Source: Ceraceosorus guamensis
Lineage: Eukaryota > Basidiomycota > Exobasidiomycetes > Ceraceosorales > Ceraceosoraceae
Assembly: GCF_003144195.1 (NCBI RefSeq)
Contig: NW_020290018.1
Span: forward strand, 16,916-80,915
DNA: 64,000 bases
Direction: 5' to 3'
Below are positions 1 through 64,000 of this stretch, one piece after another (position 1 is the stretch's first letter; the number at the start of each line of letters is the position of its first letter). A model generated the notes under the pieces. It worked only from the letters and a program-made list of their open reading frames with translations. It made no database searches and was not told where the DNA came from. Both the position numbers and the translations under genes were made by a program.

Positions 1-74
<74 letters not shown>
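1..74. repeat. (AG)37 microsatellite at window edge
   Basis: An uninterrupted AG dinucleotide run fills the first 74 bases and probably continues beyond the left edge. It is not telomeric: no TTAGGG-type unit is present. Confidence 0.95.
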
Positions 75-75
<1 letters not shown>

Positions 76-1155
76 CAGACGCTTTATATGGCCCCAGCGA
101 AAAGCCCACCCCACCCCAATCCACAAAATGCAACCAACTGATCCTTACTGGTCGGTGCTGTCGGACATGACCGCAGTTTGTCCCGTTCTCCAACAGTCCG
201 TCACCAAAGTGGCGAACCGCCGATTCTGCTGACAAGCCAAACGGAGCCAAGCGATGTCGCCGCTTAAGGATGTAGTGCTAGCAGCAGCATGACAACATGG
301 ATGTCGGGTCGGATCGAATCAAATCCGCGCTCGAGCTTCATTGATGACTTCCGCCAGCACTCACACTCACACTGGCCTTCCATGCAGCCGCCGTCGCGCA
401 CGCAACAATCAAGTGCTGTGCCGAGACCGGTTATGCCGCCCTGCACTCAGACTCTGACTACTGCGCGTTGCTGCAATGCGTGAACTAGAGCGAGCATGCC
501 CGCCGGTGATTGGAACTCCCGACATATGAAAGTCCGGCGCGTCCGCGCGTGGGCTTCGAAACGAGTCACGTGAAAAGCTACGTATACCGTGCGATATGCC
601 GCGCGCCGGTCACAAGTTGAAGTCAAGAGTCAAAGTCAAGCGATGGAACGCAGCTTGGTCCCCGACCTCACATCAAAGCATCCATGTGGGCCCGCTGTAG
701 CGTGTCGCACTCATGTCGATCTGTTCATGATTGTGGTTCCCACAATCACCCAAGCCTGGGCATCAAGACGCCACCTCATACATTCGGCCGCACACCTTCT
801 CGCATTACATTGCACTCTCCACTTCGAATTCAAAGAGCGGGCGGGGACTCGCTTGACCTCACTCACTGCTACGCTGCCGAACGCACAACAAACACGACAG
901 CGCGGGGAGGAGCTCATTGACCTCGCTGCGCCCGCGTCCTGACGCCAGACGGGGAGCTTCAGCAACTGGCGCACATCGCAGCCACATCCGAACAAGAACC
1001 TCGAGCCGAATTCGCTGCCTGATTCGCTGGGCGCGAATGCTTGCGTGCAGAGCACACGGGCTGCACTGAGCATCAGGTGCGCTGCCAGCCCACAAGCACC
1101 TCGCATTTAGCACCTTCAATTCCTCCTGTTGCATGTCCCTAATTTGCCTCGTACA
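75..1155. other. Intergenic region upstream of TOR
   Basis: No gene recognised. Open frames here are short, lie on both strands and look like no known family. The stretch holds the 5' flank of TOR and a palindromic TCACGTGA at 566–573. Part of it is probably the TOR 5' untranslated region. Confidence 0.6.
566..573. promoter_or_regulatory. TCACGTGA palindrome (E-box) upstream of TOR
   Basis: A perfect 8-bp palindrome with a CACGTG core lies about 580 bp upstream of the TOR start. CACGTG is the classic bHLH site in fungi. Use as a binding site is inference; the core also occurs by chance in coding DNA of this window. Confidence 0.3.
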
Positions 1156-4100
1156 ATGCCGTCTACGAGCAACGCGCCCAACATGGTGACGGGGGCTGCC
1201 ATGGCTGTGCTAGCAGCTCAACAGACCGATGCTCTTGCACGCATATTCGTCAAGCTGAAGAACAAGGATGAACATGTTCGAATTGCTGCTGGCAAGGAGT
1301 TGGCCCATCATGTCACCTTTGTGGCCTCAGAGCTCAAGGGAGATGCGGTTTCGGTGTTCAACAACGATCTCAACAGACGCATCTTCGAGCTGACTCATAG
1401 CCCTAATGTGCACGAGAAGCTGGGAGGCATCGTCGCCATCGGTGGGTAGCTGGCACTCTGCGAGTGGATTGGTCGATCATTACGCGCCAGGCTGACTCGA
1501 TGCGCCTCTCCTATCCACCCTCAGACACCTTGACGGATCTGGAGTCGGAGGATAACAGTGCGCGCTTGTATCGTTTCTATCAGTACTTGAAACCAAATCT
1601 GCCATGCAACGATACGCAGGTGATGGTCGCCGCTTCGAAAGCTCTGGGCAGAGTGTCCAAGTACGGTGGTCACTCGCTGGGAGACCAATTCATCGAATTT
1701 GAAGTCATGCGTGCTCTCGACTTCTTGCAAGGTGAGTGCATGCCCTCAATCCATTGGCGTGCAGCGCTCTTGCTATTTGCGCATGAACTCAAACAGACTT
1801 TTCTCCCCCCGCTGGCATCCGATTTCATTAGCTGGCGATCGCAGCGAATCCGGAAGGTATGCGGCGGTACTCATCATTCGCGAGATGGCCATCAATGTTC
1901 CCCTGCTCTTCCTCGCATACGTGCCCAGAGTGCTCGAGAGGATATGGGTAGCGCTCAGAGATGCAAAGGTGTGTCGGCTCGCACGTCCGAATGTGCTGGC
2001 AGAGCTCAACACCTGACGCGCATGGTCTCGACTTTCAGGTCCTTGTTCGGGAAGGCGCGGCCGAGGCGATGGGTGCTTGCTTGCAAATCATCGCCCAGCG
2101 CGAGAAACAGATGGGCGGCAAGGCGTACGAGTCCATCTACGAAGAGGCAGAGCACGGCCTGAAGATGAATACGGTCGAGGGCATCCACGGCAGCCTGTTG
2201 GCGGTGCAAGAATTGTTGCAGCACTCTAAATCGGTGAGCCTCTGGAACTGCGAGGCGGATCTCAGCGCAAGACTTACTTCTTGCGCTTCGCTGCGCTTCG
2301 CTGCGCTTCGCTGCGCTCCGATTCGCCTAGTTCATGTCCACTCGATTCGGCAGAGCTTGCGAGCTTGTCTCGCGCCTGCATAAACATCGCGATCCTCTCA
2401 TACGGCGCACCATCACCAATTTGGTGCCCGTCCTTGCAGACTATGACCCGGCATATTTTGCTGAACACCATCTGGGGACAGTGATGGCGCTGCTCACGGA
2501 GCAGTTGAGGCGCGAAAGGGACCGACCTTCACGAGAATCTGTTACGCAAAGTGAGGAATATGGGCAGCGCATGTCTTTGTGGAGAGCTGCCTTACTAAGT
2601 TATTTTCGACGATTTCCCGTCCTGCAGCATTCGAAGCGATCGGATTGGTCGCTGCAGCCATGGGATCTAAGATGCGACCCTACATCGAACAAATTCTCGT
2701 CTGTATCAAGGACGGTCTGCAATCTCGCGGTCGCAAGAACGCAACGCCCGAGGCGCCAATCTTCTTTTGCATAGGACACCTCGCAATTGCTGTAGGAACG
2801 CTTCTGACCAAGTACATGCACGAGCTACTCGATCTCATGTTTGCATGCGGGCTCAGCGCTCCCCTGGTTCAAGCGCTGGAGAAGATTGTAAAGTCTGTAC
2901 CGCCGCTTCTTGGTGTCATTCAGCGTAAGTGTCGAACAAATTGCGTGGTCACGGACTCAACGTGGCCAGTCTGCTGACCGTCTCTGACCACTCGCTGCTG
3001 CTGCTTGACGCTGTGTAGACCGACTCCTCGACATGCTTTCTCTGACGCTGGTCGGTGTGCCGTACAGACCTCTTGGAGCACCCTCCAGCAGTCGTTTGCC
3101 CGCACACGGAGGCGTGATTGCCAATCAGCAGCTCAACGGCGGGTCAAAGAGTAGCGAGACGATCATAGTAGCGCTGCAGACTTTGGGCCATTTCGACTTG
3201 ACAGGTGAGTCTATCAACGGCGCGACAGCATCGTGATTGATGGAGGTGCTGAACCAGTCGTGTGACTGCGTTGACCTCAGGTCATATCCTAAACGAGTTC
3301 GTGAGGAGTTGCACGCTTCCATACTTGGAGGACGACGAGGCGGACGTTCGCAAGGCGGCAGCAACGACCTGCGCGCGGCTCTTTGGTGACGACCCAATCT
3401 GCTTCCAGACTAGTCTTCACGCCATCGAGGTCGTCAACGATGTGCTGGACAAGCTGATGACGGTAGGCATCGCCGATCCAGAAGCGAACCTCCGCAGGAC
3501 TGTGCTGTCTGCCCTGGATGAGCGCTTCGATCAGCATCTTGCGCAAGCCGAGTACATACGGCTGCTGTTCATCGCACTCAACGACGAAGACTTTGCGGTG
3601 CGAGAAGTGGCCATCGCTACGATTGGTCGACTTGCCAGGCACAATCCGGCGTATGTCATGCCATCTCTGCGCAAAGCTCTGGTCCAACTCCTCACAGAAC
3701 TGGAGTATGCTACCGTCAGCCGGCACAAGGAAGAAGCAGCCAAGCTGCTCACAGACGTCGTGAGAGCTTCTCAGAGATTGGTCAAATCGTACGCCCTACC
3801 GATGTTGGAGGTGCTGCTTCCCAAAGCGAATGATCCCAGCCCTGGGGTAGCTGCTCGGGTGATGGAGTGCCTGGGGGAACTTGCGAGGGTGGGGGGCGAA
3901 GACCTTGCAGGTCATGTGGATCAGCTGATGAAGCTTGCCATCGAGCAGCTCTCTGCTCAATCTGCGCACGCTTCTACCGTCAAGCGCGATGCTGCTTTGC
4001 GCACGCTCGGCCTCGTCGCGTCCAATACGGGGCATGTCGTGGATCCATATCTCAAGTACAGAAGCCTGCTGGCAACCGTCATTCGCATCCTCAAGACAGA

Positions 4101-7100
4101 GTCCGCTCCTGCAGTGCGGCGGGAGACGATCAGAGTGATGGGCATCTTGGGCGCTCTGGATCCCTACCGCTACAAGGTGAGTGGATCGGGCCGGAGGAGC
4201 CGTCGCGGAGCCGTCGTCCCACGGTGCGCGCGCGAGGTGCTGACAAAGCCATTCCTGGTGTCCCTTGCAGCTTTTGGAAAAGACAACCGAAGATGGAGTG
4301 CCCGAGGCTGGCAAAGCTGCAGGCACGGACCTATTCGAACTGGCCATGGCTATTGGCACGAGCAGCGACGACTATGCGCAGAATGTCGCCATCGATGCCC
4401 TCATCACCATTTTGCGCGACCCGTCGCTTTCGACGCATCACCATGCCGTCATCGAAGCGATCATGTACGTCTTCAAGACTCAAGGCCTCAAATGCGTCAC
4501 GTTTTTGCCGCAGATTATACCTGCTTTTCTTAACGTCATTCGGACATGCACCACGGGTGAGAGGAGTTGAAGGGAGCTGCAGCATGCTTCGTGACCGATG
4601 AGGCTTGCATTGACACGGTCTTTTCTGCCGCAGGCACTGAGTTCTACTGGCAGCAGTTGGGCATCTTGATCTCCATCATCAAGCAGCACGTGCGGAATCA
4701 CCTCAAAGACATCTTCGATCTCGTGCAAGAGAATTGGAACCCGAATTCTAGCATTCAACTCACCATCGTGTCTCTGGTCGAAGCGGTAGCGAATGCGCTG
4801 GAGGGCGAGTTCAAGACATACCTGCCGATCCTTTTACCTCAGCTCATCCAAACGCTCGACGGGGAGATCACGGCCAAGCGCCAACCGACCTTTCTGCGCA
4901 TTCTTCACGCATTTGTCGTGTTCGGCTCCAGCATCGACGAGTACCTCGGTCTAGTCTTGCCAGTAGTCGTCAAGATGTTCGAGCGGCCGGAAGCTTCGGT
5001 TCTTCTTCGCAGGTCCGCTATCGTCACCGTTGGTCAGCTCAGTGCCAAGGTCAATTTTTGCGATCACGCCTCGCGCGTGATTCATCCCCTTGTGCGCGTG
5101 CTCAGCTCGGGCAATGTCGAGCTGCGGGGCGCAGCGATGGACACGCTGGCTGCGCTCGCCTTCCAACTTGGCGCTGCCTATGCCAACTTTATTCCAGTGG
5201 TAGCGAAGACGCTGTTGCAGCGCGGTATCACCCACGCCAAGTACGATCAGCTCGCAACCTGTATCCTGAATGGGGAACGGTTGCCACCAGAATACGGTCC
5301 GGGCGATCGAGCGCTCGATGGGCCTGCAGAGGTGGCGCCTTTGGCCGAAGCTACAAAGATGACTGTCAATCAACAGCACCTGAAGCAAGCTTGGGACACG
5401 AGCAAAGTTTCTACTAGCGATGACTGGAGAGAGTGGCTTCGACGCGTGGCCGTCGAATTCATGCGCGAATCGCCTTCACACGCAATGCGAGCTTGTCGAT
5501 CGCTGGCGGATGTCTATCAACCACTTGCGCTCGACCTGTTCAACACTGCGTTCGTCTCCTGCTGGACAGAGCTGTACGATAGCTACCAGGATGACCTTGT
5601 GAAATCCATCGAAGGAGCTTTCGACGCTGCGGACATTCCTGATCAGGTCATTCATCTCCTTCTCAACCTTGCAGAATTTATGGAGCGCGACGACAAGGCT
5701 CTGCCGATCAACATTCGCCTGCTAGGCGACCGCGCGTACAAATTCCACTCGTACGCCAAGGCGCTGCACTACAAAGAAGCCGAGTTCCTCAGCGACGCAT
5801 CGCCGCACACTATTGAATCGCTCATCGATATCAACACCAAGCTCCAGCAGAGCGATGCGGCTTTTGGAACGCTCACGTACGCCCGCGAGCACCTGGACAT
5901 CACTCACCACGAAGAGTGGTACGAGAAATTGCACAGGTGGGAAGAGGCACTGGCAGCTTACGACAGGCGTGCGGCTGCTGCACCTGGCGATGTCAAAGTC
6001 GAAGCTGAGACTGCATTCGGCCAGATGAGATGCTTGCACGCCTTGGGAGAGTGGAGCAGATTGTCGGATCTTGTCAAATTGCGCTGGCCCAATGCGACTA
6101 GCGAAGAGCGCCGTCAGATGGCCCCGCTTGGTGCCGCAGCGGAGTGGTCGCGAGGGGCTTGGAACGACATGGAAGACTTCACATCGTCCATGCGGTCCGA
6201 CTCTTCCGAAAGGTCCTTCTTCAGAGCAATTCTGGCTGTGCATCGCGGCTTCCGTGGAAGCGCCCTCAAGCACGTCACGCGTGCTCGTGATGCGCTCGAC
6301 TCTGAACTGACGGCTCTGGTCACGGAGAGCTACACGCGTGCATATGACCTTATGGTCCGAACGCAGATGCTGTCGGAACTCGAGGAAGCCTTGACTTATA
6401 AGACGGAATTCAAGGATCAGCCTGACAGGCAGGCGACGATGCGGGCGACATGGATGAAGCGACTGAAAGGTTGTCAGCCCGAGGTCGAAGTCTGGCAACG
6501 CATTCTCTCGGTCCGCAGCGTGGTGCTCACGCCGAGGGACGATACAGATACGTGGATCAAATTTACCAATCTTTGTCGCAAGAATGGCCGGATGGTGCTT
6601 GCAGAGAAGACGCTCAACTCTTTGCTCGGCCCCGAGATCGGCGACGCAGAATCGGCAGACGGCATTGCTGCAGCTGCCATGGGTCCCAAAGCCCCGCCGC
6701 CAGTCATTTACGCCCATCTCAAATTCATGTGGGCATCGGGCGCGCGAGAGGAAAGCCTGGAGTACCTCCGCACCTTTACCGCCAGCTTGTCGGAGGACCT
6801 CGGCTTGCATCCTGGCGACGAGCATGCGACTGCGTTCAGCCAAGACTGGAATGCCATTCCTCGACTCAACGACTTTGCGAAGTTGCTTGCTCGATGCTAC
6901 TTCAAACAGGGAGAATGGCAAGCTGCGCTGCACGAGGACTGGGTCAACGACACGACTTGTGACGTCATCGATTCTTACCGGCGCGCCACGCAGCTAGACA
7001 GGAACTGGTACAAGGCCTGGCACGCGTGGGCGCTGGCAAATTTCGACGTCATCTCGTCGCACGAGAGGCATGGACAAACGGTCTCCACTCAGATGATAGC

Positions 7101-9180
7101 TGCAAGCATCGTGCCATCCGTACAGGGCTTTTTCCGATCAATCGCTCTTGCACAAGGCAACTCCCTGCAGGACACTTTGCGCCTACTGACATTGTGGTTC
7201 AATTACGGCTACCAAGAGAACGTCGCGGATGCGGTTCAGGAAGGCTTCAGCAGCGTCGTCGTCGATACGTGGCTGAGCGTAATCCCCCAAATCATTGCTA
7301 GGATCAATTCGCCGAGCCCTAGGGTGCGCAGGTTGATCCAGCTCTTGCTGTCGGATGTAGGCGCGGCGCATCCGCAAGCACTAGTCTATCCATTGACCGT
7401 GGCTGCCAAGTCGCCGAGCTCGATGCGAATCAAGGCGGCGATGGGCATCATGGAGAATCTGCGCGAACACAGCCCGCTATTGGTGGAGCAAGCCATGCTC
7501 ATCTCAAACGAGCTCATCCGGGTTGCTATCCTGTGGCACGAACTCTGGCACGAAGGGCTAGAAGAGGCGTCGCGATTATACTACACTGAGCAAAAGACGG
7601 ATGCAATGTTTGCGGTGCTGGAACCTCTGCATGAAGCATTGGAGAAGGGTCCCGAGACGCTTCGAGAGACATCCTTCGCTCAAACGTACGGCCGTGATTT
7701 GAACGAAGCGCGCGAGTGCGGTCGGAGATACCGCCAATTTGGCGACGTTACGGACCTCAACCAAGCATGGGATCTGTATTATCACGTCTTCCGCCGCATC
7801 TCCAAACAGCTTCCTGCCACAAATTCGGTACAGTTGGACCTGCAGTACGTGTCTCCGAAGCTGCTAGCGTTGCGCGATCTCGAACTCGCGGTACCGGGCA
7901 CATACCAGAGCGGACAGCCTATCGTCCGCATCACCCAATTCGAGCAGGTCGTTTTGGTCATCATTTCCAAGCAGAGACCCAGGCGATTGAAGATGAGGGG
8001 CAGCGATGGTAGGACTTACCAGTATCTCCTCAAGGGACACGAAGACTTGCGTCAGGACGAGCGCGTCATGCAGCTCTTTGGTCTAGTCAACTCACTGCTC
8101 TCTACAGATTCCGAGTCATACAAGAGAAGGCTTGGCATTCGTCGCTTCCCAATCATCCCTCTCAGTCCCAATACGGGTATGATCGGTTGGGTGGAGCAGA
8201 CGGACACCCTGCATGTCCTCATCAAAGAGTATCGCGAGCAACACAAGATTCTTCTCAACATCGAACATCGACTGATGCTTCAGATGGCTCCGGATTACGA
8301 CAACTTGATGTTGATGCAGAAAGTGGAGGTATTCGAGTACGCTCTGGACAATACGCCCGGTCAAGACTTGTATCGCGTCTTGTGGCTCAAGTCGCGCTCT
8401 TCGGAATCATGGCTGGAAAGGCGGACTGCGTACAGCCGCTCACTGGCAACCACATCAGTGGCAGGCTACATTTTGGGACTTGGAGATCGCCATCCTTCCA
8501 ACTTGCTGCTCGACCGCGTCACGGGCCAGATTGTCCATATCGACTTTGGCGATTGTTTCGAGATCGCCTGTGCTCGACCAAAATTCCCAGAGAAGGTGCC
8601 CTTCCGTCTGACCCGCATGCTTGTCAACGCTATGGAAGTGGGTGGTGTCAAAGGAACCTTCAAGGTCACTTCTGAAAACGTCATGAGGGTCCTGAGAGAC
8701 AACAAGGAGGCCATCATGGCGTTGCTGGAGGCTTTCGTTCACGATCCGCTCATTTCTTGGCGTCTCGTGACGGACGAAGCGAACGAGCTCAAGGCGCCAG
8801 ATGCGAGCGAGCACGAGGCTGCTGGCCAGCTTCGCTCGAATCAACCGGGAGACGTGCGAAACGTGAAAGCGCTGGAAGTGGTGCGACGCATTCAGAACAA
8901 GCTAAATGGTCGTGATTTCAATCCAAACGTCGCACTCTCTGTTCCAGCTCAAATACAGCGTCTGGTGCAGGTGAGTCTGATGCGTCGTATCACGAGCTTG
9001 TCAGCCAGGCTCATCTCGTTGACACTATTTCGCAGGAGGCCACGTCGCTCGAAAACTTGTGTCAAGCTTTCATTGGATGGTGCTCCTTGTGAGTTGCGGA
9101 AGGGCTCAAAGCGCCGCTCGATTGTCAAGCTGATCAAGTTCGACCATTGCCTCTATCCCCTTTCCTTTTGTAGCTGGTAG
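1156..9180 (+). CDS. TOR: TOR serine/threonine kinase (PIKK family)
   Basis: Catalytic subunit of TORC1/TORC2, which couples nutrient supply to growth. Twelve exons: 1156–1441, 1525–1731, 1832–1968, 2039–2233, 2331–2550, 2628–2924, 3019–3204, 3281–4176, 4271–4556, 4634–8970, 9036–9088, 9174–9180. They join to one frame of about 2368 codons, normal for TOR. N-terminal HEAT repeats (about residues 1–1100) lead into the FAT region. The FRB domain (about 1855–1960) has the core ELIRVAILWHELWHEGLEEA, with Ser just upstream and the QAWDLYYHVF end, so FKBP12–rapamycin binding is expected. The kinase domain shows GLGDRHPSNLL and HIDFGD (about 2185–2207). The FATC domain ends in GWCSFW, the last two codons being completed by a 7-nt exon. 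An upstream in-frame ATG at 1129 is possible; 1156 was chosen. Only one TOR copy is visible here. Confidence 0.96.
2279..2320 (+). repeat. 10-bp tandem repeat inside TOR intron 4
   Basis: About four copies of CTGCGCTTCG (last copy altered) lie in intron 2234–2330, shortly before its TAG acceptor. They do not reach the exon. Confidence 0.85.
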
Positions 9181-9738
9181 CTTGAAAGCTTGTGGCAAGA
9201 GATTTGCTCTGTTCTCCCTCATCGCAATGCATGTCACGATACATCATCGACTCTCGTCTGCTACCTCCTCACACGTGCACGTTGGCCTGCAGTTGCTGAT
9301 GCCGTTGATGGGCTCTTTCTGGCTGGGTCGCTGATCGCGCCCGCAAGCTGCCGTCACGGTTCATGAGCAGTAAAATCGCTCATCCTGAGAGGCGCCCGCG
9401 GGCTCAGAGGTGACGTTTTGCCTCGTCAAAATATCCTCAAGATCAAAAACAAGTTGCTCTTGTTTGGCAGATTGACTTTCTCAAGACCTAGCCGATCTCA
9501 ATCGGGCCAAGTATCCTGGGCCACACCATGCGTCCCATCGGTCCACATGGCTCGGGTCAGCTTCCGTCAGCTACCAGCACAAGCGGAGAACGTCTTTCAT
9601 CTCGGGAACTTTGCGCATACGGCACTGCATTGATTGCCAATCGTGATGGTATAGTGATAGCAAATGCTGCTACTAGGAACGACACGGACATTGCTTTCCA
9701 TCCCTATTCCACGCAACGCAAAAAGGAGACCCCGTTAT
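9181..9738. other. Convergent TOR/VPS41 intergenic region
   Basis: About 560 bp between the stop codons of two converging genes. It must hold both 3' untranslated regions and poly(A) sites. I see no gene in it. Confidence 0.7.
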
Positions 9739-12700
9739 TCAAGATGCAAAGGTGTACCTTTGTGCTTCGGCCTGGCAGATCGGGCAGCCGTCTCGGAGGA
9801 CAACGCGGAGCTTAGCAGCGTAAGATCTGACGCCCTGCGAACGCTTCTCCACCTGCTCCAGCAATCCACCTTCGCCGCGCTCCGCCCGTTTCATCGCTGC
9901 TTTGCCAGAGGTGGAATTCAGATTGGTGACGGACGTCTTCAAAAAGGCTTGCGTCGCCGAGATGGGAGGAAGGTCGGTCTGCTCCTTTGCTGAGCTTCTC
10001 CTTTGTGGCAGCCGGTTTTCCGCGGCGAGACATTGAAGATGGTAGGCGTGGCGACACAAGAATAGGATGACGGGCAAGGCGCCGCTCCGTTCCGATGGTT
10101 CCTCGGGAATCCTCAACAATTGCTTGCCACAAGCAGCGCAGGCCGACATGGTGCCCTCGAAAAAGCGCGGCTGCGTCTGACCTGCGTTGAGCTCTTGCGC
10201 GAAGGCCTGCCTGTCTCGTTCAAGGACTGCAGCAGATCCCTCCAGCAGAGACACTTGCAGATTAAAGTCCGACAAGATCTTGATCAGAGCAGGTTTCAGG
10301 CCCGGTACCTCTAGCCCGTTCTTGATCCTTCTGATAAGTCGAATGGGGTCGATCTCCGCACCAACATTCTCCAACAAGCCTCTGATGAAAGCTGGTCTAG
10401 TCTCGCTGTACTCCAACACATCCTCCCACAACTCGTCGTCGTTCTGCTCCTTGGCAAACTCGATGGCTCGCTCCACATCCCCCAGACGCGAAATGATCAG
10501 GTTCAGAGCCTTCTTGTTGTCTCCTACGCGACCCAGTAGAAAGACCATCTCGGGTACGTAATCGTGCCTCGAGCAGACATCGTAAGACTTTTCGAAGGAG
10601 TAGTAGCTGCTCATTGCCCGTAGGAAGGGCATGAGTTTGTCGGCATCATACTCGGCGTAGAGCGAGACGAGCTCGTCAGAATACTCTACGACCATTTGTG
10701 GATCTTGATCGAACAGCGCATCGAGATACATGTAGAGGTATCGAGGTTCTGCCCGAAGCTGAGTGCTGACGCGGTATACGGGGATGGAGTGTGTGTGATC
10801 GACGAGAAGGCTGATCGCGGCGCCGTGGCGCGAGGAGGAAGTGCTTGGCGGCGCGCCAGAAGCCACGGCAGACGCTTCCTGTTTGAGCGAGGCGTGATGT
10901 TGGAGCTTTGAGAGCAGCTTCGCATCCTGACCTGAGGGCAGCTTCTCGGATTCCTGCTCAGCGTCGACTAATTGTTGGTCAAATTGCACAAGCAAAAGGG
11001 CTTGGTCTTGCACTGCCGTGAAAAGATTATTGTCTCGGATAAGGGCGAAGACGCCAGGCTTGCGCAATCGCAAGAAGTAAGGCAACGCGCGGGCCGGTTG
11101 GCGATGCAGCAAAAACAATTGCACCAAGCATTCCATCAGAGTAGCGTGATCGCCCTTAGTTTGATCCGTATAGCCCGCTATTGCGCGCTTCAGCCGATCC
11201 TCGATAGCCATCACTACTGCAGTGTAGGTATAGATGTGGGCAGGCCAGGCACTGATCGTGACAAGCAGCCTCTCCACGTCCGTTCTGAGAAAGTGTGCCA
11301 GGATGACATCATAGACCAGCGCGCTTAATTGAGGCTTCTCGAGAGGCACGTGCGGAATGATTGTCGACAGCTTGCTGCGCTCCACAAACAGGAAGACAAA
11401 ATCCTCCCACTCCTTGACATCAGCTTCATTGTCCGTATCCCCAAGGAAGGAAGCAGCTAGCTGAGCAGCTGTAGCGTAGTCGTTCTTGACATCTACCAGC
11501 CAATAAAGATAGCGATGTCCTATCTGTCTCCGATCAAATCCTGCTGCCGCGGCGCCATCTCGGCTCATGTCGTCTAGTCGCGCCAGCGCTTCGCGATAGC
11601 GCTTTCTTTCCAGCAGCCACTCCACGGCATCCCTTTCGTCTCGATTACGCGCCAAAATGACGTCCTTTGGGCTCAAGACATAGTAGTAGATGCCTTCTGC
11701 CTCAAGCTCTGAAGCAGCTCCTCTCTGTTGGATAGCGTTTTCTCCCGCAAGGATTGCGTCGGCAGATGGAATCAGAAGGTAGTCGAGGCAGCCAAATCGA
11801 GAGACGTTTTGCAGGCTCAGCACATCGCTGCTCAGCTCCTCGCCAGAGGTCGTGATCATCCTCAGTTCTGGTTTCATGCCCGCTCTACGTCGCTGGGCAC
11901 GTCGTAATCGAGACTCCGTGTCCTCGTTTGCCTCGAGCTCTGCTCCATCTTCTGACGGATCTTCGGACAGATACGCAAGCACCAGAAAGTCTGATCCGTG
12001 CGGCGCGATGCTGCTAATGAGACAATCCAGCTGCAGGATGGCAGTGATCTCGACGCTGGTAGCAGGGCCGCTAGATGTCGAGGCCAGCTGTTTGAGCGCG
12101 GCTGAAGAGACGCTCTCTTCAGCTTTGCCTGTCGAAGAGGCTTGGCCTTGACGCCTTCGAACCTTGGCAATCTTGATCTGGTCGGCCCAAGCTACGAGAA
12201 GAGTAGAAGCGTCCTGCCAGAACAGTGAGCAAGGAAAGAGATCCCCTCTTGGGCTCGCCGTTGGCGGCGCGATAAAAGATATCCGTTGACGGAGTGAGCA
12301 GTCATACAACCGCACGCCCTGCGCAGCACGAGACATGCGCGTACACTGTCAGCAAGAGGATAAATGGAGCAAGGCATCCGCTATCATTGTTACTCACCTT
12401 GTCATTAGCCCAGGCGATCAAAGAGCCGCGCCACCTCACTTTCCAGATGGGCCCTTCACCAGAATGCAGAATGGTATCCTTGTGGCCAAACCAGCTCTTT
12501 TCCTTCATGATCAAATTGCCTGCTAGACCCCCGCACACCACTGCTCTGGAGCTGCGTTTGCCAAAGTCTGGTTCCAAGGCGAGTGTGCGCATGGGCCTTT
12601 TGAAATCGAATGTGTAGAGCTCTGGAGAAGAGAGTGATCGTATACATACGATGCCGTCCATACCTGCACTGGCGATGAATTCGCTAGATTCGTCGATCTG

Positions 12701-13757
12701 AGTGTCCAGAACGCTTGCAGAGTGAGAACGAAAAGTCTTGATGCGATTGCCTTGCTCGTCCATGATGTGGGTGTAGCCTGCGTGTGTGCCGAGCACCTGA
12801 CAAGACCATCGAGCGCAAAAATTGCGTATACATGCGCGCCATCAGCTGCACCCACACCTGCCATTTTTTCCCTGCCATACTCACCACGAGGCGATCTGAA
12901 GCGGCCAAAGAGCTTGCAGAATCTTTCCGCAGCGTCTCGCTGTAGCCATTCTTCATCCTGGAATACTTCAAACACGGCTCCTCCTCATCCGAGTCGTACT
13001 CCGCCTCGTCGTCTGCTTGTGGAGCGGAGTCTCCTGGCATTCCAGAGATTTCAGCGCTGGCGCATGCTTCTTCTTGCCCCGGCTCAATCTGTTGGGCTGC
13101 GAGTTCCTGTGCCTTTTGAGCCCTTTCTGCTCCTTGAGTCGCACCATCGGCGCCAGACCGTTCCGTCTCGGCGCTCTCCTCCACGGCTTGTATCAGCTCG
13201 GAGAGCGGTGCGCCAGTAGGTGCCCCATCTGCCTCGCTCTCCCCCACGTCTGCTTCTTGCTCTCCCCGCACGTCGTCATTGACTGCAGGCACCTCCATCT
13301 CCACGCCATCAACCCTTTCATCATCCTTCCCCTCCCCCTCCTCCTCTTCCTCAAGCGTCACGGCAGCTTGTCGTGCATCCTCTGTGTCTGCGGCTGGCTG
13401 CGAGCTGACTACCTGCGCACTGGTGAGCGGACCATCCTGCGCATCGACTTGCACCTGTTCCCGAGCATGACTTGCAGAAGCGCTGCGAAGGGAATTGTTG
13501 GCCCGTGCCATGCCGCTACCGCTGGGCTTGACGACGCCCGACGCTTGATCGGCGTACACCGATACAATCCTATGGCGATTGACAAGGTTTGCAGTCTGAT
13601 TCATCAGGTACTGAGCAGAGGTTGCGCTCATTTGCTGATCGTGCGAGGAGGCGACGATGGGCGATGTCGATGTCGATGTCGATGTCGATGTCGATGACTG
13701 ATGGGCGATGGATGACTCTGCATCCTGCAGCAGGTCGTGCTCCTGCTCGGGACTCAT
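9739..13757 (-). CDS. VPS41: Vacuolar sorting protein VPS41 (HOPS subunit)
   Basis: HOPS-complex effector subunit for vesicle tethering and fusion at the vacuole and for AP-3 traffic. Three exons on the minus strand: 13757–12885, 12796–12398, 12318–9739, all phase 0, 1283 codons plus stop. The conserved part begins at EEEPCLKYSRM and runs through a WD40-type propeller (GTHAGYTHIMDEQGN, LIAWANDK, GVRLYDCSLRQRISF), a clathrin-heavy-chain-repeat α-solenoid and a C-terminal RING-H2 finger (CAACGK, CRHAYHLQC, CPIC). About 80 residues are inserted inside the RING. The N-terminal ~300 residues are acidic, Ser/Thr-rich and poorly conserved, so the protein is much longer than the ~850–1000 residues usual for VPS41. 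ATG at 13757 chosen because the open frame further upstream lacks an ATG. It diverges from PDX1. Confidence 0.93.
13662..13696 (-). repeat. GATGTC hexanucleotide repeat in VPS41
   Basis: Nearly six copies of a 6-bp unit encode a (Ser-Thr)n run near the VPS41 N-terminus. Length changes stay in frame. Confidence 0.9.
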
Positions 13758-13953
13758 CCTGGCTGATGGCGCGGATGGCCGTGCGAGTGAGTTGAAGGAG
13801 CAGCCTGACGAGGCGCTGCCCCTCAGCAGCAGGAGAGATGTGGGATACAAAGACGCGCGTTGCGTTTCGTCACCTCCAGGACCGGTCAGTGGGACTCATA
13901 CTCTGGCGAAACCCTGTGGCGCTGACCCTTGAGCAGAGTCTTTGGAGTGTGTG

Positions 13954-14031
<78 letters not shown>

Positions 14032-14769
14032 TGTGTGTGTGTGTGTGGTTGGGTGGGCCAGAAGGGAAAGGGTCGTCAGACAGCGCCTCGACGTACGCTT
14101 CACCCAGGCATCGACGTGCAACGTCTCGAGTCATTGCTCGATCCATTCCATTCACGATTCATCTGAAGAATCATGCGCATGCCGATCTCGGGTCCAAAGA
14201 AACGTCAAGTGCGGGCATCAGGGCAACTCCTCCGTCCGGCGCACGGACACCCTTGACTCAAAACTGCATGTCCTCATACTTGACACGTGACTGATGAGAA
14301 GCGCAGCGTTGTTGCATGCATGCATGCATGCGGTTCATCCGCGATGCCGCGGCTCATCGCCCCAAATTAAACCGCGCAATTTGCATGGAATCAAGCGATG
14401 GGAGTCACTGAGTGCGTCTGGGGGAGCAGCAGCAGCAGCAGCAGCGGAGACTGCTCGGTGCGTGCGTGCGGGCGTGCGTGCGTGCGTGATGGGGGGGGGG
14501 GGAAAGGCGACGCTTGCATCTCACTCGCGACTCTTCTGCGTTTGATTGGTGATTCATCAGCTTGCCATTCTTCGTCCAACCCACTCACGACTTGCGATTG
14601 TGAATGCTGCCTCTGCACAGACCTGGTTCATGCTACATCACAGTCCGCATCCATTCATCTCCAATCGATCTGCGTCGCTCCAAAGTCATCTACTCAATAG
14701 CTTCCCCACACCACCCCCACCCCCCCGGTTCTCCTGCTCTCTGCACCAGAACAACCTTTCCCGTCCGCC
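13758..14769. other. Divergent VPS41/PDX1 promoter region
   Basis: About 1 kb between two divergent starts. It holds a ~100-bp GT run (13947–14047), a CATG-type self-complementary run (14314–14331), a CAG-type run near 14428, a G12 run near 14490 and a CACGTG at 14284–14289. No gene seen; open frames over the GT run are pure repeat. Confidence 0.7.
13947..14047. repeat. (GT)n microsatellite, about 100 bp
   Basis: Alternating GT with a few C or A interruptions. Such purine–pyrimidine alternation can adopt Z-DNA. It sits in the VPS41/PDX1 promoter region. Confidence 0.95.
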
Positions 14770-16070
14770 ATGCTTGGTTCGAGAGCCAGCAGCGTGTCGC
14801 GCATGGTCGCCTCCAGCTCCAGAGTGCACGCAAGCAGAGGTGAGCACATGCATGCTGCACGCATTCCGACCCGCACAGGCAAGCGAGGATGAATCACAGT
14901 ACACCACTCTGCCCTCTTGATTCGCACCACTCGCACAGAGCTCCACTCGAGCGCTAGCAAAAATGCGGTTGCGCCATTCACAATGCCTGCCATGAGTCCT
15001 ACCATGACCGAAGGTGGACTGGCCACCTGGAAGGTCAAGGAGGGTCAGCCTTTCAACGCGGGCGATGTCTTGCTAGAGATTGTCAGTCAGCATAGCACGA
15101 GGGCTGTCATGCCTACGTCATCCAATTAGATGTGAGGAACTCAGCTCACCCGCTCCACACTTGTCCCAACGCACGCACTTCGCAGGAAACGGACAAGGCG
15201 ACGATGGATGTTGAAGCGCCAGAGGATGGCGTCATGGCAAAGATTGTGGTGGGCGAAGGGGAGAAGAATGTGCAGGTGGGCAGAATCATCGCCATGCTTG
15301 CAGAGCAAGGTGATGACATTTCGAGCGTAGAGGTACCGTCGCAAGCCACGTCGAGCGAAGCGATCGGGCAATCGGATGCCGCGTCTTCGAGCTCAAAAAG
15401 CAGTGTCGTAGAGACAAAAAGACCTCAAAAGACTCCACCGCCATCACCGTCTAGCTCTTCGCAGCAGTCGACCCAGACCCACGCATCGATGCAGCACGAC
15501 GAGCGAATCTTTCCAAGCGTTGCGCGTTTGCTGGCCGAGCATCATCTGAAGGCATCAGAGGTCAAGGGGACGGGCGTCAGAGGCATGCTCACGAAAGGTG
15601 ACGTCCTCACCCACGTGGGCATCGCCAACAACCCGAGTGGATCTGCAAAGTCGACTTCGCTTGGCGTTGCGGCGCTCGGTGGACCTCCGAAGCAAGGTGA
15701 TAAGAAGGTGAGTGCCAGTCGAAGCTTGTAGCATGGATACAAGGCGACCATCCTACTGACCTCGCGACGTGTACTGCTCCTGCCCATCAAGGTGGGCACG
15801 CCCGAAGGCAGCAGCGCTAGAACCGCGCCAAGTGAGCCACTGAGCGGCGCGCAAGTCAGGTCTCTAATTCTTGGTGGTCTAGCTTCTTCCTCCAAATCGG
15901 CTAGAGTCTCCTCCCAATCCGCCGCACCAAGCCAGGCGTCTATCCTCGACGACTTGCTTGCCGATTATCGCTTTTCCTCCCAACGCGCTAGATCCTCTCA
16001 GCCTGCACCCGCTTCAGCATCAGACAAGTCCAGGCAAGCAGCTTCGGACGCTCTTGCCGGACTATTGTAG
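14770..16070 (+). CDS. PDX1: Pyruvate dehydrogenase E3-binding protein (protein X)
   Basis: Non-catalytic subunit that anchors dihydrolipoamide dehydrogenase (E3) to the pyruvate dehydrogenase core in the mitochondrial matrix. Four exons: 14770–14839, 14939–15081, 15186–15707, 15792–16070; 337 residues. An Arg/Ser-rich presequence (MLGSRASSVSRM) is followed by a lipoyl domain with the modified Lys in EIETDKATMDV. A linker rich in Ser, Pro and Gln leads to the peripheral-subunit-binding domain (PSVARLLAEHHL, GTGVRGMLTKGDVL). The acyltransferase catalytic domain of E2, with its HxxxDG motif, is absent: after the binding domain only a short low-complexity tail remains. This separates PDX1 from the E2 subunit LAT1. 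The stop lies 246 bp from that of the converging F-box gene. Confidence 0.92.
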
Positions 16071-16316
16071 AGTTGCACCCATACGTCCAGCCGCACTCCT
16101 CACTAGACGCTCTCAAAGCAAAAATCTCACAGCGACTCATGGCGCAATTTCCAAAGCTGTTGCGAGTGCGTGCGGATAGATATCAGAAGCGTGATGGCGA
16201 GGTATGCAATGTGGGGAATGGTGACAGATGACGCGAGCATGAGGGTGTATAGAAAGGGCTGGGCAGGCGGCATACAAAGCGACTGGCGCATGGCGAGGCG
16301 TCGCAAATCAACAGCA

Positions 16317-18823
16317 TCACGCTGCCGAATCGCGCCTGCTCAACAGGAAGCATCTGAGGGCGAACGTGCGCCAAGTGAGCAAAGCATCGGCAGCGACGCG
16401 TGACATCGATTTAGCTACACGGATTCTACTCACCCTTCGTAGCCGCTCATATTCTCGGGCGTGAATGTGTCTCGCCACCTGCCCACCAGGCGGCCACCAG
16501 CGACGGCATAGCCTCGATACAGCCATCGCCCTCGACCGTCTGGGCGATACTCCTTGGTCATGATCATCATGCCGTCCCAACTTCTGATGCGACCACGCAA
16601 AATGAAGCGACCCCATGCCGAGTGACCCTGGGACGTGGAGCATGAGTGCGCGGAGCCCAGTGAGCCAAAGGGTCACTCTCTCTCAGTCGAAAGGGACAGA
16701 AGACTCACAGTGCCACTCAAAAGAATCTCGTACGCCTCTGGATCGCCCGGCGGGCAGCGTTCATCATCGCCGAACGAGGGATACATCTGCGCATCTTCCA
16801 GTGAACCGAATCCGCGCTTCGCAAGCTCAGCGTAGTCGCCTGCATTCGTAATCTGCCCTGTTCGACTGTCCGTTTCGATGTTGAAGCGATTGTTGCGACT
16901 CGCGCCGTTGTAAGCAGGCCTGCTCGGGTTGATGGTAGCAACAGCTTCAGAGTAGGGCACAGAAGGAACGGTATCTGGCTCTGGCTCCCCATTCAGATAG
17001 CCGGCATTCAGAACACTGCCTTCCCCTCCGATCTTGCGGACGCCTGATCCTACTCGCACAATATGTTCGCGGATCCTCCAGACTTGCGGCTGCTCCCCGA
17101 ATGGTCCCTCATATAGGCTTCGCATGCGACCAGCAAGCATCTCGCGGTACGAGTCGAAGTCGAAGAAGCAGAAGCGGCCCTCCCAAGCGCCTTCAAAGAG
17201 ACCAGCATGGGCAAGAGGCTTGAGGCCTGGGGCAGAAAAAGGGTTGGAGCAAGCCAGCAGGCGGGAGACGTCTGTGTCGTGATCGATGGACCTGAAGGCA
17301 AGCGGATTCCTGTTCGCTCGCACGTCTTCGCGCGCAGCTGATGGGTTGTGCAGGTCCTGGATCGGAGTCAATCCAATGACTGCCGGGTCGCGCTCCACCT
17401 TGGCAAAGAAAGTGAAGCAGGCCGCGTGCGAGAGGATGGGTGGAAACAGCTTCATTCTGATGCCGCAATGTGTGATTTCCGTCTCCCTCGACCTGGGAAT
17501 CAGGTCAGCGAGGAATGGATTGGGCGGCGGTGAAGCGTTGGCTGCCGCCGCAGCTGACTGAGCAGGGTCGTCCTGAGAAGCCAATGGAAGTCGCCTGACG
17601 GTCCAAGGAGCGACGTAAGAATCGAACTGCGTAATTGCATGAGAAACAGTCGCGGTCAGTGAGCGTTCCGAGGCGATCGAGCCTGCTTCGACCAGCTCGC
17701 ACGTACTTTATGTGCAGCAAAGACGAAAGGCCTTAATACGAAGAGCTTGGTGTCGCTGACGCCGCGGGATTCCTTGGCCAAGTCGAGCGGGTCGGTGAAG
17801 AGAAAGGCTACATGCAAGGCCAAAGACCTGTCCAAAGTGTCCGGAGGGTACACCGGCTCGGTTGGTGCTTCGAGCATGATCTGCTTGTCGTGCAAGCGGA
17901 GGTAGCCGTCCAACAGTGCCCACTTGAGCCTGGCCATGTTGAGCCCATCTGTCACGATGAGCCGACGTCGCACACACTCAGCCGTCGATACGCTTAGCGC
18001 TTCGAAGCAGCAACCAAAACTTTTCTTCATCCAACTCACCATTCTCTACGAGCATCATGTACGCTAACCAAAGGTTCTCCGTCATCTCCTCTTCCGCAAT
18101 CAAAGGTGGTAGGTCGACCGGCTTGAGCTGATTTACGAGCACAGCTGCTCTGATGCGCTTCAATATTCTGCACCTCTTTTGCAGCTCGGCACAGAGATTG
18201 CGCGCTGCGATGGCTTTTGGTCCAAATCTGCGCTCGATGGCTGCGACGTCGAAGCGATTTCGAAAGATGCGAGCATACAGGTGTGGAGCAGCCCGAGGGT
18301 TGAGCAGTGTGTAGACCTGTCGACAAGTCAGCAGAAAGGCCAGCAGGTGGCTAGGTGGCGTAGCTGATGGGTGATGTTCGGCGTGCCAGGGCAAGGAAGC
18401 GGCGCTAGTGTCGATCTGGACCAGCGCATCTCCGCCAGCTACGTCTTGCGGTACGTTGACCTGCGCCGCATCGTCCTGCGTCACTGCGCACTGGTATGCG
18501 ATCTGCTCGATGATCTCTGGTGGCAGGTTGAGTAGCCTTGACCCCGATTTGGTGTCGAGTTTGCGACCCGAGCAGGATGCGTGGGCCAGGACATTTGCAT
18601 TGACACTTTGTGTTGCGTCACCGGCCACCTGCTTGTCCTGCTGCTTGGCTGATGATGTCGTTTGATCTGAAGCGCTTTCCATTTCATGCAACGTGGCGGT
18701 AGCATCGTCGAGACCAGTGTGATCAGCAGCATTTGACGCGCGAGATCTAGCCATCATCTTGTCTGGACGATGTTGGTCGATTGGCGACGCGGACTTGGAC
18801 CGCGATCGTTTGAACGCACTCAT
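16317..18823 (-). CDS. F-box domain protein
   Basis: Likely substrate adaptor of an SCF ubiquitin ligase. Five exons: 18823–18040, 17948–17707, 17626–16709, 16627–16434, 16353–16317; 724 residues in one frame. After a basic, disordered N-terminus an F-box-like helix starts at LLNLPPEIIEQIAYQC, followed by LLAFLLTCRQVYTLLNP, typical of fungal F-box proteins with an extended first half. The rest has no repeat type I recognise (no WD40, Kelch or LRR). The C-terminal third contains an aromatic segment (AWGRFILRGRIRSWDGMMIM, WLYRGYAVAGGRLVGRWRDT) like a small β-rich domain conserved in basidiomycete F-box proteins. Substrate unknown. It diverges from the LRR gene over about 2 kb. Confidence 0.8.
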
Positions 18824-20799
18824 GGAGCCAGTGGTGTGGTGATCAACACTCGTGCGGAGCCAATGTTGGTGTGGGGAGAGAAGAGGAGCGGTCGAAGTGT
18901 GTTGAACTCACAGTCACACACCTTGAGGAGAAGATGTTTGGGGCGTAGCGGTCAGGCTGTCCAAGCGCGGTGGATGGGAAAGGTGGGATGGCGGTGAGAA
19001 GCGTTTGAAATTCTTGGCCCGCGCCAATTTCAATGTTCACATTCACATTCACATTAGCTCAAGCCAGGATGCAATCGCAGTCACAGTCATGAGTTACACA
19101 GTCGCAAGTCCATGCGCAGTGCGGCGATGCTGACCACCGGAATTTGGTGCTTGTTCTTGATTCAAGATTGACACGACCACTTTGACTGCGACTCGTGACT
19201 TGAATCGAATCTTCAATCACGAATAGCACATGCACCACACTGCACCCACACACCGCTAACGGCAAGAGCCGGTGGCACTCGATCGCAAGCCTTATCCGGC
19301 CGGTCCGATTCAATTCTAATTTTAAACGCAACAATTGCGCCGTGCTGCTAATCTTGAATTTGAATGTGATGCATGCTGTAGGTACTGTAGGTACACCTTC
19401 ACACGTGCAACTGCTGCACCGTGTGTCCTCAGACTCACAGACTCACAACAGACTCACAGACTGCCGAGGCTGCTGGGTAGGTACCGTGTATATACATGGA
19501 CACATGTACCGCTCGCACAATGATCGCAGCACCGCAAGAGATCCGCGAGCACCTCGATCAATCACGAATGATGACTTGTATACTGGTTGTGGATCAGCGC
19601 CTCGAACCAAACACCACAGCGCGGGCGTTTGAGCGGCCACACCGCGCGCTTGGATTGCTCGCCTCTTTGTGGATTCTCATCCCGTGACCCGTGCCAGGCA
19701 CGACTCAACACTCGTGACTCTCTGACTCACGACGCGCAGACTCACGATTGATGATTTGATGAGTATTTGTTATGGTGATTCTTTAGACGGCCGCTCGCGC
19801 CAAGTCGCCCTGCGCTCGCCAACTTCCATCTCGACTCCGAAGCTGTATACAGTAGAGTCTTGAGTATAGGTACTCACAACTGTACATAGCGAGCGCGCTG
19901 AGGCCAATTTGATGATCGGACATTCAAAGTCGAGTCATGCAGCAGCATCAGACGCAGCAGAGTCGGCACTCGATCTTGTCTTGACTCTTGATTGCAAGGC
20001 CATTGTGATAGTCTCTGTCTCTGCCGTGCTCTGATGCCTCCCCTCCGCCTTTGACTCAACAGCTGTCTGCTGCTGAGAGTGCATGACTCCGCCCACGCTG
20101 GCTTTTGGACCTGCAAATGGGCGCAACATTGGACGTGTGCAGCAAGCATCTAAAACAGTAAGCTGAGCTCCTGGCGGCGGAATGCAAGAGCTTATAGGGT
20201 GGCGTCCGGCATCTTGGAACAGGGTTGAGACTCACACTGATTAATCGCGAGTTGAGAAGTCACGAGTCGGAGTTACACGACGAGTCAAGAGTCGGAGTTC
20301 AAGCTAGCAGTCAAGAGTATGATGATCAGGCAGACACATCTATTCATACATGCATGCATGCACCTCACGCCTTTCTCGTCTCACTTTTCGCCTGGCTATC
20401 TCGTCAAGTCGCAACTCGCAAGTCACGTGCTGGATATTTTGCACCGTAAGCGCTTTTTTCGTTGTCGTGCATCTGTCAGCACGCGAATACAACAGCACAG
20501 TAGCGAGTCACGAGTCCCGTCGGCTGCATGGCGCAGCTGCGCGCGCATGATTCGCAGCGAAGCTTTCAAGGCACACATCGCTGCATGACGTGCGCTGTTT
20601 AGCCTTTCTTGCTCGGGCTTTCCACTTGATCACGACTTTCGGGCTCTGAACGACCTGCCGGTGCCGCTGGTGGTGGTGCTAATCACGTGTCTGCGATCTT
20701 CTGCGCGCTTGCAACATTCGTAATCGCCCTACGACTCGCCTCACGCACCCGCACCAACACCATCCACCTCGACGACTAAGCGGCATTCTGCTTCGAAGC
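18824..20799. other. Divergent F-box/LRR intergenic region (2 kb)
   Basis: No gene recognised. The stretch is relatively AT-rich and full of short GACTCA, GAGTCA and TCACGAG words, for example around 19430–19465, 19700–19745, 20265–20310 and 20505–20520. It also holds CATTCACATT-type repeats near 19030 and CACGTG at 20424–20429 and 20684–20689. Confidence 0.65.
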
Positions 20800-23121
20800 A
20801 TGTCTGCCGCGCTGAAGGCTGCCATTGCAGCTCAACGCGCGGCACTCGCAAAAGTCAAGCTTTCAGACGACGCTGCTGCTGCTGCTGCTGCTGCTTCCTC
20901 CTCCTCTTCTTCCGCAGCTCAAGAGGAAGACGAGGATGCTCTGACCAATACTCGAAGAGGTGGGAGCGAGAGGAGGAGAGAGCAGGAGGAGACGCAGCTT
21001 GCGCAGGCATCTACGGAATCGCTGCTGCTCAAGTCCACCCAGACAGGTCGCCTGATCCTCGCTTCGCGCGCACCGCCTCTCACCGAGTTGCCGCCATCTG
21101 CCATTCAGCTTTTGGACGACGATGCACCGCAGTGGTATAGGCAACACGCGAACACTGCAGCAGGCAGGAGGCCATGGTACGAGCGAGCCGATCTGGTTCA
21201 GCTGAGCTTGTCCAACAATATCATCAAATCTATTCCAAATGCCATCCAAGGCTTCGCTGCACTGAGCAGGCTAGACGTGAGTGGCTAAGCCGCTCGATGG
21301 GTGATCTATGGCCTGCCCAGCATTTGGCTGATCGGGCGATGCTGCGCTCATCACGCTTTCGACTTTCTGCAGCTGCACAACAATGCGCTCAAAAATGTGC
21401 CCGACGCTCTGTCTGGCCTTTGCCAGCTCACTCACCTCAACCTGCGCGGCAACAACCTGTCCATCTTTCCCACATCCCTCTTGATGCATCCCACTCTGCT
21501 AGAGTTGGACCTTTCCAGCAATCGCATCACCACTTTGTGGGACCAGCGAGATCTAGAAGCAAGTGTCAAGGAGTATGAAGAGATCATCGCAGCCAGCGCC
21601 GAGGCTATGGAAACTGGCGGAATCTGGGCTGGTCTGGGCGACTCGTCCCGCTCCAGCAAAAAATACAAGCCAGACCCGCAACGGCCACTTCCTGCCTGTC
21701 GCTTCCTCAGCCTCGGCAACAATCGCCTCACCAATGCGTCCCTCAGATGGTCGTTGGTCTCGCCGGAAGGAGCGCAAGCGGAAGCGCAAACGGAGCGGCA
21801 GCAGGCCATCATCTGGCCTACCAATCTAACCACGCTGGACGTGTCTGACAACTTTGTCAGAGGTCCGATACCTCTGGCCGCGTTCGGTACCTTATCGTCT
21901 CTGCAGCACCTCGATTTGGGCGGCAATGGCCTAGCATCAGACATTTTCGAGGCAAATGCCCCAGAGATAGAGGGCTCGCTGCCTACCGCGGAGCCAGCCA
22001 AGTTCTTCCCAAGCTTAACGCTTTTATCCCTGTATAGATGCGAGATGGATGATCTGGAGCCTCTGGAAGAAGTTTGGGGCTCACCCCGTACTATAGCCGA
22101 GGGCGAGAAGGCCTTTCCCGCTGGAGTCGGCACACCGCAACCACGCGTCGGCATACAGGCTCGACAGCTGGTTAGCGTCCGATCTCGCATTCCCGAGCGG
22201 ATACCAAAGGGTCAGCTGGCCATCGTCTTAGAGGGCAATCCGCTAAGGGAAGAGGCATACAGACGGAAGAAAGCGCCTGTATCTGGCCTACGACCAATGG
22301 ATGCTAGACAAGGGGCAAGCGGACTTCGTTCCGTCTCAAACGAGGTGATGCGCTCAGCGGAGGGAGGTGCTCCGGCCCCGGCCAAAAGGCAAGATGAAAT
22401 CGAAGAGGGCGATCGCACAGACTATCTGGCAGATGAAAGATTCACGAAGGCGGCCACGGCCACCTTTGCTCCTTCAGTGGGCGAGTCAGTGCAGACTGGA
22501 ACGCGCAATTTAGACGTGCAGTTGCCTTCCGGCCGCGGCACTCGCCGGCGAGAAGTCGACCTCGACGAGTGGGGACCGCTCGGTGGGAGCACCTCCTTGC
22601 CCGCACGCGCCAAGGTAAAGGCAAAAGTCCCAGACGCAAAGGATACGCAGGGGCACCCTATCGTAGCTCGACAAACGGAGAGGGCGCCAGCGAATCAGTC
22701 CGAGTGGGGGCCATTGGGTGGTGCTGGTGCTACTGCAAGGTGTCAAGGTGCGGCATCGGCGACTCGCCAGCGCACAGAAGATGGACAAGCTGCTCTCAAA
22801 CCGCTGCAAGAACCTTCCTACGCAGCCACGCCACCCGGCACCACTGTAAGGGGGCCTGCAACCGAGGTGTGGGAGCAATCGTTGAGCGAAGGCGCGAAAC
22901 GCAGGCTCCGGGCTCAAGCTGCGCGTGAGGCCGCGCAAGGCGGCCAGAGCGAGAGTGCGCTACCCAACCCCCAAATTGATTTCTCGTCACCTCAAGCAAG
23001 CGATCGCACGCCGCCCAAGTCGGCGTCTGGCACCACAACCTTGGAAACGCAAGGGGCTGGGACACCCCGCAGCAGAGGCAAGAGGGGAGCTGCGCCGTGG
23101 GAATCCAGCATTCAATTATAG
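20800..23121 (+). CDS. Leucine-rich repeat protein (LRRC40-like)
   Basis: Two exons, 20800–21276 and 21373–23121; 741 residues. A short N-terminal helix is followed by Ala and Ser runs. LRRs run from about residue 130 to 350, with classic LxxLxLxxNxL units such as LVQLSLSNNIIKSIPNAI, LTHLNLRGNNLSIFP, LLELDLSSNRITTLW and LTTLDVSDNFVRGPIP. The C-terminal half is disordered and holds two copies of EWGPLGG (22567–22587 and 22702–22722). No signal peptide, kinase or cyclase domain is seen, so an intracellular scaffold role is likely. Resemblance to LRRC40 is by repeat type only. It converges with the YIH1 homologue, 96 bp apart. Confidence 0.8.
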
Positions 23122-23217
23122 CTTGCGAAATCAACACTTCGGAACGGATCATGGCGCGCATCGCATCCGCCGCTAGAGTTGATGCTGTTCCGAGCAGTGC
23201 AATGCATGGGTTAGACT

Positions 23218-24903
23218 CTACCGTCTAGAGATGCTGTCAAGCTTGTGCGTGTTTGCATGCGCAGCGTTTGAAATGCCAGGGCTTGAGTTGAGCGGACCTT
23301 GAACCACGCCCAAGACCTCCAGAGCATCTCGCGCTGCCCTGTTGATGACTTTGAAGCGGTCTGCGCCGAGATGCACACCTCCGTACTTTGAGTGGGCGCG
23401 GAAATGAGTAGTGTAAGTTTGGGATGGAGGCGCCGTTCCAGCGACTTCGAGCCAGACACCTACCCATCTTGTGACCACTACAATTACATTGTCAACGCCC
23501 TGAATAGAATGAGGAGGGGACATATGAGAATGCGTTTGACCTGTGATCTGGCGGCGTACGCTTTTCGCTAGCGCAAGCATTGGAGCAGCCGCATGTTGTG
23601 CGCTTGAAAGAATGTTGCCAGGGCACCCGATCGCGTACTTACAAGCACATGTAGCAGATGTGCTAGCCTCCCACCTGCGGCGGATTCGCCATCATCGTCG
23701 CAGTCGCTGGCATGAACTGGTCTGCCGCTTTGGCCAGTGTTCGAGCACGTCCATGCATGTATGGTCGGATGAGTGGCTTTCGCAATCCGCCGGTCGGACA
23801 AGAGATGTGCAAGCAAAGCAGGAATCTGCAGAGCACAGGGAAACGCAGAGCAGGACGATTGAGCGACGATTGCCATTCGAAGAACCGAAATGCGACAGGC
23901 CACGATGGTCTAGAAGCCGACATCCACTCACTTCGTCGGGGTGAGTCAGGCGCGCAGCATGACCGACAAAGACCGACTTTCGTTCGGTGATGGGTGGACT
24001 GCTGACGAGCATGCTGGCAATGTCGACTGCTTTGTGACTAGCGTGAGGTTGTTCAGTGGACTCGGACAACGTCGGGAGATCTTGCCGCTCCAAGTCTTGG
24101 TCATCGCTGCTGAAATCTTGCGGCTGCGCTGCTTCAGTGTCCAATGACCTCGGATTGCGCGACTGTTCCTCTCGTCGCCGGGCAAGACCCTGCTCAAACC
24201 ACTCGGCCACACGCTCCTTGACCCACTCGATGATTTCAAAACAGATGACTTCGCCTTGAACCCATCGTAGTCCTTTGATGTCGTTGTGCTGCGCTGCTTG
24301 TTCTCCACGCTCGCGACCCACATCGCTTTCGGAGATGACGCGCTGAAAGTGAAGAAAACATCTGAGGACTTCTGCAAAGATGAGATGATCTACAGGCAAA
24401 GGGCCGATGTAGCGACTGAGCACCTGAGGTTGTGGTGCTTGATCGCAGTGCGGGTAGTTTGAAGGCAAGGTGATGGATAAGTGGAGGGGTTGCGAGGCTG
24501 CAGCCTCGCTCGATGCCGTTGCGCCTGCAATGTCTGCACGCACGCTGAGCCTGAGCTTGTCCATGCTGATTCGCGGGTCGGCAGCTTTGGGGAGAGGAGT
24601 AGGGTTGGAGCCATTGCACGGTTGAGAGCATGAAGGCTCGCCTCTGGTGCTTGTGCTTGTGCTTGTGCTTGTGCTTGTGCTTGTGCTTGTGCTTGGATGC
24701 AGCAGACCGATGCTTTGGTCGCCGTAGATGGAGCGCAAAGCTTGAAGCTCTTCAGCCAGCTGCGAGGCAGACTGCAGCGCGCCATCGTCGGTGCCAGACT
24801 GGACAAAGTGCTCCAATCGACCCATGAAGACATGCAGAGCTTGCCTTTCGGCCAGGCTGATGTGATTCATCGACTCCTCGTCGTCATCCCCCTCCATGGG
24901 CAT
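23218..24903 (-). CDS. YIH1: YIH1/IMPACT homologue (RWD + UPF0029 domain)
   Basis: Yih1/IMPACT competes with Gcn2 for Gcn1 and so dampens the amino-acid starvation response. Four exons: 24903–23932, 23825–23643, 23499–23464 (36 nt) and 23385–23218; 452 residues. An N-terminal RWD domain (LAEELQALRSIYGDQS, LHLSITLPSNYPHCDQAP, ICFEIIEWVKERVAEW) is interrupted by a (Ser-Thr)n run encoded by a hexanucleotide repeat. The C-terminal IMPACT domain has ERKSVFVGHAARLTHPDE, SDCDDDGESAAGGRLAHLL, NVIVVVTRW and YGGVHLGADRFKVINRAARD across exons 1–4. The intron between RW and YGG sits inside the signature motif. It is longer than yeast Yih1 (258 residues) because of the disordered middle. A start at 24924 is also possible. 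Confidence 0.9.
24646..24694 (-). repeat. GCTTGT hexanucleotide repeat in YIH1
   Basis: About eight copies of a 6-bp unit encode (Ser-Thr)n in the RWD region of the YIH1 homologue. Confidence 0.9.
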
Positions 24904-25696
24904 GACAGAAGTGTGGGTGTGCATGTGATCGAGTCTTGAGGGGCGCAAGACGACTGTGCTGCGAGAAGCAGAGATTCGCGATGGCTGAATGACGATCAAC
25001 TGGACAGTACAGAGCAAAGAGGAGATGTGAATGTGAATGTGGCGGCAGCTGAGGGTCATCTGGCAACGCTTCACATAGACGATCCACATCCACATCCACA
25101 TTCGCACTCACGCTTGCACTCACACCCCCACCCCGACCGCAACGGAGAGATTCAGATTGCAAGTCGTGAGTGGAGCGTCGATTGAGAAGTACGAAAAAGA
25201 GGCGCATCGACGCGCGGATCTTGAATTCGTGTTCGCAGCACGCGCATGCACGACCGCGCCACTGCTCTAAACCCCCGCAAACGCCGCGGACTTGCGCGGA
25301 GCAACGCGTCGCGTCGCCTCCCCGCTGAGTATGAGTATCAATTGAATGCCGAAGCTGTGCCATGCAGCGCGTGAGTCAAGATGTGTTTTCGATTCGTGAC
25401 ACACTTTTGACTCAAACTGGACTCATTCGTCTCCTGCATCCACAGCACACAGCATTCAGCATATTCCTGCCATCTGATCTGATTCCCTCGACTGTCAAGC
25501 AAGCAAGTCTCGAGTACAACGTCAAAGTCAAGCGTATACTTGCACTCGGCTTCGCTCCTCATCCCCCGCCATCACAGGGCACAAGCAAGCATCTTCATCT
25601 TCCTCCGCGCATTCATCCTTCTCTCCCTCTTTGCCATCAATTCCTTCCGCCTTCTTTCCCCCTTCCTTCTCTATCTCTCTCTCTCTCTCTCGAATC
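24904..25696. other. Divergent YIH1/MCM10 promoter region
   Basis: About 790 bp between two starts. It holds short CCACAT and GAATGT repeats (25028–25100) and, next to the MCM10 start, a strong pyrimidine tract ending in a CT run (25673–25691) that is probably transcribed leader or core promoter. No gene seen. Confidence 0.6.
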
Positions 25697-28536
25697 ATGG
25701 ATCCACTCCCACGCATTCTTGCCCCCAGCACTCCGTCCAATGCTTCGCGCTACCATCACACCTCGCTCGCCTCGCGCACTCGAGAAGGCGTCGAGATCAT
25801 GCGGCGTGCAGCTGCGGAGCAAGCCTCCACCTCTTCTCGCCCTCGACCACCTCTCCCTATAGCTGCTGCTCATGCCCAAGCATCTCACCCTGCTGCGAGT
25901 GCGCAAGCCAGCCGTGCATCATTTGCAGACCGCATGTCGGCAGCACCACGTCGACACTCGGCGCATCGGAACGGCCAAGAGGATGACGATGCAGATGAGC
26001 AGCAGGGCGACACTCTAACAGCTGCGCGCGACGAGCGTTTGCGCGTTGTAGAGACGCTGAGGAGAGGTCCACGCGATCTGGGCGGCGCTGCGATGGATGA
26101 TGCACAGTGGGACACATTCGAACCGAATTCGCGCACGCGTCTCAAGTGAGTCGATCACTCGGGTGCTTCTGTGCCATCGTCGCTCTACAGGCGCAGCCGT
26201 CTTGGTAGTCACGAGCCACGTTCGACCAGCGAACGTCTGCGGATGGTGTCGTCTGGACGTCGTGCACGAGCGCGAGAGCGCTAACCATTTCATCATCCGC
26301 CTCATCCCATCACCCTCACCTCCAGACAGCGCCGGGTGTCGAATGTGCAGGTGCACGGATGGTTGGAAAGCCGTTATCACTTGTCGCCCTCCACACTCTA
26401 CTCCATCGTCGACCCCAAACCCACAAATCTCCACGGTGACTACAAGGTGCCCGTCGTTGGCGAATGGCTCACCATGGCTGTCATTGTGGAGATGTCCCCC
26501 GTCAAGATCTCCAAAGGCAAGCAGTGGAAGCCGAAACCGGGCACACAGAAGGGCGAATCGTACATTCATCCCGACAGCGATGTGTCAAGCCACGACGAGG
26601 CGGATCAGCACCCGGACGACGAGGAGCGCAAGCGCAGGAGCAACGAGCGGCGCAAGGCGCGCTACGAAGAGTGGCATGCGAGCCAGAAGCTGAAAAAGGA
26701 GGATAAGCGTCGCGAGAAGCGTCAGGAGAAGCAGAAGCGCAAGAGAGACATGCAAAAAGCTGGATTGCCCCTCAACGAGCAGGATGACAAGATCGATGAG
26801 GATGCCGACAGCGAGGACGATGACGCCAACGCCGGCGCTGGCCGCAAGTATATGATCCTACGGCTTCAAGACCTCGGTGCCGATGCCAAAGGAGGCGGAG
26901 ACGAGATGTTGACCATGATGGTCTTTCAAGCCGTCAAGGAGGACCGTATCCTGAATCAGCGCAGCAAATGGCGGGGAGGCAGTGGCGGAGCATTCGAGCG
27001 GTTGGTGCACGAACGTCCAGGCGCGCTCCTTTGCATCACAAATCCCAGAATTTCAAACTCAGCAGTGAGTCAGGCGACAGTGAACTCGCAAGCTTCCGCA
27101 TCAAGCGTTGACTCATCGCCATCACCCGTCATCTGGCGGATGCCTTAGGGTCTGCTTGTGCCCGCAAAGCCCGGCGGAAAGAGCACCGCTGCTTCGAAAG
27201 TTTTCAAGCTCAAATTGCTTCATGATAGTACAATGACCATCATCGGTCAGGTCGCAGATTTTAACAGGTGTCAAGCAATGACCAAAGAAGGTGACTTATG
27301 CTCCGCATACGTCGACGGTCGTTCTGGAAGCAAGGTCTGTCAGGTGCATTTCGAAGCGTCGCTCAAGAACAGTGGAGGCAAGCGTCATGACTTGGCGAAC
27401 ACGTGAGTCGATCCACGTCCACAAAAGCAGACTGAGGTAACCGCGGCTGACTCGGGCTGCACCTCGTATGGTGCTGTGTTGCAGAACGACTGATTGGAGA
27501 TATGCCACAGCCAGCTCCGATCTCAAAATCAATCCCAATTTTGGCTCCAGCTCTTTTGTTCGCGATCCAGCAGAGCGCCTCTTCCAGCCTTCCTCCTCAT
27601 CATCAGGGCGCACTGCTGGCAAGCATGTCCGCCGCGGGCCCGCTGTGATTGGTGAAGGCGCTTTGCTGGCTGCTTCGGATCCGAACAGTCACTCTTTCGA
27701 TGCTGCTGCTTACTATGGGAGAGGCAGAGCGGACAAACAAGCACGGCGAAAGAAGGCTTGGGAAGAAGCAGGTCTCATCTTTCAACTGGAAGCGCGTCTT
27801 GGTCACGGCAGCACTCATCATAGACAACTTTCTGCCCAGCAGCAGCTACGAGGCTCGCAGCCCCTGATTGAAGCTTCGCAACACGACGATACCATACTTG
27901 GGGGCAGCGTTGCGGCAAGAGCCCTTCTTTCAGCGCAATCCACTCTCGAGCGCCAAAGAGAGTCGCCTGCATTGACAAGACGGGGTGTAAAGAGAAATTC
28001 AGAAAGCGTAGACCGCGATCCGATAAACAAACGTCTACCTGCTAGACAAGACCGAATCCCAGGCCAGAACTCCACGCAGCATGAAAAAGCCGATCTAATC
28101 CAAGAACGCTCGGCCTATGGACCGGAGATGATCAAGCGTCTTGGCTTCGATCCTCTGGCCGGTCGGCGATCACAGCAGAACACGAAGAGTGCACCGAACA
28201 GCACCACTGACAACCGAATGCGGGTGAGTGGGGCGTGAGGTTGATCGCCGAAGCAATTTACGCTCGCTTGGGGCCCCATGCTGAGTGGAAGCATCCCTGT
28301 CGTGCCCCCTTCCCTAGCTCCTAGCGCGGCACGAATCATCTTCTCAGATGTCGGATGTTGCGGCTTCACAAACCTCAAAAGGACCGGAGACGTTCTCGCG
28401 AGTGGATTCGTGGCGTGACGCAACGGCGAGACTGCGCGGCTCGGACACCACGTCCGATGCGCATGTACGACTCCCAGGTGGTTCAAACCACTTGGTACCT
28501 CTGGAGGATTCAGAATCTGATCTCGAGATTGTCTGA
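25697..28536 (+). CDS. MCM10: DNA replication factor MCM10
   Basis: Essential for activating the CMG helicase and loading polymerase α. Five exons: 25697–26145, 26326–27064, 27149–27402, 27485–28223, 28348–28536; 789 residues in one frame. The internal OB-fold region (VHGWLESRYHLSPSTLY, VVGEWLTMAVIVE, KYMILRLQDLG, GALLCITNPRI) is split by a long charged Lys/Arg/Glu insert (about 26530–26830). It is followed by the MCM10 zinc finger, with C, C, C and H in FNRCQAMTKEGDLCSAYVDG and KVCQVHFE. The C-terminal half is disordered and basic. The insert inside the OB-fold is unusual. Identity rests on the order OB-fold then CCCH finger. Confidence 0.9.
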
Positions 28537-31500
28537 TCATGAATATTTATCAAATGTCACAAATTCGCGTTGCTGGATGGCGGCCCTTATCCTCCCGTGC
28601 GTTGTCGAGTCCTCAACCTGCTTTGCACGTCCACAAATGTCGTCGGTCTTACAGGTGCAAAGGTAGAGATGCCTGCTACCATTTGCTGGCTCTGTTTTAC
28701 GGCGTTATTTGCTCGCTTGGTCTACTTGCACTCCTCACCCGATGAGGCGGCATGGCTGACCCAGCTCTCAGCCGGCTTGCGATGCCAAATTCTGCATAGC
28801 AGCCACGCTGCACAAAACGACCCGGTGGTCTAATTTGAGAAAGACTTCGTCTGTGGACATCACATGAGCTACCTGTGCCCCCCTCTTTGTAGTCTCAATC
28901 AGCTAGACGACGTGAAAAGACCTGCTCCAGCTTGTTGGGCGCGATTTCCAGCAATGAGTCCCGAATGCGTGGGATGTGTGCTGGACTCACTGCGCGGAAT
29001 CTTGAATGTATGCTCAGTTGCTGCTCACTCAACTTTGTCTCCATTTGCTACAAGGCTGATGCTGCTAATCTAGAGGGGGTACAAGGCACTCACATGCACC
29101 TCTGGGTCCACACTTTCGCAGTCTTGCAAGCACTTCATGCCCTGGCAAGAGATTCTCTACGCTTTTTTTGAAAGTGAGGTTGCTGGTCAGCACTACTCTG
29201 TGAGGATATGGATGCTCCGAACATGGCACCAATTCGATTGCAAGGATTCACCTGGCCAATTCACATTGGGAGCAACTCCTGGAGTACGAGTCGACTTAGC
29301 CTGTCAGGACCGCTCATGCTCATATCAACTACCCCTGCTGTGTGCATCAGGAAACAGTAAGCCCTGCTGAATGTGCAGACAACAAGCTAAGCCACCATAC
29401 ATGGCTGGGAGCAGGATGGCTGGGTCATCTACACCCTGATCGACACCTTCATGATGTAATGGCTGTTCTGTGCTTGCATCAACAACAGATGCTGATGTTG
29501 GTTCCAACTGCAGACACATTCATGCGGAAGTGGAGCCCTTCCCTTCAGTAGGAAGATGTAGGCACGTTCTTGATCAATATATGAACCAACAAATGCAGAA
29601 ATCAATCATAAAGATTCCAATCGCGTTAGATTCAAGCACTGCATCACACACTCTGCGCTACCTGCAAGCGTGTTCGTTGCCTTGTTCTCTTCACAAAAGA
29701 CGATACACATCACGATAGTGTCGGGCGCTTCCCAGGTGCGGCTCGCTGTGACTCAAGCAGAGCGCTTCTATGTTACACCTACCATCGTTGGTGACCACCT
29801 CTGCCTTATTGAAAGGCAGCGTCTGTATGCTCCAGAATCCGCACGCACCATCAGACGTGTGAGGATTCGGTTAGAAAAATGCGCTGACCTTGAAAATCCA
29901 CGAGTTCTGCTCATCTTCCTCAGTTTGCGCGGGTCACCAGGGCAGCGTTGCCATCAAAAACAACATCAGCTGGTGTCTTGGCTTGAACAAAGCCATGGCT
30001 CAAAGGGCTCAATGCTTGAGGCAACAAGCAAGTTCCAAAGCCACCCGACTCACCCTGCAATTTGCCAAGCGCAAAAAGATAAAGAAAACAAAGTCAACAT
30101 GCTTTGTACCTGCTCAATTGGGTATTTGAACAAGTTAGGTCACTGCACAACAATGGTCTTATACAGGACGTGGAGAAGGGAGCGTCTCGCAAACAATTTG
30201 CGTTCAAATGATTTTGCTCACGACAGAGGCGCGGCCTCGGCCTTAGCGTCTCCAACACGCACGCTATGTCTGCAGCAAGAAAGCGCCTTCCTCTTTACAC
30301 GCGGCTCAGGCGTGTCGCGCAAAGTCACCAGGATGAGTGTGCGCGCTGTGTACAAACAGAGATTTAGATCGGGCGTCCTCATATAATTTGCACACTTGCA
30401 TACTTGTACACGGCGACGTTTTGCTTGTGCATAAGATGTGGTCAATAACAGGAGATGAAGGTACCCGATCGGGGAGAAGCGATCACTGCCTTCTCTATTC
30501 TTCCCGGCGTTCAATCACATCAGGGCGACAATGATTGCATTGACGCGTCATGCATCACGTCGGAACAACATTGTCACGGAACACATTCCCGAGCTACCCA
30601 AAATTCCTCTGATAGATCGAAAGATGCGGGAGAGACTTACACAAAACGCATGCCCATTCATCAAGCATTCGTATTTGGTTGTCAAGATGAGGCCGGAGCG
30701 GAAACTAGCGTGTAAATCCAAATTGTGCTTGCTTCTCCGTTCGAGCGCCAATCTCCTTCGCGGCGATTGAACCTTCTCGCAGTTGCTGCAAAGTCATCTC
30801 TATGATGTCGACAAGACGTTGGGCGTGTGCTGTGCAACCCTGTCACTCCACTGATGAGACATCAATTTGGGGTACGAGGCAGCTCGCGGGTCAACTCCAA
30901 GCTCGAAGACACCTACAATACCGGGGCGAAATGTCATCATTGAAAATCCCCTTGAAATTGACGTGCTGTCTCCAGACAGCTTCCTCCAGAATTTTCAAAA
31001 CGCCTTTTTCCTTCACCATTGATGGCAGTCATCACTCACTTAACTGTCGTGAAGTGTAGGCTCACTTCATTACGCCCGCGCGCTGACTCTCGCAATCTCC
31101 GCATGAGAGCCGAGGAAGCCATGTATGCAATACCTTGCAAAAACAAATCTTATTTGCAAGCTCAAACGAAGCCTGATGAACGGCGGTAGGACGCTTGTGG
31201 GTCCGGCCATCATGACCCTCTTGGCTCGCAGCCTCGAGGGTACTCCGCGACTTGGGAAAATGGTTGGCGACCACAGGTGGTTTCCCTGTCCTGCTTTGGC
31301 CTCATGCCCTTGCGCCTTCCAGAATACTTAACCCTGGCAGTCAACGATTGAGAGCCCTTAGGACGCTGGGACGGAAATCGCAGGCACCATGCGCGACGTC
31401 CACTGTCAGGTGACTCCTGAGCAAACAGTAAGCATGTGGATCTGCAAGCAGCTCAAATGAAAGACAGTAGGGATATGACTAGCTAACAGTGCTATCTTGC

Positions 31501-34500
31501 TCGCTGGCACATATCACACAAAACACGAAATGACTTCCCGAGACGAGCGCACATCTGACTTGACATGACGTACAAAACAGAATGGCTGAGTGCGTTTGGT
31601 ACTGCCAAGTCCCACTCGTCGTAATTCAGGTGCTAGACAGCGCTCAGACATCAAGCGCAAATACCTTTGCGTGCTTTTCATATTTTTGTGTTTTATATTT
31701 TATATTTTTTTTCTTCCGTGCTTTTTTGGGCTTGAGGTTTTTTGAATTTGATTTTTTTCACCCAGTCAGAAGTGCTTATTTCGACCTCACCATCAAGAGT
31801 CCATCGATCGGATTATCAAGCGTGTCTGCCAGTCCTTTGTGACGTACGCATGCCGGCGCACAGAGAGTATACATAATGAATTTATGTGGCGTAATGCTAG
31901 CATGTGCCACTCCAGCTTGCGTCCCCCCAAGCTTCGCGCAGATTTTTTTCTCGATAGCCACTTCCACATGTCCGAGACATTCTTTTATTAGAAGAAGCAT
32001 TAAAGTTTTCCGATGAGCTTTGTTGGCGTCGCTGGACTGTCCCGTGCTCCCATCTGCTGTTGCCAAATTCATTCACTCCGAGAGAAGGTTGCTTGCGCGT
32101 CCGCCGACCACGATTTAGCGGCCAGCCCTCCGCCCTCTGGTATCGTTTTTCCAGCCTTCTTCATGTGATACGCAGGACCTTTTCCACGTCAAGATCTCAG
32201 AAACACAGCACAATCTTGGTTTAGTCTTGCAAAGTTACACAGCCATGGGCTGCCGAAGCGCCAAAGTGGGATCAAGGTTGGCGTCGGTGACGTAGCGGAG
32301 TCGACGCTCAGCCAGGAACGCAAAACTCATAAAACTGAAGCTATACCGATGATGAATGGGCTGATCATGATCTAAATGACCAGGGTGGAATTTTGCGTGG
32401 AGTTTGCCCCATCATTCACGTCGGGATTGGTCAACACGCGGCGATGTACATCTGGCATTGTAAAAACAGATGCCTGCTCTCGATTCATAGTGCCGTTCAC
32501 CTCGCGATATCTGTGTGAAACGGTACCTATCTACGGAAGGATTGGTGTACAGGTTCAGCTCTTGTGGTCTTATGCTACCAGAAGAGACACGGAACACGTT
32601 GTGTGCCGGTATAGGACGTAAGACATGCGTGCGCATTGACCGCTCATGCCAAATTTACGACAAAGTCGGCATGCAAAACACATGGCGCGCCAGACCAAAC
32701 GATACGCACTGGGCAGAAGCACAGCGATCTGGTGTGTAAGCCAACAGACCGCGGACAACGCCTCCGATAGGCTTGAGGGGCTCTTCGGATCACATTCATT
32801 TCGTAGCTACGCGTGACCACGTGTTTTGTGAGGCAGGCTGGCGACTGATCGGCGTGCTTTGACTTTTATTCTAGCGTGACTGTGCCATAGAAATGGTCAT
32901 TGATTAAAACCGGCGCTCCATTGCGAACAACCACGCTGCTCATGTTGTAGCACGTGGACATGGCACGATGAGCGAATGAAAACCGAGTTGTGATAGTCGT
33001 ATGCTGTCTCGAAGGCTTTGGGTGGAGCTTTTGTTTGCTGGGCCGCATATCGCGTACTGGTAAACGTCCGGCACATTGCCGTCAGCATTGACTTCAACGT
33101 GGGACGGTCGAGGCACATACCAGCACCACACATTTCACATGCCAAACTTTGTTTGGGGCGCAGGCTCGAGGCATGGGTGGCTGTTGTTTGGCCAAGCAGA
33201 GGATTTCGACTCACCCGCTTTTCCAATTCCTTGCGCGTCGCATGAGAAGTATGAAATAGCTCATAGCGTAGAATGACCACTAGGCCTGACAAGGTGACAA
33301 AATCAGACCTCACGCGACCAGCACGAACTCCACAGCAAGACCAGAGCCTCGCTGGTGGCAGTAGAGACTTACGAGGGGTAAGTGATAGGTAAATAATTCC
33401 CCAACATAAAGCCCGCACGTCAATGCAGAGGTGAGATGCGTGCATGTGCAGCTTTACAGGACAAAGTGGTGTTGAGTCACGTTCAAGGAAGCTTACTACA
33501 TAGACACGGATGCCAAGGGGCTTGCAAGTACCATTCTGACGGTCAAGTTGGCAGTGTATGAAGATCAGTGCTGGTTGACTTTATTCTCAGGTCTGTCCCA
33601 GATACTGCTGTCGCAGTCCTGCACTACTGCAAGCAAGGAAAGCAGACCAGAGGTCCTGTGCCTTTTGCAGTCTGGGTCGCTCTGGCCAGGGGTCAATTGA
33701 GTAGCCAGCCTCAACAGGCCACCAAGGCTGATGGAGCGGCCGCCTATTCCGTGCTGCTGCTGAGAAATGAGAGCTGGGCAGCCATAGAGAGTGTTCTAAC
33801 AACATCTGCTGGGTATGTCCGCCAGTGGTTCTCGGCTTCCATCGAATGTGGTAGAGGGTGAATGCCACACTGCTGCAGCATCCCAGCGAGTTGGCCAAAC
33901 GAATGGTGCGCCAGCTCCCCTGAGGCAGCCGACGTCGCTCAAGGATTAAAGCAGTGAGAGATTTCCTGGCCAGAATCATGGAGCAATGCTGAGAGAATAG
34001 AACAGACCATGAGGTCTATCAAGCAGCTTCTGTGACCCAAATTTTCACACCGCACAGGAAGCTGCGAGAACATTGCTAAATAGCGCACTCCGTGCAGATC
34101 CTAGCTGTACATACGCAAGACGGCGTTTGACGAGGCCGAGACACTCCGTAACACTTGGGGTGCCAACGTCCAAAGTGCGAGAGGTCCTGCTGCGTCGCGA
34201 GCACAATGCGGACTTGTATCCGAGCAACGACCGCTTTCAGTGCGCAGCACCGGACTCGCGTTCCAAAAGTGACCGGACGGTGCCACGCAGCAACAAAGCA
34301 GTCTCGCAAAGCGGAGCGGCGAGGGACTGGAAGACGGCCGACGTGACAAGACCGTGTGAGGACGCGTCAGGATTCCGCTGCTGATACGCTTCATGGCTGA
34401 CATTATCGAACACTTTGCTCTGATCTCCGTCTGTTTGCGTAAAATGTAAGCCTTGCTCGGCTAAGATGGCTTGCGATTATTCTTCACTCGCCGTGATGAA

Positions 34501-35600
34501 GCTTATTCGAGTCAGTCAGTGTAAACAGCATTTTGGCCGCAAGCCGAAAGCCTTCACCCCGCGAATGTTCACGGAGCTTGAAGCCGTCCGAGCGGCGAGG
34601 AACTACGCTGCTTGTGCGTCAGTACCGGGATATAGATCAGGCTCGTGCCACTCGTCTCTTGTACAGGTGATCGGCGCCCAGCGAGTGAAAACTTGACGTG
34701 AGCGCGAAGGGCCGACTTCTGTCGAATCGCAAACTAAATGCCTTTCTCGTTCAACCCGCCAAGGTGTGATCGTAGGCTACCCAGAATCAACTCGCTCTGA
34801 CATATAATCGCAGCATCCAAGACGCGTCATCTTGGCAAGCTTTTGAGTAGCACTTGTGTGGTGGTTTCAGGTGCAATCATCCGGACACTGTGGATCAAAT
34901 ACCTCACCGGCGAGGCGTTGCATTCTTACCTCAAGATGAAACGTCGTCTCGTTGTCCGTGAATTCTCAAGACCGACAGACATGAACAGGTATTTCAAACT
35001 AACTCAGGGATGCTTTTCATGGGTCCGGGACGGGATTGAGCATCGGTATTTGAAGAGCCCGCTTATGACCAGCAACGATGTATCTTGATTGTCTGCCTGT
35101 CCACCACACATGGCATGGTGGGCTAGGAATTCACAGATCTCTGGCTTCACGCCTGAACCCGTGCATGATGACTCAAGCTGGCAGGTGTTCAGGCGCAGCA
35201 ATCGCGCTCACGAACTAGGCTCTGACAAGTCAGATCGTCAACGACGACTAATGACGCGCTTGTGACATCTGCATTTGCGGGCAATCTCAACGTCGAGACG
35301 ACGTGCCAGTAGACGCCAATATTCTACAGAGGGTTTGCTGAGAATGCTGAGGCATACCCGCTGATGATGGTGTCTTGTTCGTCTGAATCCAGCTGTCTCA
35401 TTTTCAACTTAAGGAGAATCATTGAGGATAGATAGTAGTCCCGTCAAGGAAGTGTTCACGACTGTTTCGATACCCTTCTTGATGCGATGTGCCAACCCTA
35501 ATGGAGCGCACAGGAATGCATACACAAGGTGTGGGGGCAGAGTCACAATAGCAGCGTGGCTGCAGCCGTGACTCGTCAACCATACCCATTGCGGCATCAT
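28537..35600. other. Gene-poor stretch with scattered protein-like fragments
   Basis: Seven kilobases without a gene I can name. Frames are short on both strands. Several segments still look protein-like: 28895–29044 (-, begins METKLSEQQL), 29137–29370 (+), about 29985–30100 (-, contains FVQAKTPADVVFDGNAALV), 30531–30767 (+), about 30870–31000 (+, contains NVIIENPLEIDVLSPDSF) and 34466–34696 (+). None matches a family I recognise, and I found no terminal repeats. A T-rich patch lies at 31676–31760. The most economical reading is decayed gene or mobile-element DNA; genes with many tiny exons are an alternative. Confidence 0.45.
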
Positions 35601-35844
35601 TCTCTAGTTGCATCGACCTCACTTTGCGGAGGAACAGCACAAAGTGGATCCAAAAACCAGCTCCAGATCTCCTTTGCCTCTTCAATTTTGGTGCCAAAAT
35701 GATTGGGCTGACAATTTGCAGAGCAGAAAGCGACATCAAATCAGAGCATGATCGAATAATCGAGTATGTAGGGCACCGTCCAGGCAGCCATCGATGCTGG
35801 CAGCACGAGCAACCTGCCTTGGCTGCAAGGGATCACTATCACGG

Positions 35845-36724
35845 ATGTCAACAATCTTGCTGAAGTTGCGGCCCTTCCTACAAGCAGTGCAACAACCCTT
35901 ATCAAACCATTTCGAGTGCACTGATTATGTGCAGACTTTGCTGGAGCATCTCTTGGTGAGTTCTCACTCATTCACTATTACACACAAATCTCTAAAAGCG
36001 TTGTCTCTCTCCACCTGGCAGCCATTTGTTGAAAGCCTCATAGACAGCTGCATCAAAGACAAAAAAGGTAAAGACAAGCTAAGCCTTGGCCCTTGCTTTA
36101 GGTTCTTTGCTCTCGACGTCAATAGTCGACACCCTTGACCCCTCAACCTTGACTCTGTAAACATGGTTCAGCTATTGTACAACCCAACGCCCAATACCTG
36201 CAATGTCAGCAAGGCGGTTGAGGGCTGGAAGCCCTTGCCTGAAAAGAAGGAGATCCTTGACATGTTGAGCATCCACGACCTGATGCTGGCGTGGTTCATG
36301 ACCCTTCAAGACTGGTGGAGCACCAACTCTCCTCAGCTGCCTTTGTTGTCAGTTGATGGGGTCCACGTGGCAGCACAAAATGCCTGCCAAGGTCTTGACC
36401 TTCTGGGTACAGCCAACAACCAAGCAATGGAACAATGGAGAGAATGGACAACAGTCTTGCCCAACGTTGTGAGTAGATCTGCTGACAAAGATAGCGTGCT
36501 TCTGACTGACAAATGTTCTCTTTTAAGGTGAAGCTTTTGTCAGAATAGGCGGCCACTTGAAAATTCCAAATCATCTGCCCAGTGATTCCACCTGGCTTTT
36601 CAGCGGCTCCCTGAGCAAGGAGATCCAAGCCGAGAGACACCCTTGCAACCACATTCCAAGCACTTCCAGACGTGACTTGTCTGCTTTGTCAGCAGCTTCA
36701 GCGACCCGGGGAAGCAATGGGTAA
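35845..36724 (+). CDS. Possible multi-exon gene, unknown function
   Basis: I do not recognise this protein. From ATG 35845 a frame can be followed through five exons of about 223 codons in total, with introns near 35956–36021, 36068–36101, 36157–36209 and 36473–36527, to a TAA at 36722. The third exon block (36210–36472) is the most convincing: EKKEILDMLSIHDLMLAWFM, LQDWWSTNSPQLPLLSVDG. The last exon reads FVRIGGHLKIPNHLPSDSTW. Weak points: one intron would be only 34 nt, the last donor (GTAGAT) is poor, and the first exon competes with another open frame (about 35771–35915, ITITDVNNLAEVAALPTSSA). It may be a real small gene or a remnant in a decaying region. Confidence 0.3.
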
Positions 36725-37278
36725 CGAGAAATCTTTGTATTGATCCGTCATAGGCAGACTCTCGTCTTCTGAGTGCATGGTCCAGCGCGACCGATCCCTT
36801 GTTGTAGCACCTGGATTTGCACAACCAGACAGGAAATTCGAATACTTTACTGCGTGTACATCCATTCACCGACACAGAGGTCAACTTCGTTTGTTGTCGG
36901 GGTACAAAGATCGGACTCGGCGCTGTGGGTTCATGTCAATCTCTTGCGACCCCAGAACGGCAACTGTGCGGTCGCAGCCTGCAGTATATCGCAATGCGGC
37001 GCTGCAGTACGCAGAGCAGCCCGGGTGGCAGCCCTATTGTTCGCCCTATCGACGTTGACAGCTGCCCTGCCAATCAGAATCCAATGCCAGCCGACTTCTC
37101 CGCACCTGCCTTGCTCGATGAGCCGTTCTCGCTCGACGCAGTCCAGCTCCGCTGATCCAACGATGAGGCGTTTGTGCATCAGATGTCGAAAATTCCGCAA
37201 AAGGCGCCAGCATAGCTAGTCATCAGAGATCTCTCAGTCTCTTGACGCGTACGAGTAGATTGCACTCCAGCAAAGTCT
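36725..37278. other. Intergenic stretch before SDH7
   Basis: No gene recognised. It contains the 3' flank of the SDH7 gene, which ends at 37279 on the minus strand. Confidence 0.5.
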
Positions 37279-37482
37279 TCACTGCTCCTTCTTCTCGACT
37301 GCTTCCTCCTCTTCTCGAGCTCTTTTGAGAGCGCCATCCACCGCTTCCTGCACCGCTCTGGCGCCACCTGGAGGCTGACCCTTGGCCTTGAGGGGATCGT
37401 AAACCTCCTTGGCAGCCACCATAAACTCGTGTAGCTGGTAGAGCTGTTCGTCGGAGAGCTGAGAAGCGACAAAAGAGAGAGA

Positions 37483-37517
<35 letters not shown>

Positions 37518-38104
37518 CAGGGGATCGCGCCGCGTGAGTACGGAAGAAAGATTGGCAATTTGCTTGACTTTGCTGCACAGCACGACACGACGCGACGCGA
37601 CGCGAGCATCTGGCCGCTCCATTGGCAATTTGCGCTCTGCAGATCGCACGCCACTGTGCTCACCTTTTTGAACTTTTCTTCGTCCAGCTGTCGCCCCTTG
37701 AATTGACCGCCTTCCAAGTGCTGCAGATCGAGAAAGTCCAGATACTTTTTCCACTCTGCCAAGAATGCTACGATCTGCAGCGGCTGATCCACGCTTCGAT
37801 GTCGCCTAAACTCATCCTTGACGTAAGCATCGCCCAGACTGCGCTGATTCGCATCGAGGTATTTGCGATGAGATCTGAGGATGCGACGAAGCAATTTGAG
37901 CGGGGGGAGGAGAGCTGCGGCTGTGAGGCCGAGATCATGAGAAGAGGTGGATGGAGTGGCGACTTGAGATGCGCAGCGAAGCCAAAGCGGCGATCTGGGA
38001 TAGGATGAGGCGTGACCTGTAGGGATAGAAGCAGACCCAGAGGCAGAGGCGTAAGCCAAGCCTGGTGCAAATGATCGCAAGGCTGCTGAGCGAATGGCGA
38101 TCAT
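37279..38104 (-). CDS. SDH7: Succinate dehydrogenase assembly factor 3 (ACN9/Sdh7)
   Basis: Mitochondrial matrix chaperone that protects the Fe–S subunit of succinate dehydrogenase during complex II assembly. Two exons, 38104–37664 and 37458–37279; 206 residues. A presequence rich in Ala, Ser and Arg (MIAIRSAALRSFAPG) precedes the ACN9 core: LLPPLKLLRRILRSHRKYL, GDAYVKDEFRRHRSVD, IVAFLAEWKKYLDFLDLQ, then LSDEQLYQLHEFM in exon 2. The signature LYR tripeptide is LLR here (Tyr replaced by Leu). The 205-nt intron is long for this region because it holds a GA run (37474–37518). It diverges from COQ8 over 711 bp. Confidence 0.92.
37474..37518. repeat. (GA)n run in SDH7 intron
   Basis: About 45 nt of GA with one C interruption; on the SDH7 coding strand it is a CT run, so it adds a polypyrimidine stretch just upstream of the acceptor at 37459. 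Confidence 0.9.
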
Positions 38105-38815
38105 TTCGTGGCTTTTTGTCGAGCGGGCCACAAATGCGAGGCAGAAGGCAGAGACAAGGAGCGAGCTGAGTGAGAATCTGGTCAATCACGAAAGTTCTCA
38201 GGAGGCAAGGCTGAGTGGGTAGTCTTGCGCGTCTGCTGGAGCGTCGAAATCGAAGTCTGATGAGAGTCGAGTTGAATGAGAATGACGAATGACGAATGCA
38301 AGAGACACGAGACACGAACTCGTGACTCAACTGCTTACTCAAATGGCTTTGAGTCACGAGTCGTGATAATCGTGAATTACGAATCTTCTTTTTTGATTCA
38401 AGATTGTGCAAGCAAGAGATGTGCTGCAGCGCGTATGCACGCGTTCGGTGGGCCTGTGCGTCATGTCATGCCTCTGCATATAAACATTCGTGATCATCAT
38501 GATAATCTTGAATTCTTGCTTTCAAGATTTGTTGTACCGCGTGCGTCAGCTTTCAGAAGCGGAGATCGAGCAACCTCCACACACGTGATCGCATCGAGGC
38601 GGGCAAAGTTCAAGTCGCAAGAATAAATATAACAACGGTACAGTACCGGTAATCGATCATGCAAGGCTGCGATGGGCGTGCACTCACCTCTTTCTCCATG
38701 CAAGGCTGCTGTGTGATCCACACTCACACTCACACTCACACTCACACTCACGCTCCAAACCTAATCCACTCCGATGCCACCTTGACAGGGCGTTGAGCCA
38801 AGCATCTTGCCAGCC
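38105..38815. promoter_or_regulatory. Shared divergent promoter of SDH7 and COQ8
   Basis: 711 bp separate the two start codons. The stretch holds a dense patch of TCACGAG/CTCGTGA words (38300–38400), CACGTG at 38582–38587 and a CTCACA hexamer repeat (38719–38752) about 65 bp upstream of COQ8. Both products serve the respiratory chain, so joint control is plausible but not shown. Confidence 0.45.
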
Positions 38816-41800
38816 ATGTCGTCGGCGCGCACAGCGCTCGCTTTGATCGCAGCCGCGCGCGCCCTCGCTTCCCAGACTCTGGCCGCTCAAGCTGCATCGC
38901 TATCGGCGTCGCAGCACAGAGCTGGGACTGCCAAGGAAGCTCACTTGCAGGACGATCTCCATCCACGGCAGCATGCTTCGTCTCATGACGATGCGCGCTC
39001 CCATGCAAATCCAGCATCCTCGAATGCCGATGGGTCAGATGCAGCCTTGCACACCTCCCCTTCTCGCTCAAGCATCGCATCCACCAGCGCACAGTCCGCA
39101 CAAGCCTTCAACAACGCTGCCGCCTCTTCTTCCTCAGCTTCGTCCCTTCATCAACCTCCACCTCCGCACCCGCACCCGCACCCGCACCCGCGCCCAACCC
39201 AGCCATGGCCATCAAAAGCACTGCAAGCTGCTGCTGCCCGAGATGGGTTGGTGGCCAATGCAGATTTGCCCTCGACAAGCTCGTCCAGGAACGATGAGAG
39301 CGAGCATGCCGATAGGCAGCTTCGAGTCGAGACTGTGACTCAGGCTCCAGTCTCTACACCGTACACGCCTTTCGCGTCAGATCCCAACGCGTCATTGCAG
39401 AATGAAGCGAGCGGAGCCGCGACGCTCGGCATACAAGCTTCGGCAAGGGACACGTCCAACCAGTCGATGATGCAGGTAGAAGCGAATCCTGAGCCAATGC
39501 TCACCAACGCCAGGCGCCCCTCCATGCCAGGGACATCAACGGCTACGCACCCGCTTACGGTGCAAGAGCAAAAACAGGGACGGCAGCTCGTGTTCGATGA
39601 CTACGATGCCACCACTGCCCCACGTGCCATTCCCTTGCAAGCAGCAAAGGTACCATCCTCGCGCTTCGCCCGAGCTCTTCACTACGGTGGGCTAGGCGTG
39701 GGTCTCGCGTGGGGAGCTGCTGGCTCGTACCTCACCGGCAACAGCTCGCGCTCCACTCAGGGCGGTGGCAGTGGCAGTGATGGAACTCGACAAGGTTCGC
39801 CAATTCTTGGGGAAGCCAATCTCCGCAGGCTGGTAGACAAGCTGAGCACGATGCGTGGCGCGGCTTTGAAGCTAGGGCAATTCCTCAGCATACAAGGTGC
39901 GTTGCGCTTCATCATGTGTCTAGTCTCCATCTTTTTCATCCCAGTCCATTGCAAGGTGGCGACAAAGGTGCTCAGCCTCTTCTCTGTACTAACCTGACCA
40001 ATCTTCAACGCTCCGCAGACAGCAACATGTTGCCTCCTCAACTGGAGGAAGTGCTGATGCGAGTGCAGAATAGCGCTCACTACATGCCGCAATGGCAGCT
40101 CGAGGTAAGACTCATCTGCTGCCCTCCAACTCACCATTGAGGCACAGTCCTAAGTGACTCCTCATCTTGCTTGGTCCCCTCTAGCGCGTCATGACGGCCG
40201 AGCTGGGCGCATCGTGGCGCTCACAATTCGACAAGTTCGACGATGTGCCATTCGCATCGGCTTCCATCGGCCAGGTGCACGCTGCTGTGGTCGCCACGGA
40301 TCACACCTCTCCCCTGGCTGGTCAGCGCGTTGCTGTCAAGGTGCAATTTCCCGGCGTGCGCGCCTCGATCGCGTCAGATCTAGGAAACCTTCGATGGCTT
40401 CTCGCAGTGTCTGCCGTCTTGCCCAAAGGTCTGTTCCTCGACAACACCATCCGCGTCATGAAGCGCGAGCTGGACGACGAGTGCGATTACGCGCGAGAAG
40501 CCGACATGATGCGTCGCTTTCGGTCCTTTATCGAGCACAGCGACGTCTTTGCAGTGCCTCGCGTGGTCGACGAATTGAGCACGGGTCAGGTGTTGACTAC
40601 GGAAATGATGCGTGGGCGTCCTTTGACACAGGCTGGCAGGTACACTCAGGAAAAGCGTAATCAGGTGAGGCGCTTGAGACGTGCGCATTGCAACTCGGAA
40701 CGGACCCGCTGATGCTTGACAACGCCACTAGATCGCGAGGTCAATTCTAGAGCTTTCGCTGAGGGAGCTGTTCGAGTATCGACTGATGCAGACAGATCCG
40801 AATTGGACAAATTTCTTGTTCAACGAAGCGACCAACAAGATCGAGCTCATCGACTTTGGTGCCGCACGAGCTTACGAAAAGGAGTTCATTGATGACTGGC
40901 TGTGCATGCTTCGCGCTGCGATCGGCGGTCAACGACAGGCCTGTATTGAATGGAGCGAAAAGGTTGGATACTTGACGGGACAAGAGTCTGAAGTGAGTGC
41001 GAGAGACATTGGTAAATTTGGCTGCACTTACACAACTCCCGCTCTATCTGCCTGCAGGCCATGCGTAATGCCCACGTCGACTCTATGATTGCATTGGGCG
41101 AGCCGTTCCGGCAAGACGCCCCCGACCCTTACCCTTTTGCAGAGCAGACCATCACTGCTCGTGTCCGAGCGCAGATACCTTTGATGCTCCGCGAACGCCT
41201 GACGCCGCCGCCGGAGCAGACCTACTCACTCAATCGCAAGTTGAGCGGTGCTTTCTTACTTTGCGCCCGGCTGGGCGCCCAGGTCAGCTGTAGCAACATG
41301 TTCGAGGAAGTGACGAGGGACTACATGTTGGGATCTGCTAGCTCCACGCCTCTGCCTTCCGACACCGCTCGACGTAATGGCAATGTGGGCGGTGATCAAG
41401 GGCAAAGACTTGACCTGGCTGGACGAAGGGCATTTCATAGCTCTGCCGCCCGCCATTCCCCTCCCGAGTCTCGTTATGGACCTGGCTTCACTTTCATCGA
41501 CAAGCTGCGGGAACGTGAGCAGAGGTGATTAGTGCTGGTCAAATACATGCGTTGCACCGTCGTACTAAGAGTGCTGTGTATGCCTGTCACCGCCTTGCGC
41601 ATCTCATCCAGGTCGCGTCAATCTAAATGATCGATGGCCAAGGCATGTCATCGCCGCCATACCCAATGCTCCCGATGCGGAGGATCCAGCCTCAAAAACG
41701 GCTCAAGTTGCGTCTCTCGCGCCGTCCGGCGGGACAGCAGCCCCGTCTCTACGGTCTACTGCGGACGACCCCGGGAGCCACAATCCCATCCTGCTGTCTG

Positions 41801-42352
41801 CTACAGTGCCAGCGCAGAAGAGCAGCCCTGCCGACAGCCCGACGACAGCAGCGAGTTCGGAGCCTGCCGCACCGATTCTTGTGCGCGGCATCAGTATACC
41901 CCCGAAGCCCGAGGCCCCTGGCTCTGAAGGTGAGCACGCGTCAACATTGGGTCAAACATGGGACCCACGCTGACCTCTAGTTCGGGCGCGGTGTAGACTG
42001 CTGTATGTCAGGTTGTGTGCATTGCGTATAGTGAGTCAGTCCCACGAATCTGCCGCGTCCTCATGCTGATAAGAGTCATCGTTGCATGAGCAGCGACATG
42101 TACGCCGACGACCTTGAAGCTTTTCACGAGGCCCGAAATCAGCTATTATCGCTGACGCCGCCTCTGACCGACGATGAGTGGCCAAGTCACCTGTTGGGGC
42201 CTCGACCTGAAACGGCACCCAACTTCAACGGGGCCAAGGAGCAAGCTCAGGCGGAGGCGGACGCTCATGAGAGTTCTCTGGATCCATCTATGCAAGCGTT
42301 CCTGGCCATGGAGCGGGGCATCAAAGCCAAGCGGGCAAATTCGCCGTCGTAG
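38816..42352 (+). CDS. COQ8: COQ8 atypical kinase read in frame into an OXLD1-type domain
   Basis: COQ8 (ABC1/ADCK) is an ATPase of the inner mitochondrial membrane needed for coenzyme Q synthesis. Exons 38816–39896, 40019–40104, 40185–40664, 40732–40992 and 41058–41514 encode KxGQ (ALKLGQFLSIQ), the Ala-rich loop (FASASIGQVH), VAVKVQFPG, DPNWTNFLF and LIDFGAAR, ending near FLLCARLGAQVSCSNMFEEV. Without splicing at 41515 the frame stops at 41528. Splicing 41514 to 41612 keeps the frame, and exons 41612–41929, 41997–42030 and 42094–42352 then add a Pro/Ala-rich linker and the oxidoreductase-like domain DCCMSGCVHCVYDMYADDL of OXLD1-type mitochondrial proteins; total 991 codons. An internal mitochondrial-presequence-like motif, RRAFHSSAARH (about residue 760), sits between the two parts. 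Either a fusion, or a second gene starting inside (ATG 41298 or 41325) that overlaps COQ8's end. Confidence 0.88.
41325..42352 (+). CDS. OXLD1: OXLD1-type oxidoreductase-like protein (alternative separate start)
   Basis: The alternative to a fusion is an independent product that starts within the COQ8 3' end, at ATG 41325 (or 41298), and uses exons to 41514, 41612–41929, 41997–42030 (34 nt) and 42094–42352; 266 residues. It would carry its own targeting region, RRAFHSSAARH being typical of fungal mitochondrial presequences. The Cys-rich motif CCMSGCVHC followed by VYDMYADDLEAFHEA defines the oxidoreductase-like family, whose reaction is unknown. No other in-frame ATG with a matching phase was found between the COQ8 domain and 41612, so this protein cannot be made without sequence shared with COQ8. 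Confidence 0.6.
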
Positions 42353-42454
42353 CCCTCCTTCAATTCAATCATTGCATTGATGCAAAGAAATTTTATTGGG
42401 ACATTGCGCGAGCCACTCGATAAGGTAAATAAGGTATAGGTTAGGAATTGCAGA

Positions 42455-45261
42455 TCAGTCACCACCTCCCACCGAGTGAAGGTGAAATTGCATTCCGGCC
42501 ATCAAGGTGAGGAGCAGCACTTCGATGTCAGGAAACTAGCGCGACGACGCAAGAAGAATCGTGACTCGTCAACGACATGTACTGGGCGCAAGTGTGGCCA
42601 TCGTAAGACTCACGTTGGGCTCGACGCTCAGCAGTCCACCGCCTTTGCTTTGTCTGACATCTCGCACAAAGACGGCTCGGACGCGCTCGCGATTCGTTTT
42701 GGCGTCGAGGCTCTTCTCCACCAGCTTCATGAGGTGCGCGCCGCACCACTGCGGGTCAAAGCAGCGTCATATCCGTCAGATCTGGTCAGGTAAGGCGTGT
42801 CTGCACACACCGAGTAGGCGCACCTCGAAAGTTTGCTCCTTTTTAGTCGCGAAAGCGAGAGCGGTGGCAGTCAAAGGCACGCCCTTCTCGCGCCCAGGAA
42901 AACCAGGATCGAGCGGGATGGAGAAAGCCAATCTCTGTCCGTAGTAATCGGCTTTGCGGAACTCGCCCTCCCAGGGATCCTTGAAGGGCGTCTCTTCGTA
43001 CTCGGTCGACGTACCCGCTTGCATGCGTGGGATCGCGGCAGTTCGCGTACGCGCCACGTCCCAGCGATACTTTTTGCCCGGGATCACTTTGAGCACAGAA
43101 GGCTACAGCATGGTGGAACAATCATGGGCAGAGGTGGCGCATGTCAGGTGCCGTTCTCGAGCCGCGTGCTTGAGGAGTCAGGTGCACTCACTCCGGATCT
43201 ACCATTGCGATGCAGGTCGAGCCTCGTAGCTGCCGGTGCTGGCAACCAGCCCATGCCCAAGCCGACCGCTATGCCTGCACGCCTTTGCCTGATGGCGTAT
43301 ACCTCTCTCCCATCCGCAGTCGTAATGAGATGAGTGAGTTTGCCCTTGGACCCTCGGGCGTCCAAGTCCGTGCCGGGTGCACAAGGCACGATGTTGAGAG
43401 AGATGCGTTTTCGACTGTCCGTGTCGTCGAGCTCAGCCTCATTTTCAGCTGTGCTGATCTCCCTTGCCGCATCTGGAGAGATCAGGACTGGAATGGGTGC
43501 AAGGCTTGCCGCTACGCTGAGTACGCTCGACACACTCCCTTGCGTTCCCGAACGAGACCTCATTCCGCGCTTTTTAGACACCGATTGCGATGATGGGTGG
43601 TGAAAGGAGCTGTCACTGGACGAGCTATCGACGCGTCGAGGCTGTACTGAGCTCGGTCTATCGGGTCCTGCCGCTAGCACTTGTCTGAAAGCGGAAGAGT
43701 CGTCGCTTAGCGAAATGGAACGTCGCACACGCGCGAAGCCCCTTGCGCTCGGACTTGTTGCGCCGCTTCCACTGTCCTGTCGGGAAGAATTGGAGGAGCC
43801 TGCGTGTGATGGGGCTGGGCTTGGTGGCTCCTCGAGCATCTCCATTTCCGATGTGTCCACTGCTGCCTGCGCGCCCCCTATCGCATGGTCGAAAGCGGAA
43901 GCGCCAGCGGCGCTTGTTGAAGGAGACATGGCAGGTGAAGCGATGGCAGAGGAACTCTGGACAATCGTTCGCCCGCTCGAGCTTGGCAGCATCGACGCGC
44001 CACTGGTCTCTTTCGCCAGGCATGCGCTTCCGGAATCGTGTTGTGACGCACGTCTCGAGCGATCTTGGGGCGTTCGAGAAGATGATGCTCGACCTGTGGT
44101 CGATGCAGAGTCACCAGGCAGAGAGTGTTGCCGCAGACTTGCTGGGGAAGCGAGGGAGGCAGCTGGACTAGCGTAGGGACTGGACCGTGCACTATTGGCC
44201 GAGGATATATCGAGACTTGGAGCTTGGGCTGTAGGTCTCCGGCCTGCAAGCGCGCTTGTGGGGGACAAATGCCGCGGGCTACCCGCTACATTCTGCGCTT
44301 GCACGGGTCTGGCAAAGTTCGGCGGCAGGGGAGATACTTGTCGACGATGTGGCGCTGGCCCTGCAAGATCTTGTGCAGGATCCTCCGGTGAACGATTCGA
44401 TTGTATCGATGCCGAGCCTGTCTCGGGCGCGAGACGAAGCGCAGCTGCATTGGAAGGAGATAGGACGGTGTGTGCAGACAGTGTGCGAAGAGCTCTCAAC
44501 TTGCGCGAGCTCGAATTGTCATCGGTCGCGGCGCGCAGTGTCGCTGCAGAATTTGAGCAGAGATCCATGGGCGAGGATGGGGAGGAGGTGGATGCATGCG
44601 AGGCCGGCGCGACTGTCGCTGCGCTGACACTTGATCCCCGCTGTCCGTCTGCCCGCGTCCCGAAACCTCGACTCCTTGCAGACCTGGGCTCCGATTCAAG
44701 GGAGTGGGGTGACCGATGGCGACTTGCGGAAGAGTGTTGGTGAAGAGATGTCTGCTCGTGGTGCGAGGAATTTGTTTGGCTCAATGACGTGTTGCTGCCG
44801 CGGCCAGATCGAGCGTCTTCGACATAGGGATAGGACATGCTTGTAGAGAGCGAGGCAGGAGAAGTGGCAATCTGAGATCTGGAAGTGGAGGCAGAAGCAC
44901 CAGCCCCTGCAGCGTCAGGTTGAAGGTCCAGCAGCATATCGCTGGTCGCCAAGGTGCGCCGAACTGAAGCAGCGAATCGGCTGGCGAGGCGGCGGTGCGC
45001 TTTCAAGCCGCTATGTGAGGTGCTGCCAGGCTGCGATGCATGGCGTTCGTAAGGCGGTTTGACCGCAGCACCCGAGCTGGCGCTGGTAGAAGCCCTAGAT
45101 GGGCTCTCGCTGGGCCTGGAGGGACTGGCTGCAATGTCTGCAGCGCCGCCTCCCCCAACGCTGAAGGATGTCGCGCTGGTGTTTTGCGAGGCATATGCGC
45201 CGTGCTGACTGCCACTGCCGCCTGCCTTGGCTGGGCGTCTATCGGCTGAAGAGCGAAACAT
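42455..45261 (-). CDS. Ser-rich protein with conserved C-terminal domain, function unknown
   Basis: I do not recognise the family. Four exons: 45261–43192, 43102–42824, 42748–42614, 42535–42455; 854 residues from the first in-frame ATG. The frame stays open, with the same composition, upstream to 45660, so a further 5' exon is likely and the true start is unresolved; acceptors near 45594 or 45660 would fit. Roughly the first 620 residues are Ser/Ala/Pro/Arg-rich and disordered. The last ~240 residues look folded: RKRISLNIVPCAPGTDLD, KLTHLITTADGREVYAIRQR, GKKYRWDVARTRT, YGQRLAFSIPLDPGFPG, WCGAHLMKLVEKSLDAKTNR and LLLTLMAGMQFHLHSVGGGD. It converges with the COQ8 locus, 102 bp apart. Confidence 0.75.
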
Positions 45262-46086
45262 GGCATGGCTGCTGGACAGGGTGCTGCGTGAAGCTATGGA
45301 AGAGCTGTAGTGACTCAGATCATCGGCAGCGCGCGCTGGCCTCGAAGCTGGCCACGGTGCATTTGGGCGCGCTGCTGCTCCTGCTGCTGTAGCTGTAGCG
45401 GCTATTTGGCCCAACGCAGCGCTGCTCTTTGTAGATCGTAAGTTTGGCCTCTGTTTTGCTTGCCACTCAACCTGCCTGCCCGACGCCGAGGGCAGGTCAC
45501 CGAAGTTGTGACGGGCAGACACGGTGGGTGATGTTCTGAGCGCGCGCAAGGACCTAAGGCAGGCCTTGCTAGCAGTCTGCGATGTACAGGTGCTCTGCAC
45601 AGATGCTGCCGGCAGCGAATACTGGCGTATCGACGGATCCGCAGACGGGAGTGTACGGTGCTGTGATTAAGCACAAGGTGGCGGCTATTGTGCGTGGGAA
45701 CGGGAGCGAGGTAGGTGAATGGCTGATGATGGCAATGTCGACGTCGACGTCGAAGCACTCGTCGAGTGTCTGCACGGGCGCCTGAGGCCGAAGTGACCAC
45801 TCAGTGGTATGCGGCGTTTGTGGCAGGAGAGGGTTCCAGGAAGCACGTAGCGGACTCAAGAGAGGAGAGAGAAGCTTGACAGAGTACCGTGTGGCGTGTG
45901 TGTAGTTTGATAGATCTGAGCGAAGACAACGACCGCCACGAGATTTCATTCAAGAACGGCCCGCGGGGCTGGCTTGCGTGTATAGATGAATGACGAGATG
46001 ACGAGGGTGAAACATGCGCCGAGTGATCAAATCAGAATCAGAATCTTGTACGCCGTTCCTTCTCAAGTCGTGAGTCGTGAGCGAAG

Positions 46087-46128
46087 CAGCTGGTGCTGGT
46101 GCTGGTGCTGGTGCTGGTGCTGGTGCTG
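46087..46128. repeat. GCTGGT hexanucleotide repeat
   Basis: About seven copies in non-coding DNA; frames across it are pure repeat. Confidence 0.9.
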
Positions 46129-46401
46129 ATCGATGCTCCTCGATCGCCTCCAGATGCATGCACCATCGATCAGGTCCGGGGTCGTGGTCGTGGTCGTGGT
46201 TCAAAGGGCGCCCGCACTTCAATGCGATTCGGGCTGCCATGCAATCTCCAACACCGCGTTTGTGCGCGCATCTGCATGCACACATGCATAGAGTGTCCTG
46301 TCCTGTTTTAGACGCTCCAGACTCGAAAGCGAGTTTGTCCACTGCATGTGTGGTGTCTTGCGCTCGGTGTACAGTACAGTCACAAGTAGTTCAATGGAGT
46401 A

Positions 46402-46468
46402 GTATAGTCCGTGAGTGGAGTAGACTCGTTGTATAGTCCGTGAGTGGAGTAGACTCGTTAGTACGTGC

Positions 46469-46498
<30 letters not shown>
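46402..46498. repeat. 29-bp tandem duplication followed by (TAG)n
   Basis: Two identical 29-bp units (46402–46430 and 46431–46459) are followed 9 bp later by ten TAG triplets (46469–46498). No coding role. Confidence 0.85.
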
Positions 46499-46499
<1 letters not shown>

Positions 46500-47378
46500 T
46501 AGTGCTGGCGGTGCGGTCCGCTCACTCGTGGCTCTATAGGCGCCGTAAAGTGCATTCCATTCCGATGGCGGGCTGAAGCGATCGGCGTTCTTGCGCCCTG
46601 CAGCTTAATTGCTGCCCTCGAGTTGGCCGCATCAAGCAGCTAGCTGCATATGATGGTTGGCGCCATTCGCTTGTGCTGGCTTTTGGCAGCCGCATCGAGC
46701 TGCCACCGTACCTGATGAGCACCATTCGCAAATGTGAATCTTGACCCACGATCGACTGCTGCACGACCGCCGCCAACAGGAATCGCCGCTGCATGCAAGA
46801 CGGCCAATCTTGAGAACCAACCGCGGTACATGCATCCAGTGCAAGGGTGGATGATCTGCTGATGGTCGCCCATGCAGTCAGTGAGCCCAAGAAGAGGCGC
46901 GCAGGCTCATGATCGTCGGTCACTCTCTCCGTCTCATCAGGACCATCAATCACAAACGGACTGCGTCCAAAAGAGGTGCGCCTACGAGCGACGGAAGCAA
47001 TTCCACTCTTGCAGCTTCGACCGCGAGGTCATCATGCCTGATCGTTCGGCGACGCTGTGCCGCTGTCCACTGTATTGCCGAGGCAAGCTGTGCCTTGACG
47101 CCTGACATGAAAGCCAGAGCACACATGCGGGCGTCACTTGTACAGCAAAGCAGCAGCGCAGAGCTGCATGCATGCGTGGCCTAGCTGTGTTATTCACGAC
47201 TCGTGTGCTGATTGTCATACTCGGCTGGCTTACCATACCTTCTGAGCGAGCAGTCAAGAGTCAGCGTCGTGTTGATCGGTTGTGCATTCAACGCTTCCGC
47301 GGCAAATGCTGGAGTCACGACACCATAATTCAAAGGTCATGTTGCCTGCGCAGTGCGAGTGCTCACGGGATCATGACA

Positions 47379-47394
47379 GGGGGGGGGGGGGGGG
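47379..47394. repeat. G16 homopolymer
   Basis: A 16-nt run of G in intergenic DNA. Confidence 0.9.
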
Positions 47395-47733
47395 AGGAAG
47401 CTCTTCATTCGAAGGGGAACAAAGTAGAGGATCGCATACCTACAGCCGACCAGAGTTGACAGCTGCTGGAGTCGCGAGTCTTTTGTTGGGTGACCAGCAC
47501 GCAGGTATATTTGCATGGGTGACCAATAGTCATCAGTCAATGAGTGTACAATACGTCCTACCTACGCTAAGCATGCGCGATTGCGCCAAGCTGCATGCAG
47601 AAGGCCAAAAATAATGCCGACATATCTTCCTCGCTGCGAATTCGTGATGTTTCACGTACGATGCAGGCATGCAGGTAAGACGCGCCTCGAGGCAAGCGAG
47701 CGGTCACGTGGGTGTTGACCAACGGGTCAAGGA

Positions 47734-48266
47734 CAAATCAAGGGCAGATTCTATTCGGAGATGCGTGCATATGATAATTGGAGACAACGTCATATATGGA
47801 CGTACCGCAATTTGGCTGTAGGGCCAATTGAGCCGTATTTCAAAATTGGCACTTATACGGCACCGTATGCCGTATTCAAGATTGCGCGCAGATTTGCTAT
47901 GATGCGCGCAAACTTGAATTGTTAGACTAATCAAAATTTGAGTTGAATTGCGCGCGCAATTGGAATTCTAATCTGCAAGCGGAGCGTGTATTGGGCTCAA
48001 TTACAGTCTCTGTGCGCGCAATGCTGATCTGGAACGCTAATTTTGTAATCTGCTGATGATAATGGATGCGCCCGCAGTCAGAAATGTAATCTGCATGTTA
48101 ATTCATGTGATTCTCCTTTGATTGGTGTCTGCGCGCGCAGCGAAACATTAGTACGGCCACATTTGACGTACCGCAATTTGTTTGTACGGCATTTGTACGT
48201 CCATATGTGACGTTGTCTCCGAATATCATATGCACGCATCTCCGAATAGATTCTGCCCAAATCAAG
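47734..48266. mobile_element. 515-bp MITE, MULE-like, with 9-bp target duplication
   Basis: The element spans 47743–48257. Its ends are inverted repeats of 63 bp with about four mismatches, starting GGCAGA on each side and sharing ATTCGGAGATGCGTGCATAT. It is flanked by identical 9-bp direct repeats, CAAATCAAG, at 47734–47742 and 48258–48266. The interior is AT-rich, contains several GCGCGC-centred words and has no coding frame. Long inverted ends plus a 9-bp target duplication fit non-autonomous Mutator-like elements (usually 8–11 bp); the family call rests on these two traits only. The intact duplication and well-matched ends argue for a fairly recent insertion. Confidence 0.85.
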
Positions 48267-48411
48267 TGCAGTGCAAAGAGTCAAGATTAACAATCTTGAA
48301 TCGCGATGTTCAAGAATCCATCACGAACTGAAAATCGGACACAAGTTCGAACTCGAAAACAGCATTCGGACATTCACGCCGTATCGTCCAAGAGATACGC
48401 ATCAACAAGTC

Positions 48412-48477
<66 letters not shown>

Positions 48478-48534
48478 CTATTCGTGATGGAAATGCGGAC
48501 AAGACATGAACAATGTCAGGCACCCGTTGCTACA
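48267..48534. other. Intergenic stretch with (GAT)21
   Basis: Between the MITE and the MFS gene. It includes an uninterrupted GAT run at 48415–48477. No gene: the Asp-run frame across it is repeat only. Confidence 0.7.
48415..48477. repeat. (GAT)21 microsatellite
   Basis: Perfect 63-nt trinucleotide run, 58 bp downstream of the MFS stop codon. Confidence 0.95.
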
Positions 48535-50951
48535 TCACACCTCGGCGCTACGAGATGGCCTGCTGGTCTGACCGAGAACCTGCATTTCAACGGCTTCGTC
48601 CGAGCCGGTAGGTGAAGAGCTTCGCCAAGGAGTCGATGCTGCGCTGACCTTCGACGTTGCATCTCCTCGACGCTCCGTGGCATCGGTTGGAGGACGTGCC
48701 CGTGTCTGACGAGACTCGGAGGGGTGCTCTGAAGCTTCTCCTTGCTCGCGTTTCTTATCCTCTGAAGCGCGCGGAGGGTCTCGCACGCCGACGATGCCCT
48801 GTGAGGTGTGCAAATGAGGTAGAGATCAGAACGGCCCGTGCTTGCCGCGCAACATCATTCTGACTGACCACTTTGCGAAGCCATATGACAGCTACTACGA
48901 GAGCGTAGGCTGATGCGGCAAAGCAGGCCCAGCCAGCAGCTCGGTATCCTTCCAATAGTGCTGCCTCTGGAGACTTTGTCGAGCTTGCACGACGTGTAAC
49001 GCCAGCAGCGATGGACTGCACAACGGTGCAAGAAAGTTCAGTCGTTTCGCGAGGGAAAGTAGGCAGGCTTCGAAGATGATGCTCACACTAGTGATGGCAA
49101 GGCCAAAGGATGTCGCTAGCCGAGTTGTCGTATTGAACACGGAGCCAGCAATGGAAGCTTGACGTGGCCCGACGCTTTGCACAGCCAAGAGTTGTGCGCT
49201 GGGAAAAGCGAGATCAGGTCCAACTTGCAGTACCATGACCTTGCACAGCTCGCAGCGCATCAGCGTGGTGGATGTTTCGCACAGAGAGGCAGATGTCGAG
49301 AGGCAGCACTCACCCAAAACATGCCCCTCCAGTAGCTCCATTGAGGGGACATGAGACTGAATATCAAAGCGGCAGCCATGACCATGAGATCGCCACAGAT
49401 GATGAGAATGAAGGTGGACACTCTGCTGACGAGCCATCCAGCAGCCACGTTGAGGATCAGACCAACGAGCACGAGTGGCAGGAATCGCACAGATGTCTCT
49501 AGCGGTGCTGTGAGTTGTACTTTGGACGAGGCGACAGAGCTGGACTTTGAGCAGCTATCATTGACGCTCCAAGCACATCTTTTGCTGCTCACTTTCTTGA
49601 AGGAATAGCGTGCTGAAAAAGGAGAGGCAGTTAAAAGTCATCCTGTGGAAAGTTGCAATTTAGCTGCTGCTTGCGCACCACGACATCTGTCTGCGCGCCA
49701 TCCTGGAGCGGAGCTCACCAAGCGCCGAAGATGTAGAGCAGCATGGGCCCAAATTTCGGCGCAAGCAGAACCGAAGGGGGCAAGATGGGTCTGCGGCAAG
49801 GGCTATTGGATGACGGATCGGAAGCTGCAAGCGCCAAGTACAAGCGCTCCAGTCTGCGTTCCCAGGCCACAAAAGAGCAAAGGATGACGACGGAGATGGA
49901 GAGCAGCGAAGGAATGTACGGCGTGGCCCATGCCCTGGGAGCCAGTTCAGCGTCTGCCAGACTGAAGGTGAGCAGAATCAGACCACTGGTGACCAAGATT
50001 GCACCCATGTAGTCAAAGGTGGCCAGCGATTGACGCCATGTGGGTCTTGTACCACCTGTCAGATTGTCTGTGCTGTTGGCATCGCTCTGCCCTCGCAGCG
50101 TCCCATCGGTATGGCCCTCAAGCGGCACGGTTCTGCCTGTGATGAGCATCTCGTCGTCCGCTGGCAGCACAGCGATGGCCAAGGCGAAGAAGAGGGCACT
50201 GAAGCCGATGATGAAGTAGTAGATGGCGCGCCACTTGGTCGCAAACACGCCGCCCAACAGCAGCCCACTGAGAGGAGAGAGCATGCAGCAAGGCGTGGTC
50301 GGATCGTGGCCAGAGGCGTGTCAGGAGAGTCGACCGGGTACGCCATGGCAGGGCTGGGGGAAAGAGATACGCACATGACGTAGCCCACCGGCTGGCCTCC
50401 TCCCAAGGCAGCGAACGCGTTGTTCTTAAAGTTACCCTCTGGAATACTGGCTCCAAGCATTCCAACGCAAGCCGGAGAGATGAGAGCCACGCCGACACCC
50501 ATTGCAGCACTAGCCACGATCAGCTGCTGTCCGCTGGTGACAAAGATCGTTAGGAGAGAGACGATCTGGGAGGGGGAGGGGGAGGGGGAGAAGGAGGGCA
50601 ATGCAGCGGTTGAAGCAAGTGCAAGCGGAAATGACGCGCAGGGCTGAGTGAAGGCGTTGTATGGCACGAACTCACCATCTGCCAAGCAACGCCGATGAGG
50701 AAGGAGGGCCTCCTGCCAAAGGTGTCGGCCAAACCACCGAAGACGAGCAGCAGGGCACCATTGACGAGGGACAAGCTGGTGAGCGGCCATTGAGCTTCCT
50801 GAACCGATAAGCCCACATCCTTGGCGATGGAAGGCAAAGCGATGGTCAGCGCTCCGTTGAGCATGGTCGATAGCACAGTGCTTCCCGTCGCTGCGATGAC
50901 GCAGAGCATTGCTCGCAGCCTGGGGTGAGAGGACAAGAGCGTGGCGCGCAT
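48535..50951 (-). CDS. Major facilitator transporter (DHA2-like drug:H+ antiporter)
   Basis: Multi-pass membrane exporter, probably plasma membrane. Eight exons: 50951–50676, 50565–50375, 50267–49719, 49612–49593 (20 nt), 49519–49314, 49239–49087, 49015–48872, 48798–48535; 600 residues. TM1–2 read TVLSTMLNGALTIALPSIA and WPLTSLSLVNGALLLVFGG, followed by the MFS loop signature LADTFGRRPSF. The 14-helix plan fits the Atr1/DHA2 group: ATFDYMGAILVTSGLILLTF, then TLFLQ, APLETSVRFLPLVLVGLIL, and the late signature GPRQASIAGSVFNTTTRLA. The C-terminal ~88 residues are a hydrophilic cytoplasmic tail. Substrate cannot be read from sequence. The 20-nt exon carries TLFLQE in the middle of a helix. It diverges from the glycosylase gene. 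Confidence 0.88.
50568..50591. repeat. GGGAGG repeat in MFS intron 1
   Basis: Four G-runs separated by single A residues lie just inside the acceptor end of the first MFS intron; the transcript strand is C/T-rich, forming the polypyrimidine tract. The plus strand could form a G-quadruplex. Confidence 0.8.
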
Positions 50952-51245
50952 GATTGCGTGGCGTAGCGCGGAGAAAGGAGGAATGGGCGAGGAGGGCGAG
51001 GAATGGAGCGCGTGAGCGTGAGCGTGTGAGCGAGGATGTGAAGGGTATGGAGTATGCGAGATGTGACTAGACTGCTCGCTATACCACTTAGACTACTGTT
51101 ACATTCAGATTGGCAAGCAGGAAGCAGCCGCGGAACATCCAGACACAAATGGCCAATGGATGCATGTGCAAATCAAGAATTAATTCTGAATCGATTCGTT
51201 CTTGATTCTGGTTTCTGTTTCTGATTCTTCCAGCATGCATAGCAT

Positions 51246-51287
<42 letters not shown>
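51246..51287. repeat. (CAG)14 microsatellite
   Basis: Trinucleotide run in the MFS/glycosylase intergenic region; not in a credible gene. Confidence 0.95.
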
Positions 51288-51474
51288 AGCCCGCTCGCTC
51301 GCTCTGTCTGCAGGCGCCATGCGCAGCGCCATCACGCACGCGGCCGCGGCCCAGGTGGAATTTGCATTTGCATGCAGGAACGGCGGGCGGCATTCAAGAC
51401 ATGCCATGGATGCTGGCTGATGTTCACGATGATCACGATTCTGATTCTCGGAGAATTTAAATTTGCCGTAATCA

Positions 51475-51482
51475 TCACGTGA
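51475..51482. promoter_or_regulatory. TCACGTGA palindrome
   Basis: Perfect E-box-type palindrome between the divergent MFS and glycosylase genes. Function inferred only from its form. Confidence 0.3.
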
Positions 51483-51943
51483 GCGGGTGAGCATGGCTGA
51501 CCTCATCAGCTCTTCGTTGCTGCTGCATGAGGTGGAGGTGAGGTATCGTGAATGGCGCATCGTCATGATAGACGCGTGAATGGAGTAGCACGCACGCACG
51601 CGACACCATCTACGTGTGAAGAGGCTTGTCACATCAACACCTCCTCCTCCTCCTTCTCCTCCTCCTCCTCCTTCTTCACACTCGCGACTTCTCTGCACCA
51701 CCTTCATGTCTCGTCACACAGATACATAGGCTCTTCCCTCTCCGTCCAGCGGTCACCTCACCAAGACGCTCAGCTGACTCGCACCTTGACTGGCGCTTGT
51801 CCCCGCTACTCGAGCCATCGCCCGTCATTCAGCGGCTACTCTGCCTCAGCACTCATCCTTTAGGTGCCGCACGCCCGCAGCTCCACCCAGCGCTTTTCCT
51901 TCCCCTCTCGCAGTTAGGTCGGTGCAGCGCGACAGTGTGCGCC

Positions 51944-53781
51944 ATGCCTAGACCTAAGCGATCAGTTGCGAACAGCGCAGCTTCCGCTCCTGTGACGACG
52001 ACGACGAAGACAACCCCTCCTCGTCAAGTCAAACCTGGCTCCTTACCACCCACCCCACCGGCATCGGAGATGAAGCAGATGCTCGACACGGCATCCAGCA
52101 GCGCAAGCACGGGGCGCCGCGGCGCATCACGCGCATCCAGGGGCAAGGCGGTGAAGGAGGAGGTGGAGCAAGTGGAGCAAGCGGCTGAGAGGCAGACGAC
52201 GGGCAAAGACGGCGACAGCGCCGCACCTTCGTCGCCTAGCAAGCAGACGCAATCGGAGAAGAAGCTGAATCTGTTGAGGAACTCGTTGGACACTGGTCCC
52301 TTTCCTAATCACGTGGCCCCAACGTCGGAGCAGGCTTGGGAGGTGGCCCACGTGCTCAGAGAGTGGCACGGATACAAGGACATTCCACGCAAGACCACAA
52401 ATATGCACAGGGAGGACAAGTTTGGTGGTTGCGGCAACGTGTGAGTAGCGCCATCAGGTGGGCCAGGCAGTGCGAAGCGCGCCCTCGGTCCGGTGGCTGG
52501 CCGGTCGAGCGGGCGGGCGTGCGAAAAAGCATCCGAATGACGATCCTCCTACAACCCTGCATGTGGACCCACTCCCCACACTCAAGTCCAAATGTGCTGG
52601 ACGCCCTGATCAGAACGGTCATGTCGTGCAACACAAGCAGCAAGAACAGCACAGCAGCTCACAAGGCCATGTGCGAAGCTTATGGCAGCAAAAACTTTCA
52701 AGCGCTATTGGATGCTCCCCACGCTCAGTTGGCAGAAGTGATACGCTGCGGTGGATTGCATGACAGAAAAGCTAGGATCATCCAAGGGGTGAGCTTGTGT
52801 TGCTCGGCGACCTCGGCTTGCATGCCAACACGTCTGAACTGGCTGACGCCAGCAAGCATGCTCACATCACCTTCTCCTGCCCCCCCCCCAATCATACACT
52901 CAGATACTTCGACGCACCTCGGAACTGCACGGTGTACTCTCGCTGGATCATTTACACTCTGCTCCTGCTCGACAAGTCATGGAGGAGCTGGTCGCTTTTG
53001 ACGGCGTTGGTCCAAAGGTCGCAAGCTGCTGCAGTGCCTTTTGCATCGGCAACGACGAGATGGCCGTCGATACGCACGTATACAGGCTTTCCAAAGCGCT
53101 TGGGTGGGTGCCTGACAAGGCCACTCGAGATCAGACTTAGTGAGTTGCGCATGCCGGCGTACGTGCGTCCGTCTGCATCAGTTCGCTCCAGCCTCCAATT
53201 CTAAACTTGTACCATGTCTCTCATCTCTCGTCCACAGTTTTCATCTCGCGGAACGTCTACCTTCCGAGCTCAAGTACGGTCTGCACGTCTTGCTCATCAG
53301 ACACGGCAAGAGCTGCGCCAACTGCAGCGCAAAGGGCTTTGCGACGGATCAGAGGGCGCGGCGACAAGATTCGGAGGATGCTGACGAGACGGGCGCTAGG
53401 GATGACAGCAAAACCAACGTTGCCATCAAGAAAGAGGAAAGCGGCACACAAGAGCTTGCCATCAAAGCAGAGACCGAAGATGCAGGCGGGGTAGATGAGC
53501 AAAGGGACGCGAAAGAACAAGTGCGAGAAGTCAAGGAAGAAGCAGACAAGGAACACAAGGCTCCAGCTGCTCTGCAATCCGATGTGTGCCCACTGAAAGC
53601 TGCTGGACTGCTTGGCAAAGGCAAGAGCCGCGTCAAGAAGAGCCAAGCTTCTCCACCAGCTGAAACGCATGCATCTCCGGGCACTGCTGACGCGACAGGC
53701 AAGCGCAGAGGCAGGCCAAAGAAGGAGAGTGCGCCGGAGGACTCTACACCGGCAAGACGCTCAAAAAGACAAAGGGTCTGA
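51944..53781 (+). CDS. HhH-GPD DNA glycosylase (endonuclease III-like)
   Basis: Base-excision repair enzyme of the endonuclease III superfamily, probably nuclear. Four exons: 51944–52440, 52587–52788, 52904–53139, 53238–53781; 492 residues. A basic disordered N-terminus is followed by the glycosylase fold: VLDALIRTVMSCNTSSKNS, then helix–hairpin–helix FDGVGPKVASC with the catalytic-type Lys, then VDTHVYRLSKALGW with the catalytic Asp. The C-terminal Fe–S loop of endonuclease III (four Cys) is reduced to HGKSCANC, two visible Cys, so a 4Fe–4S cluster is doubtful. The last ~150 residues are charged and end in Lys/Arg-rich motifs (KRRGRPKK, RRSKRQRV), an AT-hook-like and nuclear-localisation-like tail. 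It converges with the PL14 gene, only 51 bp between stops. Confidence 0.87.
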
Positions 53782-53832
53782 ATGTTGCCATTGAAGCCTA
53801 CCGTCTCGATGCTCGCAATGCGACACATTTTG

Positions 53833-56342
53833 CTACCTGGTGATGGTCACTCGGAAGCCTTTGAAATAGACTGCTTGCGGCCGAGGCGTGGCCCATTCGC
53901 TAGCGCGCAGAGAAGGAGGGGTTGTTGTCAGTCAGGAGAATTGTGCCGCGTTCGTATCCAGAAGCAATCCAACTCACTCTCCGTGACCACCAAAGAAGCT
54001 GTGCGGGAGAGGCGAGTCAATACGAACTGCGACGGCGCGGATGATGTTCGCAGCAGCGGATCGAACGACCTTATATCCAAAGGTGCCACTCACGTAGAAA
54101 AGAATAGACCCTTGTGCGCAGCGGGAAAAGCGACTCGATCGAAATGCAGCACCTGACGACCATTACTGTACACTGTCAATTTGCCGTCTTGCACATTGGC
54201 GCCTATCCCCAGCTCGATGGTCTGGGTCAGACGCGTCCATGCGCCCCTGGTGAAGCTGAAAGATCCTCGACCTAGTGAAAGACCATAGTCGCCCTTTGAA
54301 GCGAAGGTCGAGTTCAGCTTCTATCACGACCTTGCGCGTCGCAGAGTGGGTCCGCGTGCTCACATTGCAAATGGTGTGGGGCGGAAGCTGACAGATCGCT
54401 GGATCTTGTTGCACCTGTGGGACTGTCAGCTCGATCAAGAAGACCAAGATGGAGAGAATCAATTAGGACAAGCGTTCTCTCGGTAGTTTGCAGAACTGTC
54501 GCGAGTCGAAATGAGGCAGAAGTCTTGAAAAGCACGTCGACCTTCCAAACCGTTTGCTTGACAGGCGGCATGGCACTCGGCTGTGGGTCGAACGATGATC
54601 TCGAACTGATGAACGAAGATAGCGTCATTTGCTGAAATTCGATCCCAATTCTCGATCAAAGCCGTGTTGCAAGCGAGGCGCACGCAGCGTGACAGCATTC
54701 GCGCTCGTGTATCGCTCGGGCTGGGGAGCTCTGCAGGTTCAATGCGAACAGACTGTCAGACTCACGATACATGTACAATTCTCCTGCGCCCTTCTTACCC
54801 GGCAATTGACGCTCGTCAGAGGGGAGAGCTCGACGTCGAACGACCCGAGCAGCAGCGCGACGCGGACTCACATCCGGTCTCCACATGAACCTTGCGCTCC
54901 AGCAGTCGGACGCTTCATCACCACCCGAGCAGCTTTCCCGCCCACCGTACAAGCCGGGTAGCTTTCCCCCCTTGACCCAATCGAAAGAAGCGGGAAAAAA
55001 GACAGAGTAGGACAGAGTGACGGCGAGTGCGGATGTGAGGTTGAGTGGTGTTGCAGCGTAGAATTGCGTTCCTCCTACAGGTTCTGAGCCAGGATTTGAC
55101 GAGCCTACGGGTAGAGACGACACTTCAGCGGCGTGTGGGCATCGTCAAGACACCCCGAGAAAGGAGCTCACCGGGGGGATAATACACCTGCAGGACCGAG
55201 TCTGGTGCGTTGCTTACCGCAGCCGAAAGTCCCGCATTCGCTTTGACTACAGAAGAGCGCGGCTGAACCACTCGCAGGGGCTGAGCAGATTTTCCCAGCA
55301 TTGCCGCTGCTTGCTGAGCGCCAGAGGAGTACAATGTCGTATTCCTTGCTTGCTGGGCTTGACCTGCAGCCCCTTGATTATCGGCAGAGGCAGGCTGTGC
55401 TCCCCCAATATCAACTTGACCCCCCGTGCTTCCGTTGGCGATTCTGCCATTACCACTCTGCACGTCCTCGCCAACTTGACTCGCACTCAAATTAGCAGTC
55501 TGTGCTGCAGGAATAGCGAGTGCGGGAGGCGGTGGAGCAAAAGCGTAGTCTGGCAAACCGTTAGTCATGACGTCCATGTTTGCCTGTCCAGAACTGAAAC
55601 GAAGAATGTTGAATGAGGTCATGTTCTGAAAGTGCGCAGGTAGCGACCAAGATTGACCGGCTTTGATCGAGCTTGTGGGCCATGCGATGTGTGCACTCGA
55701 TCCGGCCTCGCTGCCATCTTCCGCTGAGCCCGGGACGCCTTGCGTGGCTGGTCCACGCTGGCCATCCTCTTCGCTGCCATTGTCATCTTCCTGCTCACTC
55801 GAGCCGTGAGCGTTACCGTCATCGCCCGTTCCTGCATTCTCTTCTTGCTGCCCTTCTTCTGCGCCTGCGTCTGCATCCGTATCATCCTCCACCTCATCAT
55901 TTGCTCCTTGCCAAGCGGCTCGAAGAGGTGCCATTGCTGTCGGCGTCGCAGGGGATGATGGCGATCTCGTACTTCTGCGCCCCACGTTGTTCTTCTCATT
56001 CTCCTTCTTCTGCTTCGGCACTACCAAAAGCAGCGGGCGATCTGCTGCCGCTTCTGCCGCCTCGATCGCTCGTGCACACCTTCTCGAAAGCAATGGAGGC
56101 AGATCCTCTTGAGGCGACGCCTGCATCGGAGCTGTACGTGAGCTGTCTGGCGCAAAAGTGTGCGCTCTCCCTTGACGATACATGATCGCCAAGGTGATGC
56201 ACAAGCACACGATGAGCAGCACCTTGCGCCTCTGAACACCACCGTCGCAGTTACTGTTCGATCGAGTTGCTTGACATCCTTGCCCAAGCTCTGAGCCCTG
56301 GATGGATGTGTTTCGATGTCTTCGAAGGCGCGTGTACGACAT
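53833..56342 (-). CDS. Membrane-anchored polysaccharide lyase, PL14-like
   Basis: Likely uronan/alginate-type lyase or related carbohydrate-binding protein. Six exons: 56342–55172, 55104–54766, 54422–54364, 54320–54094, 53998–53978 (21 nt), 53899–53833; 627 residues. The C-terminal half shows the PL14 plan: FYAATPLNLTSALAVTLSYS, DWVKGGKLPGLYGG with a Cys-Ser-Gly-Gly loop, RFMWR, GELYMYLPQVQQDP, SLGRGSFSFTRGAWTRLTQT, VYSNGRQVLHFDRV, FFGGHG, then VYFKGFRVTITR. The N-terminus has no cleavable signal but a hydrophobic stretch, VLLIVCLCITLAIMY (about residues 45–60), after basic residues: a type II signal anchor. About 280 residues of acidic, Ser/Gly-rich linker follow. The intron 54321–54363 is only 43 nt. 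The enzyme class comes from motif resemblance; substrate unknown. Confidence 0.8.
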
Positions 56343-57142
56343 ACTTGAACGAAAGACACACACACAAAGGGTCTGCTGTGTGTGAGCGAGCACTGCCTGA
56401 TCCTAGCTGTGGCGAGAAGGAGCAGTGATGTGAAGAGAGTGCGAGTGAGGGAAAGCAAATCGCAAATGTCTGCAGACGCGCAAAATGTAGCGGAGCAGGA
56501 GATGCTGATTTGAGCGTCGAGAAGCATCGCTGTTCTTTCCGGACCCCCTCTTTTGTCAATCAACACGGCTCTCCACTCGTGACTCCAGTCGGCGGTGAAC
56601 GGGGCAAGCAGTCTCTGGCAGCTCCAGCAATCGGCTCTCTAGGTGGAGCCAGAGCAGCTGCAGGATCATTCTCTCCTTACCACATCGATGCCGATGCTGC
56701 TGTATACAAGCGGTGCGAAAGCCGGTCAGCCGCTGAGCAACGGCAGAGGGCGTTCACACGGTAGAACCTGCTTCAACATCCGCCTGTCCTGTCCTGTCCT
56801 GTCCTTGGCCGAGCTGCTGTGATCCCTATCAATTCGGCTACTATAGCAAAGCAATTCATTGAATGGATGCTGAGGTCCAACGTGTGCCATACTTGACTCA
56901 TACCACCGTCTCTCTTCCGCCAGTCAAACGGTCACGAGTCTTGAGGCGCGAGTGTGAGCGTGAGCGTGAGTGTGGGTCGGAAGACCATGGCTTGCGGCTG
57001 GCAGGCAGGCAGACAGGCAGACAGGCAGGCAGCTAGGAGACGCGAGTGCATGCATGGCGATCGAGGGGCGAGGAATTTGGCAGCATTAACGCGGCCCATT
57101 CATACCACGCAGCGTGTCGCGCGCGCGCGCGGTTACTCATAG

Positions 57143-57150
57143 TCACGTGA
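57143..57150. promoter_or_regulatory. TCACGTGA palindrome
   Basis: Perfect palindrome about 720 bp upstream of MDH in the shared PL14/MDH intergenic region. Regulatory use is inference. Confidence 0.3.
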
Positions 57151-57809
57151 GTCCCATATGCCAAAAGACTCACGACTGCAGCAGATTGTTCCAGACTGCA
57201 CTCAAAGTGTGAGCAAAGGTCTCCGGATTCACGCGCGTATCAGCACAACACGTGACTATCATGACACAACGCGCGCGTGAGACCGTGCGGAGCAACCGGG
57301 CGGGCGGGCGACTTCCTGCTGATGATCGATCGCGAGCTGCTGCTCCGTGCATATACGCGTGATGGGTGAGCGTCACGAGCCACGAGCCGCGTGAGTAGAG
57401 AAGCCAAGTCCGACTTTGCGTGCTTGGATGCGTAAATGTTGAATGGCAGCTAAGCAGCACGCAGCACGCAGCACGCAGGCCAACAGCCATGCAAGTGTGT
57501 GAGTCGCAGGTGGAGAGCAAAATCCGACTTCCCAGCACCCGTGCACGCCGGCCCACCCGGCGAGCAGCAGCTATGAGCGAGCGGTGCGAGCAGGCGAGGG
57601 AGCGCAGGCAGTTGTATACTGTATACCTATCCACATGCAGCAGTAGTAAGTAGTAAGCTGTCGGTGACTGAAGCACACCTGGCCATCCATCATCTTCCAG
57701 CTGCGATGCACGGCTGCCATTCGTGATTCCTCACCCTCACCCACACCCACACCCTCATCCTCACCACCATCATTCGCTCACGCAATCCATTTCATCCCCA
57801 TTATTCGCT

Positions 57810-57811
<2 letters not shown>

Positions 57812-57858
<47 letters not shown>
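57812..57858. repeat. (CA)n microsatellite just upstream of MDH
   Basis: About 47 nt of CA ending 14 nt before the MDH ATG, so it probably lies in the 5' leader. Confidence 0.95.
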
Positions 57859-57862
<4 letters not shown>

Positions 57863-57872
57863 ATCGCACATC

Positions 57873-58769
57873 ATGGTCAAGGCTACTGTCATCGGAGCTG
57901 CGGGTGGTATTGGCCAACCGCTGTCCCTGCTGCTCAAGCAATCCACCATCATCACCGATCTCGCCCTGTACGATGTGTGCGTATGCGTACCTTGCATCTC
58001 AAAGGAATCCGCCATTCAAAAGTCGCTGACACATTCCACCTGCTCGTGTCTCCTCTCCCACACAGCGTCAATGCTCCTGGTGTCGCTGTAGACATTTCTC
58101 ACATTGACACGCCCAGCGTCGTCCAAGGCTACCTGCCAGACAACGATGGTCTTGCAAACTCTCTCAAGGGCACCGACATCGTCGTCATTCCTGCTGGCGT
58201 GCCACGCAAGGTGAGCGTCGTGGCAGACTTGAGATGGCATGCTGCCAGCGAGCTTCGAGCAGATCGGGCAGAAAGCGCAGACTCTAGGCACACCGCACTT
58301 CCCTTGGCGGCGCCGCACCGCCTTTCTTGCCTGGTTGTGTACGCTCTCATAGCATTTGCGACCCATCAGCTTTCAACGTCATCAGGCTTCCTCAGCGACA
58401 TCTATTGACGTGCGCTTCTGCCCACTCTCCATTTGTAGCCCGGCATGACTCGTGACGATCTTTTCAACGTGAGTGTCATGCCTCCCTCATTATGCGAGCT
58501 TCTCACCTTTGCCGGCACTTTTTGACACCGCTTCTTCCACAAACTTGCAGATCAACGCTGGTATCGTTCGTGACACTGCCATTGCTATCGCGACCCACGC
58601 TCCCAAGGCATTTGTGCTGGTCATCAGCAACCCAGTGAACAGCACCGTCCCAGTCGTCGCGGAGGTCTTCAAGAAGAAGGGCATCTACGACCCCAAGCGG
58701 TGAGACCTCGCGAGCTGTGAAATTTGCGCAGCAAGTCCAAGGCTGACACTTAGACTGCTGTGATTTCTC

Positions 58770-58800
<31 letters not shown>

Positions 58801-59530
58801 GCCTCTTCGGTGTGACCACTCTGGACGTTGTCCGCGCCTCCACTTTCGTTTCAGAGGCAAATGGCGAGCCCACAAAGTCTCTGGACTACTCTGTCCCCAT
58901 CGTCGGTGGACACTCTGGAGAGACCATTGTCCCTCTGCTCTCCGCTTCTCAACCGGCCATCAAGTTCGATGCCAGCAAGCAAGCTGAAATCGTCAAGCGC
59001 ATCCAATTCGGAGGTGACGAGGTCGTCAAGGCAAAGGCTGGTGGAGGATCGGCCACCCTTTCCATGGCTTACGGTGCGTGAGACCATTCGTCGCTGCGCA
59101 TCTTGCTACCTGCTGACGTTCCATTCCTTTCACGGACGTGCATGAGCAGCTGGTGCTCGCTTCGCAATCTCCGTTCTGGAGGCCGCTTTCGGCGGCAAGT
59201 CCTCGACCGAGTACAGCTACATCGATGTCAAGGCTATCGGTGCCGGAGAGTGGTCGGGCGTGGTCGGAAGCTTGGACTTCTTCTCTGTGCCCGTCAAGCT
59301 TGGCAAGTCGGGTGTCGAGAGCGTCGGCTCTGCGCCCAAGCCTACCGCAGAGGAGGAGAAGCTTCTCAAGGTTGCGCAGGACCAGCTCAGCGGCAACATC
59401 TCGAAGGGCGTTCAATTTGTGAGTATTGATGACGTGTCATCGGCATGCCGCGTCAATGTCCACTGTCTGCATGAGCTAATCGCTTGTACATCTGCAGGTC
59501 GCTGAGACTGCTCAAAAGGCAGGTCTCTAA
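57873..59530 (+). CDS. MDH: NAD-dependent malate dehydrogenase
   Basis: Interconverts malate and oxaloacetate with NAD. Seven exons: 57873–57976, 58066–58210, 58439–58468 (30 nt), 58551–58699, 58802–59073, 59150–59418, 59498–59530; 333 residues. The dinucleotide fold starts at once ([19 protein letters not shown]), so there is no mitochondrial presequence. The mobile loop [14 protein letters not shown] carries the substrate-binding Arg residues, followed by [33 protein letters not shown] and the active-site His in [15 protein letters not shown]. The product ends in KAGL, not a canonical peroxisomal SKL, so the cytosol is the most likely site. Intron 58700–58801 contains an unbroken C29 run as its polypyrimidine tract. 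Confidence 0.95.
58771..58799. repeat. C29 homopolymer at the MDH intron 4 acceptor
   Basis: Twenty-nine consecutive C end immediately before the AG acceptor of intron 58700–58801. The run length is likely to vary between strains or sequencing reads. Confidence 0.9.
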
Positions 59531-60103
59531 ACGCGCGAATGCAGCGAGGTGACCTTCATTGCCAAAAGATGATAGACATGCCCTGATGAACCTTTACGGG
59601 ATGCCAAAGAAATACATCGCTCAATGGACCACGCGTGTGCATTCGCGAATGTGTGGAGCCCTAGTCCAATCGGCGTCGTAGGCTGAAGCGCAAGCAGGCC
59701 GGAGATGGCGGAGTGGTGTCCCAACTGCAAAATTCTCGAGCACGAACAAATTGAACAGCGCCTCTGGCCCAACTTGGCGCTGCGGGTGTTGACGAAATTG
59801 CACTCAACTGCAGCGACCGCTCGTGATTGATCGCATGAATTGGGCGGCGCTCTCAAGCATTGGCAGCACGCAAGACGTGAGCGGATTACAGATGCGCCAG
59901 AAGTGGGGGGCGGGGGTATCGAAAAGGAACAGGTGTTGGAAGGTTAGATGCGAAAGAGTGGGGGAGATAGGAGGGCACGAAGACGAACAGAAAGCGCACA
60001 CGGAGCAGCTTGTATGCGCGGAGGAGCAAAGTGCAAAAAGAAAGAGGGCTGCATGGAAGTACCCGTATCCGCCCAAAGCGTTCATTGCCGCAGACTCCCA
60101 AGG
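59531..60103. other. Convergent MDH/Ync13-like intergenic region
   Basis: About 570 bp between two stop codons; no gene recognised. Confidence 0.65.
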
Positions 60104-63100
60104 TCACCTATATCCCGAGCTTGGCAAAGGAGGAAGAGGCGCCCCTCCAGGACCTCTTGATGCTCGTTGAATAGCGGGAGGTCTCTGTCGAGGCCCACCT
60201 CCAGCCGATGCTGCTGCTGCTCCCCCGCTGCCCATGGCTGCCTGCAGACTGCTGATCGTCGCGAATTGCTGTCTCAGAAAATCCGTCGTGCCGGGTCGCA
60301 TACGAAGCAGACGCAGAATCACTGTGTTCAAAAAAGCCCGCAGTCGCGCTTGCGGTGTCAGTTTCGATGCGTCGCAATACGGAAAGCGCACAACTTTGCC
60401 CCCAAAACTCGCTTCGCTGCGCATCCCGAGACGAACCCTTGCTGCTCACCGTCCAGACTGTCATCCTGCTCCTCTCCCTTTTTGTCCTGCTTGCGCTTCT
60501 TGATTGTGCCAAGCGATCTTTGTTGAAGAACGCTCTTGTTCTTGGCGCGTCTGGAGGGTGCCCGACGGAGTCTCTGTTGAAGCTCGCGAACGCACGCCTC
60601 CATCAACGAATCCGTGTTGGCATCGTGATGTAGAGTGTATGCTACAATTTCGCGATACTTCGGTCCTTGCACTATTTCAAAAAAGAAGACATCCGGCCGC
60701 TTTGGTCAGACTGGTAATTGTTCGAGACTGAGCGAAATGGCAAGATGGCTGACTCACAGACTTCCAGGGGCACCCCGTGAGCAATGCCGGTTTCCTCGTC
60801 GTAGGCGTTGAAGTAGTTCCTAAGCATGCTCAGCCATTTAAAAACCACTTCGACTTCCTTGCCCGAAAGCTGCGGCATGTCCGAGGGAGCGTCTGATAGA
60901 GGTGGCAGCAGGATTGCATCGATAGTGTTCAGGACCTCTTTCCACACTTTAGTGAGCACTAGAAGAGATTCGCTCTCGCTCAGATTGCCTTTCAGAGTGG
61001 CTAGACATTCGTCAAGATAGTCAAGAAGTGGCAAGATAGCTCCTTCGATCTCCTGATCCGTAAGCTGGGCCGGCCTCTGCTTCTTCGGCAAGTCAGCTTG
61101 CACAGGCGGTATCGATGGTCCGTTGACATTGGTGCTGGCGAGCGCCTGAGCGTACAGTGCCTTGACATTGCCCAGCGCTTTGTCCAGATTGATGCCGCTG
61201 GTCCTGACGAGCGACTTCAGAACTTGCCGGGATAGGCATTGCCTGATGAAGATGCTCATCTGCAGAAGGATCCGAAGATGCACCTCTCATCGGTCAGCAA
61301 GGAATTTCTCACTCTTTCCTCGCGAGAAAAGCAACCCACCTTGTCCACAATGATGCGAATCATGTCGCTTTCGCACCGCTTTAGCGATCGGAACGCTCTT
61401 CCGAAGTGGAAGAGGATGTCATCCTTTTCACCTTCCATGCTGACTCTGGTGAGCAACTTGCCCTGAGTATCGAGATCCAACCAGAGCTCATGGGCTAGAT
61501 GATCGGCAAAGTATCTAGGATCTAACCTCAGGTAAGCTCTGCCACAAAGCACATGATCTCCGACCAGCTTCCGGTCCCACACAGTTGCGGCCAGCCACAT
61601 TTGCTTTTCTACAGGAATGTCGAAAGCTTCGTCCCATCTTGGATCGGGCGTCTCGTAGATTGTACGGGTTTTGGCAATCTTGTTGCCCCTCTCGTCGCTC
61701 AAAGTAACGAAAGAATCGATACGCGCTGTAGCTGAAGAGGACTTGATAGGCTGAAGGTTCTCCCCCAGCACGAGTTTGATAGTGAAGATATACCTATCTT
61801 GAGACTGCTTGTCCGGTACTCGAGGCCCCTGGGAGGTGATGATCCTAGCTTGCTCATCTGCGTCAATGCGTTGGTAGATCTTGTCGAGCAATGACCGTGC
61901 CGCTTCAATATTGTTCAGCTTGACGCAGGACTGCCAAGAGAAAGCGATGCCCGCAATGAGCAAAAGGCGCCATAAGACGAAGCGTTGTCTGACTCACAGT
62001 GGGTTGGAAGTGGAAAGGCTCGACTCGCTTCTCGCCCTGCAGCGTCTGCTTGGCTTTGACCATCCACGCGGATTGCTTCGACTGTACGTCCTGATCATCT
62101 GCCGTGCGTGGAAACATCTCTTCCATGAAGAGCTCCTCCACTCGACTACAGTATTGCTCAATCGATCTGCTCACGGTCTTCGCCAGACTTGTCAGAAATC
62201 GAGCATTGCTGTAAGGGTCGGGCCAGTCCATGCTGGATATGAAGTCTAGTGGCTGTTGAAGCGCACCGAATAGGTCGTCTATGGATGAGCTGTGAACAGC
62301 TCCCTCGCTTTCGATGGGCTGAAACCGATCAGAGGAGATGGCATTGTTGACCCACTCGCCTGTCTTCTTCTCGGTTAGAGTCAGCCATTGGTGGATATGG
62401 GGCTCAAACCATTCGGAAAGCACGAAGGATAGCTCAAGATCGGGACAGAATGCTGCATGCATCCGTAGCAAGCCCTTCACCCTGCCATAGAGCGTGTAGA
62501 CATCTTCGAATGGCAGAGCATTCCGGTCTCGCCGCGCATGGTCGACAATTTGCTGCTTCATCGAGTCCAAATCGTCGAGATAGAGGCTGACTTGCTTTTC
62601 CAAGAGCAGCGAGACAGGGTCGACAGATCCTAGCACTGGTTCAGGGTACTTCCTGTCGATCTTCTTAGCTCCTTTCTCTACCCATTCCAAAAGTTGCACG
62701 AGTGGTACGATCTCGTTGTCCACAATTTGCGAGAACAGATCCGTCGTCTTTGCGGTGTACTCGTGGATGGCCATGATGCGTATCCGGTCTTTGAGATCTT
62801 CGACAAACCTCGACATGTCCAAAATTTCGCCCTCAAGCTGACCATCTGCATGAACAAGACCTGACTCGTGGAGATCGGTGATGAGAGCGAGGTAAGGTTG
62901 GACATCCTCCGGGTCGACATTGTGCATATCTTGAAATGCCTCGTGAATGAACCGCATGAAAGACTCGAAAAGCGATGTGCACACTTTGACGAGTTGCTCG
63001 TGGTCGCTCCTTGTCCAATTTTCGAGGTTTGTGTCGGTCATGGCGTGCTGCGTAGCAGAGAGGGCCTCTGAAATGCAGTCGAGCGGCACCTCCCCCCTGT

Positions 63101-64000
63101 CATACCTGTACTTGATGACATCGAGGTTGGTCAAATCACGGAACGAGCTCATCAAACGCCATCTCAGCGAGCAGTCGGCGAGTAGCTCGACGTGGGACCG
63201 TGATAAGATGCTCAGAGAGACCTCTTCATCTTCAGCCTGGTATTTGATCTGCTCTAGATCGTAGTCGATGCACAATTCCAGAGCTCTTCGATAGTATGCC
63301 CTCGGGTCGGGCGGAATGAACGTGAAAGCTCCGAACGTGGCCTCTTCATCTTCCGGATCCTGCCCATCGCCCGCGGCAGTAGCGTCCGCATCTCCCGCGC
63401 CTGGACCACTGCCGCCGTCCTCAGCACCGGCGCCACTACCGGCGCCGGTTCCGGTCCTGGGGTTGATGTCCGAATTGGTTGTGCGAAGCAACTCTGGGTT
63501 AGCTCGACACATTTGCGCCATGATTGAGGACAAGTCTTGCAACTCCTGTCCTCGCCATTTTTGATAAGCTTCATCAGACTTGAAGTCTTCTCTCCGTGCG
63601 GGCCAGGAGGCCTGAAGGTTGATGTTCTTTACGCAGTGCTTCAGATCTATCATGGCAGCCTGGAGCGTCCCGGCGTATGGAGCTATGTTGGTTAGCAGCT
63701 TCGCATGGGCAGAGGGCAACCGGTAACTCCTCGTGTATGCGGTAACAAGGGGTCTCACCTTCTCGGTAGCAGTAGCTTTCATGAAATCGACATCTTTTCG
63801 CAATTGCTCTTCTTCGACCTGAAACAGCTCGCCAACAGTGCGAATCATTGCAGACTCGGCAATCGGATTGCCGCCCCCCACAGCAGTGACCGAGCTCGCT
63901 GCGCTAGCCCTCCTTTCCGTGGCCAGTGCATTGGAGGAGGAAGCTACAGCATTGAGATCCGCTCCATTCGATTCCCGTTTCTTCGTCGCGTCGGGGTCAG
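60104..64000 (-). CDS. ync13: Munc13/Ync13-like MUN–C2 protein, 5' end outside the window
   Basis: Fungal UNC13-type protein that acts in vesicle priming and exo-/endocytic balance at the plasma membrane. Minus-strand exons, 5' to 3': from beyond 64000 to 61998, 61930–61340, 61259–60758, 60671–60450, 60348–60104. The frame is open to the right edge, so the N-terminus is missing. The MUN region includes FEDVYTLYGRVKGLLRMHA and LSFVLSEWFEPHIHQWL. Next comes a C2 domain (YIFTIKLVLGENLQPI, DSFVTLSDERGNKIAKTRTI, DPRWDEAFDIPV, WLAATVWDRK, GRAYLRLDP), then the second MUN part (MRNYFNAY-like LRNYFNAYDEETG) and an ending LNTVILRLLRMRPGTTDFL. An acidic Gly/Ala-rich insert lies near 63370–63450. The position of the C2 domain between MUN halves matches S. 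pombe Ync13. Confidence 0.88.

Follow-up and report, generated by a model that had tools for sequence, protein, structure and literature searches.

An in-frame COQ8-OXLD1-type gene model with a presequence-like motif at its joint, a candidate tandem mitochondrial precursor in Ceraceosorus guamensis

Two mitochondrial proteins can be produced from a single precursor. In yeast, the processing peptidase (MPP) makes Arg5 and Arg6 from one precursor, as demonstrated by experiment and credited to Friedl et al. 2020, and the composite precursors Atp25, Etp1 and Rsm22-Cox11 were found by motif search to carry internal MPP sites, as set out in the sections of PMC8847149 that deal with them. The same sections describe cleavage by MPP and then by Oct1 with the rule R-X↓(F/L/I)-X2-(T/S/G)-X4↓. 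In so far as they describe these systems, the locus reported here resembles them in that two mitochondrial proteins share one precursor with an internal presequence-like site; it differs in the protein pair, and its cleavage is predicted from sequence. Two features of a tandem precursor were found, namely two proteins in one frame of the spliced model and an internal MPP-type motif. A coarse search of the open-access literature, from which absence is not implied, did not find the COQ8-OXLD1 pair in print.

The window analyzed here, a stretch of 64,000 nucleotides, corresponds to positions 16916-80915 of one contig (C23) of the C. guamensis genome, which comprises 23.8 Mb in 199 contigs; its spliced genes with short introns and its set of mitochondrial genes are what would be expected of a fungus. 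Translation of the spliced model at 38816-42352 of the window revealed eight exons that together encode 991 residues in one open frame closed by a stop codon (Table 1). The exons are 1081, 86, 480, 261, 457, 318, 34 and 259 bases long, the introns measure 122, 80, 67, 65, 97, 67 and 63 bases, and the mass of the whole product calculated from its sequence, before any processing, is about 107 kDa. The first-pass annotation had proposed that joining 41514 to 41612 keeps the frame and that all eight exon lengths fit, and the 991-residue open frame confirmed the join and the overall model, while the start of the last exon had to be revised. A tandem acceptor, GAG/CAG, lies at 42091-42094, and use of its upstream site would add one serine beside the cysteine motif. 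When we compared the two sites, 42094 scored better than 42091 both as an acceptor (3.73 versus -2.23) and in the resulting match to PF09791 (74.8 versus 67.5 bits), which makes 42094 the most likely start of the last exon. Around the gene, a CACACT tandem repeat at 38719-38755 precedes the start codon by about 60 bases and probably belongs to the promoter or 5' leader, and a minus-strand open frame of 840 codons (43144-45666), serine-rich by eye, is located just downstream. A scan for bacterial-type promoters and terminators was set aside as uninformative for a fungus.

Table 1. Features of the gene model and of its joint, in window coordinates (a slash marks a splice boundary).
Feature	Position	Strand	Content	Basis
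Exon 1	38816..39896	+	start, presequence-like N-terminus (MSSARTALALIAAARALASQ...), ~250 low-complexity residues, start of COQ8 core	translation, position
Exon 2	40019..40104	+	COQ8	translation; COQ8A/B homology
Exon 3	40185..40664	+	COQ8 kinase core	translation, homology
Exon 4	40732..40992	+	COQ8 kinase core	translation, homology
Exon 5	41058..41514	+	end of COQ8, then stop-free tail with presequence-like motif	translation, homology
In-frame ATG (MLGSASS...)	41325..41327	+	possible internal start of an OXLD1-only product; T at -3	
RRAFHSSAARH	41424..41456	+	residues 759-769; presequence-like	COQ8 frame
Intron 5	41515..41611	+	97-nt joint intron, GTGAGC...CAG	branch-like CTAAG, 44 nt ahead of acceptor
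Competing donor GAG/GTGATT	41524	+	ten bases downstream of donor 41514	score 5.92 versus 6.54
TGA	41526..41528	+	first in-frame COQ8 stop if intron 5 is retained	
Exon 6	41612..41929	+	OXLD1-type linker, start of PF09791	translation, Pfam
Exon 7	41997..42030	+	CCMSGCVHC cysteine motif	PF09791, 7zm7_o alignment
Exon 8	42094..42352	+	remainder of OXLD1-type part and stop	acceptor and PF09791 scores

The structural comparison of the first half points to COQ8. The Pfam domain ABC1 matches residues 375-622 (E 4.5e-65, 219.6 bits against a cut-off of 22.9), and comparison with the PDB gave the COQ8B entry 9tvk at E 7.6e-128 as well as COQ8A structures, the alignment of the core running over residues 42-483 of the COQ8B chain of 9tvk, which is 487 residues long. 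Three UbiB-like matches in NCBIfam were all under their own cut-offs. The sequence RGAALKLGQFLSIQD, which we take to be the COQ8-type KxGQ motif, reads much like the COQ8 chains in the alignments, while the ABC1 paralogues on contigs C34 and C15 read GLYTKLGQ and GLYIKLGQ, and the pieces analysed from contigs C4 and C106 contain no such KxGQ-type motif on the matched strand. Based on these comparisons, which cover the ABC1 matches on C34, C15, C4 and C106, we suggest that the first half of 38816-42352 is likely the true COQ8 of this genome. Compared with COQ8A and COQ8B, the core and the motif are alike, whereas about 280 residues precede the core here and a second protein follows at the C-terminus. 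The core starts at residue 283 (RFARALHYGG...), 282 residues being ahead of it, and its homology ends at residue 726 in the COQ8A alignments and at residue 736 in the COQ8B alignment, corresponding to 41325-41357. In the presequence-like N-terminus, residues 1-30 contain no acidic residue and have a charge of +2 and a largest hydrophobic moment of 0.35. The pre-core region (38816-39661) is mostly of low complexity, and it includes an HPHPHPHP run encoded by a six-base tandem repeat at 39164-39195.

In the second half, the PF09791 "Oxidored-like" domain covers residues 879-922 (E 8.2e-20), scoring 70.7 bits within the fusion and 74.8 bits as a separate piece against a cut-off of 24. This agrees with the oxidoreductase-like domain named by the first-pass annotation, and the domain contains CCMSGC..C, presumably the OXLD1-type cysteine motif as in human OXLD1 (C17orf90). 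In humans, OXLD1 is a separate gene. The sole PDB match of the second half at E<=10 was chain o of 7zm7 (E 2.5e-9, residues 809-921), where RGISIPPKPEAPGSEDCCMSGCVHCVYDMYADDLEAF is aligned to AGVLVPPQPTEPDNCCMSGCVNCVWDAYREEMEAW. Chain o has 380 residues and is named for its oxidoreductase-like domain alone, whereas the domain is joined to COQ8 here, and the alignment spans only residues 162-269 of the chain. Since 7zm7 contains the 49-kDa complex I subunit as chain C, which is matched by one open frame of the genome's own 49-kDa protein, the entry is a complex I structure; we take it to be from Chaetomium thermophilum. By this alignment, a relative of the OXLD1-type part is located within a solved complex I, a point beyond the first-pass annotation. 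NDUFX was ruled out as the name of this chain by bridge-domain identity and distribution, in so far as the excerpted descriptions of NDUFX cover them: there it is a bridge-domain subunit of plants, alveolates and Euglena, and Chaetomium complex I is without a ferredoxin bridge.

When the genome was searched at protein level for the OXLD1 part, this locus and a protein on contig C168 (41% over 32 residues) were retrieved, and a second OXLD1-type copy was not found in this search, which an intron-split copy could escape. The other PF09791 protein, on C168 (L009 1339-1749), is a single open frame with 31.9 bits against the cut-off of 24 and a different cysteine motif of the DCCGSSCQPC type; it has no match to 7zm7 chain o at E<=10, and its best hit to any solved structure is not significant (E 0.11). 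A weak match to the OXLD1 part was seen on the minus strand of contig C2 (280445-280615, E 0.07, 37%), and a PF09791 match on contig C18 was set aside, as it scored 18.8 bits, under the cut-off, and the cysteine motif was absent in frame. Scans of viral contigs and prokaryote genomes gave no relatives of the OXLD1 part.

The joint between the two halves was examined with regard to its frame, its splice sites and chance. After the end of the COQ8 homology, the frame stays stop-free until 41528, past the strong donor at 41514. With a score of 6.54, this donor is the best within 41300-41560; it is in the top 1.1% of the sampled GT sites and at the 37th percentile of the donors used for training. 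For the acceptor at 41612 the score is 3.28, which puts it in the top 11.1% of the sampled AG sites and at the 15th percentile of the training acceptors. In the tail encoded by exon 5, the codon score is +0.4 in the joined frame and -4.0 and -11.2 in the others, and in exon 6 it is -0.2 in the joined frame, which is free of stops, and -13.7 and -16.3 in the other two, which contain stops. Since a run of 61 open codons has a chance of 0.19 in composition-matched sequence, with a phase match expected in 1 of 3 cases, openness by itself says little. The joint in part exceeds chance, because homology-supported domains stand at both of its ends, the joined frame has no ATG from 41529 on, and the strict form of the motif is rare. 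Searched alone, the tail piece had no significant PDB match (best E 1.1). Joining the competing donor at 41524 to the acceptor at 41612 leaves the fusion frame, and COQ8 would end a few codons later; this tandem donor could switch between fusion and COQ8-only messages.

These scores come from splice and codon models trained on the genome itself. The first was trained unsupervised on 166 kb in 34 sequences, namely the window and 33 of 39 loci, the six overlapping loci being dropped from the gene-finder training set. Its gene finder was too permissive and was discarded, and a stricter model with 100 introns and penalties set by hand was used for the splice and codon scores. Under this model, the donor of exon 1 (AAG/GTGCGT) ranks in the top 0.5% of the sampled GT sites, and exon 3 has a codon log-odds of +14.1 in frame and -31.9 and -39.0 in the other frames, both with stops. 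The homology-supported acceptors at 40732 (-1.08) and 41997 (1.65, first percentile of trained sites) score worse than that at 41612, and the splice model is thus a rough guide; because of its poor acceptor score, the boundary of exon 4 rests on homology and frame.

The strict gene finder placed COQ8 and exon 8 in one gene. However, its inner path differs, with a start at 39467, an exon-4 start at 40792, donor 41524, and exons 6 and 7 skipped, and it alone therefore does not confirm the junction. We ranked the 35 one-gene paths that connect exon 5 with exon 7 in frame. The 41514/41612 pair was fourth, with a score of -7.18; the three paths ahead of it go to acceptor 41807 (-4.97), straight into exon 7 (-5.65) and to acceptor 41852 (-7.00). 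These three need introns of 292, 482 and 337 bases, respectively, the path score containing no intron-length penalty; the other introns of the gene are 63-122 bases long, and the middle half of the trained introns is 77-120 bases. Donor 41514 is used in nine of the best 15 of the 35 paths, including the top six. The fusion is kept in all 35, since the listing was restricted to paths that enter exon 7 in frame.

The first-pass annotation also placed RRAFHSSAARH between the two parts, and we found it there in the COQ8 frame. Read as R-A↓F-H-S-S-A-A-R-H↓, it matches the R-10 rule, and the new end would be serine 770. This R-10-type rule is loose, as residue 286 of the same protein also matches, and the Icp55 rule fits poorly, with H after F where the consensus has S or A. 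Apart from RRAFHSSAARH, no site in the protein matches R.[FYL][HSATG][STA][STA]. By odds calculated post hoc, 60 residues of this composition should contain the strict pattern R.FH[ST][ST]A 6e-6 times and the looser motif 0.012 times. The looser motif occurred 8 times in 18,321 predicted residues, counting this site, roughly double the expected number, and at that rate about 0.026 would fall in 60 residues. In a census of the genome DNA, the motif was not enriched over the reversed control (CGN, 22 versus 17; AGR, 5 versus 7), and inspection of 27 census loci by eye, with the downstream frames for 14 of them, gave no clear set of presequences. A broader census pattern was dropped, with 274 matches against 357 in the control. 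The 44 residues from MLGS to AARH include three acidic residues and have a net charge of +3. The 12 most positively charged 30-residue windows listed for the protein include none from the tail.

We then considered whether the OXLD1-type part has a start of its own. The first-pass annotation had left a fusion and two overlapping transcripts side by side, and had named as its refuting case two ordinary neighbours, the second beginning with an independent ATG at 41345-41612. The exon-6 frame contains no ATG at 41529-42020, that is, none before the cysteine motif, and the OXLD1-type part is therefore not an ordinary neighbour: it is joined to COQ8 or has its start within COQ8. This conclusion covers ATG starts within 41000-41611, a non-ATG start or a farther first exon being exceptions. 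The refuting case is further weakened in that own-start first exons within 41345-41612 lie in a different frame and have negative codon scores. Of 269 own-start paths, the best scored -15.3 and the best 20 are all in the COQ8 frame; of the gap between these and the one-gene paths, 10 units are penalties set by the analyst. Two overlapping genes in different frames, with COQ8 ending at the TGA of 41528 and OXLD1 starting at 41377, 41383 or 41476 and spliced from 41524 to 41612, are improbable. Such paths have an open frame that continues into that of exon 6, their donor scores 5.92, and the starts have G at -3 in all three cases and G at +4 in two. However, their codon scores are -1.6, -1.5 and -3.9, respectively, they are absent from the best 20 of the 269 paths, their N-termini are not presequence-like by eye, and RRAFHSSAARH would be a coincidence. 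Two nested transcripts in the same frame are also unlikely, though to a lesser degree. They would comprise the long COQ8 message, ending at 41528 or reading into the fusion, and a short one from the ATG at 41325 or 41298 inside exon 5, for which RRAFHSSAARH would be an ordinary N-terminal presequence. The two ATGs stand 34 and 43 residues before the motif, an ordinary presequence length, and 41298 has A at -3. On the other side, 41325 has T at that position, the product of 41298 (MFEEVTRDY) begins acidic, and transcription would have to start within coding sequence, adding a gene boundary without evidence. Between the two, the fusion is favoured over separate overlapping transcripts.

A sequence or assembly error, in which a small indel at 41330-41424 hides the COQ8 stop and fuses two ordinary genes, is very improbable: one other frame of the tail does contain five stops, but no run of at least five identical bases occurs in 41124-41693, and the exon-6 frame would still be without an ATG after 41528. 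If the fusion is translated, the product might also stay uncut, which would tether COQ8 and the OXLD1-type domain to each other, possibly at complex I. The single frame, the long linker between the domains and the location of an OXLD1 relative in the complex I structure are consistent with such a protein. However, a cut is what the joint motif predicts, and yeast Arg5,6 is cut according to the relevant part of PMC8847149, and we give the uncut protein little weight.

Taken together, an in-frame fusion product of some kind, whether cut, uncut or accompanied by a nested product, is probable. Our preferred reading, which we hold with slightly better than even confidence and by analogy with yeast Arg5,6, is one precursor in which COQ8 and the OXLD1-type protein are fused and then cut in the matrix. 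In favor of it, the 991-residue frame is open with ABC1 and PF09791 far over their cut-offs, the COQ8 homology runs straight into the tail up to the best donor, no ATG is present in the exon-6 frame, and no second OXLD1-type copy was found in the genome; further points in favor are the match of the motif to the rule, its being the sole R.[FYL][HSATG][STA][STA] site in the protein and the internal-MPP precedents. Against it, the gene finder differs, 41514/41612 is ranked fourth and 41524 is nearly as strong a donor; further points against are the unenriched census, the looseness of the rule (residue 286), the misfit to the Icp55 rule and the weak charge of the tail. We infer the use of the 41514/41612 splice as well as import, topology, cleavage and the complex I role. 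One gene would encode COQ8 and, with no intervening stop, an entire OXLD1-type protein that keeps its former presequence, and the N-terminus would direct a single import event. COQ8 is located on the matrix side of the inner membrane, and its membrane segment and kinase would settle there, matrix-facing. MPP would then cut at RRA↓F within the tail and Oct1 eight residues further on, before SPPESRYG, so that a separate OXLD1-type protein may be released for complex I. By their sequence, the two pieces would have masses of at most about 82 and 23 kDa, the first being smaller still once its own presequence is removed.

If so, COQ8-OXLD1 would add a new pair to the known mitochondrial tandem precursors with an internal processing site. 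The OXLD1 family is little studied: in the open-access literature searched, 20 papers contain the name OXLD1 and 9 C17orf90, in no case in the title, and none contains PF09791. The fusion together with the relative in complex I gives a testable hint that places this family between coenzyme Q production and complex I. It is a tentative and rather doubtful suggestion that a fungal lineage fused the kinase of coenzyme Q assembly with a protein associated with complex I, which may give equal amounts of the two or a physical link between them. If true, quinone supply and the quinone-reducing complex would be coupled, and OXLD1 would have a role at the interface of coenzyme Q and complex I.
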